From positions 1-64,000 of the forward strand of contig JAIOPP010000163.1 in NCBI GenBank assembly GCA_021413845.1: a DNA stretch of 64,000 nt. Reading direction: 5' to 3'. The notes under the pieces are model-generated. The model saw nothing but the letters and a program-made list of their open reading frames with translations, was not told the DNA's origin and did no database searches. Positions 1 to 64,000 of this stretch are shown here, one piece after another. The translations under genes were made by a program, and so were the position numbers. Position 1 is the first letter of the stretch. Each line of letters starts with the position of its first letter. The DNA comes from Planctomycetia bacterium. Its GTDB lineage: Bacteria; Planctomycetota; Planctomycetia; Pirellulales; PNKZ01.

Positions 1-3000
1 CACCGGCCTTGGTGAAGGCGGCGAGGCCCACCTGCGGCCCGCCGGTGAGATTGGCCGAGACGTCGAGGTCGATCGTCGCGGCGGAGGACTGGAGGGAGGA
101 GTAGAGGCTGTCGCCGATCGTAAAGTTACGGGCGAGAGTGACGGCGTAGCTTCCCAAATCCAGTCGTCCCGCGATCGTCGCTTGCCCCGCGTCGTTCGCC
201 GCATTGAACGTCAAACCACCGCCGCTGAGGAAGAGGGTGCCGGTACCGGTGTTGATGCTCGCCGCGCCATTCGCACCGTAGCCGCCGCCGAGGGTCAAGG
301 CACCCGTGACGCCCGAGGCGACGTTCGCGAGAGTCAAGCTGCCCCCCGCTCCGGTATTGACCAAGCTCCCGGCGGAGATCGTCAACGAGCCGACCGCGTT
401 GTTGAATCCGCCTAAGTCCAAGACGGCCGAGGGATTGTTGACGGTCAGCGGTCCGGCAAACAAGGCCGGAGCTGAGTTGCCGGCATAGACCGTGTTGTCG
501 GCCCCGAACGCGAGGGTTCCTTCATTGACGAAGATGGCCGACGCCGAAGTGCTGGGGAACGTGCTCGGCGCGGACAGGATCAGCTTACCGCTGCCGGACT
601 TATTGATGACCGTCGCGACCGTCGCGCCGGTGGGGGAGACACCGCTGATCGGCGCGCTGACCGTCAAGACTCCCGAGCCGTTCACGAAGAAGTTCAGACC
701 GTTCGCAGCCGCCAAGCTGCCGACTCCCGTCGAACGCTTGATCTCGAAGTCGTCCGACCCGTTCAACATGATGCCGCCGGCCGTAATGGTGAGCGTGTTC
801 GTGCCGAGCTCGAGGAACTTGCCCGCCCCTGAGCTTTCGATCCGCAGCGTGTTGATCGTCGTGTTCTGGAACAGCGAGTTGTTCACCGTGGCCCCGGTGA
901 ACTTGGTATCGAAGGTCGTCTGCAGGGCCAGGGCATCGAACCCGATCGTATTCGCATCGAGCACGGCCGAGACCCCGTTAGCCGCGTCGTAGGTGGCGAA
1001 GGTGGTGACGCCGCCCGTGGTGACCGTCATGTAGCCGATGGTGCCGATGGCTTGTCCCATGAACAGCAACCGGGGATTCGCCCCGGCGCTGCCGAGCGTC
1101 CCCAAGCCGGAGGTCGTCACGTTCAACGTGCCGCCGGTGCCGGTGCGGGCGACGGCCCCGTTAAAGGAGAGTTGCAGCGACGAGCCGGCTCCGGCGCCGT
1201 TGACGAGATTAATCGTCGAAGCGCCTCCGGCGAGGGTCAGCAGGCCGAGTTGTTCGCCCGAGGCCGCTGTAGAGAAGCCGTCGATCCGGAAGGTCCCCCC
1301 TTGAAGCGTCATCGGGAGCGTGGCGGCGAGGCGGTCGGTATTGTTCGTGCCCGAATTGTCCAAGCGCAAAATGCCGCCCGGATTGACCGTCACCCCCGCC
1401 GCCGCAACCGTCGGCAGGACGCCTAAGCCGCTGAGAGTCAACGTCCCTTGATTGACGTTGATCGCCCCGGTGAAGGTGTTTTGGTTGCCGGTGATCGAGA
1501 CGGTGCCGGTCCCGGCTTTGTTGAGGGTGAAACCGCCGTGAATGAAGCCGGCGAGCGCCGTGGTACTGTCATCCGTGTTGATCGTCAACGTCCCGGTCGA
1601 GCCGTTGAGCGTCCCCCCGGCATCGACTTGGAGCGACTTCAGCATTTGCGGTTGTGCCAACAAATACAGAGCGCCGCCGTTGCTCACCGTCACGGCGGTC
1701 GTGAGCGGCAACGCATGCGCAGCGCTGATCATCAACATCCCCTGGTTGACGGTCGTCGTCCCGGTCCACGAGTTGCTGAACGAATTGTTGCCCAGCGCCA
1801 ACGTTCCGAGACCGGTCTTGAACAAATTGCCCGTCGTCCCCACGAGCGCTCCCAAGAACGCCGCCGGACTGGTTTCATCGGTGCCGATCACCAAGGTACG
1901 ATCGCCGAAAGCCACCTTCCCGACCACGTACGGAACCGTCGGCGAGCCGATGGCTCCGCCCGTAAGCGAGCCGAGGTTGGCCGTCTGCGTGAGCGGCGTC
2001 GAGGGACCGAACGGCAAACCGAGAGTCTGATTGACCGCCGAAAGGTCTAGGGTCGGGTTGACCGGGCCGGTCATCGTATTGATGAAGGAGATCGCCGAAT
2101 TGGCCGACAAAGAAGCGGTCGAGGACAGCTTCAAGGTACCGGCGTTGATCGCCGTCGTGCCGGTGTAAGTGTTCGCCCCCGCCAGGCTCATCACGCCGAC
2201 GCCGAGCTTCGTGATTCCGATGTTGTTGCCGGAGATCACGCCCGTGACGCTCAAGTCGACCGCCGCTCCGCCGAGCCCGGGAACGACCGTGAACGTGCGC
2301 GATGCAGTGCCGAGATTGAGCTTGCCGCTGATGACGGCCGCATTCGTCGAGTAGGAAGTCGCCGTCACGTTGCCGCCGAGGAAGATCGTGCCGGTGGTCG
2401 ACATTCCCAAGCTGCCGCCCATCATGTTCACGGCCGCGGTGTAGAGCGAGCCGCTCGTCCCCGTCACGCTCCCCATCTTCACGGCGTTGAGCGAATCGCG
2501 CCCCGAGAGGATGTTCAACGGGCCGCCGATCGTCTCGGAGAAGCTCTGTAGATTGAACGTGCCGCCGGCGTTGACCGTGATCACCGAGGCCGCGGCGTTG
2601 TTGATCTGCTCGTCGGCATCGAGCCGGACCGTCGCCGCGTTGCCGAAATTGTCGCCGATGACGAGCTGCCCCGTCCCGATCGCCACGCCGCCGGTCGCGC
2701 CGAACACGCCCGTCTTCGCCAACGCCAATGTTCCGGCGTTGACCACGACCGCACCGCTGTTGACGTTCTGCGTCACGAGGCCGCCGCTCAAGCGCATCGT
2801 ACCATCACCGCTCTTGATCAAAATCCCCGCCCCGCTCAGCGACGCCGTGACGTCGAGGTCCACGAGCGCCGTGCCGTCGGCGACGATGAAATTACGCGGG
2901 CCGGCCAAAGCCAACGCCCCGTCGAGGGTCACCATGTTGTTGCCGGTCGTCGTGACGTTATTGATCACCGCCGCCCCAGCTAAGCTGAGGTTCCCCCGCA

Positions 3001-6000
3001 GCGTCAGCGGGCCGTTCGTCGAGTCGAGTTGTAAGACCGTGGTGTTGTTCAGCGGGTTCTGCAGCGACAACAAACCGCTCGTCGGCAGATTAATCGTGCC
3101 GCCGCTGTAGACCAACTTGCCGATCGTTTGCGCGAAGTTATTGAACTCCAACGTCCCGCCCGAGACCGTTACCGTGTTCGGTGCCAAAGTCGGAATCGTT
3201 AGCGTTGTCGCGAGCGGGTTGACCGCAGCGGCAATGTCGAACTGCGCCATGGCGGCGACCCCGAAGGGGATGCTGGTACCGGTGCCGATGGTTTGGTTGG
3301 CGTTCGCGGCCAAGGTGATCGTGTTTCCCACGATATTAGTCACCGTGCTGTTCAACAACGTCGAACCGATGGTGAGACCGGTGGGAACCGAATTCACCGT
3401 CACGGTATTCGTCGAAGTGCTGCTGAGATTGACCGTCACATTCCCGCCGTTCGTCGGAGCCAAGGTCAAGCTCCCCACGCCGAGCCCGTTGGCGACGTTG
3501 AAGCTCAACGTCCCTTGATTGACCGTCGTGAGGCCCGTGTAAGTGCTCGCGACGTTCAGGCGCATCGTTCCCGCCCCGGTCTTGGTGATCGCGGTCTGCG
3601 CGCCGCTCGCGGTCAGGGCACCGTTGAAGTTGAGGTCGATCAAGGCTGGTCCGTTGTCTACGTCGATCGTGCGGGTCAAGCCCGTACCGGTGGAGTTCAA
3701 GTCGATCTGTGCCGCCGCGGCACCGATGATCGACTGGTAAGGTCCGCCGAGTCCTGCGTTCACGGCGAGGGTCGGAGCCAAGATCGTGGTTGGAGCGAGG
3801 AACTTGATGCCGCCGCCGGAAGTGCCCGTGAAGCGAAGCGGAGCGGCGACCGTACCGCCGGTCACCGTCAAGGCGTTGGTGTCGGTCGAAGTCAAAATCA
3901 ACGTTCCCGTGCCGCCGACGCCGGCGCCGGCCGTCGTCGAGACGAGCGTGAGGCTCTTGATCGTTTCATTGACCCCCGCACCGCCCAGAGTCATGACTCC
4001 CGTGGCGTTGAGGTTATTGATCGTCACGTTCATGGCGTCCGCGATCTGCTCCGCGTTCGTCAGCGTCAGCGTGCCGGAAACCACGTTCAGCACGGTGCCG
4101 GGGACGGCGGTGATTCCCGGCGCACGGGCCAGCGTCAGGCCGCCGTTATTCAGCGTCGTCGAGCCGGTATAGTCGTTCGCAAGGCTGCCGCCGAGCGAAC
4201 TCGAACCGAGCGTGGTCACTCCCGCACCCGAGTAGACGACGCCGACGGTGGAAGCCGTGCCGGTGATGAAGCTGTTGAGGAGCAACGTCGAGGCGGTGTT
4301 GTTGACGTAGAGCGGGTTGGCGCCCGCCGTAATGCCGCCGCCGGTGATGGTGTTCGCCGTGCTGGACAACAAACCGCCGCTCGTGAGCGTCAATATCTGG
4401 GCGTTGTCCCGCATCGTCACCGTGGCGGCGCCGGCGAGATTGAGGGAGTTGACCGTTTTCGTCGTGATCGTGTCCGAAGGATTCCCTGTGATTCGGACAT
4501 GGAGTAGAGGATCCGGGACCGTAACGAGGTTCGTCGAACCCGCCGTGTAGGCGACGACCCCGACGTTTGCGGTCGTGCCGTCGTAAGCCGCGAACTCGGT
4601 CGGCGTGGTGGAACCGGCAGAGGCGAGATAGTTCGCTCCGAGGAAGGCCGAGGTGCCGGTCCCGAGGCTGGTGATATACACGTGCGCGGCGCCGGCTCCG
4701 CCACCAAGGTTCGGTGTGATCGATCCGGTGAAGGCGGCCACCGAGGTCGTGCCGGTCAGGCCCGCCAGCGAAGCAAGGGTCAGGTCGACGTTGGCCGCAC
4801 CGGTACGGTTGATATTGAACGTATTGAACCCGCCGAGGAGCGTCACCCCGGCGACGGCTTCCGACACCGGCGTGGCACTCTGATTCGTCAAATTGATCGT
4901 GCCGCCGAGCATCGAGATCGCCACCGCTCCGGTGCCGGTATCCTTCAAACGATCGGCGACGGTCGCCACGGTGTTATCAAGAGTCAACGCACCCCCTTGG
5001 TTTAAGGTGAGGGTCGGCGTGCCGCTCGTCGGCAGCCAAGCACCGGTGCCGACCGTCGCATTCCTGCCGAGCGAGACGGTCGCATTGGTCACGATCATGT
5101 TGCCGTTGAACGTATTCGCCGTGTTGTTCAACGTCAGCACGCCGCCGGCTTGCAACCCGGTGACGTACAAGTTCAAGTTTGACGCGGTCGAGGTGAGCGC
5201 TCCCGAAATATCGAAGCTGCGGGCCGTGGCCGTCAAGGTCGAAGGATCTTGCAGGAAGATCGTCGAGTTCGACACGCCGACCGCGACCGTACCGCTGAAG
5301 ATCGGGTTCGTCGCCGGCGCGCCGACCGCACCCGCCAGAGAACCGCCGTTGAGGGTGATGTTGTTGGCGAAGGTACCGACGACGCTCGCCGAAAGGGCTC
5401 CGCCGTTGATGGACACGGGAGAAGAAGCCGCGGTCAAACCCAAGGCGCCGACGTTACCCAATTGAAGCACGCCGCTGTTGATCGTCCAAGTTCCGTTGTT
5501 CGTGGTCGCCGCACCGCCGAGCACGATGCGACCGAGACCGCTGACGGCGACGTTGGCGGCACCCGCGAAGTTGATGCCGTTGGTAATCGTAAAGACATCG
5601 CTGGTGCCGGAGAGCGCGGCGGTAACAAACGCGATGGAATTGGTGCTGGTCTGAAGGGTAACGCTGGCGCCGGACGCGATGCTGAGACTATTGGCGAACG
5701 TATTGTTGAACCCGGCAGCGGTGCCGGTGCCGCGTAGAGTGCTCCCGCTTGCGAGCGAGATCATACCGGCCGTAGCGACGACGCCGGCGATTTCCAGCGT
5801 CGCACCGGTCTTCACGTTCACCAAGGCTCCCTGGGCGTTAGTCGACCCGCCTAAGGCCAAAATCTGACCGAGCCGGAGCGTGCCGCCGTTCACGTTGATG
5901 ACCGATCCCGCCGCCTCCGCACCGGTGGCGGCGTTCAACAACACCGTGCCCGAGCCTGCGGTGTTGATATCCAACACGCTCGTCCCAGACATCGTCAGAC

Positions 6001-9000
6001 CATTCAGCGTGACTTGCGAATATAGAGCTCCGCCGCCGACGTTGATCACCGAACTGCTCGCTCCCGACGTGCCGTTGATCGTCGCTCCCGCGAACGTCAC
6101 GCCGACGCCGTCGTAGTTGGCGGAGTTGACCGTCAACGTACTGGCCGTGCCCAAGGTGAGAATTCCCGTTCCCAACGTATGCGTGACCGCCGGCGTGCCG
6201 ATGGGCTGCTGATTGGAATAGCCGTTGCCGTAGCCGCTGATGCCGGTGATCCCGTTGAGAATATCGGCCGTAATGGTCAGCGAACTGCTGTTGGCGATCG
6301 TCGTGGTCGTGGTCGTGTAGGCCGTGCTCGCGTTCGTGCTCGCCAACAATTCCAGCGTCGCACCCACGCCGGCGGTGGCGGACGTGTTGACGGACAAAGC
6401 CGTGGTGCCGAAGCTACCGGCCACTAAGCCGCGCAACGTCCCGGCGTTGACCCCCGCCGAGGAGTTCAACGAGGTCGTGCCGCTCATCACGTTGGCCGCC
6501 GTAAGCACCAACATGCCCGGGCCCGTCTTCGTAATGCCGTTTCCGGCGCCGGCGATGATGCCGCTCAGTTGCAAGGTCATCCCCGTCGCGATATTGAGCG
6601 TCGGAGTTCCCGTCAGAGTCGGGATCCCCGCGATGTTGAGCCAGTAGCCGTTGGCCCCCGTCACGTTCAGTTGATTACCGGCGATCGCCAACGCACCGTT
6701 CAAGGTCAGCACGTTGTTGCTCCCCGTGCCGTTGTTCTGCACGTTGATCACCGAAGCCGTCGCTCCGGTAGTGCCGTTGATCGTCAACGTGCCGGTCGCG
6801 TAGGCTTGCGACGTGTTGGCGCGAATGTCGAGCGTGCTGGTCGTACCGAGGGTGATGGGCGCGGTACCGAGCACGGTGTTGAGGTCAAGCGCTTGCAACG
6901 TTCCGGCGCTGACGGTAATCAGACCGGCGCCCGTATTGGGCCCGCTCAACGTCAACATGCCGGCGCCGACTTTCGTCAGGCCTCCCGTGTTCGTCAATAA
7001 TCCGTCGAACGTCGTCGAAGTTGCATTGCCGACCGTCAAGGGAAAGGTTGCCGTCGCGATCGTCACGCGACCCGATCCGGACAGGGACCCGATCGTCTGA
7101 GCCGCGGTGTTGACGGTGAACGTAGCATTGTTATTGACCGTCACGAGCGCGCCGGAGCCGAGCGACGTGGCCGCCGAGGAAGTCACGAAGCCGCGATTGA
7201 TCGTCAAGATATTATTTGCGGTAGTCAAAGCACCGGTGCCGGTGAGCGCCAGGATGCCGCCCCCCTCCTTAACGATCGTGCGCGCGACGCCGCCGTCCGC
7301 CAACGTAGCCAACGTCAACGTCTCCAAGCCCGCCGCTGCATTGACGACGCCGTTGTTGACGATCGTGAACGTCGTGTTCCCCGAAAGCGTGATCGTACGG
7401 GTGAACGTCGCACCGTTGGCGACGTTGACCGCCGACACCGGACCGGCCATCAACGTCAAGCCGGTCGCACCGGCGCCGAACGTCAGATCTTGCAAACCCT
7501 GCACGAAGCCGGAATCGGTCAGAATCGTGGTCGTGCCCACGGCGTTGGCGTTGACGTTCACGGCCAAGTTGCCGCTCGCCGTCGTCGGCGCGAGGCTGAG
7601 CACGCCGGTGCCGTTGAGAATGATGGCTCCGCTGCTCAACGGGTTCGTGGTGCCCGAGGCGGCGACGAGACGCAAAGTGCCCGCACTCACCGTCGTCGTA
7701 CCCGTTCGGCTTGAGGCGGCTCCGCTGAATATCGCGATGCCGGTTCCTATTTTCGTCAACGCGGTGGCATCCGCAGCGAGCGACGCAGTCGAAAAGAGGA
7801 TCTGACCGGTGCCGCCGATGGTCGCGGTGCTGAACGTCACCGCACCCGAGACCGTCGAGGTGCCGGAACCGGAGTTGATCAACGCACCGTTGCTGCCGAC
7901 CCCCGCACCGGCGATCGTCAATGGATCGGCCGTGCTGAAGCCGGCCAAGTCGAGCGTAGCCCCGCTCGTCAGAACCGTCGCACCGCCGACGGCACCCAAA
8001 GCACCGGCACCGGCGAGCTTCAAGGTTCCCGCGGCGACGTTGAACTGACTGGTGTACGTGTTGGCGGCGGCGGTGCCGCCCAGCGTGAACACACCGGTGC
8101 CGTTTTTAGTGATCAAGCCGGAGCCGGTAATTCCTCCCAAGTTCACCCCGCCGAACGCGCTGTCGGTAGCGCCCGACCCGAAGGTCAGGGTAAAGGTACT
8201 CAAGTTGATCGTGCCGATACCGGTGATCGCATTGTTCAAGGCCAGATTGGCCCCCAAGTTCAACACCGCACCCGCCGTGCCGAGATTGACGAGCGCCCCG
8301 GCTACCAGATTACCCGTTGCACCCGTATTCAAAGTCGGAGCGGTCGGGGCGAGAACGCCCGGGGCGAGAATGCCGGCATAACCGATGTTGATAACCGTCG
8401 AAGCCAAGGTCGCGGCGGCACCGAGAGTCAAAGATCCCGAAACGATTCTCGTCTCCCCCGTATAGCCGTTGGCAGCGTTCAAGGTGACCGCCGCGGCGTT
8501 CGTGCCGTTGATGATCAGCCCGACGCTCCCCGTGCCGTTGATCGCCTGGTTGAAGACTTGAGTGCCGGTCGTGTTGTTGCCGAGCGTCAAGGCGTTAGTG
8601 CCGAGATTCACCACGCCGCCGACGGTAAAGATGCTCGTGGAGTTGTTCGTCCAGGTTTGAGGCGCCGCCACGGTGATGGAGAGCGCGTTCGCGCCGAAGC
8701 TGCCGACGGTTGTGGGCTGGGCACCGGTATTGAGCGTGATGCCGGCCGAGCCGAGGCTAAGCACATTCGACGCCCCGTTGCCCGTCAACGCGTAGCCGAA
8801 GCCGCCGTTCGACCCGAAAATCAAACCACTGACGTTGACAGTCGAAGCACTGCCTATCAAGACGGAATATGCAGCCCCCAGCGTAGCTCCGTTGCCGAAC
8901 TGAATGATGTCATTCGAAGTGGCGAGATTCTCGGTCGAATCCAAGGGATTGAAAAAGTTCTGGCTCGTTCCTTGATTCCAATTAAACGCCGAGAGGGGTG

Positions 9001-9901
9001 TGCCGGTCCATTCGGTGACGCGGTTGGTGGGACTGCCGTCCATGTCGAAGATGTAGTTCGCCGCGAACGTATTCGACGGGACGCCGGTGATCATCGTGGC
9101 CCCGATCATCGCGAGCGTCAGCGCCCAGCGACCGGCCTGCCGACGATTGCGCCGCACGACGACCATTTCCGACAACCGCGACGGCAAGGTCGCAATCGCT
9201 CCCGCGAGCCGACGCCAAGCCGCCGGTGAACGAACCGCAGCCACCAAGTAACGCAAAGCAACGACTACGTGCGCGAGCGCTCCGACAAGCACCGACACGC
9301 CGAGCGCCGTCGTCAGCAGCAGCACCTTGAGATGCTCATGAAGCTCGGCGCTCAAAGACGAGAACAAACCGTCGACCCGACCGACGAGACGCTCCAAAGA
9401 AGCCACGGTCTGCGGCCGCGCATCCGGGGCGCGCGCCAAACGACGCGCCACAAAATAACAAACCGCAAACGTCACCGAGAACAACCCGCAACCAAACAAG
9501 AAAACCAACCCTGCCGAAAGCGACGGAGTTTTACTGACGTTCGAAACAGGCAAACGAATCGGCGGAGGAGTGACGGTCAAAGGAATACTAGAGTTAGCCG
9601 TAACTTGCGATGCAGCCGGAGGTTCTAAGAGCAAGACGTTGGGGCTGACTTTCGCCTCGAGCGAAAACACGGACTGAAAGCCGATCGATTGCTCGGCAAA
9701 CGAAGGCTGGAACGGCGACGATGAAAGGTTCATCGCTTCGCGAGGTTTCGCGAATTCGTATGGAATCGCCGGAACTCCGAGCTTCACTTCATCGGCTTGC
9801 GAACTCATGATGAGCCCGCAAGGAGATATCGTGAAAAGAATGCCGAGCAAGACCCGAGCTCCGACGCGAGACCGCGTCGACGAACTTCCGTTTACGTTCA
9901 T
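1..9901 (-). CDS. Giant autotransporter-type beta-strand repeat surface protein (partial, C-terminus beyond window)
   Basis: Reading the minus strand from an ATG at 9901 gives one frame that stays open wherever I translated it, down to position 2 (about 3300 codons). It has no stop, so the C-terminus lies left of the window. From about residue 290 the protein is a long series of Gly/Thr/Asn-rich beta-strand units of the type TGTTTINAGTL and NTYTGTTAINAGTL, the pattern of autotransporter-associated beta strand repeats. These form a beta-helix passenger. The first 280 residues differ: a hydrophobic segment at about 13-31, a Pro-rich stretch, membrane segments at about 129-151 and 191-222, a basic linker, then a second signal-like segment at 257-275 ending NTFA-AN. 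Another in-frame ATG lies at 9922, and Met246 (9166) could start a shorter form with a normal signal peptide. Inferred role: surface adhesin or matrix protein. Whether it ends in a barrel or a sorting signal cannot be seen here. Confidence 0.88.
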   Translation of the reverse strand, partial: MNVNGSSSTRSRVGARVLLGILFTISPCGLIMSSQADEVKLGVPAIPYEFAKPREAMNLSSSPFQPSFAEQSIGFQSVFSLEAKVSPNVLLLEPPAASQVTANSSIPLTVTPPPIRLPVSNVSKTPSLSAGLVFLFGCGLFSVTFAVCYFVARRLARAPDARPQTVASLERLVGRVDGLFSSLSAELHEHLKVLLLTTALGVSVLVGALAHVVVALRYLVAAVRSPAAWRRLAGAIATLPSRLSEMVVVRRNRRQAGRWALTLAMIGATMITGVPSNTFAANYIFDMDGSPTNRVTEWTGTPLSAFNWNQGTSQNFFNPLDSTENLATSNDIIQFGNGATLGAAYSVLIGSASTVNVSGLIFGSNGGFGYALTGNGASNVLSLGSAGITLNTGAQPTTVGSFGANALSITVAAPQTWTNNSTSIFTVGGVVNLGTNALTLGNNTTGTQVFNQAINGTGSVGLIINGTNAAAVTLNAANGYTGETRIVSGSLTLGAAATLASTVINIGYAGILAPGVLAPTAPTLNTGATGNLVAGALVNLGTAGAVLNLGANLALNNAITGIGTINLSTFTLTFGSGATDSAFGGVNLGGITGSGLITKNGTGVFTLGGTAAANTYTSQFNVAAGTLKLAGAGALGAVGGATVLTSGATLDLAGFSTADPLTIAGAGVGSNGALINSGSGTSTVSGAVTFSTATIGGTGQILFSTASLAADATALTKIGTGIAIFSGAASSRTGTTTVSAGTLRLVAASGTTNPLSSGAIILNGTGVLSLAPTTASGNLAVNVNANAVGTTTILTDSGFVQGLQDLTFGAGATGLTLMAGPVSAVNVANGATFTRTITLSGNTTFTIVNNGVVNAAAGLETLTLATLADGGVARTIVKEGGGILALTGTGALTTANNILTINRGFVTSSAATSLGSGALVTVNNNATFTVNTAAQTIGSLSGSGRVTIATATFPLTVGNATSTTFDGLLTNTGGLTKVGAGMLTLSGPNTGAGLITVSAGTLQALDLNTVLGTAPITLGTTSTLDIRANTSQAYATGTLTINGTTGATASVINVQNNGTGSNNVLTLNGALAIAGNQLNVTGANGYWLNIAGIPTLTGTPTLNIATGMTLQLSGIIAGAGNGITKTGPGMLVLTAANVMSGTTSLNSSAGVNAGTLRGLVAGSFGTTALSVNTSATAGVGATLELLASTNASTAYTTTTTTIANSSSLTITADILNGITGISGYGNGYSNQQPIGTPAVTHTLGTGILTLGTASTLTVNSANYDGVGVTFAGATINGTSGASSSVINVGGGALYSQVTLNGLTMSGTSVLDINTAGSGTVLLNAATGAEAAGSVINVNGGTLRLGQILALGGSTNAQGALVNVKTGATLEIAGVVATAGMISLASGSTLRGTGTAAGFNNTFANSLSIASGASVTLQTSTNSIAFVTAALSGTSDVFTITNGINFAGAANVAVSGLGRIVLGGAATTNNGTWTINSGVLQLGNVGALGLTAASSPVSINGGALSASVVGTFANNITLNGGSLAGAVGAPATNPIFSGTVAVGVSNSTIFLQDPSTLTATARSFDISGALTSTASNLNLYVTGLQAGGVLTLNNTANTFNGNMIVTNATVSLGRNATVGTGAWLPTSGTPTLTLNQGGALTLDNTVATVADRLKDTGTGAVAISMLGGTINLTNQSATPVSEAVAGVTLLGGFNTFNINRTGAANVDLTLASLAGLTGTTSVAAFTGSITPNLGGGAGAAHVYITSLGTGTSAFLGANYLASAGSTTPTEFAAYDGTTANVGVVAYTAGSTNLVTVPDPLLHVRITGNPSDTITTKTVNSLNLAGAATVTMRDNAQILTLTSGGLLSSTANTITGGGITAGANPLYVNNTASTLLLNSFITGTASTVGVVYSGAGVTTLGSSSLGGSLANDYTGSTTLNNGGLTLARAPGITAVPGTVLNVVSGTLTLTNAEQIADAMNVTINNLNATGVMTLGGAGVNETIKSLTLVSTTAGAGVGGTGTLILTSTDTNALTVTGGTVAAPLRFTGTSGGGIKFLAPTTILAPTLAVNAGLGGPYQSIIGAAAAQIDLNSTGTGLTRTIDVDNGPALIDLNFNGALTASGAQTAITKTGAGTMRLNVASTYTGLTTVNQGTLSFNVANGLGVGSLTLAPTNGGNVTVNLSSTSTNTVTVNSVPTGLTIGSTLLNSTVTNIVGNTITLAANANQTIGTGTSIPFGVAAMAQFDIAAAVNPLATTLTIPTLAPNTVTVSGGTLEFNNFAQTIGKLVYSGGTINLPTSGLLSLQNPLNNTTVLQLDSTNGPLTLRGNLSLAGAAVINNVTTTGNNMVTLDGALALAGPRNFIVADGTALVDLDVTASLSGAGILIKSGDGTMRLSGGLVTQNVNSGAVVVNAGTLALAKTGVFGATGGVAIGTGQLVIGDNFGNAATVRLDADEQINNAAASVITVNAGGTFNLQSFSETIGGPLNILSGRDSLNAVKMGSVTGTSGSLYTAAVNMMGGSLGMSTTGTIFLGGNVTATSYSTNAAVISGKLNLGTASRTFTVVPGLGGAAVDLSVTGVISGNNIGITKLGVGVMSLAGANTYTGTTAINAGTLKLSSTASLSANSAISFINTMTGPVNPTLDLSAVNQTLGLPFGPSTPLTQTANLGSLTGGAIGSPTVPYVVGKVAFGDRTLVIGTDETSPAAFLGALVGTTGNLFKTGLGTLALGNNSFSNSWTGTTTVNQGMLMISAAHALPLTTAVTVSNGGALYLLAQPQMLKSLQVDAGGTLNGSTGTLTINTDDSTTALAGFIHGGFTLNKAGTGTVSITGNQNTFTGAINVNQGTLTLSGLGVLPTVAAAGVTVNPGGILRLDNSGTNNTDRLAATLPMTLQGGTFRIDGFSTAASGEQLGLLTLAGGASTINLVNGAGAGSSLQLSFNGAVARTGTGGTLNVTTSGLGTLGSAGANPRLLFMGQAIGTIGYMTVTTGGVTTFATYDAANGVSAVLDANTIGFDALALQTTFDTKFTGATVNNSLFQNTTINTLRIESSGAGKFLELGTNTLTITAGGIMLNGSDDFEIKRSTGVGSLAAANGLNFFVNGSGVLTVSAPISGVSPTGATVATVINKSGSGKLILSAPSTFPSTSASAIFVNEGTLAFGADNTVYAGNSAPALFAGPLTVNNPSAVLDLGGFNNAVGSLTISAGSLVNTGAGGSLTLANVASGVTGALTLGGGYGANGAASINTGTGTLFLSGGGLTFNAANDAGQATIAGRLDLGSYAVTLARNFTIGDSLYSSLQSSAATIDLDVSANLTGGPQVGLAAFTKAG

Positions 9902-10470
9902 AAGCTTACCGATTTCAAACATTTCTGAATTCTCAGAACAACGACCTTTAACCCGCCTCTAACCCACCCAAACTTCCGCAATGAGCATGGTGGAAATGGA
10001 ATTTCCAGCGTGACTCATCGGACAACATGTCACTACGTTTAATGCGTTTTATTTGCCCAAATTAACGGGCGCAATTTCGTTTTTTTTGGGAAAAATCCGA
10101 TCTTTCCGAAAAAACGGAGTGCCGATCAAGGCAAATATACCTCGCAAAAACTGCAGTAATTCACCGTGATTGAGAATAAGCGATGCTGGTAATGCCGCAA
10201 GTAATTTAATAAAAAATCGCCGAAAGTCCTTTTGGCACCCCCACTAAGGGCTGCACGGCTGCGCGATTATCCGCAATCTGCGCTTCTTCTACTTCCACCC
10301 CCGTTAGAGGTGCCGGCAGAATATTTAAGCAGACTTCTTGCCGTAAACCGATTTCCGATCAATTTTGCGATTTGTCGATATGGGCAGGCAATGCCGGCAG
10401 CGAAGCAGTTGCGGAAGATTGGGAATGCCGCAGAAAGTCCATGGGATATCTAAGGACGGGATTTCCAGGT
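9902..10470. other. Long non-coding region upstream of the giant surface gene
   Basis: About 570 bases without a convincing gene. The part nearest the giant gene is AT-rich with homopolymer runs, unlike the coding DNA around it. The region should contain the promoter and leader of the giant gene on the minus strand, but I found no clear -35/-10 pair and no good Shine-Dalgarno sequence before either candidate ATG. Two C-rich imperfect palindromes lie at 10234-10254 and 10295-10314. Short open frames here have no recognisable protein features. Confidence 0.6.
10234..10314. repeat. Pair of C-rich imperfect inverted repeats
   Basis: Two related elements share the core CACCCCC followed 5-7 bases later by a G-rich half. 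The first (10234-10254) has GCACCC against GGGCTGC. The second (10295-10314) has CACC against GGTG. They lie about 61 bases apart, close to six helical turns. Spacing and symmetry suggest an operator pair or paired RNA hairpins in the leader of the giant gene. This is inference only. Confidence 0.35.
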
Positions 10471-10477
10471 GTAAAAA

Positions 10478-10509
10478 AAGGCAGGGGAGCCATTTAGCTC
10501 CCCTGCCTT
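10478..10509 (-). terminator. Rho-independent terminator of the TPR gene
   Basis: A perfect 13-bp stem (AAGGCAGGGGAGC with its complement) closes a 6-base loop. Read on the minus strand it is followed by a run of seven T. It lies 57 bases beyond the stop of the minus-strand TPR gene, so it most likely ends the xrtU-TPR transcript and insulates the giant gene downstream. Confidence 0.9.
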
Positions 10510-10566
10510 CAAAAGCAACTGAAACTCTCGATCGGAACGACTTAGTCGTCCTCCCAAGAATAGTCC

Positions 10567-12243
10567 TTACTCGTTCTTACCGCCGTTCGTAGCCGGCGGA
10601 GTGGTAGGCGTTGCCGGCGTAACGGGTGCCGGCGGAGTAATCACAGGGGTCGTGGGCTTCACCTCGACATTGCCTGTCGCCGGTGCGCTTGTAACACCTC
10701 GCAACGCATCCAGCATCCGTTCGGCTTCTGCGCGATGCTTGAAGACCCCCTTCGTCCCTACGATTCCTTCCAACAGGGCTTTCGCACGGGTCAAGCCTTG
10801 CGGAAATTGCGCCGAAGGAAGAGCGGCGTACGTCTTAGCCATATAGTAAGCCGTGTCCGCCGAGACTTGCATGTTCTTCTCTTGCTCGAAAGCGGCAAAA
10901 ATCTGGGCCGCTTCGCCCAACTTGCCGGTCTTGTAATAAGTCCAAGCGAGCGTGGCTAACGCGACCGGCGACTTCTGATTCAAACGTGCCGACAATTCTG
11001 CGATACGAACCGCCTTGGCCCGTTCCGTTTCATCCGGCGATTCGATCAGCACCAGCGCCAAATAGTTGGCGGCGAACAGATCTTCCGGCGCTTCTTGATT
11101 CAACTTCGTAAACGAGCCTTTGGCTTCCGGTGAATTCGCGAAGTATTGCAACACGGCCGTCAACTGCTTGATGGCCGGCGAATCGGCGTCGACCTTAGAA
11201 GCTTGCTCGGCATACTTCTGCGCCTCGTTGAACTCGCCTTGCCCGAGGTACCATTGCGACAGAGTCGAGTTCACGCGACTCGCCTCTTTCTTGTTGGCCG
11301 ACAACTCCGTCAGCTTCTTAACGATCTCGGCAATTTCTTTACGTGCTTCGTCGATGTTGCCCGCACCGGTTTGCAACTCGATCAAAGCGAGCTCGGCCGG
11401 CGGCACGGCTGGAAGCTCGTCTTTGCCCTTCACGGCATCGTCAGCGACTTTATACGATTCCAAGAAGAGCTTACGCGCTTCGGCTACTGCAGAAGTGTCT
11501 TTCGGATCCTTCATGAAAATCAACCGCGCCTTGCGATACAGCGCGACGGGATCTTTCTCCGAAAGCGCCAACCAAGCGTCGACTTCGACGAGGCCTTGCT
11601 TCCAATTGGCACGTTGTTCGCAAACACTCACACGGCCCGCATAGACGTTCTTTAAGAACGTGTCTTTCTGCGCCTGAGTCCAAGCCGGAGCTTCCGGGCT
11701 GAGAGCCAGAGCCGCCGCTTGTTGGAAGAGCAGGTTGGCATCGGCCAGCCGGCCTTCGAGCAACGCAAGATTGCCCAACATCATATAAGGTTCCGGAGCG
11801 CCTTGATCTTGATCGACGGCCTTATCGAGGAACTGGCGTCCGACCTTCACAAGGTTCTGATCGTTGACCGCGAAGCAGAGGCGCGCCAGATAGACGTTCG
11901 GCGACGACAAAGACTTATCGAGATCTTTCGCTTCCTTGAACTTCGCTTCCGCCGTAGGAGCGTCTCCCTTTTGAAAAGCGCCGATGGCATCGGTGAAAAG
12001 GGTGCGCAACTTACCGATGCGATCGGCCGCGGCCTTCGACGCTTCGTCGGTGCCGGTCGGTGGCGTAAGCTGATTTTTTTCCATACCCAAGACGCGCACG
12101 ACGACGTCTTCGGTCAGAACCGCCGCAGGGCTCGCACTCGGAGCTGGAGCCTGAGCTTGCACCGATGCCGCGGTCAAGGCAACGACCAACATCAAATGGG
12201 ATGCAAGCGACCGGGCCATCCAAGACCTCAACTTAAATTTCAT
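10567..12243 (-). CDS. Secreted TPR-repeat protein
   Basis: 558 residues from the ATG at 12243, chosen because GAGGAGAAGC precedes it at good spacing; a longer frame back to 12321 lacks such a site. The N-terminus (MKFKLRSWMARSL, then a hydrophobic stretch ending ASVQAQA) is a classical signal peptide. The mature part is rich in paired helices of TPR type, for example PYMMLGNLALLEGRLADANL and LATLAWTYYKTGKLGEAAQI. The last 40 residues are a Pro/Thr/Val-rich tail. TPR proteins scaffold other proteins; in exosortase and exopolysaccharide loci such secreted TPR proteins recur (for example PrsT). It lies last in the xrtU-TPR-TPR block, 134 bases after the second TPR gene, and ends at a strong terminator. 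A role in glycan assembly or export is inferred from position only. Confidence 0.85.
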   Translation of the reverse strand: MKFKLRSWMARSLASHLMLVVALTAASVQAQAPAPSASPAAVLTEDVVVRVLGMEKNQLTPPTGTDEASKAAADRIGKLRTLFTDAIGAFQKGDAPTAEAKFKEAKDLDKSLSSPNVYLARLCFAVNDQNLVKVGRQFLDKAVDQDQGAPEPYMMLGNLALLEGRLADANLLFQQAAALALSPEAPAWTQAQKDTFLKNVYAGRVSVCEQRANWKQGLVEVDAWLALSEKDPVALYRKARLIFMKDPKDTSAVAEARKLFLESYKVADDAVKGKDELPAVPPAELALIELQTGAGNIDEARKEIAEIVKKLTELSANKKEASRVNSTLSQWYLGQGEFNEAQKYAEQASKVDADSPAIKQLTAVLQYFANSPEAKGSFTKLNQEAPEDLFAANYLALVLIESPDETERAKAVRIAELSARLNQKSPVALATLAWTYYKTGKLGEAAQIFAAFEQEKNMQVSADTAYYMAKTYAALPSAQFPQGLTRAKALLEGIVGTKGVFKHRAEAERMLDALRGVTSAPATGNVEVKPTTPVITPPAPVTPATPTTPPATNGGKNE

Positions 12244-12377
12244 GTTTGCTTCTCCTCGATAAACAAAAAAGGTGTATCCAATCTCTCGTGCTCCACGGCA
12301 ACGAATAGACTTCGATCTCAACTATTCCCGTATCCCCGACGCTCCGTCCGAAAAGATCGAAACCGGCGGACGCGCAA

Positions 12378-14177
12378 CTACTTCAAAGGCTCTCTTTTCG
12401 CAGCCGCCGACTGTGCCATGCGGTGAAATTTTTCAGCGTTGATTCGCTGCCCCAACTTCAAATAGGTTTGTGCCAAAAGTTCGTAAACTCGCGATTCGTT
12501 CGCAATTCGCAATTTTAGTGTAACATCCTTTTCACGGGCATCTACCGCTTGTTTTAGATCTCCTAATGCGTTGGTATACTGGCTAGTTTGCAGATAATAA
12601 AACGCCCGCACGACCAGCAAATCCGGGTGAGTCGGCCAGATCTGCAGTCCCTTCTGCATGATCTGAACTCCCTCGTTTTTCTCCATCCCCGGATACCTGC
12701 GTTCGATCACCGCCTCGGCAACCTCGGCGACGACCGAAGGAGTTTCAGGATCGTTCGAAGCGAAGCTCGCTTTATAGTGCTGATCTGCAAGTTGCGGTGC
12801 GCCTCGATGATCCGCGTCGAAACCGAGCATGAACTTCGTGATCCCGCGGCTGCGTGCCTTCTCCGACAAGCCGGCCAATGATTCGCGCGCCAGGAGTTGC
12901 TCGGCAGGCGAACGAATCAAGGCCTGCAGGTATCTTGCGACAACCAAGCCGTTACCCGCATTCAATTCGAAGGAATTTTTCAAAGCTTGAAAAGGAAGAG
13001 CCGGAGCGCTGGGCATCTTTCTCTGAATATCTTGCGACATCAGGAAGTAGACGTTGCTCAGCTCGTGGTCCAATCGCGGATCGGGTTTCCCGATTCGGCC
13101 CTTCTCAAGAACATCCGTCGCTTGCGTAAATTCCTGGACGACGGAGAGAGCTCGCGCGAGTTCGAGCCGCGCCACGACGTCATCGTCGTTAAACTGGACT
13201 TTGACTCGCAACGAATCGATCAAGTTCTGCATGACCAAACGGGCTTCACCGAAGTTCCCCTGCAAAGCCAGCACGCGACCCAGCTTGGAAGCAATGTTGA
13301 CGTCTTTTCCATCGCATTGCTGAAAGTGGACCTTCGCTTCGCCGAGAACGGCTTCGGGAGAAAGCTGCAACACGTTGATCCCGTCGTTCTTCAGAATCGA
13401 ATACGAGAGGAAATACAACTCTCCTAAAAGGCGATGAGCTTCGTTCTTGTCGACTTTGTCGCTCCCGAGCGAGCGTTTGAGGTGGGCGACCGCGGCTCGA
13501 TACGGCTCTCCGTTATCGCGCGGAAGCGGCTTCGCTAGAATTTGCTTTGCCATCCACAAATGCGCCGGTCCGAAGCCGGTGTCGACGCGCGGCGCGAGCT
13601 CGGACATCATCGTCAGCGCGCGGTCGTTGTCGCCGCTGCCGAGATAGAGCAACGCCAAGTTGAAGCGATACATCATGTCTTCCGAATCCAGTCGCGCCAA
13701 CGAGCGTGCATAGAATAGCGCATGCTCCATTTCGACTTTCTGAATCGCCGGATCACGTACCTTCAATGCCGCTGCATAAGACTCGTTCAGTCCCTGATGA
13801 TACATCGAGGTGAGTTCGTTCCGGTCTTTGCGTAGCATCGTCAGCGAGAGAATAACGGGAACCGCAACGATCACCGCCGGCAAGCCGGTCGCTAAGTCGC
13901 GCAGCCGCATCATGCGCGGCCAGCTGACCACGGCAGTGTAGAGCACGCGCACCAGCGAAACGATCAGATGCCAGAGCGACCGAGGAAGCCAGAACAAGTA
14001 ATAGGAAAGAATCCCGGACCAACTCCGAACACCGATCCCCGACGTGAACCAGCGACCGAGCCCTTGCACGGCTCGAATCGTTTCGTAATAGGGAACCAGC
14101 ACGAAGATGCGAAAGAGCTCCGAGAGCCCGCGTACCGGTGCCAGCAACCAATGGCTCCAACCGCGACGACGATTCAT
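12378..14177 (-). CDS. Membrane-anchored TPR protein
   Basis: 599 residues. The N-terminal 150 residues are hydrophobic and aromatic, with probable membrane segments near residues 20-35, 58-80 and 100-120 (the last around TGLPAVIVAVPVILSLTM). The remainder is a tandem array of helical TPR-like units, such as MYRFNLALLYLGSGDNDRAL and RVLALQGNFGEARLVMQNLI. The start ATG overlaps the stop of xrtU by four bases, so the two are translationally coupled and probably act together. It is likely an envelope scaffold with its TPR part facing the periplasm, although topology is not certain from sequence alone. I do not recognise a named family beyond TPR. Confidence 0.85.
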   Translation of the reverse strand: MNRRRGWSHWLLAPVRGLSELFRIFVLVPYYETIRAVQGLGRWFTSGIGVRSWSGILSYYLFWLPRSLWHLIVSLVRVLYTAVVSWPRMMRLRDLATGLPAVIVAVPVILSLTMLRKDRNELTSMYHQGLNESYAAALKVRDPAIQKVEMEHALFYARSLARLDSEDMMYRFNLALLYLGSGDNDRALTMMSELAPRVDTGFGPAHLWMAKQILAKPLPRDNGEPYRAAVAHLKRSLGSDKVDKNEAHRLLGELYFLSYSILKNDGINVLQLSPEAVLGEAKVHFQQCDGKDVNIASKLGRVLALQGNFGEARLVMQNLIDSLRVKVQFNDDDVVARLELARALSVVQEFTQATDVLEKGRIGKPDPRLDHELSNVYFLMSQDIQRKMPSAPALPFQALKNSFELNAGNGLVVARYLQALIRSPAEQLLARESLAGLSEKARSRGITKFMLGFDADHRGAPQLADQHYKASFASNDPETPSVVAEVAEAVIERRYPGMEKNEGVQIMQKGLQIWPTHPDLLVVRAFYYLQTSQYTNALGDLKQAVDAREKDVTLKLRIANESRVYELLAQTYLKLGQRINAEKFHRMAQSAAAKREPLK

Positions 14178-15880
14178 GGCATCCCTCCCGCCGGCAAAGG
14201 CGTAAGGGTCGAATGAAGCAGTCCGCGAAAATGCATAAACAGAGCGACCGTCTCAAGTCGATCCGTTTCCGTCGGCGCAGCAAGGTCTTGAAGGATGACT
14301 TGCAATTGATAGGTCCGAACTTGATCGTTCATGCCGCTTCCGGACGCGCCCAACGTAGCCAACCGCCGACGGTAGGTCTTCAATCGATCGCTAAGCAGGC
14401 GAAAAATATTTCCTTCGGGAACGGGGATCGGCATCCTACGATCATTGAAACATTGATAGACCACGAAGCAATAATCGTTTTGTTCGGGACGACGCATCGA
14501 AGTATTCACGAAGCGCTCGCCAGGGTTGATCGCCTCCGGCTTACCGGGAATTTCGGGAACCGGCACGACGAGCCGTTGATCGATCGTCCAGCCGTCCGCG
14601 GCATAACAAGTCGCGAGTTCGTGCCAACCTAAAAACGGATAGTCCAAGGAAACGATGATCTTTTTGTTGCCTTTGCGATAGCGCCAACTTTGCGAGTGTG
14701 CGCCCCACTGAGAATCATCTTTGCGCTGCAAAGATTGGAATCCTTCCGCAGCGCGTGTCCAACCCTTAAACGATTCCGGCGCAAAAGACTCTTCGAGCCC
14801 GTTCAGCTGGACGGGGGAAGCGGTGGCGTTCGGAATCCGCAACTGCGGCAGCCAAATGAACAGCAGCAAAGCGGCGTAAAAAACCTGAAAGAAAGGAGAG
14901 GCAAATATGGTTTGCTTCGGCGGCGACAAGCGAGTGGGACCGTCCAGCGTCGAGGCGTCCGCGTCAGCACTTTCTTCCGAGCCGTCGCGACCGCCGAAAA
15001 TCCCATACGGCAGGAAAAACCAAATCAGATGTGCCGAGCTCACGATCAATCCCAGCGTGAGGGCGAACAAACCTACGGCTAGCGCATCGTGCATCCAACC
15101 TTTATCGACGGGCAAGCCCATCGTGGAGTTTAGATAAGCGACCAGCACGATGCGAGCGACGTTCGCCGTCCAGACCCAGAACCAAGAAACGACCAAGATC
15201 AAGATCGCACGCCACCACGACATTCGCGTCCAAAGGATATAGAAAACCGTGCAGGCGGTGATTGCGAAGAGCGACTGAATTCCGCTGCAAGCCTCTTCGA
15301 CGAGATAACGCTTGGTCGGGGTTTCGACGACGTTTCCGTCGAGGATGTGCGCCTGTCCGATGTAGTGGAGCAAAGCACTCGCGCGTCGCGCTGCAATCGA
15401 CTGCAATACTTGCACGAGTTGCTCGTCGAGCAACATCGGTAGACGAATCGCGAGACACAGCATCACCCAGGAAGGCAGGATCGCGACCAGCAAGCGGCGA
15501 CCGCCGAGAGCATAGCCGATGGCGGTCATCGCCCAAAACGAAGAGATCCCTCCTAGCCACGGAGAATCGAAGACGCTCGAGGTCGCCAGCAGTAAGGCGG
15601 CGGAAATAAACCAACCGAACGAAACCCAAAAGTTGCCGGGAGTCAAAGTCCCCAAGTGACGCACGCGCGAATACGCAAGCACCGTCGCAAAGACGGGCAG
15701 GGTCAGAATGTAGCCGTACTGCGGCAACGAATACAAACTCGAGGCGTAAGACCACAGGATCGGCAGATGAGCGAGGGCCGGAAGCAGAATGCCGATCACG
15801 GCCAGCGAAGCCACGAAAGGCCGCGCATGCGTTTGCTCGATTGAAGTTGCGGCTTCAAGCTCGGCGGGGGCGGTGCTCAT
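14174..15880 (-). CDS. xrtU: Exosortase, XrtU type, with EpsI-like C-terminal domain
   Basis: 568 residues from the ATG at 15880. Exosortases are multi-pass membrane cysteine transpeptidases that cut C-terminal sorting signals and are linked to exopolysaccharide loci. The three catalytic residues are present: Cys198 in EACSGIQSLFA, Arg243 in NVARIVLVAYL and His264 in GWMHDALAVG. About eight membrane helices precede a soluble C-terminal domain (about residues 350-568) like the EpsI domain found fused to some exosortases. Length and architecture fit the planctomycete XrtU form. An upstream ATG at 16012 would add 44 polar residues, but the best promoter (16027-16055) would start RNA only a few bases from it, so 15880 is preferred. 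It leads a block with two TPR genes. Its substrates are not visible in this window. Confidence 0.9.
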   Translation of the reverse strand: MSTAPAELEAATSIEQTHARPFVASLAVIGILLPALAHLPILWSYASSLYSLPQYGYILTLPVFATVLAYSRVRHLGTLTPGNFWVSFGWFISAALLLATSSVFDSPWLGGISSFWAMTAIGYALGGRRLLVAILPSWVMLCLAIRLPMLLDEQLVQVLQSIAARRASALLHYIGQAHILDGNVVETPTKRYLVEEACSGIQSLFAITACTVFYILWTRMSWWRAILILVVSWFWVWTANVARIVLVAYLNSTMGLPVDKGWMHDALAVGLFALTLGLIVSSAHLIWFFLPYGIFGGRDGSEESADADASTLDGPTRLSPPKQTIFASPFFQVFYAALLLFIWLPQLRIPNATASPVQLNGLEESFAPESFKGWTRAAEGFQSLQRKDDSQWGAHSQSWRYRKGNKKIIVSLDYPFLGWHELATCYAADGWTIDQRLVVPVPEIPGKPEAINPGERFVNTSMRRPEQNDYCFVVYQCFNDRRMPIPVPEGNIFRLLSDRLKTYRRRLATLGASGSGMNDQVRTYQLQVILQDLAAPTETDRLETVALFMHFRGLLHSTLTPLPAGGMP

Positions 15881-16026
15881 GCTAAGAGTCGGCTCGATAG
15901 TGTGACGGAAACCACCGCTCCCGATGCGAATGCATCCGGTTCCCGTCGGACATGAACGATTCGGACGATCTCGATCAACCTCTGTCGGAGCAGGGAAGTC
16001 CGTGCTCTTCATTCGGTTACGCGTTA

Positions 16027-16055
16027 ATGTTATGCCTGCCTTTGCAATGCGTCAA
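16027..16055 (-). promoter_or_regulatory. Candidate promoter for xrtU and the TPR genes
   Basis: Read on the minus strand: TTGACG, 17 bases, then TAACAT. This matches the sigma-70 pattern in five of six positions at -35 and four of six at -10, with ideal spacing. Transcription would begin near 16020, giving a leader of about 140 bases to the preferred xrtU start. Motif reading only. Confidence 0.45.
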
Positions 16056-16802
16056 TTAAACGCGATGAATTGACGGACATCACTAGTCTGACGAATTCGC
16101 CGAGCTAGCGGACTCTAACGATCATGCAGGTCCGGCCTCGTCAATCGAATACGTTGGCACGAAGCACGGCTCCCCTTCGGAAATTCGATCCTAGGAACTG
16201 CTGAGCTTCCGCCTAACCTCGATGGGTTGCCGCGGGCGGTCGAATCTTGCGATCGAACCATTTTATTTTTTGCCCGCCTAACCTCCGGCGTCCTAATGCC
16301 CGAAGTGTCCATGCCGCCCAGCCGATCGCTGACATGACCTTCACGGCCGACCTGCGTCTTCGTTCGCTCTTCGCGATCGGCATGTTGCGTTTGTGCCACG
16401 CAGACGTTGCCGAACGGCAACAAGCGTTACGACCGGAGCAAAGGGATTTGCCGCGGCCGATGATTCGCGAAAAAATCGGTAGCGGCATCGACGGGGCACG
16501 ATAGAATCGAGCTATCGGCGGAGTTTAGCTCGAATTTCTTATGGCGCTCTCAAGTTTCCGGCCCCGAGGAATTCGTCCAGGTCGGCCGGTTCTCATCTTA
16601 TGAAGTAGTCTTTCGAGCGTTCCGTAGGTTACGGGCATGAGGGCGGCATGGCTCTTGCCATTCCTCGCCGGTTCCACTTATCCGACATCTCGATTTCGTT
16701 TCGGTGCATCTGCATGTTGGTGAAGATAACTTGTCGTCGAAGAAAGCTTCCGAATCCTTTCTCGTCGGCGACGATTGAGCAATCCAGCAACGGAGAGATC
16801 CT
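16056..16802. other. Divergent intergenic region between xrtU and the Wzc-like gene
   Basis: About 750 bases between divergent transcription units. Short open frames exist on both strands, but none has a ribosome-binding site or a recognisable protein pattern. The one defined element is a palindrome at 16499-16517 (CGATAG, 7-base loop, CTATCG), which could be an operator. A GGAGAG site at 16791-16796 serves the GTG start at 16803. I could not place a convincing promoter for the plus-strand gene. Confidence 0.5.
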
Positions 16803-19160
16803 GTGAGCGTAGGTTCTGATTGGAATTCGCATAACGCGACGCAATACGCAACCGGCGAGAAGCAGTCGATCGACATCCTGGCGGTGTGCCGTCATCGGAA
16901 GTGGACGATCCTATTTTTCATGTCCGTCGCCGCAGGACTCGGCTATCTCTATTACACGAAAGCGGAACCGGTCTTCGAAGCATCGGCGCAGGTGCTGATC
17001 ATCAAGCAACGGACTGAGGCTCAATCGCCGTTGTCGCTGATGGACGCCGATCTCGGCTACGAAGACAACATGACGACGCACGCCCAGGTCGTGCAGTCTC
17101 CGGTCATCATCCAGGCGGCCGTCAAGAAGGACGAACTATACAATCTTCCCGTCTTCAAGGTTTATCAAAAAGAGCATGTCGCCGGTATCATCAGCGAGTC
17201 GCTCACTGCGACTCGCGCCGGCGGACGCGATGCGCCGGATTCGCAAGTTCTTCAAGTCACGTTCCTTTGCACCAGCGAAGCCGCCGCGATGACGGTCGTG
17301 ACGTCGGTGCTGCAAAGCTACCAAGACTTTCTCGGCGAAACCTATCAGTCGATCAGCAACGACACGATCACGCTCATCACGCAAGCCAAAGATCAACTCA
17401 AGAAAGAACTCGAGAGCAAGAATCGCGAAATCAACAAGTACGAGAAAAGCGTTCCTGCGGAAGTGAAGGCTTATCAAAACGGTCTCACGAAGGCGGAAGA
17501 AGAGCTCAAGCGGCTGTATACCGATCTCGAAAAACTCGAAGCCAAGCGGCTCGACGTGAACAGCTTGCTGGCGACGATCGAATCGGGACAAGGCCAAGGC
17601 AAGTCTGCCGAGGTGCTCTTGAAGCTCGTCGAATTAAATTCGACTTTTCGAGATTCGCGCAACGATCAGATGCAACAAGCCGGCACCGACATGATCTTGC
17701 CGTTGATGATCGATCAGCAGGCTGCGATCGCGAAGTTCGGGCCAAGCCATCCGCGCGTCAAAGAAATCGAGATGAAGATCAAGGCGTACACCGAATATAT
17801 CGAATCGAATGCGGTCAAAGTCGAAGAGGCGAATCAGTACAATCGACAGAAGCCCGAGCAGATCTTGGCGCAGTACGTCGATATGCTTCGGCTCGACACG
17901 ACACGAATCGACAGCGTCGAGAAGGGCCTGAAGGAAAACATCGAGCGTACGAAGAAGGAAGCGGAATTTCTCAGCAGCTTCACCAGTGAGCTGCGAGCGC
18001 TTAACGACGACCGCGACAACACCCGCAAGCTGTACGATCTAGTTCTGGCCAAGTTCAACCAGATCAACTTGGTGAAGGATCACGGCGGCTTTAATATGCG
18101 GACGATCCGGCCTGCGGACACCGTGAAGCAGGTCGAGCCCAAGCTTGTGAAGTGCGTTGCCGGCGGAGGGTTGGCAGGTTTTCTCGTCGGCCTCGGATTG
18201 GCTTGCTTAATCGACATGGCCGATAAGAGCTTCCGCAATGCGGAGCAAGTTCGCAACGAACTCGGCACGCCGCTCCTCGGACATATTCCCGTTATCCCTG
18301 AAGCAAAACGAGCCAATCGCAAAAAGCAAGCGGCAGCGACGATCTCCGACACGATCCTCACCTTACACAAGCCGCGTAGCACGATCGCCGAAGCCTACCG
18401 CGCCGTGCGGACGGGCTTGAACTTCGGAGTCCGCGGAGAAGGGCACAAGGTCGTTCAGGTAACGAGCCCCGACCCAGGCGACGGTAAGAGTACGTTTACG
18501 GCAAACTTGGCCGTGAGCCTTGCCCAAACCGGCAAACGCGTGTTGCTCGTCGACGCCGACTTTCGACGCCCTCGCGTCGCGAAGATATTCGGCATCGAAA
18601 GCTCGCTCGGTTTGTCGGGCGTCATCCAAGGAACGGCCGAATTGCCGGAGGCCGTCGTCCCAAGTACCGTCGAGAATCTGTCGTTGCTTCCGTGCGGACC
18701 ACGACCAGCTAATCCGTCCGAATTGCTCGGCTCGCAACAATTCCGCGAACTCGTTGAAACTCTCCGCGAAGGTTACGACTTCGTTCTGATCGATACCCCA
18801 CCGGTGCTCGCCGTGACCGACCCATGCGTCGTCGCACCGCGCGTCGACGGCGTGATTCTTTTAATCCGGATCACGAAGGATGTTCGCCCTCACGCTCGAC
18901 GTTCGGTGGAATCGCTGCAAGAGCTCGGTGCCAACATTCTCGGCGTCGTCGTCAACGGCGTCGGCGGCGTGCGTCCGGGCACAGGCCACGTCTTTAGTTC
19001 GCAGTACGGTCATCGCTACGCTTCCGAATCGGGCTACTACGACTCGAACGCTTACGACTACGATGCCTATCACCACTACTACAGCGAAGAAGCCGACCAA
19101 GGTCGTGAAGACGATCCGGAACCGCTCCCGGTCGTTTCTCGCAAGACGCGAGACGAATAA
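16803..19160 (+). CDS. Polysaccharide co-polymerase / bacterial tyrosine kinase (Wzc-like)
   Basis: 785 residues, GTG start with GGAGAG seven bases before. The N-terminal half is a Wzz-type chain-length domain: a membrane segment near residues 37-55, a long coiled-coil periplasmic part (about 170-430), and a second membrane segment near 450-470. The C-terminal half is a BY-kinase ATPase with Walker A (SPDPGDGKSTF, about 553-564), Walker A' (LLVDADFRRP, about 581) and Walker B (VLIDTPP, about 661). A tyrosine-rich tail (about 735-762) holds around a dozen Tyr residues, the usual autophosphorylation cluster. Such proteins set chain length and control export of capsule or exopolysaccharide through cycles of Tyr phosphorylation. 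It opens the plus-strand glycan locus but is separated from it by an intrinsic terminator. Confidence 0.93.
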   Translation: MSVGSDWNSHNATQYATGEKQSIDILAVCRHRKWTILFFMSVAAGLGYLYYTKAEPVFEASAQVLIIKQRTEAQSPLSLMDADLGYEDNMTTHAQVVQSPVIIQAAVKKDELYNLPVFKVYQKEHVAGIISESLTATRAGGRDAPDSQVLQVTFLCTSEAAAMTVVTSVLQSYQDFLGETYQSISNDTITLITQAKDQLKKELESKNREINKYEKSVPAEVKAYQNGLTKAEEELKRLYTDLEKLEAKRLDVNSLLATIESGQGQGKSAEVLLKLVELNSTFRDSRNDQMQQAGTDMILPLMIDQQAAIAKFGPSHPRVKEIEMKIKAYTEYIESNAVKVEEANQYNRQKPEQILAQYVDMLRLDTTRIDSVEKGLKENIERTKKEAEFLSSFTSELRALNDDRDNTRKLYDLVLAKFNQINLVKDHGGFNMRTIRPADTVKQVEPKLVKCVAGGGLAGFLVGLGLACLIDMADKSFRNAEQVRNELGTPLLGHIPVIPEAKRANRKKQAAATISDTILTLHKPRSTIAEAYRAVRTGLNFGVRGEGHKVVQVTSPDPGDGKSTFTANLAVSLAQTGKRVLLVDADFRRPRVAKIFGIESSLGLSGVIQGTAELPEAVVPSTVENLSLLPCGPRPANPSELLGSQQFRELVETLREGYDFVLIDTPPVLAVTDPCVVAPRVDGVILLIRITKDVRPHARRSVESLQELGANILGVVVNGVGGVRPGTGHVFSSQYGHRYASESGYYDSNAYDYDAYHHYYSEEADQGREDDPEPLPVVSRKTRDE

Positions 19161-19195
19161 AACGATCGACCTCCGCTTTGCGGAAGCTATTAAGC

Positions 19196-19233
19196 AAAGA
19201 GCCGAGATCCTCTCCAGGGTCTCGGCTCTTTTT
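19196..19233 (+). terminator. Intrinsic terminator after the Wzc-like gene
   Basis: AAAGAGCCGAGA pairs perfectly with TCTCGGCTCTTT around a 12-base loop and is followed by a T-run. It lies 36 bases after the wzc-like stop and only 42 bases before the next start codon, so either the next operon has a compressed promoter or transcription must read through this element. Confidence 0.9.
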
Positions 19234-19274
19234 ATGATCTCGCAACGCTCCGCGACACCATCGATTCGACTTCT

Positions 19275-21206
19275 ATGTGCGGCATCGCAGGACTCATCGG
19301 GATAACGCCTGCTGCGGCAGCCTCGGCTGCACCGCGCATGCTTCGCGCGCTCGCTCACCGAGGGCCCGACGATGCCGGAATCGAAACGCTATCGGTTTCC
19401 GATGCCGAAACTCAGATCACGTTGATTCACACCCGTCTGTCGATTCTCGATCTATCGTCGGCAGGCCATCAACCGATGCGCGATATCGGACGCGGCGAAT
19501 ACTCGCAGCCGAATTGGCTGACCTTCAACGGCGAGATCTACAACTATCGCGACTTGCGCCGCCAACTAGCTGCCCAAGGATTTCCGGGACGATCGGAATG
19601 CGATACGGAAGTCGTTCTCGACGCCTACCGAATGTGGGGCGAGAAAAGCGTCGAGCGGTTGAACGGGATGTTCGCCTGGTGCCTCGCCGATGGCAATCGC
19701 AAGACGCTCTGGCTATGCCGCGATCGACTCGGCATTAAACCGCTTTATCTCTACCGACCATCGAGTGGAGGATTGCTGTTCGCTTCCGAGGTCCGAGCAT
19801 TGCTTGCGGCCGGCCCGGAGCTCGTTCCTCCGAAAGTATCGCGAGGTGCGCTCGAATCGTTTCTCGCGCAAGGAGCTGTTTTCGGCAACGACTCCATCAT
19901 CGAAGGAATCGAACTCATCGAGCCGGGATGCTCTTTAATAACCGACTGGTCCGGCAAGCAACTGCGAAAGTCGCGCTATTGGAGTTTTCCGGTTCCCGAA
20001 CCATCGGCTTCGACGAAGGACCGTGACGAAGCCGTGACGACATTGAGCGGCCGTTTACGCGAAAGCGTCCGGTCGCATCTTATCGCCGATGTACCACTCG
20101 GGCTGTTCCTATCCGGCGGCATCGACTCGGCAGCGCTCGGCACGGTTGCCGTCGAGAGCGCGGGAACCGACCTCCGCACACTCTGCATCGGATTCGACCA
20201 ACCGAAGTACGACGAGACGGAAACGGCGGCCGAAGTGGCGCGCACGATCAGTACGCAACACACTTCCGTGCGATTATCGGGAGAACAAGTGCTCGCCGAT
20301 TTCTCGGCAGCGCTAGCTGCATTCGATCAACCTACGGTCGATGGCTTCAATACGTTCTTTACGTGTCGCGCCGCCAAAGCATCCGGGCTTAAAGTAGCGA
20401 TCAGCGGTCTAGGAGGCGATGAACTCTTCGGGGGTTACGCGTCGTTTAGCGATGTGCCGCGCGCTGAGCGATTCCAGTCTTTGATGAAAGCGACGGGACC
20501 GATGCGCCCGCTGCTTGCCGCCGCTTTGCGAGCGGTCGGGACGCGCGGAGCCTCGAAAGCCGCCGAGGTTTTGCGGCGACCTGCGACGGCGCTTCAAAAC
20601 TACCTGCTTCGACGCGAGCTATTTCTTCCGAACGAACGGCGCGAGCTGCAGGGACTTCCCCCAGAGTCGGATCCTTGGCATGGCATGCCGCTCCGTTTCA
20701 CGGCGCAACTCGCACAACTCACTGAAGACGACGATCCGATCAACCGGATTTCGCGACTTGAGTTGCATAGCTACATGTCGCAGATGCTATTGCGCGATTC
20801 GGATGTTTGCAGCATGGCAAGCGGGCTCGAGCTCAGAGTGCCGCTCCTGGATCATCGCTTAGTGGAAGCAGCATTGCCGCTTCCCGGAAAATGGAAACGC
20901 CGTGATCCCCGTCCGAAGCCTTTGCTCCTCGATGCCGTCGGTAGGAAGATGCCTCAAGCTCCGCTGAAATTACCCAAGAAAGGCTTCACGTTTCCTTGGT
21001 GTCCGTGGCTTCACGGGCCCTTGCGAAGTCGCGCGGAGAAAGCGGTCGGCAATGGCGAAGTCTGGAACTCGCTGCAATTCGTCCCTTCGGCGCCAAAACA
21101 AATCTGGACACGGTTTATTGCCGGCGATCGACGAATCTCCGATCTTCAGATCCTGGCGTTGATCGTGCTCGAGGATTACGTCGTGCGTCATGCAGTGAGA
21201 GTTTGA
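19275..21206 (+). CDS. asnB: Asparagine synthase (glutamine-hydrolysing)-like amidotransferase
   Basis: 643 residues. The protein begins MCGIAGLIG, placing the class II glutamine amidotransferase nucleophile at Cys2. The C-terminal synthetase domain carries the PP-loop SGGIDSAALG at about residue 280, followed by GLGGDELFGGY. The family converts aspartate to asparagine with ammonia from glutamine; paralogues in exopolysaccharide and exosortase loci probably amidate sugar acids or other precursors instead. Its place at the head of a glycosyltransferase run favours a glycan-modification role, though a biosynthetic AsnB cannot be excluded. The stop overlaps the start of the next gene (TGATG), so the two are coupled. 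Confidence 0.9.
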   Translation: MCGIAGLIGITPAAAASAAPRMLRALAHRGPDDAGIETLSVSDAETQITLIHTRLSILDLSSAGHQPMRDIGRGEYSQPNWLTFNGEIYNYRDLRRQLAAQGFPGRSECDTEVVLDAYRMWGEKSVERLNGMFAWCLADGNRKTLWLCRDRLGIKPLYLYRPSSGGLLFASEVRALLAAGPELVPPKVSRGALESFLAQGAVFGNDSIIEGIELIEPGCSLITDWSGKQLRKSRYWSFPVPEPSASTKDRDEAVTTLSGRLRESVRSHLIADVPLGLFLSGGIDSAALGTVAVESAGTDLRTLCIGFDQPKYDETETAAEVARTISTQHTSVRLSGEQVLADFSAALAAFDQPTVDGFNTFFTCRAAKASGLKVAISGLGGDELFGGYASFSDVPRAERFQSLMKATGPMRPLLAAALRAVGTRGASKAAEVLRRPATALQNYLLRRELFLPNERRELQGLPPESDPWHGMPLRFTAQLAQLTEDDDPINRISRLELHSYMSQMLLRDSDVCSMASGLELRVPLLDHRLVEAALPLPGKWKRRDPRPKPLLLDAVGRKMPQAPLKLPKKGFTFPWCPWLHGPLRSRAEKAVGNGEVWNSLQFVPSAPKQIWTRFIAGDRRISDLQILALIVLEDYVVRHAVRV

Positions 21207-22429
21207 TGCGCATCGTCTATTTAAATCCCGTCGGCGAAATCGGAGGAGCCGAAAGGAGTCTGTTGCAACTCCTCACGGAGATCGGGAAAGCCGATCCTTC
21301 GCTTGAACGCCGATTAATCGTAGGGACCGAGGGCCGCCTGCGCTCGGAAGCGGAAAAGCTCGGAGTGCAAACGGAACTATTGCCGCTTCCGGCTGGGCTT
21401 AGCTCCTTCGGCGACAGTCAGTTGCACGACCGCAAGCGCGGCATCCGAATCTTGGCCATGCTACTGAGGGCCGTATCGGCACTGCCCGGCATGATCGCTT
21501 ATCTTTTTCGCTTGCGTCGACGACTGCGCGAATTAGCCCCCACGATCATTCATTCCAACGGCATCAAGACGCACATCGTCGCGGCAATCGTGCGCCCGAA
21601 GGAAGCAAAACTCGTTTGGCACATCCGCGACTTTCTCGGCGACCGTCCGCTCGTCGGTCGCATCATGCGGCTGGTTTCAGCACGAGCCACGATCGCCGTC
21701 GCGAATAGCCACGCCGTGCGCAACGATGCGGCATTGGTTCTCCGGTCGCTCAACGTCGTTACGATTTACAACGCCATCGATACCGAGCGTTTCGCTCCCG
21801 GCGTCGGAGACGGTGCGGAATTGGATCGCCTCGCCGGGCTGTCGCAACTTCCTCGCGAGTCGATACGCGTCGGCCTCGTGGCGACCTACGCACGGTGGAA
21901 AGGGCAGGCGGCATTTATCGAAGCGGCTTCGATCGTCGCGCGCGAGGCTCCAACTTTACCGATCTATTTCTATATCATCGGAAGTCCGATTTACCGAACC
22001 ACCGGATCGCAATACACGGAAGCCGAGCTTCGCGAGTGCGTGACGAAGTTCGGCCTCGTCGACCGCGTGGGCTTCGTCCCTTTTCAAGACGACGCCGTGC
22101 CGGTTTATCGAGCGTTGGATATCGTCGTACAAGCGAGCACCCGTCGCGAACCTTTCGGGCTCACGATCGTAGAAGCAATGGCCTGCGGACGGGCAATGGT
22201 CGTGGCCTTGGCCGGAGGAGCAGCGGAGATCGTCGAGCCGGGTGTGAATGCGCTAGGATTCTCTCCAGGCGATATTCCCGAACTCGCGCAGGGAATCATT
22301 AAGCTCGCCGTGAATCCTTCGATGCGGAGTCGGTTGGCAGAACAAGGAAGAGCTACGGTGGTTCAACGATTCTCGGCCATCAGACTAGGGAAGCAATTCT
22401 CCGATCTCTATGCGGAAATCACGGCTTAG
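21206..22429 (+). CDS. Glycosyltransferase, GT4 family
   Basis: 407 residues from the ATG at 21206, which overlaps the asnB stop; a longer frame from 20996 is only an extension into asnB. The N-terminus MRIVYLNPVGEIGGAERSLL is the usual GT4 acceptor-domain start with the glycine-rich GGAE turn. The C-terminal domain shows VGLVATYARWKGQAAFIEAA and the donor-binding EPFGLTIVEAMACG (conserved E-x7-E). It would add a sugar to a lipid-linked glycan on the cytoplasmic face. Donor and linkage cannot be read from sequence. Confidence 0.9.
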   Translation: MRIVYLNPVGEIGGAERSLLQLLTEIGKADPSLERRLIVGTEGRLRSEAEKLGVQTELLPLPAGLSSFGDSQLHDRKRGIRILAMLLRAVSALPGMIAYLFRLRRRLRELAPTIIHSNGIKTHIVAAIVRPKEAKLVWHIRDFLGDRPLVGRIMRLVSARATIAVANSHAVRNDAALVLRSLNVVTIYNAIDTERFAPGVGDGAELDRLAGLSQLPRESIRVGLVATYARWKGQAAFIEAASIVAREAPTLPIYFYIIGSPIYRTTGSQYTEAELRECVTKFGLVDRVGFVPFQDDAVPVYRALDIVVQASTRREPFGLTIVEAMACGRAMVVALAGGAAEIVEPGVNALGFSPGDIPELAQGIIKLAVNPSMRSRLAEQGRATVVQRFSAIRLGKQFSDLYAEITA

Positions 22430-22669
22430 AAACGAAGGCCCGCAACTCGCCAGGGGGGCACATCCAAGCGTTCCCGGCAGCCGTTCATGCCAGCTGCTAC
22501 CGGTCGTCATGAGCATTCGTCCGTGCGATCCTTCCAATCGGCACAATCCGATACGATCTCGTCTGCGGCGGCTTCTTTTTCTTTGACTCCCCTTGGCAAT
22601 CTCCAATAATAAAGTGTTATCTCCCCCCGTCGGGTTTCCGACGCAGCGTTTCTCAGGCGGAAAAACTGC

Positions 22670-24205
22670 ATGAACGGAAGTCTGCTGGCGGCCGCATTCG
22701 GGGTCGCCTTTCTCAGCAGTTTGCTGACAACGCCGTTTATTCGCAAACTATCGCTCCGCTTCGGTTTAGTCGATCGCCCCGACGCACATCGTAAGATCCA
22801 TCGCGGCGCGACGCCGCTCGGCGGCGGACTGGCGATCATCCTGTCGATTGCCATCGCCGGCTCGCTAGCCTTTCTCATTCCGAGTTTCACGGGCAGGGTA
22901 ATCGGCAATTTTCCTCCGAAGCTCTACGGGGTCGCCGTCGGAGTGCTCTTCATTTGCTGCATCGGCGTTTGGGACGATATCAGAGGGATGAAGGCGCGCT
23001 ATAAGCTGATCGGCCAAATTGTCGCAGCGGCGATCGTCTCTGATTCCGGCCTCACGATTCAAAAGCTTTCCCTGCTGGGCCAAAGCCTGGACCTCGGCAT
23101 CTTGGCCACGCCGGTCACGATCTTCTGGCTGGTCCTTTGCATGAACGCGCTGAATCTAATCGACGGCGCCGACGGCCTCGCGACCACGGTTGGAATCGTG
23201 CTCTGCGGAACGATCGCCGCGACGGCCGTGGAACTCAACAACGAACTGGTCGCCTTCGCCGCCTTCGCGCTGACGGGAGCTCTGCTAGGCTTCCTGCGCT
23301 ATAACTTTCCCCCCGCCTCGATTTTTCTCGGCGATGCAGGAAGTATGTCGATCGGGCTCTTGGCCGGCGGACTAAGTGTTCAAAGCTCGATCAAAGGTGT
23401 AACCGCGTTCGCTTTGATCGGACCATTGGCGATGTGGGCGCTGCCGGTAATGGATCTCGCCATGGCGGTGGTACGAAGAAAGCTCACCGGCCGTGGCCTT
23501 GCCACGACCGATCGAAGCCATTTGCATCATTGCCTGTTGAATCGTGGAGTAAGCCAGCAGCAATTGCTCGGTATCGTCGGAAGCTTGTGTGCCGTTTGCG
23601 GCTTTAGCGCTTGGCTCACGGTGCATTTCAGCAATAGCTGGTTCGCGCTGATCTCGATCGTGGCTTTGGTCGTATCGCTCGTCTCCACGCGCCTATTCGG
23701 GTTCGTGGAATTCCAATTGGCGAGCCATCACGTCAAGCAACTGACGAGACAATTCCTCAGCTCGACCCAAAAAGCCGACTTCCAATCCTGGCAATCTAAG
23801 GTTCGGCTGCAAGGAGTGCATCCCTGGGAAGAACTGTGGCAATTTCTCGTCGATGAAGCGGAGTCGCTGGAGTTGCTGCAAATCAAACTCGATTTGAATA
23901 TGCCGTGGCAGCACGAGGGCTATCATGCGAAATGGGTTCGTGCCACGCCTCAACGCGTAGAGCATCTTGCGAGTCTTGAATGGCCTTTATTCCTAGAGCA
24001 ACGGTATATCGGCACGCTGAGCCTCTCCGGCGACGGCGACTCGGAGCAAGCTATCTGGATGGCAAAGATCGCCGAACTACTCGCCGAGGTTCAAGATCGC
24101 ATTCAAGCGATCGAAAGCCGCTTCGAACCTCAAATGATCTCGCCAGGCCATTCGAACACCGCGACTCCAAGAGTAGCTTCAGGCACTCCCGTCGATGCGG
24201 CGTAG
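22670..24205 (+). CDS. WecA/MraY-like undecaprenyl-phosphate sugar-1-phosphate transferase with extra C-terminal domain
   Basis: 511 residues. About ten membrane helices hold the family motifs: DRPDAHRKIHRGATPLGGG near residue 39, the LIDGADGLA loop near 163, FLGDAGSM near 221 and DRSHLHH near 284. These enzymes move a sugar-1-phosphate from a UDP-sugar to undecaprenyl phosphate, so this gene probably starts the glycan made by the locus. The membrane core ends near residue 350. A further 160 residues form a soluble domain (around WEELWQFLVDEAESLELLQI) not present in plain WecA; similar tails occur in some planctomycete and myxobacterial relatives. It sits 240 bases after the preceding GT4 gene, with no strong ribosome-binding site visible. 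Confidence 0.9.
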   Translation: MNGSLLAAAFGVAFLSSLLTTPFIRKLSLRFGLVDRPDAHRKIHRGATPLGGGLAIILSIAIAGSLAFLIPSFTGRVIGNFPPKLYGVAVGVLFICCIGVWDDIRGMKARYKLIGQIVAAAIVSDSGLTIQKLSLLGQSLDLGILATPVTIFWLVLCMNALNLIDGADGLATTVGIVLCGTIAATAVELNNELVAFAAFALTGALLGFLRYNFPPASIFLGDAGSMSIGLLAGGLSVQSSIKGVTAFALIGPLAMWALPVMDLAMAVVRRKLTGRGLATTDRSHLHHCLLNRGVSQQQLLGIVGSLCAVCGFSAWLTVHFSNSWFALISIVALVVSLVSTRLFGFVEFQLASHHVKQLTRQFLSSTQKADFQSWQSKVRLQGVHPWEELWQFLVDEAESLELLQIKLDLNMPWQHEGYHAKWVRATPQRVEHLASLEWPLFLEQRYIGTLSLSGDGDSEQAIWMAKIAELLAEVQDRIQAIESRFEPQMISPGHSNTATPRVASGTPVDAA

Positions 24206-24573
24206 TCGCGAGCATACCATCTCGCATTACCGACTGGCTCACCGTCGGCATCGATTAAGTCCTACATTCGCACTTATCGGTCATTAGTGCGCGATCGACG
24301 AGTCCTCGAATCACTCGTTCGATTTGCAGCGGTGTAGTAAGATGAAGTGTCCGAGATCCGCGCAGTCGCGCGATCCGGAAACCGTTTGAAACGTCCGGAA
24401 AATCCAAGTTTCATCGTTTCCATCTTAGTTTCGATGACTGACTCAGCGAAAGGTAGCGAAGCAATTCGCCACCCACGAGCACGGAGTGCGCGCGGACTCC
24501 GGCTACAACCTTCCGATCTTGTCGATAGTCGCATGCAAGATCCAGTTCGATATTCGTACACTCGCAACGAAGC
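24206..24573 (+). other. Intergenic region before a GT4 gene
   Basis: 368 bases with no convincing coding frame. A small hairpin lies at 24269-24291 (CGCACT, 11-base loop, AGTGCG) without a T-run, so it is not a clear terminator. The region may hold a promoter for the downstream glycosyltransferase run, but I could not identify one. Confidence 0.4.
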
Positions 24574-25830
24574 ATGAGCTTGCACGTTTGCCATCTCGCG
24601 AAATACTACCCGCCTGCGGCAGGCGGAATCGAAACGCACGTTCAATCGCTCGCTCGAGGCCAATGTGAGCTCGGTCTTCGCGTAACGGTGTTAGTCGTCA
24701 ATCACCGAGATGCCGACGGGAATGAGATTTTCGATCGACCTTGGACGGCTACGCCGGCGATCGAGGATGAGGATCGTGGAGTTCTCGTGCTTCGCGCCCC
24801 GCGAACATGTGCGATTTCAAAATGGGACTTTTCTCCCAAACTGTCACGCCGAATTCGGCAACTTCAGTCAGGTCAGAATCGGGTCGATTTGCTTCACCTG
24901 CATACCCCGAACGCCACCATGACGTTAGCACTTTGGGCAGCAGGCCTGAAAGTACCTTTGGTAATCACGCATCACAGCGACGTCATCAAGCAACGCTTTC
25001 TGGCAAAGGGCTTGGCGCTATTCGAACGACGATTACTCGGCAAAGCGGCAAAGATCCTGACGGATAGTCCTCCCTATGCTGCCGGCTCCGCGCAACTACA
25101 ACCCTTTCTCGATAAAGTCGAGCCGCTCCCGTTAGGAATCGATCCTGATCCGTTTTTATCTCCTTCCGAGGACGCTTGTAAGTTCCGCGATGAGCTGCGT
25201 CGCCGATATCCCGGCCCTCTCTGGCTTTCGGTCGGACGATTGGTCTACTACAAGGGGCTCGCAACAGCCATTAGCGCACTCACTGAAATGCGCGGCACTT
25301 TGCTGATTATCGGAGAAGGCCCACTGCGGCAAGAACTTCAATCACACGCTACGAAAATGGGGTTAGCCGATCGTGTCGTATGGCTTGGTAAAAGTACGGC
25401 GGATGAACTTGTGGGTGCATATCAGGCTGCCACTGCGCTTCTATTCCCTAGCAACGCGCGCAGCGAAGGATTCGGTCTCGTTCAGGTAGAAGCGATGGCC
25501 TCCGGCTGTCCGGTCATCAATACGGCCATTCCAAATTCCGGCGTTGCTTGGGTCAGCCCGCACGATGAAACAGGATTGACCATAGCCATGAATTCGCCTG
25601 CTGAGTTGGCTCAAGCTGCGAATCGACTCGAACGCAACTCCGATCTTAGAAACCGGCTCTCAAGAGCCGGGGTCGATCGCGCTCGATCGTTATTTCACTA
25701 CCGAACGATGGCACGAAAAAGCCTCGATCTCTACCGTAAGGTCATGGATAGACCATCATCCGTAAGATCCGCTGAATCATCGACGGATTCATCTACGTCC
25801 CACGATTCTTCGAGCTTACTGAACTCTTGA
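24574..25830 (+). CDS. Glycosyltransferase, GT4 family
   Basis: 418 residues. The start MSLHVCHLAKYYPPAAGGIE is a typical GT4 N-terminus (YPPxxGGIE). The acceptor domain holds VITHHSDVIKQR. The donor domain begins at LWLSVGRLVYYKGLATAI, and the catalytic EGFGLVQVEAMASG carries the conserved Glu pair. The last 25 residues are Ser-rich and probably disordered. The stop overlaps the next gene's start by four bases. Likely mannosyl- or glucosyl-type chain extension; specificity unknown. Confidence 0.9.
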   Translation: MSLHVCHLAKYYPPAAGGIETHVQSLARGQCELGLRVTVLVVNHRDADGNEIFDRPWTATPAIEDEDRGVLVLRAPRTCAISKWDFSPKLSRRIRQLQSGQNRVDLLHLHTPNATMTLALWAAGLKVPLVITHHSDVIKQRFLAKGLALFERRLLGKAAKILTDSPPYAAGSAQLQPFLDKVEPLPLGIDPDPFLSPSEDACKFRDELRRRYPGPLWLSVGRLVYYKGLATAISALTEMRGTLLIIGEGPLRQELQSHATKMGLADRVVWLGKSTADELVGAYQAATALLFPSNARSEGFGLVQVEAMASGCPVINTAIPNSGVAWVSPHDETGLTIAMNSPAELAQAANRLERNSDLRNRLSRAGVDRARSLFHYRTMARKSLDLYRKVMDRPSSVRSAESSTDSSTSHDSSSLLNS

Positions 25831-27026
25831 CAGATATCGATTGTTCTCTAAGTAATGCCGTTGCGAAAGGGCCCGAGCCCTTCTTACAACGCCCAGGTTC
25901 GGCTCAGACGCAGCGAGTTTTGCATCTCAACGCCGGCAATCTGTTCGGCGGGATCGAAACTTATTTACTTACTCTCGCTCGCTTCGCCGGCATGGCACCT
26001 GGCATGGAGCCGCATTTCGGGATTTGTTTTCCGGGACGATTCCGAAGCGAAATGATTGCAACCGGCTTACCCACGTATGACCTCGGCCCGGTTAGAATCA
26101 GTCGGCCATGGACCGTAATTCGAGCGCGAAGACGCCTAGCCGGAATAATAAAGAGGATCCAACCTCATGTGATCATTGTCCATGGACTCTGGTTGCAACT
26201 TATTTTCGGGCCGGTCGCAAAAAGATTCAAAATCCCCCTAGTTTCAGCTTTTCACGGACCATTCTCAAATGCTTCATTGTTGAATCGGTGGGCCTTGAAA
26301 ACCTTGCCCGACTTAATTCTGGCAAATAGCAAATATACAGCTTCCACTCTCAGTGGCTCGATCACGGAAGTTCCTTGCTTTGTCTGCAACTACCCTGTTT
26401 CTGCATACGTTGGTTCTATCAAGGACAAACACAGCGTTAGGCAAGAACTGAAGACATCGGAAGACTCCTTAGTGGTCATCCAAGTCAGCCGACTGGAACG
26501 CTGGAAAGGTCAACACGTTCTTATTGAAGCACTGTCGACACTTCACGACATGAAGATGTGGGAATGCTGGATTGTCGGCGGCCCTCAGAGACCGTCGGAA
26601 GAAGTCTATTATCAGGAACTTAAAGACCTTGCGGCGGCCGGCGAACACGCCTCACGAATCAAGTTCCTGGGACAACGTTCCGACATCGGCGATCTGATGC
26701 GCGCGGCCGATGTTTTCTGCCAGCCGAACGTCGCGCCCGAACCTTTCGGAATCGTCTTCGTCGAGGCGCTTTATGCCGGCTTACCGGTCGTCACCTCGAA
26801 CTTCGGCGGCGGTGCGGAAATCGTTTCTCCGGAGTGCGGAATTCTCACCACACCGGCAAACGTCGACGAACTCCGTCAGGCCTTGATAAAATTGATGACG
26901 GATTCGACTTTGCGTAAAGATCTTGCGGCAACCGGCCCGTCGCGCGCGGCTCAACTTTGCGATCCCGAAACACAGATTCACGCGTTGTATAACGCATTAT
27001 CTCAAATCGACGTGAAACGGAAATGA
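25827..27026 (+). CDS. Glycosyltransferase, GT4 family
   Basis: About 399 residues if the TTG at 25827, overlapping the previous stop, is the start; no ATG lies ahead of the first conserved strand RVLHLNAGNLFGGIETYLL, so a TTG start is plausible. The donor domain has VIQVSRLERWKGQHVLIEAL and EPFGIVFVEALYAGLP with the expected Glu pair, followed by GGGAEIV. It is translationally coupled to the preceding GT4, suggesting successive additions on one glycan. Local base composition around 26100-26400 is less GC-rich than neighbouring genes, which may point to later acquisition. Confidence 0.87.
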   Translation: MTDIDCSLSNAVAKGPEPFLQRPGSAQTQRVLHLNAGNLFGGIETYLLTLARFAGMAPGMEPHFGICFPGRFRSEMIATGLPTYDLGPVRISRPWTVIRARRRLAGIIKRIQPHVIIVHGLWLQLIFGPVAKRFKIPLVSAFHGPFSNASLLNRWALKTLPDLILANSKYTASTLSGSITEVPCFVCNYPVSAYVGSIKDKHSVRQELKTSEDSLVVIQVSRLERWKGQHVLIEALSTLHDMKMWECWIVGGPQRPSEEVYYQELKDLAAAGEHASRIKFLGQRSDIGDLMRAADVFCQPNVAPEPFGIVFVEALYAGLPVVTSNFGGGAEIVSPECGILTTPANVDELRQALIKLMTDSTLRKDLAATGPSRAAQLCDPETQIHALYNALSQIDVKRK

Positions 27027-27090
27027 TTCGGTTCGACGGATTCGACAAAGAGCAAAGAATATGCCGAGCCACAAGAAAGACTAAGCGACT

Positions 27091-28458
27091 TTGAATACTT
27101 CCTTCCTTATACTTCTGCTTCTTCCGGCCGCTGCATTTTTCGTATCGTTCGTGTCGGCTCGAAGTTCGCTCGGTGCAAGCATCAGCGTCTTGATCGGCTT
27201 CGGATACTTCAACGGAATTATTCGCGCGAATTACATAAGCGTATTCACGACCTTCATGGTCGACATGGCTGTTTTAGGAGTTTATCTCGGCGCGCTACTC
27301 AATCAAACAGGACTTTTTAGGGGCATCGGAAAATTTCCCCTCGCCAGTTGGGTAACGGCGCTCGTTCTTTGGCCTCTCATCGTGTCGGCGGTCCCTCAAA
27401 ACGACATCCTCGTTCAATTCGTAGCGTTCCGAGGTACGGTTTGGCTGTTGCCGATCATGCTTATCGCAACACGGCTTACCGACGATGATTTGCGAGTCAT
27501 TGCGATTACTTTGGCGGGGCTGAATATAGTCGCTTTAGGTGCAGGGCTTTGGTGCTACGTCTACGGTGTAGAATCGCTTTACCCGGTAAATGCCGTCACC
27601 AAGATCATTTACATGTCACGCGATGTCGCGGGCGGACACCTTCGAATTCCTTCACTCTTCCTAAGTTCGGCCGCTTACGGTGGTACGATGGTCGGTTCCT
27701 TGCCGTATATCGTCGGTCGGCTTTTCAATACCAAGAACGGCACTGAAAAGCTTTGGCTGATTGCAGGGGTTTTTTCTGCCTTATGCGGCGTCGCTTTGTG
27801 TGCGGCACGAGCACCGGTGGTAGCCGCAGGCATTATGTTGCTTGTCGCTTGGCTCATGAGCGGACTTTCACTCAGGGTCGCGATTCCTATCGTGCTCGGA
27901 TTGGCTGCCTTCGCCACGATCGTCAGTTCTAATGAACGATTTCAGCGCCTAACCAGTTTGTCCGAGAAGCGTGTGATCGTTACGAGGTTGCAAGGAAGCG
28001 TCAACGAAAACTTTCTCGACCTGCTTATTAGCTATCCTTTCGGCGCAGGGATGGGCAGTTCCGCCGGAACAAGTATCCCCTACTTCCTAGCACACCGAGC
28101 ACCGAAACAAATCGGCTTGGAAAACGAGTATTCGCGAATCCTTATCGATCAGGGCTGGATCGGTTTATTGCTCTGGTTGGGTTTTATAGCTTGGGTACAT
28201 TTTCCTATCCCGCATTCAATCGGCTCTAGATCGCACATCGGGATCGGAATTACCATGATGTACTCCGCTAGCGTAGTCACATGGTGTACGGCAGTGATTG
28301 GATCCGGTACGCTTTCCGCTATCCCGGGTTCCATCCTCCTATTGATCAACATGGGAGTGATCGTCGCACGCCGACAACAGCTAGCGATGTCCGCCCGTCG
28401 CCGACCGATAAGCCGATCACTCGGTGCAAGAGTTCCGAGAATGAATCCCGAATCGTAA
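27091..28458 (+). CDS. Wzy/O-antigen ligase-like polytopic membrane protein
   Basis: 455 residues, TTG start. It is almost entirely hydrophobic, with ten or more predicted membrane helices. One larger loop ends in LENEYSRILIDQGWIGLLLW, the E-x-S motif and helix typical of Wzy polymerases and O-antigen ligases. Such proteins polymerise lipid-linked repeat units or ligate glycans to an acceptor on the periplasmic side. The TAA stop shares a base with the ATG of the ABC permease gene (TAATG), so polymerase and exporter are co-translated. A second Wzy-like protein lies at 46901-49765. Confidence 0.8.
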   Translation: MNTSFLILLLLPAAAFFVSFVSARSSLGASISVLIGFGYFNGIIRANYISVFTTFMVDMAVLGVYLGALLNQTGLFRGIGKFPLASWVTALVLWPLIVSAVPQNDILVQFVAFRGTVWLLPIMLIATRLTDDDLRVIAITLAGLNIVALGAGLWCYVYGVESLYPVNAVTKIIYMSRDVAGGHLRIPSLFLSSAAYGGTMVGSLPYIVGRLFNTKNGTEKLWLIAGVFSALCGVALCAARAPVVAAGIMLLVAWLMSGLSLRVAIPIVLGLAAFATIVSSNERFQRLTSLSEKRVIVTRLQGSVNENFLDLLISYPFGAGMGSSAGTSIPYFLAHRAPKQIGLENEYSRILIDQGWIGLLLWLGFIAWVHFPIPHSIGSRSHIGIGITMMYSASVVTWCTAVIGSGTLSAIPGSILLLINMGVIVARRQQLAMSARRRPISRSLGARVPRMNPES

Positions 28459-29351
28459 TGTTTTTTCTCGGCATGCCGCACGACGATATTTCCACCGCGA
28501 CCAAGACTTCGATCGGCAAACTCTTTGTCACGGGTAGCGTCGTTCACATTCGCCCAAGCGGCGGTTGGCGCGCCTTGGATCTAGCTGAATTTTGGCGCTA
28601 TCGCGGGCTGCTCCTGTTTCTGACGTTGCGAGATATTCAACTTCGCTACAAGCAAACGGTGCTCGGCCTTGCTTGGGCCGTCATACAACCGCTCTCGACG
28701 ATGCTGGTCTTTACGATCTTCTTCGGCAAGCTCGGCAAGCTTCCGTCCGACGACAAACCCTATGCTCTCTTCGTCCTTACGGCATTGGTTCCTTGGCAAT
28801 TGTTTTCCTACGCTCTCGCACAATCCAGCAATAGCCTCGTCGCCGAACAGCGGCTGATCACCAAAGTTTATTTCCCGCGACTAATCATCCCCGTCGCCTC
28901 CGTTCTCTCGGGCTTCGTCGACTTCTTCGTAACGTTTGCTCTCCTCCTCGGGATGATGCTGTGGTATGGGTCACCATTTAGTTGGTCGATACTCACCGTG
29001 CCGCTCTTTGCAGTCTTCGCACTTCTCACGGCACTCACCTTCGGCCTTTGGCTTTCCGCCCTTAACGTGCAATACCGCGACGTGCGCTACACGATCCCGT
29101 TCCTCACCCAATTCTGGATGTTCCTTACCCCCGTCGCATATCCTGCTTCGCTGGTGCCCGAAGCCTATCGCAATTGGTACGGCCTGAATCCGATGGCCGG
29201 CGTCGTGGAAGGGTTTCGCTGGGCTCTGCTAGGAACCGAACAGCCGGCCTGGCGCATGATCTTCGTATCGGCAGCGGTTATGGCTGCGTTTCTTGTCGGT
29301 GGACTCTTCTACTTCCGTCGTCTTGAAAAAACGTTCGCCGATGTCATCTAA
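28458..29351 (+). CDS. wzm: ABC-2 type polysaccharide export permease (Wzm-like)
   Basis: 297 residues from the ATG at 28458, one base overlapping the preceding stop; a longer frame from 28281 only runs back through the wzy-like gene. After a 40-residue cytoplasmic start it shows the family signature region FLTLRDIQLRYKQTVLGLAW, then six membrane helices, and ends in FYFRRLEKTFADVI, the usual C-terminus of O-antigen export permeases. With the adjacent ATPase it forms a Wzm/Wzt exporter that moves completed lipid-linked glycan across the inner membrane. Confidence 0.93.
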   Translation: MFFLGMPHDDISTATKTSIGKLFVTGSVVHIRPSGGWRALDLAEFWRYRGLLLFLTLRDIQLRYKQTVLGLAWAVIQPLSTMLVFTIFFGKLGKLPSDDKPYALFVLTALVPWQLFSYALAQSSNSLVAEQRLITKVYFPRLIIPVASVLSGFVDFFVTFALLLGMMLWYGSPFSWSILTVPLFAVFALLTALTFGLWLSALNVQYRDVRYTIPFLTQFWMFLTPVAYPASLVPEAYRNWYGLNPMAGVVEGFRWALLGTEQPAWRMIFVSAAVMAAFLVGGLFYFRRLEKTFADVI

Positions 29352-29389
29352 GCGTTTTTTGTATCTACCAATCGTCTACGCGATGCGTC

Positions 29390-30676
29390 ATGTCTGACAC
29401 GGTGATCCGCGTCGAAGGGATCGGCAAGCAATACCATCTCGGCGCTGCGCGTCCCCTTTACGGCACGCTACGCGATCACTTAAAAAGCTGGACCACGAGT
29501 TCTCTGCGCACATTACTTCGTCGCGGACGCAGCCTGGCGTCGAAGCCTTCGTTTTGGGCATTAAAAGATGTTTCTTTCGAAGTGAAGCAAGGAGACGTCG
29601 TCGGCATCATCGGTCGCAACGGCGCCGGCAAAAGCACGCTGCTTAAGATACTTTCGCGCATCACCGAGCCGACCGAAGGACATGCCGCGATCCACGGTCG
29701 GGTCGGCAGCTTGCTCGAAGTCGGTACCGGCTTCCATCCCGAACTGACGGGCCGCGAAAACGTGTTTCTCAACGGCGCAATCCTCGGCATGACCCGCGCC
29801 GAAATCAAACGCCGCTTCGACGAGATCGTAGCCTTCGCCGAAGTCGAGAAGTTTATCGATACTCCGGTTAAGCACTATTCGAGCGGCATGTACATGCGTC
29901 TTGCGTTCGCAGTAGCCGCACACCTCGAGCCGGAAATTCTCATCGTCGACGAAGTGCTCGCCGTCGGCGACGCCGAATTTCAAAAGAAGTGCCTCGGCAA
30001 GATGGGTGACGCCGCGAAATCCGGTCGCACGGTTCTTTTCGTCAGCCACAACATGCAAGCCGTCGCGTCTCTTTGCAATCGCGCTATTCTGCTAAGTAAC
30101 GGAGCAATCGAACACGCCGGTACGTGCGAAGATACGATCCTGAAATACATGCAAAATCAGTCCGAAAACATTTTAACGGAATGGAACGGCGAGGCAGGCG
30201 ACGAAGACGCTACCTTACTTCATACGGCAGTTAAGGCGAATGTTCCCGGCGAGGCCCTGCGCACCAGCGTTGCGATAAATATCCACATCTCCATTCGTGT
30301 GAAACGACCGATTTTGGGATTGATTTGCGCCGTCGAGATTCACAACAAACATGGCGCCAGATTGCTATATTCCAACTTCGATGACATGCTCCCGCCTCCA
30401 GCTACGGCGATCTCACCTGGCGAACATCATTTTATGCTAACCATTCCGGCTAATTTTCTTGCCGCCGGCTTCTATCAAATCATCTTTGATCTCGGTATTC
30501 ATGGCTTAAAAAGAATCGTCGATAAACAAGGGGCCTTGCAGATCCAAATTGAAAACTTGGATGGAATCGGCCGGAGATATCTCGCTTACGACAATGTCGT
30601 CCGACCTGCGTGGATATGGAACTTGCAAACAACGTTTGATACCCATTCAATCAAGCGAATGCTGATCGACGACTGA
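29390..30676 (+). CDS. wzt: Polysaccharide ABC exporter ATPase with carbohydrate-binding C-terminal domain (Wzt-like)
   Basis: 428 residues. The ATPase domain (about 1-250) has Walker A GRNGAGKSTLLKIL near residue 78, signature HYSSGMYMRLAFA near 163, Walker B EILIVDEVLAVGD and the H-loop LFVSHNM. Residues about 270-420 form a beta-rich domain of the Wzt C-terminal type, which in O8/O9a-type systems recognises the finished O-polysaccharide chain end. This suggests that the exported polymer carries a specific non-reducing-end cap. It lies 38 bases after wzm. Confidence 0.93.
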   Translation: MSDTVIRVEGIGKQYHLGAARPLYGTLRDHLKSWTTSSLRTLLRRGRSLASKPSFWALKDVSFEVKQGDVVGIIGRNGAGKSTLLKILSRITEPTEGHAAIHGRVGSLLEVGTGFHPELTGRENVFLNGAILGMTRAEIKRRFDEIVAFAEVEKFIDTPVKHYSSGMYMRLAFAVAAHLEPEILIVDEVLAVGDAEFQKKCLGKMGDAAKSGRTVLFVSHNMQAVASLCNRAILLSNGAIEHAGTCEDTILKYMQNQSENILTEWNGEAGDEDATLLHTAVKANVPGEALRTSVAINIHISIRVKRPILGLICAVEIHNKHGARLLYSNFDDMLPPPATAISPGEHHFMLTIPANFLAAGFYQIIFDLGIHGLKRIVDKQGALQIQIENLDGIGRRYLAYDNVVRPAWIWNLQTTFDTHSIKRMLIDD

Positions 30677-30695
30677 TGCTCGTTTACGCATTTCG

Positions 30696-31691
30696 ATGAT
30701 TACCGCTTCAGAGCTCTCGGTCGTTGTTCAAGGCCCCATCAACTCGATAACGCGAACGGTTGTCGAATCCGTCCGAAGATTTCATGCGCAATCCGAGATT
30801 ATCCTTTCCACATGGGAAGGGGCGGATACGAGTTCGATCGATGCCGACATCGTGCTGAAGAACGAAGATCCCGGAGTTTTGACTTACGGCAATCGACCGA
30901 CCACGGACAACGTCAATCGGCAAATCGTTTCTACGCTGGCCGGCTTGCGTGCCGCTTCGAGACCATTTGCGATTAAGCTACGAACTGATTGCGTCGTGTC
31001 GCACTCTGAGGTCTTGAAATTGTTCGATCGCTATCCGGAACGGGCAGCAGATGGTCGAATTTTTCGAAATCGCATTGTTTGTTGCACGCAATTTTGTCGT
31101 GATCCGCGTCTTACGCCTCTGCTTTTTCATCCGAGCGATGTATTCCAATTCGGTCGAACTGAAGACTTGTTGAAAGCCTGGGACGTCCCGCTTCGCACAA
31201 GCGCAAGCACACGACGATTCGCTGCGGCGACATCTCCCAAGGCACTTTCATGGCGATCATTGCTTCCGTTTATCTCTCCCTTAGTTGCCGAGCAATATCT
31301 CTGGCTCGAGGTATTGGAGAAATCGGAAATTCGTATTCCCCTTGAATTTCAGGGAGATTGGCGGCCGACTTGGGTAAAACTCTCCGATCGATTGTTCGTC
31401 AACAACTTCGTTCCTTACCCGCCGAAAACATTAGGGATCGAATTGCCGACTCACTTTTCCGATGCCGTTCGCGATCCTTCGCAGACCTATTCCCACGATC
31501 ATTGGAAATCCTTGAATCGTCTTTATTGTCGAAATCGACCTACGCCGTGGAACGACCTTAAACTGATATTGGCATCGAGCTATCGCTTCTTCGGCTTCTC
31601 GACTCCGATGTTTTGGGCGCGTCCCGGCTTTTGGTCGCGGCTATTTCGCATCTTCAAAAACGCCGTGGGTTTGAATCGTGCGAATTCTTAG
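30696..31691 (+). CDS. WavE-like polysaccharide synthesis protein
   Basis: 331 residues. The N-terminal core has the pattern LSVVVQGPI, then AQSEIILSTWEG, TDNVNRQIVSTLAGL and FAIKLRTDC. This matches the WavE lipopolysaccharide-synthesis family, probably a glycosyltransferase-like fold with its nucleotide-binding strand at VVVQGP. A second conserved patch is FHPSDVFQFGRTEDLL, followed by EQYLWLEVL. It lies 19 bases after wzt. Three more WavE-like genes occur in the window (34836, 35990, and 54718 on the minus strand). Enzymatic activity is not established from sequence. Confidence 0.82.
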   Translation: MITASELSVVVQGPINSITRTVVESVRRFHAQSEIILSTWEGADTSSIDADIVLKNEDPGVLTYGNRPTTDNVNRQIVSTLAGLRAASRPFAIKLRTDCVVSHSEVLKLFDRYPERAADGRIFRNRIVCCTQFCRDPRLTPLLFHPSDVFQFGRTEDLLKAWDVPLRTSASTRRFAAATSPKALSWRSLLPFISPLVAEQYLWLEVLEKSEIRIPLEFQGDWRPTWVKLSDRLFVNNFVPYPPKTLGIELPTHFSDAVRDPSQTYSHDHWKSLNRLYCRNRPTPWNDLKLILASSYRFFGFSTPMFWARPGFWSRLFRIFKNAVGLNRANS

Positions 31692-32307
31692 TCATCGCGG
31701 ATACTGGAAGAGCTCCGACGAGAAGAATTCTCCGGCGGCCTTCGAACGCTCGTTCGAGTTCGGTTTCGGCACCGAGACCGACCTGCGCGATTGCCTCGGA
31801 CGGCTCAAAGTTTCCCACGACCCTCCGCAAGCGGATGCCCTCGCTGCCGAGACGTTATTCCAACTCTATCGTTCGGCCGATCGCGACCTTCCGCTGGCCT
31901 TGAATATCAAGTCGGACGGTTTGCAACGACTTCTCCCTCCACTCCTCGCCGAGTACTCGATCACGAACTATTTTCTCTTCGATATGGCCGTGCCGGATGC
32001 TATCGCCTGGCTGCGGTTAGGTCTGCCGACTTTCACGCGCCAAAGCGAAGTGGAACGCGAGCCGGCATTTTACGACCAAGCGGCCGGCGTCTGGCTCGAT
32101 GGCTTTTTCGGCGATTGGTGGACTTCGGAAATCATCTCGCGACATCTGAAAGCCGATAAGCAAGTCTGCCTCGTCTCGCCCGAACTTCATGGCCGGGAGT
32201 CGCAGGAAGCTTGGGAGCGATTGGCTGCCGCGCCGTTTCGCGGCGATCCTCGCTTGATGCTTTGCACCGATCGTCCTGAATCGGCAAAGGAGTTTTTCGG
32301 TGGGTAA
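31678..32307 (+). CDS. Glycerophosphodiester phosphodiesterase-like protein
   Basis: 209 residues from a GTG that overlaps the previous gene by 14 bases. The N-terminus MRILSHRGYW carries the HRG of the PI-PLC/GDPD barrel, TETDLRD supplies the acidic metal ligands, and VSHDPP gives the second catalytic His-Asp. The protein is shorter than usual (most GDPDs have 240-330 residues), and the segment between the HRG and the acidic pair lacks the common ENT element. GDPDs split glycerophosphodiesters to glycerol-3-phosphate and an alcohol. It begins a run of four short-overlap junctions leading to two nucleotidyltransferases, so it may serve precursor synthesis or trim a phosphodiester in the glycan. 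Confidence 0.82.
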   Translation: MRILSHRGYWKSSDEKNSPAAFERSFEFGFGTETDLRDCLGRLKVSHDPPQADALAAETLFQLYRSADRDLPLALNIKSDGLQRLLPPLLAEYSITNYFLFDMAVPDAIAWLRLGLPTFTRQSEVEREPAFYDQAAGVWLDGFFGDWWTSEIISRHLKADKQVCLVSPELHGRESQEAWERLAAAPFRGDPRLMLCTDRPESAKEFFGG

Positions 32308-32935
32308 GATTAAGGCTGTCGTGTTCGACATGGATGGCGTCCTCATCGACGCCAAGGAATGGCATTACGAAGCTCTCAATCGAGCTCTCAATCTCTTCGG
32401 CTACAACATCAGCCGGCTTGAGCACCTCACGACTTTCGACGGGCTCCCGACCCGTAAGAAGCTCGAAATGCTCACGCTCGAACGAGGCTTGCCGGCCGGA
32501 TTGCATGTTTTTCTCAACGACATCAAGCAGATCTACACGACCGAACTGATCCATAGCCGCTGCAAGCCGACCTTCGCCCATGAGTATGCCCTGAGTCGGT
32601 TGCGAGACTCAGGCTACAAACTCGCCGTCGCGTCGAACTCGGTTCGAGCGACGGTAGAACTAATGATGGAGCGAAGTTGGTTGAAGCCGTATCTCGAGGT
32701 TCTGCTGAGCAATCAAGATGTGCGGCAGGCAAAGCCAGATCCGGAGATTTATCTCACCGCCGCATCAAGGCTTGGTCTTGCTCCCGGCGAATGCTTGGTC
32801 GTCGAAGACAACCCGAACGGGATCAAAGCTGCGGAAGGTGCCGGCTGTCCGGTGCTGGTCGTCGGCAGCGTACACGACGTTCATCTCACGAGCATTTGCG
32901 AAGCGATTCGCCGGGCGGAAGGAGGCCGATCATGA
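32300..32935 (+). CDS. HAD-superfamily phosphatase (beta-PGM-like)
   Basis: 211 residues, GTG start overlapping the GDPD-like gene by eight bases. All four HAD motifs are visible: VVFDMDGVLID (nucleophile and acid Asp), VASNS (motif II), the Lys of QAKPDPEIYL (motif III) and VVEDNPNGIKAA (motif IV). The cap is helical, inserted after motif I, as in beta-phosphoglucomutase and related sugar phosphatases. It overlaps the next gene by four bases (ATGA). Probably dephosphorylates or isomerises a sugar or polyol phosphate destined for nucleotide activation; substrate unknown. Confidence 0.88.
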   Translation: MGKIKAVVFDMDGVLIDAKEWHYEALNRALNLFGYNISRLEHLTTFDGLPTRKKLEMLTLERGLPAGLHVFLNDIKQIYTTELIHSRCKPTFAHEYALSRLRDSGYKLAVASNSVRATVELMMERSWLKPYLEVLLSNQDVRQAKPDPEIYLTAASRLGLAPGECLVVEDNPNGIKAAEGAGCPVLVVGSVHDVHLTSICEAIRRAEGGRS

Positions 32936-33705
32936 TCGTTGTCGTACCGATGGCCGGCGGCGACGACGCTTTTAAAGAGCGTGGTTTCTCCTACTGTAAA
33001 TCACTGATCGAAATTCACGGCAAGCCGCTCGTCGAACACGCCTGGGCTTGCTTACGTCCGCTCGCGCCGGAAAAGTTCGTCTTCGTCGTTCGTAAGGAAG
33101 ACGTGCTTCGCTCTCATCTGCATAGCGTGCTTCATCTGCTCGATCCCGCTTCGGCGGTTGTGCGAGCCGAAGGGCCGACGGCGGGGGCCGCTTGCACCGC
33201 GCTGTTGGCGATCGAACATATCCGCCCCGAGGCGGAGCTCATCGTCTCCAACGGCGACCAACTCTTCGATTGCGATCTTGCCGCCGTCATCGCCGATTTT
33301 CGGAGTCGAAGCTTAGATGCCGGAACGATCGTTTTCGATTCCGTTCATCCCCGGTGGTCGTTCGTCCGTGTCGGCAACGACGGCTTAGTGAGCGAAGCTG
33401 CGGAAAAGCGGCCGATCAGCCGCGACGCGACGGCCGGATTCTACTATTTCCGTCGGGGTGCCGACTTTCTCCGCGCCGCGACCGACATGATCCGTAAAGA
33501 TGCTCACGTCAACGGACTCTTTTACGTCTGTCCCGCGTTCAATGAAATGATTCTTACCGGCGCTAAGATCGGCGTTCATCGCATTCCGCGCGAAGCCTAT
33601 ATCTCGTTGGCGACGCCGCAAAACATCGATGAATACGAACAGCGAACTGCGCGAGCTTCCGCAGGCGATCGCAACCACGACGAGGACCGCGCGGACCATG
33701 CATAA
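32932..33705 (+). CDS. Nucleotidyltransferase-fold protein with degenerate signature
   Basis: 257 residues from the ATG at 32932, preceded by GGAGG; a longer frame from 32677 is an extension into the HAD gene. It is clearly paralogous to the nucleotidyltransferase at 34020. Both share the layout PMAG...IHGKPL/IHGRPM, a GAACT turn, N(G/C)DQ metal site, W-SFVR and a late NFRRG/YFRRG segment. The usual GxGxR...PKPL signature is altered, though: PMAGGDDAFKERG, and CKSL in place of PKPL, so the catalytic Arg position is lost while the Lys is kept. It may use a different nucleotide, be a regulator of its paralogue, or be a diverged enzyme. The ATG overlaps the HAD gene stop. Confidence 0.83.
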   Translation: MIVVVPMAGGDDAFKERGFSYCKSLIEIHGKPLVEHAWACLRPLAPEKFVFVVRKEDVLRSHLHSVLHLLDPASAVVRAEGPTAGAACTALLAIEHIRPEAELIVSNGDQLFDCDLAAVIADFRSRSLDAGTIVFDSVHPRWSFVRVGNDGLVSEAAEKRPISRDATAGFYYFRRGADFLRAATDMIRKDAHVNGLFYVCPAFNEMILTGAKIGVHRIPREAYISLATPQNIDEYEQRTARASAGDRNHDEDRADHA

Positions 33706-34027
33706 AGACCAACTCTCGGAGATGATCGGTGGCTGGTTCGTCGGCGACTTTGCGCCGGTCGCGCTCCGAACCGACGCTTGCGAAGTCGCCGTGAAGCACT
33801 ATGCCGCCGGAGATTACGACACTTGGCATTATCACAAAATCGCGACGGAAGTTACCGTGATCGTGACGGGCGAGGTCGAGATGAATGGAATTCGCCATAA
33901 GGCAGGCGACATCCTTGTGATCGCGCCCGGCGAAGGAACCGACTTCCGTTGCCTTACGCCGGTGACGACCGTCGTCGTCAAAGTCCCCGGTGCCAAGAAC
34001 GACAAATACCTCCGTCAAGATGAGTGA
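33698..34027 (+). CDS. Small cupin-domain protein
   Basis: 109 residues from the ATG at 33698, which overlaps the previous gene by eight bases; an alternative start at 33629 would overlap by 77. The single cupin barrel shows TWHYHKIATEVTVIVTGEVE, giving two His and a Glu as metal ligands, then GDILVIAPGEGTDFRCL for the second motif. In glycan loci such cupins act as epimerases/isomerases or as sensors of nucleotide-sugar levels. Here it lies between two paralogous nucleotidyltransferases, so it probably acts on their shared substrate or product. Confidence 0.85.
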   Translation: MHKDQLSEMIGGWFVGDFAPVALRTDACEVAVKHYAAGDYDTWHYHKIATEVTVIVTGEVEMNGIRHKAGDILVIAPGEGTDFRCLTPVTTVVVKVPGAKNDKYLRQDE

Positions 34028-34799
34028 ACCGATGCTTGAGATCGTGATGCCGATGGCCGGCCGAGGAAAGCGCTTCGCCGATGCAGGCTTCGTCGACCCG
34101 AAGCCGCTGATTCCGATTCATGGCCGTCCGATGACGGAAGTCGTGATCGACAACCTACGACCGAGCAAGCCGCATCGTTTTATCTTCCTTATCTTGAGGG
34201 AGCACGCGGAGCAATTCGGCTTCGACGAGCATTTGCTGCGTTGGGCTCCGGGTTGCGAGATCCGCTACGTCGAGCAAGTGACGGAAGGAGCCGCATGCAC
34301 GGTGTTGCTCGCGCGCGATTTGATCGATTCCGACCGGCCGTTGATGATCGCCAACTGCGATCAATGGGTAGATATCGAGATTGACGACTACCTCGCTGCG
34401 CTCGATGTTTCCGCCTCCGACGGTCTGATCATGACGATGTGGGCCGACGACCCGAAATGGTCGTTCGTCCGCTTCGGTGAGACCGGAAAGGTAGTCGAAG
34501 TCGTAGAGAAGCAAGTCGTTTCGAACGAAGCGACGGTCGGTATCTATAACTTTCGTCGCGGGCGTGACTTCGTTCGGGCAGCCGATGCCATGATCGCGAA
34601 GAACTTTCGCGTCAACAACGAGTTCTATGTCGCCCCAGCCTACAACGAACTCATCGCCGAGGGACAAAACATCGTTGTGTACAACGTCGGTCGAGAATAC
34701 GACGGCATGTACGGACTCGGCATTCCGAAAGATCTCGAATGGTTTTGCAACTCACCGGTTTCGAATAAGACGCGGATCGAGCGAACATCATTCGAATAG
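34020..34799 (+). CDS. Sugar-phosphate nucleotidyltransferase
   Basis: 259 residues from the ATG at 34020, overlapping the cupin gene by eight bases. The signature PMAGRGKRFADAG with VDPKPLIPIHGRP is the NTP-binding loop and catalytic Lys of the RmlA/GlmU/hexose-1-phosphate nucleotidyltransferase fold. The metal-binding Asp lies in IANCDQWVD, and PKWSFVRF and NEATVGIYNFRRG follow. It should make an NDP-activated sugar or polyol, but base and sugar cannot be told from sequence. It is the intact partner of the degenerate paralogue at 32932 and closes the overlapping five-gene block. Confidence 0.88.
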   Translation: MSEPMLEIVMPMAGRGKRFADAGFVDPKPLIPIHGRPMTEVVIDNLRPSKPHRFIFLILREHAEQFGFDEHLLRWAPGCEIRYVEQVTEGAACTVLLARDLIDSDRPLMIANCDQWVDIEIDDYLAALDVSASDGLIMTMWADDPKWSFVRFGETGKVVEVVEKQVVSNEATVGIYNFRRGRDFVRAADAMIAKNFRVNNEFYVAPAYNELIAEGQNIVVYNVGREYDGMYGLGIPKDLEWFCNSPVSNKTRIERTSFE

Positions 34800-34835
34800 T
34801 TCCTATTGCGCTCGTCGAACGATTTTGATGCATCT

Positions 34836-35945
34836 ATGAATGTTTCGCAGAGAGATTTAAGGCTTCAAGATACCGCACTGGCAATCTTATCCTGTGTGCT
34901 TCGTTTATTACCTGTCGCAGCTCTGCGAGGGATTTTCCGCGCGTCGATGCAAGCGTTGCATCGCAAGGGACCGTTTTGGATCACGATGCATCGACGTCCG
35001 AAGTCGGGAACCGCGGAATACTATCGTCCTGTAAATCCCCTGCCGATCGTTGCACAGGACCGATACGCCGTCGTGCTGCAAGGGCCGTTGTTGATTAAGG
35101 AGAATTTCACGCTTGAGACGATCCGTTATTACCGAGCGACCTATCCGGAAGCGCTGCTCATACTAAGCACTTGGAAAGGCGAAGATGCGGCCACGATCGC
35201 GCTTTGCAAAGAAGCCGGAAGCGAAGTCGTGCTCATCGACAAACCGACGATGCCCGGAGCATACAACTTAAACCTTCAAGCGCTGTCGACGCTGAAGGGA
35301 CTTGAAAAAGCCCAAGAGTTAGGATGCCGTTTTGCAGCCAAAACGCGAACCGACATGCGTGTCTTCGCTCCCAACGCATTCACGTTCCTAATAAATCTTT
35401 CGAGAATCTTTCCGTTGAAGCCCGGTGGGGCTCAAAAGAGTCGCATCATTGCCACAAGCTGGTGCACGGCGAGATACAATCCTTTTCAACTTGCCGACTT
35501 TTTTCTCTTCGGATTAACCGAAGACTTAATTCGTTATTGGGAATGTCCCCTTAATGAAGGGACTACCTCTCACGCGGTCTTTGGTGGTGCCATTGCGGAA
35601 CTTATATCTGCGGACGTTCCGGAGATATACCTTTGTCGATCCTATCTGGAACGCACTTTCGGTCGGGTCGAAGTCTCTCTGAAGTTTTGGTGGAGGGCGC
35701 TAGCCGACAAGTTCCTAATCGTGGATTTCGAGATGCTCGACATCTATTGGCATAAGTATCATCCGCATACCGAATATATTTCGCGCGCGCATGAGAACTA
35801 TTTGGCATGGAACCAGCTAACCTTCCGCGATTGGCTGCAACTCATGCTCGATTTCGATGCGCAGGTTTCCGTGCCGGAACAACTTCTCAAACTTCCTTGC
35901 CGTTTTTTAGTTCCCGCGAAATGGCCCGACGCGGGCGTGTCTTAG
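34836..35945 (+). CDS. WavE-like protein, tandem copy 1
   Basis: 369 residues from the ATG at 34836; a TTG at 34806 would add ten residues. The N-terminus has a hydrophobic segment (about residues 10-35), then LHRKGPFWITMHRRPK. The WavE-like core follows: RYAVVLQGPLL, LILSTWKGEDAATIALCKEA, AYNLNLQALSTLKGLEKAQE and FAAKTRTDMRVFAPN. Near the C-terminus it has FWWRALADKFLIVDFEMLDI. The next gene repeats all these blocks in the same order. Likely a glycan-synthesis transferase associated with the inner membrane; activity not proven. Confidence 0.82.
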   Translation: MNVSQRDLRLQDTALAILSCVLRLLPVAALRGIFRASMQALHRKGPFWITMHRRPKSGTAEYYRPVNPLPIVAQDRYAVVLQGPLLIKENFTLETIRYYRATYPEALLILSTWKGEDAATIALCKEAGSEVVLIDKPTMPGAYNLNLQALSTLKGLEKAQELGCRFAAKTRTDMRVFAPNAFTFLINLSRIFPLKPGGAQKSRIIATSWCTARYNPFQLADFFLFGLTEDLIRYWECPLNEGTTSHAVFGGAIAELISADVPEIYLCRSYLERTFGRVEVSLKFWWRALADKFLIVDFEMLDIYWHKYHPHTEYISRAHENYLAWNQLTFRDWLQLMLDFDAQVSVPEQLLKLPCRFLVPAKWPDAGVS

Positions 35946-35989
35946 GGGGCGTCCGAACTTTTTGAATTACATCGACATGATCGAATCAC

Positions 35990-37105
35990 GTGTTGTTTAA
36001 CCGCTTGAGAATTACTCCGCTGAGGAAGCTGAAGCTGCAAGATGCCGTTGCGACTTTCTTCTGCGGCATCTTAGTTTTTTTTCCGCTGACTGCGATTCGC
36101 GGCCTGTTGCATGTTTGCATACGGACCCTGCATCGCAAAGGTCCGTATTGGATCACGATGCACAAGCGCCCGAAACAAGTGACCACGGAGTATTATCGCC
36201 CATGGAATCCGTTGCCGATCCAGGCACTTGAACGCTACGCCATCGTGCTGCAAGGTCCGTTGCTTCTGCAAGAAGACTTTACGCTTGAGACGATCCGCTA
36301 CTATAGAGCGCTCCATCCGGATGCGATCATCATCCTTTCGACTTGGAAAGGAGAAGATGCGCACACACTCAAACTCTGCGAAGAGGCCGGCGTCGAGATC
36401 GTAACAAGTGAGAGGCCGATGGTTGTCGGTGCGTTTAACATCAACCTACAAGCGACATCCACGCTTAAAGGGTTGGAAAGAGCTCAGGAACTAAAGTGCC
36501 GATTCGCGGCAAAAACACGCACCGACATGCGTATCTATGCTCCGAACATATGGACTTTTCTATCGAACCTGATGAGCGCGTTTCCACTGACGGCCGACGG
36601 CATCCAAAGCCGCCGTATCATTTCGACGAATTTGTGTACTGCTCGATACACTCCGTTTTTCCTTTCCGACTTATTTCTCTTCGGCGAGGTCGAAGATTTA
36701 ATTCGCTATTGGAGTTGCCCGGTTCACGCCGGAGGTTCGTCGGACCATTGCGAGTGGAGAATCAAAGATCTTACGCCGGAAATCGTTCCTGAAGTTTATT
36801 TATGTCGATCTTATCTCGAGCGTACGGTCGAGTCCGTGGATTCGACATTGAGTTTCTGGTGGAAAGCGCTTGCCGAGAGGTTTCTGATCGTCGATGTCGA
36901 GATGCTGGATCTCTATTGGCCTAAGTATCACCCCCATACCGAACATACCTCCCTTCTCAATGAGCCGGTTTTGGGTTGGAATACGCTTCGCTTCCGTGAC
37001 TGGCTTCAACTCTTTCTCGGCTTGAACGCCGACACCTCGGTTCCGGAACGTTTTCTCGATCTTTCTTGCAAGTCTCAGCCTCCTTTGCGCTGGCCGGAAG
37101 CATAG
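35990..37105 (+). CDS. WavE-like protein, tandem copy 2
   Basis: 371 residues with a GTG start (GTG TTG TTT). The order of blocks matches copy 1: LHRKGPYWITMHKRPK, RYAIVLQGPLL, IILSTWKGEDAHTLKLCEEA, ATSTLKGLERAQELKCRFAA, TRTDMRIYAPN, ATG-distal FWWKALAERFLIVDVEMLDL and YHPHTEH. Differences are spread throughout, so this is an old rather than a recent duplication. Both copies probably act at successive steps or on related acceptors. It ends 80 bases before a GT4 gene that lacks a normal start codon. Confidence 0.82.
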   Translation: MLFNRLRITPLRKLKLQDAVATFFCGILVFFPLTAIRGLLHVCIRTLHRKGPYWITMHKRPKQVTTEYYRPWNPLPIQALERYAIVLQGPLLLQEDFTLETIRYYRALHPDAIIILSTWKGEDAHTLKLCEEAGVEIVTSERPMVVGAFNINLQATSTLKGLERAQELKCRFAAKTRTDMRIYAPNIWTFLSNLMSAFPLTADGIQSRRIISTNLCTARYTPFFLSDLFLFGEVEDLIRYWSCPVHAGGSSDHCEWRIKDLTPEIVPEVYLCRSYLERTVESVDSTLSFWWKALAERFLIVDVEMLDLYWPKYHPHTEHTSLLNEPVLGWNTLRFRDWLQLFLGLNADTSVPERFLDLSCKSQPPLRWPEA

Positions 37106-37185
37106 AACCTTTATATCGAAGCCGAGAACTGCTCCAGGTATAGGCTCGGATCCTAGACTTAACCGCCTCGGCGAAAACAATACTT

Positions 37186-38394
37186 ATTCGTCCTCAGAAT
37201 TTAGAGCGGCATTTTCTAACGGGCGAATATCCGCCGCAAAGCGGTGGCGTATCCGATAATACGGCGATTATCGCATCCGGTTTGGTGCTCGCGGGCTGCA
37301 AGGTGCATGTCTGGTGTCCGGATATCGGATCGAATGAAATAGAACCGCTGTCCAAGATAACGGTGCATCGAATCTCCGGAGGTTTCGGCTTCCGCGGTCT
37401 TAGAGCGATCTCACAAGGTCTGGATCGATTCGCAGCGCCAAGGCAACTGTTCGTTCAATACGTCCCGCATGCGTTCGGCTTTCGCGCGATGAACTTGTTG
37501 TTTTGCATTTGGCTATGGTGGAGGGCACGCGTTCGGGGCGACGTAGTACAAGTGATGTTCCATGAGGTTGCGTTTCCTTTCGTTCGCAAGCCGCTGAAAT
37601 GGAATATCATCGCGATCGTCAATCGAATCATGGCTTTCGTCCTCGTTGCGGCGTCCACGCGAATCTATACGTCGACATCCGCTTGGCACTCGATACTTAG
37701 GCGATACGGCGCTCGAAATCGACCGCTGGAAGTCCTGCCGGTTCCCTCGAATATCGGCCACGAAGTCGATGCCTGCGCAGTGGCGAACTTAAGACACACC
37801 TTATTGCAGGATGGCTCGACTTCGACGATCGGACACTTCGGCACCTATTCCGCCGGAATCATCGCATTGCTCGTGCCGATTCTGCAGTTGCTTCTAAGTC
37901 GATCTCACGGCGTAAAAATCGTTCTCCTAGGGAGAGGGTCCGCTGCGTGCCTTCATGATCTTTTAACCGGTCATCCCGATTGGCATGGGCGCGTCGTCGC
38001 TTTCGACGGGCTTGAAGATGTCGAGGTTGCCGCCACGCTTCAAGCTTGCGATTTGATGATTCAACCTTTTCCCGATGGGGCCAGCACGCGACGCACCTCT
38101 CTGATGGCATGCCTGGCGGCCGGAATCCCCACCATCACGACCATCGGAGAACTTTCCGAACCGTTTTGGCAGACTCAACAGGCTTGTGCAGCAGTCGAAG
38201 TCGGAAACGTAGAGAGGGCAATAAGGATCATAGACCAATGGCTCGCCGAACCTCAAATGAGTAACGCAACCGGTGCTCGCGGCAGGCATTACTACTCTGC
38301 GCATTTTTCTCTCGAATGCGCGATTGCCAAAATTCTCGATCGTGAGAACGCAACGACCTCGCCCGCGAAACTCGATGTCGATGCACATGGATGA
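37186..38394 (+). CDS. Glycosyltransferase, GT4 family, without a canonical start codon
   Basis: The frame is open from just after a TAG at 37141-37143. Typical GT4 N-terminal sequence begins at once: ILIRPQNLERHFLTGEYPPQ, then SGGVSDNTAII. Yet no ATG, GTG or TTG occurs before the TTG at 37282, which would remove the conserved FLTGEYPPxxGGV strand and loop. I therefore place the start tentatively at the ATT at 37186 (402 residues); an ATA at 37180 is another option. The rest is normal: IGHFGTYSAGIIALLVPILQ in the donor domain and QPFPDGASTRRTSLMACLAA at the catalytic site, where the usual E-x7-E is replaced by an S/T-rich stretch. It is the first of four GT4 genes in a row. Confidence 0.75.
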   Translation: MRPQNLERHFLTGEYPPQSGGVSDNTAIIASGLVLAGCKVHVWCPDIGSNEIEPLSKITVHRISGGFGFRGLRAISQGLDRFAAPRQLFVQYVPHAFGFRAMNLLFCIWLWWRARVRGDVVQVMFHEVAFPFVRKPLKWNIIAIVNRIMAFVLVAASTRIYTSTSAWHSILRRYGARNRPLEVLPVPSNIGHEVDACAVANLRHTLLQDGSTSTIGHFGTYSAGIIALLVPILQLLLSRSHGVKIVLLGRGSAACLHDLLTGHPDWHGRVVAFDGLEDVEVAATLQACDLMIQPFPDGASTRRTSLMACLAAGIPTITTIGELSEPFWQTQQACAAVEVGNVERAIRIIDQWLAEPQMSNATGARGRHYYSAHFSLECAIAKILDRENATTSPAKLDVDAHG

Positions 38395-39562
38395 CACCGA
38401 GGCTCCGCCGCCACGGCCTGAGTGCGCCGGCCGACGATTGCGTATCGCCTTCGTAGTTCACGAATACAATCGGCATCACGGCCACAGTCGCTACGTCGCC
38501 GAACTGGCAACGCGATTCAAACGACAACACGACGTACACATTTTTGCGGCCTCGTTCGAGGAACCGAATCCCGAAAACTTAACGTTCCACCATGTTCCTA
38601 AATGGCGCGCCAATGCGGTAACCAACGATCTTTCATTTTTCATCGGTGCCGCCTGGAAGGTCCCCGACTCATTCGATATCGTCCACGCTCAAGGCTTCTG
38701 CAGCCCCCGCCAGAATGTCGTTACTGCGCACATGTGCAACGCAGCGTGGTTCGATGCTATCGACCGCTTCCATGTTCCGCAGTCGTGGCGAAAGCGTATC
38801 TATCGTGCGATTTCGACGACGGCGGAAAAGCTTGTCTATCGACCGCAAGCGGCACGAAGATTCATCGCCGTGTCGCATAGGGTCCGACGAGATCTTGAGA
38901 ACTTCCACGGCTTGCGCGATCAGATACGAGTCGTTTACCACGGCACCGACATCGAACGTTTTCATCCTCGTAATCGTGAGGCATGGCGAGCGACGATTCG
39001 CCAGGAACTTCAGATCGGCGAACGTGAGATCGTCGCTCTTTACGTCGGCGATTGGCAAAAAGTCGGTCCCGCCGTCGTTGGCGCGCTGGCGAAGGTTCCC
39101 GATGTCCGATGCATCGTCGTTACCAGAACGCCGTCGAATATCATCCTGTCCGATGCGCGCGCCGCGGGCATCGAAGGCCGCATCACGCTCGTCCCTCCGA
39201 CGCCTGAGATCCACCGTTATTACGGTGCTGCCGACTTCTTCTTATTCCCGACGTTTTACGACACTTTCGGACTCGTGCTTACCGAAGCGATGGCTTCCGG
39301 GTTGCCTGCCATAGCAAGTCGCGAGGCCGGCGCTTCCGAACTCATCGTCGACCGCGAGAACGGCTGGCTCATTCAAAACGCTTGGGACCATGAGGAGATC
39401 GCCTTAGGGATTCGTGCGCTGGCAACTGATGAAATGCTACGAAATCGCATGGGCTCTGCGGCCCGAACCTCCATGGAACATCGGACCTGGGACTGCGTCG
39501 CTGCCGAGACGCTGCCGATCTATTACGAAGTCGTCGCCGAGACGAAGTCGGCGAATCGATAA
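38375..39562 (+). CDS. Glycosyltransferase, GT4 family
   Basis: 395 residues from the ATG at 38375; ATGs at 38381 and 38387 are also possible. All overlap the previous gene, indicating coupling. The acceptor domain starts at LRIAFVVHEYNRHHGHSRYV. The donor domain has IVALYVGDWQKVGPAVVGAL and the catalytic patch YDTFGLVLTEAMASGLP with the conserved Glu. HGTDIERFHPRN is the common linker between the two Rossmann domains. Adds a sugar during cytoplasmic assembly; donor unknown. Confidence 0.9.
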   Translation: MSMHMDDTEAPPPRPECAGRRLRIAFVVHEYNRHHGHSRYVAELATRFKRQHDVHIFAASFEEPNPENLTFHHVPKWRANAVTNDLSFFIGAAWKVPDSFDIVHAQGFCSPRQNVVTAHMCNAAWFDAIDRFHVPQSWRKRIYRAISTTAEKLVYRPQAARRFIAVSHRVRRDLENFHGLRDQIRVVYHGTDIERFHPRNREAWRATIRQELQIGEREIVALYVGDWQKVGPAVVGALAKVPDVRCIVVTRTPSNIILSDARAAGIEGRITLVPPTPEIHRYYGAADFFLFPTFYDTFGLVLTEAMASGLPAIASREAGASELIVDRENGWLIQNAWDHEEIALGIRALATDEMLRNRMGSAARTSMEHRTWDCVAAETLPIYYEVVAETKSANR

Positions 39563-39567
39563 GCCCG

Positions 39568-40722
39568 GTGCCTAAGCCTCGTCGTCTCATAACCGTCGGC
39601 CACTCGTATGCCGTGGCGCTCAACAGACGCTTGGCGCACGAGATGGCGAAAATCGGTGCAGGGCGCTGGGACGTAACGGTCGCCGCTCCCAAGTTCGTCG
39701 CCGGCGATCTAAGCCCGATCGCTTTACAACGCTTTACCGGCGAGGCCTGTCGGCTCGTTGAGATCGACGCCTATCTCACGCAGAAGATCCACGTCATGTT
39801 CTACGGTCTGCGACTCCGTGCGTTGCTGCGAGAAGCGTGGGATCTCGTTCATTGTTGGGAAGAGCCTTATATCTTCAGCGGTGTGCAGATCGGGTATTGG
39901 GCAGGCAAGGCTCCGATCGTTTATTGCACTTATCAAAACATCGATAAGCAATACCCATTCCCCTTCGCCGCGATCGAACGCTGGTGCGGGCGTCGTTGTG
40001 CAGGATGGATCACGGGCTCGCACACCGTCGAAGTCGTAGTGAACAAACGCCCGGGCGGCTTCGGGCAAAAGCCACATCGCATGATTCCCCTCGGCGTCGA
40101 TCTCGATGCCTTTCGACCCGATGCTTCGGCACGGTCCGAGATTCTAAGAAAGCTGTCATGGCCGTCGGCTGGTCCCCCGGTGATCGGATATCTCGGAAGG
40201 TTCGTCCCTGAAAAAGGGGTCGCCATGCTGCAGCGCATCCTAAGTCGAATCAAGTCACCGTGGCGAGCGATGTTCGTAGGTGGAGGGCCTTTGGAATCGG
40301 AGTTGCGCGCGTGGGCCGCAACGCAACCGGATCAGGTTCGCATCGTGACCGGCGTCGCTCATGACGAAGTTCCGGCTTATTTGAACGCGATGGATATCCT
40401 TGCGGCCCCAAGCCAAACCACACCGCTTTGGCGCGAACAGTTGGGCAGAATGCTCCTGGAAGCCTTTGCTTGCGGAGTGCCGGTGGTCGGCAGCAATTCA
40501 GGCGAGATACCTTACGTGATCGGCGACGCCGGGCTTGTCGTGCCCGAAGCCGATGAGCTTGCTTGGTCCGAAGCTCTCGAAAGACTCTTGAACGATTCGG
40601 CTTTGCGAGCCGAGCTTGCCGAGCGCGGGCTCCAGCGCGCGCGGGCTGATTATGCATGGCCCGTAGTCGCACGCAAACACCTCGACTTTTTCGATGAGCT
40701 CCTCGATCACCGAGAGATCTAA
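39568..40722 (+). CDS. Glycosyltransferase, GT4 family
   Basis: 384 residues with a GTG start five bases after the previous stop. Linker and donor domain are clear: PLGVDLDAFRPD, GYLGRFVPEKGVAMLQRILS and TPLWREQLGRMLLEAFACGV, where E-x7-E becomes E-Q-x-G-R-M-L-L-E, a pattern seen in a subgroup of GT4 enzymes. The N-terminus RRLITVGHSYAVALNRRLAH is also typical of that subgroup. It overlaps the next GT4 gene by 29 bases. Part of a four-GT run that probably builds one oligosaccharide. Confidence 0.9.
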   Translation: MPKPRRLITVGHSYAVALNRRLAHEMAKIGAGRWDVTVAAPKFVAGDLSPIALQRFTGEACRLVEIDAYLTQKIHVMFYGLRLRALLREAWDLVHCWEEPYIFSGVQIGYWAGKAPIVYCTYQNIDKQYPFPFAAIERWCGRRCAGWITGSHTVEVVVNKRPGGFGQKPHRMIPLGVDLDAFRPDASARSEILRKLSWPSAGPPVIGYLGRFVPEKGVAMLQRILSRIKSPWRAMFVGGGPLESELRAWAATQPDQVRIVTGVAHDEVPAYLNAMDILAAPSQTTPLWREQLGRMLLEAFACGVPVVGSNSGEIPYVIGDAGLVVPEADELAWSEALERLLNDSALRAELAERGLQRARADYAWPVVARKHLDFFDELLDHREI

Positions 40723-41896
40723 TTTGGATTCCGCAACAGGACTCGGTCGAGCCGATGTGAACGCCTCCTTGCGGATCGCCGTCGTGCGTGACTTCCGCGA
40801 GGAGTGTTGGCCGAGTATGGATCTTGTAGCCGACATGCTTTTAGAGCATCTCTCGGATGAAGACCCGATCGTGGCGGCAGCCGATATCACACCGTCGTTT
40901 CATTCGCTCTGCGGTCGCATCCCCGGCTTCGCGCGAGCGAAGGCGGGCCGCAATTTCGATCGCCTTTGGAACCGCTTCGTGACATTGCCGCGAGCGGTTC
41001 GGCGATCGCGCACCGACTTCGACGCGTTTCATATCGTCGACCACAGCTACGCGCACGTCGTTCACGAATTACCGTCGAATCGAACAGGCGTTTACTGCCA
41101 CGATCTCGACACGTTTCGTTGTTTGCTCGAACCGCATAAAGATCCTCGCCCGCTCTGGTTCCGCGCGATGGCTCGTCGAATTCTAAGCGGCCTGAGCAAA
41201 GCCGCGATCGTGTTCCATAGCACTCTCTTCATCGGAGAAGAACTACGCTCGAAGAAACTCGTATCGCCGGATCGCTTGAAGCATGTTCCTTTCGGTGTCG
41301 CGCCGGAATTTACTCCCCGCTTAGGCTCTTCCGCATCTCGCCCAACGCGTGACTTCGGCTCTCGGCCTTTCCTGTTGCATGTCGGCAGTTGCATTCCGCG
41401 CAAACGAATCGATCTGTTGTTGGCGATGTTTGCGCAGATTCATCGTAAGTTTCCCGATCTCTTGCTTACGAAGGTCGGCGATCCCTGGACGGAAGCGCAA
41501 GAGCGACAAATCCACGAACTCGGAATCAGCGACTCCATTCGTCATCTTGGGCGACTTTCCAGACCCGACCTTGCCGAGGCGATTCGCAGCGCCGCCGCCG
41601 TGGTGATTCCCAGCGATGCCGAGGGATTCGGGCTTCCCGTCATCGAAGCCCTGGCATGCGGCGTTGCGGTTGTCGCCTCGGACCTACCGATGCTTCGCGA
41701 AGCCGGCGGAGATGTCGCCGCATATGCCAAAGCCGGCGATCTCGATGCGTGGACGGAAGTCACCGCAGCGGTTTTATCGGCCGGCGTCGATTCCGCGGAA
41801 CGAGAACGGCGCTTAGCTTGGGCCTCTCAATTCACGTGGCAACGTCATGCGTGCGCCATCGCGACGGCATACCGCGAGTTGATCGAGCGGCGTTAG
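40694..41896 (+). CDS. Glycosyltransferase, GT4 family
   Basis: 400 residues from the ATG at 40694, overlapping the previous gene by 29 bases; the conserved fold starts at LRIAVVRDFREECWPSMDLV, so a start further in is possible. The donor domain shows LHVGSCIPRKRIDLLLAMFA and SDAEGFGLPVIEALACGVAV with both Glu residues. It is the last plus-strand gene of the main locus: its stop overlaps the stop of the convergent ABC exporter gene by four bases, leaving no room for a conventional terminator between them. Confidence 0.9.
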   Translation: MSSSITERSNLDSATGLGRADVNASLRIAVVRDFREECWPSMDLVADMLLEHLSDEDPIVAAADITPSFHSLCGRIPGFARAKAGRNFDRLWNRFVTLPRAVRRSRTDFDAFHIVDHSYAHVVHELPSNRTGVYCHDLDTFRCLLEPHKDPRPLWFRAMARRILSGLSKAAIVFHSTLFIGEELRSKKLVSPDRLKHVPFGVAPEFTPRLGSSASRPTRDFGSRPFLLHVGSCIPRKRIDLLLAMFAQIHRKFPDLLLTKVGDPWTEAQERQIHELGISDSIRHLGRLSRPDLAEAIRSAAAVVIPSDAEGFGLPVIEALACGVAVVASDLPMLREAGGDVAAYAKAGDLDAWTEVTAAVLSAGVDSAERERRLAWASQFTWQRHACAIATAYRELIERR

Positions 41897-43629
41897 CTCG
41901 TCGGTAGGACGGCGCTTTCCGCCGTTTGCTCAAGACTTGTCACTTTGCCGTGGCCGACGCTCAGCACTTTGTTGCAGGAGCGGAGCAGGGCAGGGCGATG
42001 CGTAACGACGAACGTGATCGCTCGCCCGCGTAGTGCGTAGAGCATCGCAATGATATGCTCTTCGCTCACGGCATCGAGCGCCGCCGTCGGTTCGTCGAAA
42101 ACAAGCAAGTCGGGCTCGCCGACTAATGCCCGAGCGATGCAAAGTCGTTGCCGCTGTCCGAGCGAAAGCGAAGTTCCTCTCTCGCCGACGAGCGACTCGT
42201 AACCCTGCGGCTGCCGCTCGATTTCTTCAAGCAGTCCCGCTTCGGCAACGACGCTTCTGATCTCGGCATCATCGACATCGCTGCGCCCGAAGCGAACGCA
42301 TTCGGAAATCGTCTCGTTGAATAATGCCGGCTCTTGCTCTACGAACGCCGTCCGGGCGTAGAAGTCTTCGAGGCGAAACAATTCGGCCGGCATGCCGTTC
42401 AGAAGTAGACATCCACGATCCGGCGTTCGGAGACCGAGAAGAATTTGAACGAGCGTCGACTTGCCCGCTCCCGACGGACCGACGATGCCGATCACGTCGC
42501 CTCGCTCGACTTGCATGCCGACGTCCGACAAGATGAGATGATCCGCCTCATACGCGAAGTCGACGGCACGTAATTCAAGCCGATCGATCCGACCCAAAGG
42601 CAAACCACCGGCGGGAACCCCTGCGTCGGCATAAAGTTTCTCAATCGCGATCAATTGCTCCAGCGCCGGTTGCGAATCTTGCACTTGATGGTAAGTCACA
42701 TGCAAATGCTGAGCGGCGGAAGTGGCGCGAAGCAGTAGCAACAGACTCACGATCGGTGCCGTGCCCGCCGCTTCGCCGCTCAGATAGATCCATGTCGCCC
42801 CGGCCAGCAACAATAGGCCGGCGGCCGTTTGATAGAGCGTCGGCAGGAGCGAGCCGATGATGTTTTGTCGTCGGCGCGTTGATGCGATCGTCGACGAGGA
42901 AGCTCTAGCGCGCTCTAAGTAGTTTGTCGTCGCGCCGAAGATGCGCAATTCTTTTAAGAGCGCCAAGGTTTGTCCGATTAGGTGTACATAATTACCCAGT
43001 GCATCGGCTCGGCTCTTCGCCGCGGCACTGCCGAGTTTCGTGAGGGGGCGAAATAGCGCCACGATCAGCGCTAAAGCCACGACGGTGATGAGGGCAGGCA
43101 TTGGGCTCACGAACCACGCACAGAGACTTAAGCATGCGATTTGCACGACGTGAGCCCCGCCCCAAGACAAAGCCGTGAATGCCCGTGCGACGCATTCGGC
43201 GTGATGCGTCAAGACATGCTGTAGACGGCCCGCAGGCTCTCGGCTCTGACACGCATGCTCTGCATTCAAGAGCCCTCGCAGCAGTCGATCGCGATGCAAC
43301 TGCTCGTAGCGCTCGACACCGGCGGCCCAAAGATAGACGGCGCTCGCTTGGGCCGATGCGCGCACCACGAACGCAATTCCCAGCAAACTTAGCAGTGTAG
43401 GAAATGAGATGTGAAACGAATGAGCGGCTGCGAAGCGAGGCAAGCTGATTACGACGGACGTCGTTCCCAGCGAAGCCAACAGCGGAACCATCAGTGCCAC
43501 GATCGCGGCCTCCGCCGCCGCCGCCGTCGCTTGGCACGCCGTAAGGGACGCCAAGCGCAACGAGCATCCGGGGAACACGGCCTGAAACAAACGGATCACA
43601 ACGAGCGGACCTTTCGGCGATGTTGCCAA
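41893..43629 (-). CDS. ABC exporter, fused membrane and ATPase domains (MsbA/PglK-like)
   Basis: 578 residues from a TTG at 43629; a GTG at 43599 would remove ten residues and is equally possible. Residues about 1-310 hold six membrane helices in an ABC type IV exporter arrangement. The ATPase domain has Walker A GPSGAGKSTLVQILLGL, signature SLSLGQRQRLCIARAL, Walker B LLVFDEPTAALD and the switch His in VVTHRPALL. The half-transporter would work as a homodimer. Relatives flip lipid A, lipid-linked oligosaccharides (PglK/WlaB) or export other compounds. Given the locus, it is a candidate flippase for a lipid-linked unit, which matters because no Wzx-type flippase was seen. Confidence 0.88.
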   Translation of the reverse strand: MATSPKGPLVVIRLFQAVFPGCSLRLASLTACQATAAAAEAAIVALMVPLLASLGTTSVVISLPRFAAAHSFHISFPTLLSLLGIAFVVRASAQASAVYLWAAGVERYEQLHRDRLLRGLLNAEHACQSREPAGRLQHVLTHHAECVARAFTALSWGGAHVVQIACLSLCAWFVSPMPALITVVALALIVALFRPLTKLGSAAAKSRADALGNYVHLIGQTLALLKELRIFGATTNYLERARASSSTIASTRRRQNIIGSLLPTLYQTAAGLLLLAGATWIYLSGEAAGTAPIVSLLLLLRATSAAQHLHVTYHQVQDSQPALEQLIAIEKLYADAGVPAGGLPLGRIDRLELRAVDFAYEADHLILSDVGMQVERGDVIGIVGPSGAGKSTLVQILLGLRTPDRGCLLLNGMPAELFRLEDFYARTAFVEQEPALFNETISECVRFGRSDVDDAEIRSVVAEAGLLEEIERQPQGYESLVGERGTSLSLGQRQRLCIARALVGEPDLLVFDEPTAALDAVSEEHIIAMLYALRGRAITFVVTHRPALLRSCNKVLSVGHGKVTSLEQTAESAVLPTS

Positions 43630-43770
43630 CCTTGCCGATCGACTTCGTCGGCAATCTCTCCACCGGAGAGCAGCGGTATAACAAAACCACCTGCCGGCAC
43701 CAAGAAGACTTCAGTTCCACAACGGGACCGCCGGCAGCGCATGCTTGGAAGAAAACCCACGAACGCCGGC

Positions 43771-44463
43771 CTAAGCTCTCGGCTTCGCCGTGATTATGAA
43801 CTGAATGCCGAATAAGCCCGGCGCTATTTTGACCGCGGCTCGGTCGATCGACTTTCCGATCCCCGGCAGATACCGAGCAAGCGGGAAAACGCCTTGAGCC
43901 TCCGCGGAGAGGACGTCGTAGCCTGCTTGCGAAACCAATTCTCGAGCGGTTTGCCGATCGAAAAAGCGAAAATGCGTTCGATCCATAAGCCCACCGTCGG
44001 CATACCGAAAACGACCGCAGAGAAACGCCAGCCGCTGTCGCCAAGCCAGCACGTTCGGCAGCGCAACCACCAGCCGGCCCTCCGGCGACAGGAGCGGAGA
44101 AAGCCGCTTCAGAAATTCGCCGGGCCAATAGAGATGCTCGAGCACATGACTACAGACGATGCAATCGAAGTTACCGAGATCGCACATGCCGAAGGCGTTG
44201 AGGTCGCACACCTCGACGCGATCCAATCGCTTGCGAGCCGCGACGGCTTCGGGCTCGGAATAGGTCAGGCCAGTCACTTCAACCGCTTGCCGATTCTTGA
44301 GCGCCTGACCGAGGGTGCCGGTACCGCATCCGACGTCGAGCACTCGTCGGGCCCCGATCGGAATCGCCTCGAAGACGGGAATATTCAACGCGCCATAGGA
44401 CAGCTTGGCAGCTTCAGCGGCATCCGATTCCGTCATCCAGTTGATCCCATACGAACGGTGCAA
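43771..44463 (-). CDS. Class I SAM-dependent methyltransferase
   Basis: 230 residues from a TTG at 44463; an ATG at 44436 would give 221 residues. The SAM-binding motif I is VLDVGCGTGTLGQAL near residue 41. Motif II/III is NFDCIVCSHVLEHLYWPGEF, then SPEGRLVVALPNVLAW, and the late THFRFFDRQTARELV block is common in glycan-locus methyltransferases. The substrate is probably a sugar hydroxyl or a lipid-linked intermediate. It stands 141 bases upstream of the ABC exporter on the same strand and may share its transcript. Confidence 0.88.
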   Translation of the reverse strand: MHRSYGINWMTESDAAEAAKLSYGALNIPVFEAIPIGARRVLDVGCGTGTLGQALKNRQAVEVTGLTYSEPEAVAARKRLDRVEVCDLNAFGMCDLGNFDCIVCSHVLEHLYWPGEFLKRLSPLLSPEGRLVVALPNVLAWRQRLAFLCGRFRYADGGLMDRTHFRFFDRQTARELVSQAGYDVLSAEAQGVFPLARYLPGIGKSIDRAAVKIAPGLFGIQFIITAKPRA

Positions 44464-44776
44464 GGTTCAGCGTCTCGACGATCTTATGCGTCCGTCGATC
44501 GGATGTAATCGTCCGAACTTAGAGTTCAAAGCCCAGATTGATGGTGAGCGATCGAGATGCAGTTAGGCACGAACAAGATATTTTAACGACGCTTTCGACG
44601 GAATTCGGACCTTCTTAGGAGAAATACGTCGAATTCACCATCCGCAATCGATCAGGAACCGATCGGCATATTGACACCTTGCGCCTAGGAAATAGATTGA
44701 AAGATTGTTTCTTTTCTGAAACGGAAGCATCGAGTCGAGAACCGTTTCTACGGCGGCTCTCGACGAAAGCCCATTC
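44464..44776. other. Divergent intergenic region before the epimerase gene
   Basis: 313 bases between the minus-strand methyltransferase and the plus-strand epimerase. It contains a good sigma-70-like promoter for the plus strand at 44671-44698 and a short GTTTC-GAAAC inverted repeat just downstream. No coding frame here is convincing. Confidence 0.5.
44671..44698 (+). promoter_or_regulatory. Candidate promoter for the epimerase gene
   Basis: TTGACA (perfect -35), 16 bases, then TAGATT (four of six at -10). Transcription would begin near 44705, giving a leader of about 70 bases before the ATG at 44777. Motif reading only. Confidence 0.45.
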
Positions 44777-45790
44777 ATGTCCACGGCCATAGTCCCGCGC
44801 GTTCTCGTCACCGGTGCCGCCGGCTTTATCGGTTCTCATGTCGCCGAGCATTGCTTGGCCCAGGGGATGAACGTCGTCGCAACCGATGATCTTTCGGGCG
44901 GCTTCTTGGAGAACGTGCCGACGAAGGCGACTTGGGTCGAAGGCGATCTGACATCGCCGGAGTTCACGGCTTCGTTGTGGACGGATCATGGCCCATTCGA
45001 CTACGTCTATCATCTCGCCGCCTATGCGGCCGAAGGGCTTTCGCATTTCATTCGTGCTTACAACTATCGCACGAATTTAGTTGCTTCGATGCATGTGCTG
45101 AACGAGACGATCAAGTCGAAGGCTTGCAAGTGTTTCGTCTTCACCTCGTCGATCGCCGTTTATGGTCGCGGCCAAGTGCCGATGTCGGAGGACATGATCC
45201 CTCAGCCGGAAGATCCTTACGGCATCTCGAAGTATGCGGTCGAGCTCGACCTCCGAGCCGCACATGAAATGTTCGGCACCGAGTTCATCGTGTTCCGGCC
45301 GCATAACGTCTACGGCGAGCGACAAAACATCGCCGATAAATACCGTAACGTCATCGGCATCTTCATGAACCAGCTCCTGCAAGGTCGCCCGATGTCGGTG
45401 TTCGGCGACGGCTTGCAAACGCGCGCGTTCTCACACATCGACGACGTCGCACCGATCATCGCGCGCAGCCCATTGGTGCGTGAGGCCTACAACCAAACGT
45501 TCAACATCGGCGCCGACACACCGTATACGATCTTGCAACTGGCGAACGAAATCGCCGCGGCCTTCGAGAAGCCGGTCGAGTTGCTTCATCTTCCGGCGCG
45601 AAACGAAGTCGTCCACGCGTTCTCCGATCATTCGCGCGTGCAATGGACATTCGGCAATTCTTCGCCCGTCGATCTTCGAACCGGCATCCGTCGCATGGCC
45701 CGATGGGTGAAGGAGCGCGGCCCCGCGATACCCGTTCGATTTTCCGATATCGAGATCCGCGAAAAGCTTCCGAGCGGCTGGGAAACATGA
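44777..45790 (+). CDS. NAD-dependent nucleotide-sugar epimerase/dehydratase (extended SDR)
   Basis: 337 residues. The NAD-binding motif VTGAAGFIGSHVAEH lies at residues 10-24, the catalytic Ser in VFTSSIAVYG near 122-131 and the YGISK Tyr/Lys pair near 147. FRPHNVYGERQN and FSHIDDVA are the usual substrate-side motifs of UDP-sugar 4-epimerases and related enzymes. It would interconvert or dehydrate a nucleotide sugar for the locus; 4-epimerase activity is the most likely but a decarboxylase or 4,6-dehydratase cannot be excluded. It lies under a good promoter and is followed after 101 bases by a GT2 gene. Confidence 0.9.
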   Translation: MSTAIVPRVLVTGAAGFIGSHVAEHCLAQGMNVVATDDLSGGFLENVPTKATWVEGDLTSPEFTASLWTDHGPFDYVYHLAAYAAEGLSHFIRAYNYRTNLVASMHVLNETIKSKACKCFVFTSSIAVYGRGQVPMSEDMIPQPEDPYGISKYAVELDLRAAHEMFGTEFIVFRPHNVYGERQNIADKYRNVIGIFMNQLLQGRPMSVFGDGLQTRAFSHIDDVAPIIARSPLVREAYNQTFNIGADTPYTILQLANEIAAAFEKPVELLHLPARNEVVHAFSDHSRVQWTFGNSSPVDLRTGIRRMARWVKERGPAIPVRFSDIEIREKLPSGWET

Positions 45791-45891
45791 TTCTTCGACA
45801 TCTGAAGCATTATCGCTGCCGCTTCTTCCCATCCTCGCCGGCCGCGATTCAACTCACGCTCGTACTCAGCCTCATTTAGATCTTCTCTATC

Positions 45892-46875
45892 GTGTCCAAC
45901 GAACCTCGCGTCTCCGTTATCGTCAGCAATTTCAACGGCGCAAAGTACCTGCCGAAGTTGCTGGAGACGTTATACGCTCAGCGTGGCGTGCGGCTGGAGA
46001 TCATTATCGTCGATCGGCATAGTACCGATGCGTCCGCCACGATCCTGGCGAACGATCCCAAGCTGATCGTCATCGCCGAGCGTCCCGAGACCGGCCTCGT
46101 GACGGGCTACGCCGTCGGTGCCGAACGGGCGACGTCGGATCTTTTATTCTTCTGTAATGAAGACATGTGGTTCGAACCGAATTGCCTTCGCTTGCTCGCG
46201 GAGCGCATCGACCTTCCGAATCGGATCGCCGCGGCCGATCCTTGGCAGTGGACCTATGACGCCGAGATCCTCATTCACGCCGGAACCCGATTTCGGCGGC
46301 GACGACTAGAACTCAATACTCCGTATCCGTGGCGGGCCAACGCCTTCGTATGTCCGCTCTCGGTAGGCGAAGAAGTCCCCTTTGGTTGTGCAGGAGCCAT
46401 TCTTATCCATCGCTCCGCTTACGAAGAAGTCGGCGGTTGGGACCGCAGCTTTTTTCTCGATTATGAAGATCTCGATCTTTTCATTCGCACTTGGCAAGCG
46501 GGCTGGAAATGCATCACCGTGCCGGAGGCGAAAGTTTATCACGCCGTCAACGTATCGAATGCCAAGTCGATCGACGGAGGTCGTCAATTGGTCGGTCGAC
46601 GTCGGACGATTTCCGGCAGATCCAGCTTGATCGTCTTGGGCGTAAAACACTTCTCCACGAAGCACTTCCTCTTGCCGACGTTCGTGTGGCTCGGCTTGCT
46701 GCTCAAGCATGCCGCCACGTTCAACGGCACGAAGTTTTGGTGGACCTTACTAGCCGGCAAAGAAACTCTCAAGCGGTTACCGACAGCATGGCGTTATCGT
46801 CGCATGCGCAAGAGCCGGGGCTTGCCGACGGCGGAAGAATTTTATCTTGCACCCAAATTCCAAACCGACGATTAA
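45892..46875 (+). CDS. Glycosyltransferase, GT2 family
   Basis: 327 residues with a GTG start. The GT-A fold begins VSVIVSNFNGAKYLPKLLET; the first Asp lies in IIIVDRHSTDAS, the DxD position is represented by FCNEDMWF, and the late acidic motif is FLDYEDLDLFIRTWQAGW. This layout resembles rhamnosyltransferase-like GT2 enzymes that act inverting on cytoplasmic lipid-linked acceptors. A hydrophobic C-terminal stretch (around FLLPTFVWLGLLLKH) may bind the membrane. It faces the Wzy-TPR gene convergently with only 25 bases between the stops. Confidence 0.9.
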   Translation: MSNEPRVSVIVSNFNGAKYLPKLLETLYAQRGVRLEIIIVDRHSTDASATILANDPKLIVIAERPETGLVTGYAVGAERATSDLLFFCNEDMWFEPNCLRLLAERIDLPNRIAAADPWQWTYDAEILIHAGTRFRRRRLELNTPYPWRANAFVCPLSVGEEVPFGCAGAILIHRSAYEEVGGWDRSFFLDYEDLDLFIRTWQAGWKCITVPEAKVYHAVNVSNAKSIDGGRQLVGRRRTISGRSSLIVLGVKHFSTKHFLLPTFVWLGLLLKHAATFNGTKFWWTLLAGKETLKRLPTAWRYRRMRKSRGLPTAEEFYLAPKFQTDD

Positions 46876-46900
46876 TCGCAGTGCAATAAGCTGAGCGACT

Positions 46901-49765
46901 TTACTGCAAACGCTTCGAACCGATCGCGGAATCCACGGACTCTCGAAATTCGCGGATATCCAGACGCTCCGGCGATAACTCTTCCGCTCGTTTAGCCGCC
47001 TTCGAGGCACCGGCGAGGTCGCCGAGGTTGAGCAGTGCGCGACCTAAGATCACGTGTGCTTCCGCGTCTTTCTCGTTTCGTGTAATCGAGGTGCGTGCGA
47101 CTTCCGCCGCTTCGACATTGGCTCCCGCTTCGAGATAGAGTTCGGCGCAGCGACGGCGTGCTTCGTCGTCGATCTCAGGCAGGGCGTGCAACAACTCGGC
47201 TCCCTTGCGGAGATAGATGTTCTTCGGCTCGCCGGAACGAACCAGCAATCGATAACGATCTGCCGCGGCCGCCGCTTCTTTGCGCTGCCCCAGCGCGGCT
47301 CTGATGGCGGCAAGATCCAAATACCACTGCGGTTTTCCATCGACCGAGCGCGTCGCCGCCACGAATGCCGCTTCGGCTTGATCGAGCTTCCCGGCATCGG
47401 CAAGCGCCGTTCCGCGAACGTATTCATCGGCAGCATCATGCGCATCGGCGGCGTCGAGGAGCTGCGTTGCCTTTTGAAAGAAGGAACGACGCGTCGCCCG
47501 ATCGGCCGGATCCGCATAATAAGTCTGCGCGACGTCGATAATCGTTTTCGGATCGTCGGGAAGGAGGTGTTCCAAAATTTGCTGCGAACTCAAATAAGCC
47601 ATCGCCTGCTCCATCATCTGCTTCGATTGGCTTGGCGACAACGTCCACGCTCGCTTCCAAGCCGTGCATGCTTGCTCCGGTCGAGCTGCGTTCATATGCA
47701 ATTGACCGATCAGGAACAACCAATCGGGCCGCCCTTGAGCGAGCCTTTCAGCTCGTTCGAGATACCACGCGTCGTTGCTCGGAGCTTCGTCGAGAAAACA
47801 AAGCTGGGCCATGATCATCTGCGCGTACGGCGACAACGGACAAAGCTCGCGAGCCAGGCGAACCTCGATCAAGGCCGGAAACAAATTCGCTTTTACGATC
47901 GGAATTTCGCGTATCGCCTTCAGTCCCGCTTCGTCGCCGATCCTTTCCCTGAGGCCGGCCTCGGAGTGCAATGCTGCGGGAAATTGCCCGACGGCATACT
48001 TCTCGCTATCGAGCCGCATCACCGGATCGAGATCCATCTCGCGACGATACTCGCTTGCGTAGCGTTCGACCCACAACTCGGCCAGGCGTAAATGTGCTTC
48101 GCCGTCGTCCGGATAAGCACGGACTGCTGATTCTTGCCGCTTAATCGCTTCATCCATGGCTTCGGTCGTGCGTTTCTCTTCATTCAGTACGCGCGTGTCG
48201 AGTTCGGCTCGCTCGACGATCGAAGAGCGGAACGTCTCGGACGCGGCCCAACTCACTCCGGCGACGAGAACCGTGAGTGTCGTTATTCCCCAAGCCCAAT
48301 CGCTCTTGCGTCCCGTGGCCGGAATCGCCTCGACAATCAGGGACGCAGACGAAGCCGAATCATCTTTGGGTTTCGACGTCGCGGATCGCTTAATCGTCGC
48401 TCTACGAAAAATCGCTCCGCAACAAACGGCCAGCGGGAACATAACCGCCGGGCGATACCATGCGAAATCGAAGCAAACATGCACGAGTTGCATCGCCACG
48501 ATCGCCGTCGCAGCGGCAGCGAGCCCGATGTGCTCGGCTGTTTGCGCCCTGCGCCACATCCGACGCGCCGACCGAAAGATCAACCCGCACAGCGCAACGA
48601 GCAGCACCACACCGACCAGACCGCCGACGACGAACGTCTCGATATATTGGTTTTCCGCATTCCTACAGAGCGTAAGATACATTTGCCGCTCGAAGGGAAC
48701 GTGGGCATAGTAGAAGGTTCCCAGACCCGAACCGAACGGCTGAAACAGAGCCCCGGTATCCAGCGACTCGCGCCAGATTCGCCACCGCGATTCTTCAAGA
48801 ATGCTCCCGGCGAGGATCGAGTCCCAGCGAAGTTCCAACACGGAAGATTGGACGACCCAGACGCCGAGCGCCGTCGCTGCGATCGCGGGCCCCGCCGCTA
48901 ACCAAAAGAAAGAACGCCGACTCGTGGAGTTGCCGGCGACGATAAAGGTGAGGACCGTCCCGAAGATAGCCGCGATCATCGTTCCGCGCGAAAGCGAAGC
49001 AATGACACCCGCGGAAATCGTGATGAGCGCTCCGAAGGAAACGAGCAACGGTGCGTCGACGTGCATCAAGAACCATTGCAGACTATCGATCCCGCGACTC
49101 CCGCTCGTGCGCCGCGGGATCCGAGAAATTTGCCACACCGTAAGGCCGATGGCGGCTGCTAAGCTGAGTTCGAGCAATGCTCCCGCGGTGTTTCGATTGA
49201 GAAAGGGGCCGAAAGGAGCGGCATTGAGCGGCAGCGGCAACTGAAAATACGGGCCGACGCTTCCCATCGCGCGCTCGACAAGTCCCGAGCACGCAACCGC
49301 GAAACCGGTAGCCGCGACGACGGAGAGCAACACCAGCATCGGTTTCGTTTCGCCGAAGAGCGCAGCGCCGAGCGCAACCGAGGCGATGGCGGCGACGAGA
49401 AACGCCAGATCGCGTCGCGTGCCCGGCACGTACAAACTTAGCGGACTCGCTTGAGCCTGCACTCCTGGCGACGCCGCGAAATCGCTTTTCCATTGAGCGG
49501 CTTTCGGACTCCAATCGCTTGCCGCGACGGTGAGTTGCCAAGCACCCAACCCCGCCGCACAAACCAATAACAGCAAGGGAACGCGAATCGCTTTCCAAGC
49601 AACTCCCGCATCCGGCAATTGCGTACTACAGAGAAGGAGAGCGCCGGCGGAAACGGCCATCGCGACGAGCCGCACCGGCATCTGCACGCCGGAGAAGAAC
49701 CAAGGGATCACCGCAATTCCCAACAGCACCAACCCTTGAGCGGCGAGCCGGCAGTATTTTGACAA
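46901..49765 (-). CDS. O-antigen ligase/Wzy-like membrane protein fused to TPR repeats
   Basis: 954 residues from a TTG preceded by GAGG. Residues about 1-470 contain about eleven to twelve membrane helices with a large periplasmic region holding SLSRGTMIAA and later ENQYIETFVVGGLVGVVLLV, the Wzy/WaaL-type loop and helix. A further membrane segment lies near 500-515. The remaining 440 residues are TPR-like helical repeats, such as AHLRLAELWVERYASEYRRE and AHVILGRALLNLGDLAGASK. Ligase-TPR fusions are known among O-antigen ligases and protein O-glycosyltransferases, where TPRs may bind acceptor or partner proteins. This could polymerise the glycan or attach it to a surface anchor. Confidence 0.87.
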   Translation of the reverse strand: MSKYCRLAAQGLVLLGIAVIPWFFSGVQMPVRLVAMAVSAGALLLCSTQLPDAGVAWKAIRVPLLLLVCAAGLGAWQLTVAASDWSPKAAQWKSDFAASPGVQAQASPLSLYVPGTRRDLAFLVAAIASVALGAALFGETKPMLVLLSVVAATGFAVACSGLVERAMGSVGPYFQLPLPLNAAPFGPFLNRNTAGALLELSLAAAIGLTVWQISRIPRRTSGSRGIDSLQWFLMHVDAPLLVSFGALITISAGVIASLSRGTMIAAIFGTVLTFIVAGNSTSRRSFFWLAAGPAIAATALGVWVVQSSVLELRWDSILAGSILEESRWRIWRESLDTGALFQPFGSGLGTFYYAHVPFERQMYLTLCRNAENQYIETFVVGGLVGVVLLVALCGLIFRSARRMWRRAQTAEHIGLAAAATAIVAMQLVHVCFDFAWYRPAVMFPLAVCCGAIFRRATIKRSATSKPKDDSASSASLIVEAIPATGRKSDWAWGITTLTVLVAGVSWAASETFRSSIVERAELDTRVLNEEKRTTEAMDEAIKRQESAVRAYPDDGEAHLRLAELWVERYASEYRREMDLDPVMRLDSEKYAVGQFPAALHSEAGLRERIGDEAGLKAIREIPIVKANLFPALIEVRLARELCPLSPYAQMIMAQLCFLDEAPSNDAWYLERAERLAQGRPDWLFLIGQLHMNAARPEQACTAWKRAWTLSPSQSKQMMEQAMAYLSSQQILEHLLPDDPKTIIDVAQTYYADPADRATRRSFFQKATQLLDAADAHDAADEYVRGTALADAGKLDQAEAAFVAATRSVDGKPQWYLDLAAIRAALGQRKEAAAAADRYRLLVRSGEPKNIYLRKGAELLHALPEIDDEARRRCAELYLEAGANVEAAEVARTSITRNEKDAEAHVILGRALLNLGDLAGASKAAKRAEELSPERLDIREFRESVDSAIGSKRLQ

Positions 49766-49837
49766 GTGTCGATCCTCGACGACGAACTGCTAAGCGAACG
49801 ACACCGACTTGAGCCTGTTGAGATGATCCAAGAAAAC

Positions 49838-49877
49838 AAAACGGCCGAAATCGTCGTGAGGCGATTCCGGCCGTTCC
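49838..49877 (-). terminator. Rho-independent terminator after the Gly-rich secreted protein gene
   Basis: AACGGCCGAAATCG pairs with CGATTCCGGCCGTT with a single mismatch around an 8-base loop. On the minus strand it is followed by TTTTGTTTTC. It lies between the Gly-rich protein gene and the Wzy-TPR gene and separates their transcripts. Confidence 0.8.
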
Positions 49878-49937
49878 GCAATTATTTTGACGAGCGGTTG
49901 CACATGTCATGCTTCGCTCGAATTCATCAGTACGATA

Positions 49938-51323
49938 CTACAGTGAACCGGAACCGCCCGAACCGGAACCGCTCGAAGAGGAGCCTGCATTACTTTTTCC
50001 GGACGCACTGGCAGCGGCCGCAGCTCCTCCAAGACCAAGTGCGCCCAAGCCGCCGAGCCCCCCGCCCGCGCCGCCAAGGCCGCCCCCTCCACCACCACCT
50101 AAGCCTCCTCCACCGCCACCGCCTCCTCCGCCAAATCCACCTCCACCACCAAAACCACCGCCTCCTCCTCCGCCGCCACCGGCAGCACGGAAGTCGCCAC
50201 CGCGACCGCCGCCGCCGCTAGGGCCGAGCCCTCGAGGCTGGAGCACGCCGCGAGCAAACGATACGGACTTGATGTTCGAGGAAGGAACAAGCTCGGCCGG
50301 TGCCGGAAGAATTCGAATGCCTACCGCACCGAACTGATCGTTTCCGGCGACGATGAATGAATAAGAACCCGGAAGAAGACCGCTGACTTCATAATTGCCT
50401 TGGGCGTTGCTGGTAGTCCGTGTGACGACCCGTCCTTGCTGCAAAAAGTAAATCGTCGTAAACGGAGATGGCACGAGCTTTTCGGAATTGTCGAAATGAT
50501 TGAGCTGCCCTAAGAGCTTGCCGTTTGCATCCAGATGATAAGAGCTACGCTCGTAAGCGTCGTTCAGGAGGTCGACGGTCGTCGTATCCATTTCCAAAGT
50601 GTTGGCTTCGGCCGCTCCCGCTTTGTCGGCGGCTCCCACGACTCCCTTATCGGTTTCCGCAGCCGCGACCAAGCGCATCGGGGATGCGTTTCCGGTTGCA
50701 CTGACACGTTGCCCATTTTGGATTTCGGCGATCCGCCTCGCGGCTTCGGCGTCGATCGTAGGAATCGGCGTGATGTGCAACCAATCGGCTCCCGGAGCTT
50801 CGGCAGCTTGTTTCGTCCCTGCATCGACATTGGAAACGAGGCGCTGCCGGCCGATCGTATTCGCTCGCGGAGCTTCGACTTTCTCCGGCGGTGGAACCAC
50901 GCGCACGCCCGTAGACGACAATCCCGACGCTCCGTTGGCGATCACCGAGTAGTAACCCGGAGTCAGCCCGGTTGCTTGAAAAGTTCCTTCCGCATTCGGC
51001 GTGGCTTGCGAAACGATCTCGCCGTGACGAACGAAGAATAGCTTGACGCGTGCCGGAGTCAGGGCGCCGCCCGAGTCGACCATGCGCACCTTACCTTTTA
51101 GGTTGCCGTCCGACTGCAAGGCATATTCATGCCGCATATACGAAGCATAAGCCGCGCTGCGCACCGCGGCATCGACCGCCACCGTCTCGGCAGTGACGGC
51201 GTTTTCCTTCTTCGCGTCCGCCGCTTCCACGAGCGCTTGCGCATCGGCGACGATAGGCGTCAGACCGAACGCGGCAAACACAAACGACTTGGTAAGCAAC
51301 GAATGCATGCGCAGGACGTTCAT
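49938..51323 (-). CDS. Secreted protein with two carboxypeptidase-regulatory-like domains and glycine-rich tail
   Basis: 461 residues. A signal peptide ends near residue 28 (LTPIVADAQA). Two beta-sandwich units of carboxypeptidase-regulatory or SdrD-B-like type follow. The first (about 70-145) has KGKVRMVDSG, TPNAEGTFQATGLTPGYYSV; the second (about 260-340) has LGQLNHFDNSEKLV, TSNAQGNYEVSGLLPGSYSF. The last 110 residues are nearly pure Gly in GGGFGGGG units, then Ala/Ser-rich ending GSGSL. Glycine-rich tails of this sort are flexible and may be structural or cross-linked. No LPXTG or PEP-CTERM-like helix is present, so it is not an evident exosortase substrate. Probably an extracellular or envelope structural protein. 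Confidence 0.85.
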   Translation of the reverse strand: MNVLRMHSLLTKSFVFAAFGLTPIVADAQALVEAADAKKENAVTAETVAVDAAVRSAAYASYMRHEYALQSDGNLKGKVRMVDSGGALTPARVKLFFVRHGEIVSQATPNAEGTFQATGLTPGYYSVIANGASGLSSTGVRVVPPPEKVEAPRANTIGRQRLVSNVDAGTKQAAEAPGADWLHITPIPTIDAEAARRIAEIQNGQRVSATGNASPMRLVAAAETDKGVVGAADKAGAAEANTLEMDTTTVDLLNDAYERSSYHLDANGKLLGQLNHFDNSEKLVPSPFTTIYFLQQGRVVTRTTSNAQGNYEVSGLLPGSYSFIVAGNDQFGAVGIRILPAPAELVPSSNIKSVSFARGVLQPRGLGPSGGGGRGGDFRAAGGGGGGGGGFGGGGGFGGGGGGGGGGLGGGGGGGLGGAGGGLGGLGALGLGGAAAAASASGKSNAGSSSSGSGSGGSGSL

Positions 51324-51709
51324 AGATATGCTTTCTGAGGAACCATTTCCGGAACTGAACTTCCGGAGTTGAGCTGCGTGTCGCGAACTTATTTCAACGA
51401 CGGCAAAACCACTAAGGAGGTATGGTCTAAGCAGGCATCGTCAAACGGCTTAAATCGACGCATCAGCCTCGATTTGCGTGCCGACGATGCCATTCTGTGA
51501 TGATATTTGGCTAAGCAGGTATTGCAACGTATTTCTCAACGAATATCGCGAGCGGATCCCCACCAAGCTGACAGCCCACCCAAAAGGCTTGATCCCTGCC
51601 GCAAAATCTCCGTTAGGAATGGTTTAGCTCCACTACCGCCTACTTCAATCTTACTTCGCATCGAGGCCTGGGAAAGGAGCGAATCGTGGCGATTCGCGCA
51701 GCGGTTCGC
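51324..51709. other. Intergenic region with nested inverted repeats
   Basis: 386 bases between two minus-strand genes. At 51434-51491 there are two nested perfect inverted repeats: GGCATCGTC with GACGATGCC outside, and AATCGA with TCGATT inside. No T-run follows on either strand. Next to it, the minus strand carries ACCTCCTT (complement of 51414-51421), which resembles the ribosomal anti-Shine-Dalgarno sequence. It may be the structured leader of the Gly-rich protein mRNA. No coding frame is convincing. Confidence 0.45.
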
Positions 51710-52987
51710 CTAGCGTAACATTCCAGGAGCGGCCGGCGGAGACGATGCTGCTTGAGCGGTGCGAGCCGCCGAAGTGCCGCTCGTACCCGCGGTCCCGAAG
51801 GGAACCTGGCCGTAAGTCGTTGCCGGGTAAGGATTCGCATAAGGCGAAGCGGCGGCAGTGGGGGCGCTCGAATTCGTCGGAGCACCGGCCCATCCGATGA
51901 GGTCGCGCCCGCCGGCAGGTGCCGCGGGATAAGGGGCAGAACCAGAGGACGGTACTCCTACGGCATTCCCATTGCCCAAGGGCGGCACGGCGGTCATGCC
52001 AGTAGAACTGGAAAATCCCCCCGAGTTCGAATAGGGGGTCGGTGTCGGAATCGGCGTGCCGTAAGAACCACCGACGGGGGTGGCAGGCTGCTGAGTCGTG
52101 TTCGGCCCTCCGGCCGGCAAGCCGGCGGCTCGCACGTTCGGGTCGCCGAGATCGACCACGGCCCAACCGGGATAATTCGGCATCGTGAACAGTTGCGCCG
52201 GATCGGCTGGAATATTATTCACCGTCCAAGAGCGAACATCGAACTTCAGCGAGAACTGCGTCGAAGGCCAATTGATCTCGATCACCTGAGGCACGATCGC
52301 GCCCGTGGCCGGATCGCGCCATTGGCGACTCGCCAGCGCGCTGGCGACCAGCGTACCGCGCTCGTCGTAAAGGTGTTGCTCGAGCACGAACCCTCGCGCG
52401 TCGTCGACGACCGTCACCTTCGTCATCGGGGCGGAGCCGTTCACGCTCGGCAACGTCGTCCGAACTTCCCATTTGCCGTTCCGATTCTTCTGCGGCGTCG
52501 AATGCTGATGGTAAGGATCGAACGTCGCCAGGCCGATCGCGTCGAGCAGCCATTCGGGATCGACCGGCACGACTTGCTTCGCCGCGCTTGCCGCGAACTT
52601 ATCGTGTCGACAAAAATACAACGTCGGAGGCGGATTCCTTCGGACCCAAAACCAAAACACGTCGTCGTTGCTTCCCATATCGACTTCCGCACCGGTGAGC
52701 GCCGTCTCTGCGCGGAGACGCAATCTCTTTTGCCGCTCCAGCGCAAGATTGGCGCGCAACGAAGGGGCACCCGGCACGCTCATCACGGCATCCGTCGTAT
52801 AAAGCGAGCGAATGAGTGCGCTGTTGGCATTCACGACCTGAATCACATCGCCGGTGGATGGGTTCTCCGTCAACACGCGCGGGCCGTAGATCGCCGTCAC
52901 GTTCGGATTCGGCCGATGACATTGAGCGCCCCCCGCCGAAACGGCGACGACGCAAGCGAAGAGCAGGGCAGCCGGTTGTTTGATCAC
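51710..52987 (-). CDS. Secreted conserved protein, possible LolA-like fold, with low-complexity tail
   Basis: 425 residues from a GTG at 52987; the frame extends to 53161 but would overlap the upstream gene. The N-terminus VIKQPAALLFACVVAVSAGG is a signal peptide, with AQC following as a poor lipobox, so it may be a lipoprotein. Residues 30-300 are globular, with a W/F-rich beta pattern (DDVFWFWVRRNPPPTLYFCR and KVTVVDDARGFVLEQHLYDE) reminiscent of outer-membrane lipoprotein carrier folds. The last 130 residues are Pro/Gly/Ser/Thr-rich. It follows a small conserved gene by 37 bases. Function is not recognised; the fold comparison is inference. Confidence 0.75.
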   Translation of the reverse strand: MIKQPAALLFACVVAVSAGGAQCHRPNPNVTAIYGPRVLTENPSTGDVIQVVNANSALIRSLYTTDAVMSVPGAPSLRANLALERQKRLRLRAETALTGAEVDMGSNDDVFWFWVRRNPPPTLYFCRHDKFAASAAKQVVPVDPEWLLDAIGLATFDPYHQHSTPQKNRNGKWEVRTTLPSVNGSAPMTKVTVVDDARGFVLEQHLYDERGTLVASALASRQWRDPATGAIVPQVIEINWPSTQFSLKFDVRSWTVNNIPADPAQLFTMPNYPGWAVVDLGDPNVRAAGLPAGGPNTTQQPATPVGGSYGTPIPTPTPYSNSGGFSSSTGMTAVPPLGNGNAVGVPSSGSAPYPAAPAGGRDLIGWAGAPTNSSAPTAAASPYANPYPATTYGQVPFGTAGTSGTSAARTAQAASSPPAAPGMLR

Positions 52988-53024
52988 TTCCGCGACTTTC
53001 GTAGGTTTTCTTAGCAGCGGCCGG

Positions 53025-53519
53025 TTAACTCGGAGCGTACAACAATTGGCCCAAATAAGCTTGAATCTCCGCCACGCGTGGTTCGCTCGGATCGACGACC
53101 CGAACTCGATACGTCTGCTCATCGCGCGGGCAGTAGAGCACCATCGTCTCTCCGGCCACACCGGTATCGTCTTCCTTGACCGTCTCTTCCAGTCGCATCA
53201 ACCGCCGGCGAATCAACAGCAGCGTCAACACATAACGTAAATCATATTGCTCGGGCGAGTCTTCCAACTCGGCGAACAGTTGCAGCATCACTTCGCTCGG
53301 AGCGAGCTTCTGCTTCTTCGACCCTTCGCGAGCCGGCATCGTCGACTTCCACCAACCGATCGCGTCTTCCGGCGGACCGTTCCAAGAAGCGGCCGAGTAA
53401 TCGAGTCGCTTCACCATCGCTCCGTCTTTCATCAGCACGGTGTAGTAAGTCTCGCCTGCTGCGATCTCACGCCCGCTGACGGCGCAAGTCCGCGTCGATT
53501 TAACAACTTCGAAATCCAT
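53025..53519 (-). CDS. Conserved hypothetical protein with N-terminal Cys motif
   Basis: 164 residues from the ATG at 53519 (MDFEVVKSTRTCAVSGREIA); the frame continues upstream to 53654, but that part has no protein-like character. The N-terminal third has TCAVSGREIAAGETYYTVLM, a shape like a treble-clef or zinc-ribbon half site with only one clear Cys. The middle is helical (VLTLLLIRRRLMRLEETVKE), followed by YCPRDEQTYRVRVVDPSEP. Such proteins are widespread in planctomycetes without known role. It sits directly upstream of the LolA-like secreted protein, with which it is probably co-transcribed. Confidence 0.75.
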   Translation of the reverse strand: MDFEVVKSTRTCAVSGREIAAGETYYTVLMKDGAMVKRLDYSAASWNGPPEDAIGWWKSTMPAREGSKKQKLAPSEVMLQLFAELEDSPEQYDLRYVLTLLLIRRRLMRLEETVKEDDTGVAGETMVLYCPRDEQTYRVRVVDPSEPRVAEIQAYLGQLLYAPS

Positions 53520-53683
53520 CGCGATGCCGAACGTTCCAAAGAAATCGCCTGCACGAGTCTCGATCGAGCCACGCCCATACGGGTGCGGGAAGGTACAAGA
53601 AACCGCCGGCGACGGCAAGGTTGTATGCACGCGCTTACAGCAATTGCTCTGCATGCGGCGACGGCAACGATGCGGCCGCCGGC

Positions 53684-54244
53684 TTAGATCCGCTCGACTT
53701 CGAAATCGTCGAGTGCCAGCGAGGCGCCTTGCTGGAGAAAACGGACGGCTACGAGCAGCCGTTCTTTTCCTTGGCGCGAAATGACGACCCCTTCCATCCC
53801 GCGAAACGTCCCCGTCTTCACGCGCACCGGAGTGCCGGGCTCGATCTGCGATTCGATCGTCAGCGGCACGCTCGCCGCGATGAGTTTACGGATTTGACGC
53901 AAATCGGTCGTCAAAGTCGTGCCGTCGGGAACCGGCAACCAACGGCTTACGCAATCGCTCGTCAGAGCGAGTCGCCGCGCTTCGTCGTCGCCGTAAGCGA
54001 ACACATAGCCGGAGAAGAGAGGCATAAACGAGTCGCGCGTTCGGCCGGAAGGAGACTTCGAGCGTTTGCGAATCGTCGGCCCGTAGAAGGGAATTTCGAG
54101 CCCGCGGAGCACGCGCATGAACTGCTTTTCGCGTCGCGCACGAAGATAAAACGCCCACCACCCGCGCCCCAACTCCGCGCCTACATCCGGCCGCTCCAGA
54201 AAGTCGGCAGGATAAAGATCGATCTCGGCGGGGAGCAAAGGCAT
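53684..54244 (-). CDS. Specialised NusG paralogue (RfaH/LoaP/UpxY-like antitermination factor)
   Basis: 186 residues. The NGN domain begins GWWAFYLRARREKQFMRVLR, has the family's PFYGPT and MPLFSGYVFAYGD motifs, and ends near residue 125. The C-terminal KOW motif is PGTPVRVKTGTFRGMEGVVI, close to the canonical VRVxxGPFxGxxG. It has a 27-residue N-terminal leader and lacks the linkage with secE and ribosomal protein genes that marks housekeeping nusG. Specialised NusG proteins bind paused RNA polymerase and promote read-through in long polysaccharide operons. The large glycan locus and the terminator at 19196-19233 are natural candidate targets. Confidence 0.88.
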   Translation of the reverse strand: MPLLPAEIDLYPADFLERPDVGAELGRGWWAFYLRARREKQFMRVLRGLEIPFYGPTIRKRSKSPSGRTRDSFMPLFSGYVFAYGDDEARRLALTSDCVSRWLPVPDGTTLTTDLRQIRKLIAASVPLTIESQIEPGTPVRVKTGTFRGMEGVVISRQGKERLLVAVRFLQQGASLALDDFEVERI

Positions 54245-54397
54245 GACGGAAGCGAAGCGGTCGGGGGAGAGATGCTCGAATGCAGTTGCCGATTATACGT
54301 CGGACCCTCGTTTCCGAAAGCAGCGACACGCCGACGCTTCGAGAAACCGGAACGCATCGTCGACCGAGTCTTCATCGGCTTCGGCGGAGCTTCGATC

Positions 54398-54646
54398 TTA
54401 TCCTGCTTCGAAAAATCGTGAGTCGCTGCCGCCGTAAGCGATCTTTACCACGATCGCTCGCGAGCACTTCGGGCAGTGGCCTTGATAGGCAGTTGCTTCG
54501 CGGTTGACGTAGATCCGCGCATAGACATCGCAACACACGAAATGGACGCCGAGAAACGGTCGCCCGGCTGGGTGCCCGGAAGCGGCGCGAGATTTTCCGT
54601 CGCCGTCTTCGGGATCGCTCGAAAGATCAAGATTCTCACCCACCAT
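54398..54646 (-). CDS. Small conserved CxxC protein
   Basis: 82 residues. The conserved part FLGVHFVCCDVYARIYVNRE leads to GHCPKCSRAIVVKIAYGG and SDSRFF, giving a vicinal Cys pair and a CPKC knuckle that could bind one zinc ion. Proteins of this pattern recur in planctomycetes with no assigned role. The first 28 residues are polar and variable. It sits 153 bases from the NusG paralogue on the same strand. Confidence 0.75.
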   Translation of the reverse strand: MVGENLDLSSDPEDGDGKSRAASGHPAGRPFLGVHFVCCDVYARIYVNREATAYQGHCPKCSRAIVVKIAYGGSDSRFFEAG

Positions 54647-54717
54647 AGCTACGAATCCTAAACGACCGGCTCACGCCGAACACTGTCCTTCGTTCACCAA
54701 TACCTACATCGCCGAAC

Positions 54718-55749
54718 TTATCGATCCGATTTGGAAGCCATGAGATCCGAATTCGCAAACGGATCGGCTTGCGGCCCGCGCGTCCAACTCAGCAGTCGCT
54801 GCCCGATCGCATACCAAAAGTAGAGGTAAGCGTTGAAATAGCCGCGCGCGTCGATCCAAGGAACCGTGGCCCTCGGATCGCAGTAGCGGCGATACAACCG
54901 ACGCCATTCGCAATGGGTATACACGGCGATACTCTCGAAGTCCCACAGCGAGCCGCGGCGCCCCTTGAGATACTTTAAGCCGAGTTGGTTCGGCGAAGCG
55001 AGCACGAGATTGTTCGCAATCGTTCGTTCCGTCGCTTCGATCGCGCCGTCGGCCACGTCGGTCATGTGGCGACAAGCAACGTCGCCGTGCTTCCGCAGCA
55101 GGCCGAGCCACATCGTTTGCTCGGGCGCATAGCGTGCCGTCCTTCCACCGAGAAACGGAACACGGGCTCGATCTTCCAAACCGCACCAATTCGACGTCTC
55201 CGGCTCGGGTGCGAGCGGGATATCCCAAAGGTTGCGCAAGTCTTCGCTGCGACCGAAAAAGAACCAGTCGCTCGGATGAAACGGCATCGGCGCAAACCGC
55301 CGCGGGTTGATCGAGAAGACCGTCGAAGCGACGACTCGTTCGCGAAAGATTCGATCATCCCCGCCGTAGGCGTTGAACTTACCGAAGTAGTGCAAGAACC
55401 GATCGCCGAGCAACTCGAAGTCGGTTCGCAACTTCACGGCGTAGGGACGTTCGACGATTCGCATTCCGGCACCCGTCGACACGATTTGTCGATTGATGTT
55501 GTTCGGCGTGCGGCGCGCATCGAGCGGCACCGCGCCGGGATCGTCGCTCAAGACGAGTCGATCGAACGACAAGCCGGTGACGTCGGCACCTTTCCATGTC
55601 GACAAGATGATCTGCGCCTCCGGCAGATGACGTCGCACGGAGCGCAAGCAGCGGTCGGTAAATCGCTTCGCCGGTGGATCGCTCGGTCGGCCGGCGACCG
55701 CACCTTGCACAACGACGGAAATCTCACTGCTTGAAATCATCCGTGGCAT
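54718..55749 (-). CDS. WavE-like polysaccharide synthesis protein
   Basis: 343 residues. The core motifs match those of the gene at 30696: ISVVVQGAVAG, AQIILSTWKGADVTGL, NNINRQIVSTGAGM, YAVKLRTDFELL and FHPSDWFFFGRSEDLRNLWD. It shares with that gene, rather than with the tandem pair, the DDPGAVPLDARRTPNNIN element, so the four WavE-like proteins fall into two types. The C-terminus is aromatic and basic. It lies next to the NusG paralogue, apart from the main locus, and may modify the same glycan. Enzymatic activity is not established. Confidence 0.82.
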   Translation of the reverse strand: MPRMISSSEISVVVQGAVAGRPSDPPAKRFTDRCLRSVRRHLPEAQIILSTWKGADVTGLSFDRLVLSDDPGAVPLDARRTPNNINRQIVSTGAGMRIVERPYAVKLRTDFELLGDRFLHYFGKFNAYGGDDRIFRERVVASTVFSINPRRFAPMPFHPSDWFFFGRSEDLRNLWDIPLAPEPETSNWCGLEDRARVPFLGGRTARYAPEQTMWLGLLRKHGDVACRHMTDVADGAIEATERTIANNLVLASPNQLGLKYLKGRRGSLWDFESIAVYTHCEWRRLYRRYCDPRATVPWIDARGYFNAYLYFWYAIGQRLLSWTRGPQADPFANSDLMASKSDR

Positions 55750-55978
55750 TCCCGACGATTCTTTCGCTCACATTCGGTCACGGAAAAGGCCGATCGAAGG
55801 CTCAACCGCACAGCCGATCCATCCGGCGATCTTCGCTACTAACGGCCGGCAACGGCCTGGAATTGTGTCGCTCTATGATGTGAGAGATCGCATGGCGTGA
55901 CATGCAAAAATACACCTTACCCCCTCGCTTATCGGCCTGCAACGGCGATTAAGCGTCGAGCACACGAACCACACAAGC

Positions 55979-56380
55979 CTAGTCGACCTTCACCAGCAGA
56001 TTCGCATCGCGCGCGAGCAGCCAGCGGCCGTTTTCTTTTCGGAGCACCGTAAGCGTGTGGCCCGCGCGCTTGATCGGCGGCGCGCCGCCGGGCGGAGTCG
56101 CGGTGACCGAAAGCTTGGTCCACATGAAGGCCCACTCGCCCGAGACTTGCACTTCTTGGATCTCGCTCTTGCCGTCGATCTGCAAACGCTCGCCGAGCGG
56201 ACCTTGCTGCGGCTTCGCCTTTTCGGCAAATGCGGCCTTACCCATCATCGGCGGCTGGCCCGGCTGCAGAAACACGACGTCGTCGGTCATCAAGCTTAAG
56301 ACCGCACCGATGTCGCCGGCCTTCGACGCCTCCATCCATTGGGTCACGACGTTACGGATCTCTTGTTCGTCGGTCGTCAT
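55979..56380 (-). CDS. SnoaL/NTF2-like (SgcJ/EcaC family) protein
   Basis: 133 residues from the ATG at 56380 (MTTDEQEIRNVVTQWMEASK); the frame extends upstream into low-quality sequence, which I exclude. The pattern AGDIGAVLSLMTDDVVFLQP and the C-terminal HTLTVLRKENGRWLLARDAN are characteristic of the cone-shaped NTF2-like fold, SgcJ/EcaC subgroup. These small proteins bind diverse ligands; most have no defined role. It has no signal peptide. It is 80 bases from the TPR-like gene on the same strand, and no functional link to the glycan locus is evident. Confidence 0.87.
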   Translation of the reverse strand: MTTDEQEIRNVVTQWMEASKAGDIGAVLSLMTDDVVFLQPGQPPMMGKAAFAEKAKPQQGPLGERLQIDGKSEIQEVQVSGEWAFMWTKLSVTATPPGGAPPIKRAGHTLTVLRKENGRWLLARDANLLVKVD

Positions 56381-56459
56381 GATCGATTCTCGATTCGATA
56401 GGGGCATCATTCTACGACACCGATCGTCGCAGGATCGGCGATCGGTCGAGTTCGCCGTT

Positions 56460-56912
56460 CTATCCCTCTTCGATCTCCGCGCGCAATTCCAACACGTCCG
56501 GGTTCGCTTGGTCCTCGCACAGATCAAGCTGCTTGATCGCCGCCGCTTCGCGCTCCGTCTGCGCGAACACGCGCGCCAGCCCGACGCGGGCGGAGTCGCC
56601 GGCGCCATACTCGATCGCGCGCACGAAACACCCCTCGGCCTTCGGGAAGTCGTCGAGATAGGCATCGTACAGGTGCCCAAGCGATTCATGGGCCGAAGCG
56701 AACGTCGGGTAGCATTGAATCGCCTTCTCGTAGCATTCCTGCGAGCGCTCGATCGGAAACTCCTCGACGCTCATCTGCATCAGGTCGCCGTAGTAGTCCC
56801 AAAGCTCGGCCGACTTCGGATACTTGTCCAACATGGCCCGCACCCGTTTTAAGTCGGCCGCCGTGTATTCCTCTTTTTCGGAGAGCTCTTCGATCAATTG
56901 GTACGGGGTCAT
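56460..56912 (-). CDS. Small TPR-like protein
   Basis: 150 residues from the ATG at 56912; a TTG two codons earlier is possible. It begins MTPYQLIEELSEKEEYTAAD and continues in paired helices of TPR type: SAELWDYYGDLMQMS, CYEKAIQCYPTFASAHESLG and AEGCFVRAIEYGAGDSARVG. It is acidic overall and cytoplasmic (no signal). A scaffold or chaperone-like role is possible. I do not recognise a named family. Confidence 0.78.
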   Translation of the reverse strand: MTPYQLIEELSEKEEYTAADLKRVRAMLDKYPKSAELWDYYGDLMQMSVEEFPIERSQECYEKAIQCYPTFASAHESLGHLYDAYLDDFPKAEGCFVRAIEYGAGDSARVGLARVFAQTEREAAAIKQLDLCEDQANPDVLELRAEIEEG

Positions 56913-56978
56913 AGACAACTAGCAGATCAGAGGCCAAGGGTTCGTAGAACCGAACGATACGGGAACTGCCGCCGGAAT

Positions 56979-57623
56979 TCAATGTTCGGCCTCGGCGCGG
57001 AGCGTCGGGAGGGGCATCGCATCGGCCGACGCGGCGGGTGAGGACTCGGGAGTGGAGGAAATCTGCGGCGAGGAGTCTCGCCTCGCGGCACCGCAGAATG
57101 AGGCGATGAACACACCTAAGCACACGACCGCGAGACCGACCTCCAAGCGATCGTGGCCCGGCCGAAACATTCTAGCGAACGCCGGATAGGAATCTCGAAG
57201 CGACGACGAGACGATCATCACGACGACACAGATCGCGGCGCTGAACACGTTCGCCCCGATGACCCAATTCCAACCGAACGATCGCGGGTTTGTCTCTGGT
57301 CGCAGATAGAGTCCTTCGACCAAGACAGAGAGTGCAACGGCGGCCGGCGGCACGAACCACCCGAACGCCGCTCCGAGCGGACTCATGACGATCGGAGCGA
57401 ACACCGCGAGTCCGACGACGCCGGCAAGCAGGCTGAGGAAGTTCGCTTGCAACGAATAGCGCAACGCATTTCGCTCGACGCCGGCGCACGTATAAAAAGG
57501 CCGCTCGAGAAACGCAGCCAGCACCGACAACGGCAGCCCGAGCGCGGGCCCGACCGGAGCGAAACCGGGAATCATTCCCATATCGGCGGTGAGAGCATTG
57601 GCCAACAACGCGACCGAAATCAT
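56979..57623 (-). CDS. Conserved integral membrane protein
   Basis: 214 residues with ATG start after a GGTGG site. Four to five membrane helices are visible, around residues 22-38, 58-82, 86-105, 118-138 and 158-176. The segment [20 protein letters not shown] between the first two is polar and conserved-looking. The last 35 residues are a Ser/Pro/Ala-rich cytoplasmic or periplasmic tail. I do not recognise the family. It is divergent from proS, whose start lies 180 bases away, so the two share an intergenic promoter region. Confidence 0.72.
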
Positions 57624-57802
57624 CTCGCCACCAAGTTGTCAGAAGGCGCCCCCTCTGCCCGCTATCAAGCAGGCCGCGCGGGCGGTCGCAAGCAAGACGT
57701 CATCGTCAATCTCCTAAAAGGAAACGGCGGTGTCAACGTTCCCGGCATTCCCACAAATCCGGCTCCCGCGTAGAATGCCCGCTTCGTTTTCCGCCGTTCC
57801 TG

Positions 57803-59572
57803 GTGAACAACCCGACCTCGCAGAAGGACCTTGCCGTGCGCTGGAGCCAAACGCTCATCCCGACCATGAAGGAAAACCCGGAAGGAGCCGAGATTCCGAG
57901 CCATGTGCTCATGCTCCGCGCCGGACTCATCAATCAACTCATGGCCGGTGCCTACACTTACCTGCCGCTCGGGTATCGAGCCTTGCGCAAGGCCGAGCAG
58001 ATCGTTCGCGAGGAAATGGAAAAGGCCGGGGCGGTCGAAGTCCATATGCCCGCCCTCACGCCGATCCATTTATGGGAGCAGACCGGCCGGGTCGAGGCGT
58101 TCGGCAACGTGCTGATTCACTTCCATCTGCGGCGGCAAGGGAAGCAGGTCCACGTCGCCCTCGGGCCGACGCACGAAGAACCGATCACCGATCTCGTCTC
58201 GAAATACATCTCGAGCTACCGGCAACTGCCCCTCACGCTGTACCAAATCCAAACGAAGTTTCGCAACGAAGAGCGTCCACGGTTCGGGATCTTGCGCACG
58301 AGCGAGTTCTTGATGAAGGATGCGTATAGCTTCCACACCTCGGTCGAAGATCTCAACAAGACCTACGATCGGATGTATCAGGCCTACTGCACGGTCTTTC
58401 GCCGGTGCGGGCTCGACTATCTCGCCGTCGAAGCCGAAAGCGGCCCGATCGGAGGCGACGCGAGCCACGAGTTCATGGTGATCTCCGACACGGGGGAAGA
58501 CTCCGTCGTCTACGATCCGAAGAGCGGCTACGCGGCCAACCAAGAGCGAGCCGAAACCGGCAAGCGACTCGTCGAACGCTCGACCGTCGAACCGAAACCG
58601 CTCACGAAGTTACACACTCCGAACGTCGGCAGCATCGAGGCAGTGAGCAAGTTCCTCAAGTGCAAGCCGCACCAAATGCTCAAGACGTTGATCTACACGG
58701 CCGACGACAAGCCGATCGCCGTGCTGATCCGAGGCGATCACGAAGCCAACGAAAACAAGATCCGCCGCGCAGTCGGCGCCGCGAAGCTCGCACTGGCCGA
58801 GACGGCCGTGGTTGAGCAAGTCACCGGAGCGCCGGTCGGATTCGCAGGCCCCGTCGGTCTTAAAATGCCGGTGCCGATTTGGGCCGACGAAGATGTCGCC
58901 GGCATGGCGAATATGATCGTCGGCGCGAACGAAGGAGACCACCACTACGTCGGCGCGAATCTGGAGCGCGACTTCCAAGTCGCGCATTTCGCCGACTTGC
59001 GCAACGCCGCGGCCGGCGATCCGTCGCCCAAGAGCGACGGCAAGCTCGAGCTGCGCCACGCGGTCGAAATCGGCCACGTATTCAAGCTCGGCACGAAGTA
59101 TTCGCAGGCCCTCGGTGCGAAATTCCTCGACGACAAGGAACAGCAGCACACGATCATCATGGGCTGCTACGGCATCGGCGTGAATCGCATTCTCGCCTCG
59201 CTCATCGAAACCAAGAGCAATGCCGACGGCATCGTCTGGCCGATGTCGCTGGCTCCGTATGAAGTGATCGTCTCGTCGGTCAACGCGAAAGAGGCCGACG
59301 TCGCCGCCGCTTCCGAAAAGCTCTACGAAGAACTCCAAGCTCTCGGTGTCGAAACCCTGTACGACGATCGGGACCAACGCCCCGGGGTGAAGTTCAAAGA
59401 CGCCGACTTGATCGGCATCCCGCTACGAGTCGTCGTCGGCGGACGTGGGCTCAAAGAAGGGAACTTGGAACTCAAGTGGCGCACGAAGCCGGCTGCCGAC
59501 ATGATCCCGGTCGAAGGGGCCGCCGCGGCGATCGCCAAGCTCGTCGCAGCCGCTCGGGCCGAATACAAGTAG
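57803..59572 (+). CDS. proS: Prolyl-tRNA synthetase
   Basis: 589 residues with a GTG start. It charges tRNA-Pro. Class II motifs are clear: motif 1 near [17 protein letters not shown], motif 2 in [20 protein letters not shown] and motif 3 in [18 protein letters not shown]. An insertion of the YbaK/editing type lies between motifs 2 and 3 (about residues 225-390, for example [20 protein letters not shown]), typical of bacterial-type ProS and used to clear Ala-tRNA-Pro. The C-terminal anticodon-binding domain follows ([20 protein letters not shown]). Length fits the bacterial family. It marks the return to housekeeping genes. Confidence 0.97.
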
Positions 59573-59602
59573 CCCCGGCGACGTCGCTCGAGCGGAATCA
59601 GC

Positions 59603-60151
59603 ATGGGAGAAACGCATTCGCACCCGCCGGTCTTGTTGCTGGTCGCCGTGATCACGCGGCACGCCCAAGCGCTCGACTGGGCACGCGCGAAGTGCGTCGA
59701 GAAGTGGGGACCGGTGGCGCTCGAAAGCCCGACCTTCGACTTCGTCGAAACGAACTACTACGAGCCGACGATGGGGCCGGGGCTCGGGAAGACATTTCTC
59801 ACGTTCGCTTGCGGCGACCAAGCCCGAGGCTACGACCCCGGCGAGCTAGCGGCAACCAAACACCTGACCAATGCCTGGGAAGCCGAGTATGCGGCGCTCG
59901 GCCGGCATGCCGAAGCTCGGCCGTTGAACCTCGACCCCGGCTACATCACGCCGGCGAAGCTCGTGCTGGCGTCGACGAAAGATCACGCCCATCGAATCTA
60001 TCTGGGGCAGGGGATGTTCGCCGAAATTACGCTGTTCTACAAACATAAAGCGTGGCAAAAACACGAGTACACCTTTCCCGACTATACGCGTGCCGATTTT
60101 CATGCGTTCTTCTCGCGTTGCCGCGAGCGGCTCCGAAAGCAGGGGGGGTAG
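59603..60151 (+). CDS. DUF4416 family protein
   Basis: 182 residues starting 30 bases after proS, so probably co-transcribed. The sequence shows the DUF4416 layout: HPPVLLLVAVITR, TNYYEPTMGPGLGKTFLTF, LNLDPGYITPAKLVLASTKD, AHRIYLGQGMFAEITLFYKH and a C-terminal YTRADFHAFF. The family is widespread in anaerobes, deltaproteobacteria and planctomycetes, with no established function. It is soluble, with no signal peptide. Confidence 0.88.
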   Translation: MGETHSHPPVLLLVAVITRHAQALDWARAKCVEKWGPVALESPTFDFVETNYYEPTMGPGLGKTFLTFACGDQARGYDPGELAATKHLTNAWEAEYAALGRHAEARPLNLDPGYITPAKLVLASTKDHAHRIYLGQGMFAEITLFYKHKAWQKHEYTFPDYTRADFHAFFSRCRERLRKQGG

Positions 60152-60279
60152 GGGACGTTCGGCGACAAACTCAGGTTGCCGGCAATCGCCGATCACGACA
60201 GAATTCGCCTGTCATCCGATTTGAATTCTTTGCATCCGATTTCGATGCATCGAACTTTTTCGACCACGGAAGGTTATGC

Positions 60280-62049
60280 ATGTCGGCTCGGAGCGGAATT
60301 CTACTTATCAGCTGCGTCGCACTTTCGATTGCAGCTCTCGGCTGCTCACCGGAAAGCACTGCGATCTCGTCTCCCCCGCGCACTAGAGAAGACGGTAGTA
60401 GAGAAGGTGGCAGTAAAGAAGCCGGTACCCGCGAAGGCGGTAGAGTTAGAGAAGGTCGACCGGCCGGCCCACGCCCGACGAAATCCGGAACCGTGCTGCA
60501 ATTCCCCGGCGCCGCGAACCCGCGCGCAACCGGTGGCGACCAGCGCGAACCGGGCAATCGAGCGGCGTTCGTTGCGCAACAACCGGTCGGTCGGCAAACG
60601 AACAGCCAAGCTGCCGCCGCTGCGGACGAAACGCCCGGTGCAGCCGTCGTCGCGGAAGCGGTCCGTCGCAATGGGCCGATCTTCATCGAGTGGCCGGCGC
60701 CGCGCTATGCGCTCGTCTTCACCGGCGACCTCACCGGCTACATCGAGCCGTGCGGTTGCGCGGGCCTCGAAAACTTGAAAGGGGGCTTGAGCCGGCGCAG
60801 CACGCTCTTATCGAAGCTCAAGCAACAGGGCTGGCCGGCAGCCGCCTTCGATCTCGGTGGTCAGGTCCGTCGGATCGGGGTGCAACAAACCGAAATTAAG
60901 TTCCAGCAAACGGTCAAAGGGCTCATCGAGATGGGCTATGCCGCGATCGGGTTCGGTGCCGATGATTTGCGGATGCCGGCCACGGCGCTTTTGGGAGCCG
61001 CGACGGAGCCGTATCTCGACAAGACCGCGCCGTTTACATCGGCGAACGTCGCGCTGTTCGGGTTCGATTCCGGCGCAACGGCCCGCTTCCGCACGGTCAA
61101 CGTCGGCGGTAAGAAGATCGGCGTGACGGCGATCGTCGGCGACTCCTTTACCCGCACTATCACGAACGAAGGAGTCGTCATCGTTCCGGCCGAACAAGGA
61201 CTCAAGGAAGTTCTCGCCGAACTGACTGCGGAACGCTGCGATGAGCTGATCTTACTCAGCTACGCACTTCCGGAAGAAACGGAAACGCTCGTCAAGAAGT
61301 TCCCGCAGTTCCGCTTCGTCGTCACGGCGGGCGGAGCCGATGAACCGCCGGGCAACATTCGTCTCGTCGCCGGAACGCAAACCGGCCTGATCGAAGTCGG
61401 TAAGAAGGGACAACACGCGATCGTCGTCGGCATCTACGACGATGCCGCTGCGCCGATCCGTTATCAACGAGTGCCGCTCGATGCTCGTTTTCCCGAATCG
61501 TCGGACATGAAACGCTTGCTCACCGAGTATCAAGATCAGCTCCGGGTTGCAGGCTTAGCGAACCTCGGCGTTACGGAAAAGATTCATCCGCGCGCCGAGG
61601 CGACCGACCCTCGGTCCGCTCAGTTCGTCGGCTCCGAGAGTTGTGCGAAGTGCCATCAAGGGGCCTTCGACGTTTGGAAAGACTCCGGCCACGCCCATGC
61701 CACGGCAACGCTCGCGGAGCTCAAACCGGCGCGGCAGTTCGATCCCGAGTGCATCAGTTGCCATGCGGTCGGCTGGGATCCGCAACAACATGTGCCGTTT
61801 CAAAGCGGCTTCTTGGATCTCGTGAAGACGCCGCAACTAGTCGGCAACGGTTGCGAAAACTGCCACGGCCCGGGCGGGGCTCACGTGCAAGCGGAAACCG
61901 GCCCCGATGCCGCACGCCGCGCCGAGCTAAGACTGTTGATGAAGGCCGCGCTCGCCACGGCCGAACGCAATCTCTGCGCCAAATGCCACGACCACGACAA
62001 CAGCCCCGAGTTCAAGTTCGACGCTTATTGGGAGCAGATCAAACATTGA
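60280..62049 (+). CDS. Lipoprotein: metallophosphatase-like domain fused to a tetrahaem cytochrome c domain
   Basis: 589 residues from the ATG at 60280, preceded by GGAAGG; the longer frame from 60052 runs over the DUF4416 gene. The signal peptide ends in a lipobox, SIAALGC, so it is membrane-anchored. Residues 35-115 are low complexity (short Arg/Glu/Gly repeats). The next domain starts FTGDLTGYIEPCGCAGLENL, as in UshA/5'-nucleotidase-like metallophosphatases, but few metal ligands are obvious. The C-terminal part has four CxxCH haem sites at Cys455, 491, 525 and 566 (CAKCH, CISCH, CENCH, CAKCH), as in cytochrome c554 relatives. It should carry electrons at the periplasmic face. Partner unknown. 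Confidence 0.87.
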   Translation: MSARSGILLISCVALSIAALGCSPESTAISSPPRTREDGSREGGSKEAGTREGGRVREGRPAGPRPTKSGTVLQFPGAANPRATGGDQREPGNRAAFVAQQPVGRQTNSQAAAAADETPGAAVVAEAVRRNGPIFIEWPAPRYALVFTGDLTGYIEPCGCAGLENLKGGLSRRSTLLSKLKQQGWPAAAFDLGGQVRRIGVQQTEIKFQQTVKGLIEMGYAAIGFGADDLRMPATALLGAATEPYLDKTAPFTSANVALFGFDSGATARFRTVNVGGKKIGVTAIVGDSFTRTITNEGVVIVPAEQGLKEVLAELTAERCDELILLSYALPEETETLVKKFPQFRFVVTAGGADEPPGNIRLVAGTQTGLIEVGKKGQHAIVVGIYDDAAAPIRYQRVPLDARFPESSDMKRLLTEYQDQLRVAGLANLGVTEKIHPRAEATDPRSAQFVGSESCAKCHQGAFDVWKDSGHAHATATLAELKPARQFDPECISCHAVGWDPQQHVPFQSGFLDLVKTPQLVGNGCENCHGPGGAHVQAETGPDAARRAELRLLMKAALATAERNLCAKCHDHDNSPEFKFDAYWEQIKH

Positions 62050-62170
62050 ACCGCGATACATCGACAACTAAGCTGAGATAAGCTTATCCTGCGTTTGCTT
62101 GCCATTTTGATATCGATTGCATTCGGCAGGTTGTATCGGACTCAACTCAGTTCGAAAACTCGGAGCCTCT

Positions 62171-62857
62171 ATGTCGGCGTCGGAACTTACCACCTACGAT
62201 CGGGCCGCCAACACGGGTGGATATAGTGAAGCCGGCATCTATCGATTGATTGCGACGATTTTAAAGTCGATCGAATTAAAAAGCCCTCGCGTTCTCGATA
62301 TTTCCTGCGGCACCGGACAGCTTCGTGAGTTCATCGCTCCGTACGTTGCGATTTACGAAGGTGCCGACTTGGTGCGATATCCGGAATTGCCGGCGGAAGT
62401 AAAGTTCAATAAGGTCGATCTCGATACCGGTCGAGTACCGGTTGAAGACGGAACGTTCGATGCCGTATTGTCGGTGGAAACGATCGAACATTTAGAAAAT
62501 CCCAGGGCTTTCACCCGCGAACTGGTCCGCATTACGAAGCCGAACGGTTGGATCGTGATCACGACCCCGAACCAATTGAGTATTCTGAGTAAGTTGACGC
62601 TCTTGCTTAAGAACCACTTCACTTACTTCGGAGCGAGCTTATACCCCGGCCATCTCACTGCGCTAATCGAACTGGACTTGCGCCGCATCGCGAGCGAATG
62701 TGGATTACTCGACATCCGGATCATTTACGGATATGCGGAACGGATCGTGCTTACTTCTCGAAGTTTTCCGGATTGGATGGTTCGACTTTTTCCCCGTTCT
62801 TGCTCCCGCACGGTCGCAATTGCCGCCCGAAAGCCCGGCGATTCGCCGAAGCGTTGA
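62171..62857 (+). CDS. Class I SAM-dependent methyltransferase
   Basis: 228 residues from the ATG at 62171, preceded by CGGAG; an extension to 62117 has no support. Motif I is VLDISCGTGQLREFI near residue 42, the acidic loop is VEDGTFDAVLSVETIEHLEN, and PNGWIVITTPNQLSILSKL follows. It is of the same broad type as the methyltransferase at 43771 but not closely similar. It lies 28 bases before a GT8 glycosyltransferase, so it may methylate a sugar or lipid-linked intermediate, perhaps as a chain-end cap. Confidence 0.88.
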   Translation: MSASELTTYDRAANTGGYSEAGIYRLIATILKSIELKSPRVLDISCGTGQLREFIAPYVAIYEGADLVRYPELPAEVKFNKVDLDTGRVPVEDGTFDAVLSVETIEHLENPRAFTRELVRITKPNGWIVITTPNQLSILSKLTLLLKNHFTYFGASLYPGHLTALIELDLRRIASECGLLDIRIIYGYAERIVLTSRSFPDWMVRLFPRSCSRTVAIAARKPGDSPKR

Positions 62858-62885
62858 CGTTGCGCTAAGTTGAACTGCGAGAACG

Positions 62886-63878
62886 ATGAATTTCATCCAG
62901 CCCGTTGCGGCGATCGAAGATGGCGCCGCACGGATCGTGCTCGCAGCCGGAGCGGACGAGGCATTCGCTTTCCCGTTGACGATCACGATGCATGGTGCGG
63001 TGTCGCATCTGAGCGCTGGACGCGGTGCCGACATCTATATCGTTGATGGCGGTATTCGCCCCGAAACGCAAGCCAAGATGCGGCGAATCATTCAAGGAGA
63101 CAATCTAAATATCGAGGTTCGATTCCTCGCACCCGATCTCGATCGCTTGTCGAACGTGCCGGTCGCACACATCAACGCGATGACCTATTTGCGTCTCTTG
63201 CTTCCCGACTTGCTCCCTGCCGAAATCGACCATGTGCTGTATTTAGACAGCGACTTGCTGATTCGCGGCGATCTGGGAATTCCGTGGTCGTTGCGTTCGC
63301 ACACGCGTGCTATTGCGGCGACCCGAGAATTCAGCGCCCCCAGAGTTTCGGCCCCCCGAGCGCTACCCAATTGGGAGCATCTCGGATTGCCGCCCGACGC
63401 TCCTTATATCAATGCCGGCCTATTGCTGATGAATCTCAAGCGTTGGCGCGAAGAGAATATCGCATCGCGCATACTTGAATACGTTCGACGAACGACGGAC
63501 ATCAACAGGTACGCCGATCAGGACGGCATCAATGCGATCTTATGCCAAGACTGCGAGTTGTTGCCCGCGGAATGGAACGTGCCGGCGTATTTCGAATCGA
63601 ATGTGGTCATAAAAGATCTCGATGATCCGATTTCCCAAGCCCTCATTGCGAATCGCCATCGGTTGTTGCGAGAAGCGTTCGTGATCCACTTCATCGGACC
63701 TCGAAAGCCCTGGCGAAACGGGCTCGGGCTCAAATGCCAATGGGATTGGCTGGAACAAGCGAAGTACTCGGGATGGTTTGAATCGGCGTTTGATTACGCT
63801 CGATTCAGTTTTCCGATTTGGGTCGACTACACGATTCGCCGAGCCATGCGAAAGATTCGGGAACTATACGGCAAATAG
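62886..63878 (+). CDS. Glycosyltransferase, GT8 family
   Basis: 330 residues. The N-terminal strand (IVLAAGADEAFAFPLTITMH) and VLYLDSDLLIRGDLG, holding the DxD metal site, mark the GT-A fold of GT8, as in LgtC-type galactosyltransferases. YINAGLLLMNLKRWREENIA and HFIGPRKPW are further family motifs. Retaining transfer from a UDP-sugar is likely. A C-terminal hydrophobic/basic stretch (about 290-325) may attach it to the membrane. Coupled to the preceding methyltransferase by a 28-base gap. Confidence 0.92.
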   Translation: MNFIQPVAAIEDGAARIVLAAGADEAFAFPLTITMHGAVSHLSAGRGADIYIVDGGIRPETQAKMRRIIQGDNLNIEVRFLAPDLDRLSNVPVAHINAMTYLRLLLPDLLPAEIDHVLYLDSDLLIRGDLGIPWSLRSHTRAIAATREFSAPRVSAPRALPNWEHLGLPPDAPYINAGLLLMNLKRWREENIASRILEYVRRTTDINRYADQDGINAILCQDCELLPAEWNVPAYFESNVVIKDLDDPISQALIANRHRLLREAFVIHFIGPRKPWRNGLGLKCQWDWLEQAKYSGWFESAFDYARFSFPIWVDYTIRRAMRKIRELYGK

Positions 63879-63890
63879 GCGTATCCAGCC

Positions 63891-63921
63891 CTGCTTAAGA
63901 TCTTTTCTAAGATCGAAGCAG
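63891..63921. terminator. Hairpin between convergent genes
   Basis: CTGCTT and GATCTT pair with AAGATC and AAGCAG around a TTCT loop, giving a stem of about 12 bp with a small internal bulge. There is no T-run on the plus strand. It lies 12 bases after the GT8 stop and may act as a weak bidirectional terminator between the GT8 gene and a minus-strand gene ending near 63953. Confidence 0.45.
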
Positions 63922-63952
63922 CACCCCTTAAGGCGGTTGTGAGAACGCTCTT

Positions 63953-64000
63953 CTAGACTTTGCGCCCGATGATGCAGACGTTGTCGGACATCGCTCTCGG
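63953..64000 (-). CDS. Possible C-terminal end of a minus-strand gene (partial)
   Basis: On the minus strand the last bases of the window read PRAMSDNVCIIGRKV followed by a TAG at 63955-63953. The ending resembles that of some methyltransferases and other small-molecule enzymes, but 15 residues are too few to name it. The hairpin at 63891-63921 would fit as its terminator. The start lies to the right of the window. Confidence 0.35.
   Translation of the reverse strand, partial: PRAMSDNVCIIGRKV

Follow-up and report, generated by a model that had tools for sequence, protein, structure and literature searches.

The CDP-6-D-glucitol pathway of Campylobacter jejuni HS:5 consists of two proteins, a cytidylyltransferase and an NADPH reductase (PMC10918830). 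The fructose branch of C. jejuni HS:1 needs one 849-aa gene, HS1.08 (PMC7901785). The locus described here lies in a Planctomycetia bacterium (assembly GCA_021413845.1, contig JAIOPP010000163.1), within a window of 64,000 nucleotides, which is the whole stretch of DNA that was analyzed. It carries a block of five genes in the order GDPD-like protein, HAD, NTase1 (NT1), cupin, and NTase2 (NT2), and no published description of this cassette was found in the open-access literature searched. The block and its neighbors were as follows:

28281-30676, + strand, Wzm/Wzt-type polysaccharide ABC exporter (Pfam and NCBIfam)
28281-29351, + strand, exporter permease (Pfam ABC2_membrane, 65 bits)
29390-30676, + strand, exporter ATPase (Pfam ABC_tran, 83.8 bits)
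30696-31691, + strand, WavE glycosyltransferase gene (PF07507, 209 bits)
31678-32307, + strand, gene for the GDPD-like TIM-barrel protein (GTG start)
32300-32935, + strand, gene for the HAD subclass IA enzyme, beta-phosphoglucomutase/YqaB-like, mutase or phosphatase (GTG start)
32932-33705, + strand, NTase1 gene, nucleotidyltransferase fold without the GxGxR signature (ATG start)
33698-34027, + strand, small cupin gene with HxHx4E (ATG start)
34020-34799, + strand, NTase2 gene, canonical sugar-nucleotidyltransferase, predicted NDP-sugar synthase (ATG start)
34806-35945, + strand, WavE-like glycosyltransferase gene (PF07507, 61.7 bits)
35990-37105, + strand, WavE-like glycosyltransferase gene (PF07507, 63.2 bits)

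The coordinates were confirmed by an ORF check, and the five overlapping genes reported in the initial annotation, with successive overlaps of 8, 4, 8, and 8 bases, were reproduced exactly. The two GTG starts agreed with the N-termini of homologs, which read M-x-I-L-S-H-R-G in the GDPD-like family and M-x-K-I-K-A-V-x-F-D in the HAD family. The upstream WavE gene shared 14 bases with the GDPD-like gene, and only 6 bases separated the end of NTase2 from the start of the next WavE-like ORF. This indicated that the coupled unit is longer than five genes. All three flanking WavE genes scored above the PF07507 cut-off in Pfam, and the best NCBIfam matches of the exporter were teichoic acid/galactan exporters. 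An O-antigen-ligase-like protein, a polyprenyl-phosphate sugar-transferase-like gene, and several GT4 glycosyltransferases were also found in the locus. The surroundings of the block are an ABC-transporter polysaccharide locus.

A profile scan of GTDB genome contigs with the GDPD alignment yielded 256 relatives, and the analysis was continued with the best 80. Among these 80, an HAD, a cupin, and at least two NTases accompanied the GDPD-like gene in 66 of the 71 loci having at least 3.5 kb downstream, and the HAD gene followed immediately after GDPD in 74 of 78; the loci were picked by GDPD similarity and some are closely related (e.g., the P. syringae group), so that they cannot be counted as independent samples. 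The recurrence of the same gene set in the testable relatives indicated that the block is not a chance arrangement. Full sets were found in Planctomycetota, Pseudomonadota, Campylobacterota, Verrucomicrobiota, Bacteroidota, Cyanobacteriota, Desulfuromonadaceae, Marinimicrobia, Myxococcota, Nitrospirota, and Bacillota (taxon according to the database record), and the full cassette thus spans at least 11 phyla. The exact order GDPD-HAD-NT1-cupin-NT2-WavE was present on plasmids of the alphaproteobacterial Ruegeria and Roseinatronobacter. A WavE gene lay within 8 kb in 40 of the best 80 loci; since half of them had none at this distance, WavE is not the sole user. No DNA resembling the cassette was found in E. 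coli.

In the phylum of the window, a strong match to the GDPD-like protein was found in just one other of the 294 genomes (58% identity). This genome belongs to another family of the phylum, and its order GDPD-HAD-NT1-cupin-NT2-WavE was identical. Strong matches to GDPD, NT2, and HAD coincided in these two genomes, and the cupin and WavE proteins over the cut-off were confined to them; the chance of one such family landing in the same two of 294 genomes was 2.3e-05. The cupin in the window was the sole copy in its genome. The initial annotation had proposed a dedicated pathway that did not look like one of the standard nucleotide-sugar routes; it had suggested searching for co-occurrence of the five families, and a gene order not conserved elsewhere would have spoken against it. 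The order is conserved elsewhere, and the results support one dedicated, co-inherited module that is tied to surface-glycan synthesis and is not a standard nucleotide-sugar route.

Several variants of the cassette were observed. In the rhizobial, Azospirillum, and Tropicibacter loci the cupin was missing, NT1 was fused to NT2, and there was an extra third NTase-like gene, which was more degenerate; the cupin is therefore not universal. NT2 was placed in front in Pseudomonas-type loci, and a SnoaL-like gene was inserted ahead of the cupin in Campylobacterota and some Bacteroidota. An HAD-cupin fusion occurred in a Rickettsiales MAG, and in some loci (L050 and L082) WavE genes were found inside the cassette. 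A member of the EcbF/BcbF family (TIGR01689) adjoined the cassette in one Campylobacter locus (L055).

Parts of the cassette were also found in viruses. Three PHROGs families matched the GDPD-like protein, the NTases (a family of 495 positions), and the cupin, respectively. NT2 as the query returned 19 phage records, and no phage match was obtained with the bacterial GDPD or cupin. The Synechococcus phages S-CAM9, DSL-LC03, and B23 encoded an HAD-NT2 fusion, which points to consecutive steps; both catalytic motifs, read directly, were kept in the fusion of S-CAM9. Profile matches, partial and weak, revealed short GDPD-like genes in B23, Bellamy, and S-SM2; in DSL-LC03 such a gene was present by annotation only. 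In phage Bellamy, an NT2-type domain was fused to an RpiB-type isomerase, with a cupin adjoining. A search of IMG/VR with one sequence returned no match, and a search with an alignment returned one contig with a bacterial-type cassette.

The GDPD-like protein in the window had no Pfam match (PF03009), and only two of 11 relatives gave weak matches to this family (best E 5.3e-05). Its AlphaFold2 model (pLDDT 97) aligned with solved GDPDs at TM 0.70-0.76. The HRG, ExD, and HD motifs were conserved in the family, and R7, E33, D35, H47, N76, and K78 were invariant; the metal-binding Glu of LxExK was Asn in 92/92 sequences, an equivalence taken from the motif and not from a structure alignment. The protein is an active-looking enzyme of phosphodiesterase fold. 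In an ordinary NDP-sugar route there is no obvious position for a GDPD step. The cupin scored 18.3 bits against Cupin_2 (PF07883), under the cut-off of 27.2, and H44, H46, and E51 were present in 76/76 sequences.

The HAD enzyme matched HAD_2 in Pfam (117 bits). Its best match was the beta-phosphoglucomutase/YqaB subfamily (TIGR02009, 116.2 bits, under the cut-off of 153.35); a second family score, 90.7 bits, was under its cut-off of 189.4, and several phosphatases were weaker NCBIfam matches. The equivalents of D8, D10, H20, S114, K145, E169, and D170 were invariant (87/87), and the mutase-type cap Lys near K76 was one alignment position off. From these residues, a mutase of the beta-phosphoglucomutase type is favored over a simple phosphatase, although not proven, because the same subfamily contains phosphatases (YqaB). 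The earlier assignment as a sugar or polyol phosphatase became uncertain, given the best match and the invariant mutase-type cap residues.

NTase1 and NTase2 shared 38% identity, and their sequences formed two largely separate groups. NTase2 scored 44.7 bits against NTP_transferase (PF00483), above the Pfam cut-off of 21.2, and its family kept the GxGxR..PK signature (Arg in 87/89 and Lys in 88/89). The closest fold to its AlphaFold2 model (pLDDT 95) was 4evw, followed by UGPase, RmlA, and GlmU. NTase2 is probably an NDP-sugar synthase. NTase1 was barely above the same cut-off (22.7 bits); in its family the EK lysine was found in 92/92 sequences and the metal Asp in 79/92, with the second Gly of the signature in 2/92 and the signature Arg in 0/92. 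The two paralogous nucleotidyltransferases of the initial annotation need correction as to NTase1, which had no signature Arg in any sequence. A degenerate paralog next to an active one is reminiscent of GMPPA/GMPPB, and NTase1 is a probable partner of NTase2.

It is likely that the five genes form one mobile pathway cassette, which supplies one nucleotide-activated building block to the synthesis of a surface polysaccharide by the flow HAD to NTase2 (with NTase1) to WavE. A common sugar phosphate would be re-positioned by the HAD enzyme and then charged with an NTP by NTase2, with NTase1 as a probable regulatory or structural partner, and a WavE-family glycosyltransferase would transfer the activated sugar. 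For the cupin, an isomerase or epimerase function is possible. The conserved genes and their order, the fusions, the conserved residues, and the folds were observed directly; the order of the reactions, the partnership of NTase1 with NTase2, and WavE as the user are inferences.

Other explanations were considered. The initial annotation had raised the possibility of a polyol-phosphate or phosphodiester decoration. In such a reading, the product would be an NDP-activated polyol phosphate (CDP-glycerol/CDP-ribitol type) or a phosphodiester decoration, and the GDPD-like and HAD proteins would supply or trim the polyol phosphate. The GDPD fold, the relation of the HAD enzyme to hexitol phosphatases, and the weak resemblance of some NTase1 members to IspD/CTP_transf_3 are consistent with this. 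However, the fold of NTase2 is closest to sugar-1-phosphate nucleotidyltransferases, and the NTase of the characterized CDP-6-glucitol route has an NADPH reductase as its partner (PMC10918830), whereas this hallmark of CDP-polyol synthesis was absent from the block in the window, and no oxidoreductase (reductase or dehydrogenase) was recurrent in the conserved core of the relatives. The polyol or phosphodiester suggestion was thus unsupported, and we regard it as unlikely. Another explanation, somewhat less improbable but still doubtful, is that only the NTases are biosynthetic, while an HAD phosphatase and a GDPD hydrolase clear misformed or bisphosphorylated intermediates (cf. GmhB in heptose synthesis) or serve to recycle the product. 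That phosphatases belong to the HAD subfamily agrees with such a role, and proofreading might explain why an NDP-sugar pathway includes a protein of phosphodiesterase fold. The fusion of HAD to NT2 in cyanophages, the invariant mutase-type cap His and Lys, and a conserved core without a kinase to make the bisphosphate argue against it. The markers of the GDP/ADP-heptose pathway, GmhA isomerase and heptose kinase, were absent from the block and were not recurrent beside the cassette.

Polysaccharide loci have a modular structure and undergo frequent exchange, and the correlations of pairwise distances among the five families were merely moderate (rho 0.42-0.60), as would be expected if two or more unrelated functions were co-travelling in polysaccharide islands. 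That explanation is very improbable, in view of a set that is kept so regularly across so many phyla and of the several pairwise fusions. The idea of fructose as the product came from Vibrio cholerae, which has fructose in its core together with WavE; it was unsupported, as the single-gene fructose branch of C. jejuni HS:1 had no link to the cassette.

Under the preferred reading of a single pathway cassette for an activated sugar, the precursor is probably a common metabolite, because the canonical cassette contains no dedicated sugar-making enzyme. In distant planctomycete relatives, a GDPD-like protein and an NTase were paired with AraD-like and ribulose-phosphate-3-epimerase-like genes, and phage Bellamy carried an aldolase/AraD-like gene besides RpiB. 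These neighbors weakly suggest pentose phosphates as the substrate. We speculated, tentatively, that a nucleotide-activated pentose or ketose is made by the cassette along a new route, which would combine an active/degenerate NTase pair, a phosphomutase, a cupin, and a phosphodiesterase-fold protein, would serve WavE transferases, and would be distributed over many phyla and partly in cyanophages. Whatever its product, an unassigned building-block pathway shared by at least 11 phyla and in part by cyanophages would imply that present glycan annotation lacks a common surface residue, and the WavE proteins, which carry no annotation beyond 'LPS synthesis', would gain a donor. It would also offer a pair of NTases of which one is stripped of its catalytic signature in every lineage sampled.

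The GDPD-like protein shares the TIM-barrel fold and the HRG/ExD/HD motifs with the glycerophosphodiester phosphodiesterases 2pz0, 1zcc, and 3no3, but it is short (209 aa), has Asn for the third metal Glu, and falls under Pfam detection. The HAD enzyme is 27% identical to beta-phosphoglucomutase (1lvh), with which it has in common the Asp pair, His20, Ser114, Lys145, and Glu169-Asp170, whereas Thr16 is replaced by Ala. The EcbF/BcbF capsule phosphatase (TIGR01689) is likewise a member of the HAD superfamily from capsule loci, but it belongs to a different HAD subclass from the cassette enzyme (PGMB-YQAB). Among solved structures, 4evw, a nucleoside-diphosphate-sugar pyrophosphorylase of V. cholerae RC9 (a structural genomics entry), matches both NTases best by sequence profile, with 109.7 bits for NT2 and 99 bits for NT1; it is also nearest to NT2 by fold (TM 0.78), yet with 24% identity in the fold alignment. 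NT2 has the fold and the GxGxR..PK signature in common with the sugar-1-phosphate nucleotidyltransferases RmlA, GalU, GlmU, and GMPPB, from which the cassette differs by scores far under every NCBIfam equivalog cut-off and by an NT1 without the signature. Compared with the CDP-6-D-glucitol pathway of C. jejuni HS:5, the cassette has no reductase, but it would likewise lead in few steps to a nucleotide-activated unit of an unusual kind, and it is likewise encoded in a polysaccharide locus.

All four WavE glycosyltransferase genes (PF07507) of the genome were located inside the window, and the fourth was near a NusG-like gene.

Window 53684-54244, NusG-like gene
Window 54718-55749, minus strand, fourth WavE gene (PF07507, 213 bits)

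A 591-aa protein, for which a Pfam search returned no match, was found repeatedly (16 loci, including the two below). In Pseudomonas-type cassettes, which have NTase2 placed in front, its gene was frequently flanked by the cupin gene on one side and a WavE gene on the other.

L019 11397-13172, 591-aa protein gene
L097 10309-12084, 591-aa protein gene

Distant planctomycete relatives possessed a cluster related to the cassette yet distinct, which comprised individual genes (GDPD-like, NTase, GtrA, 2H phosphoesterase, and AraD-like) and fusion genes (NTP_transf_2-histidine-phosphatase and GtrA-Rpe).

L014 4397-10221, related cluster
L015 8810-14658, related cluster

In cyanophages, NTase2-like domains occurred in fused genes.

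L121 5341-6726, HAD-NTase2 fusion
L122 1797-3182, HAD-NTase2 fusion
L126 5341-6714, HAD-NTase2 fusion
L123 (Bellamy) 5989-7146, NTase2-like domain fused to RpiB/LacAB sugar-phosphate isomerase

The HAD-NTase2 fusions were annotated in their records as glucose-1-phosphate thymidylyltransferase or pyrophosphorylase, and they were located among glycosyltransferase genes. The Bellamy fusion, labeled "phosphatase" in its record, was followed by a cupin gene.
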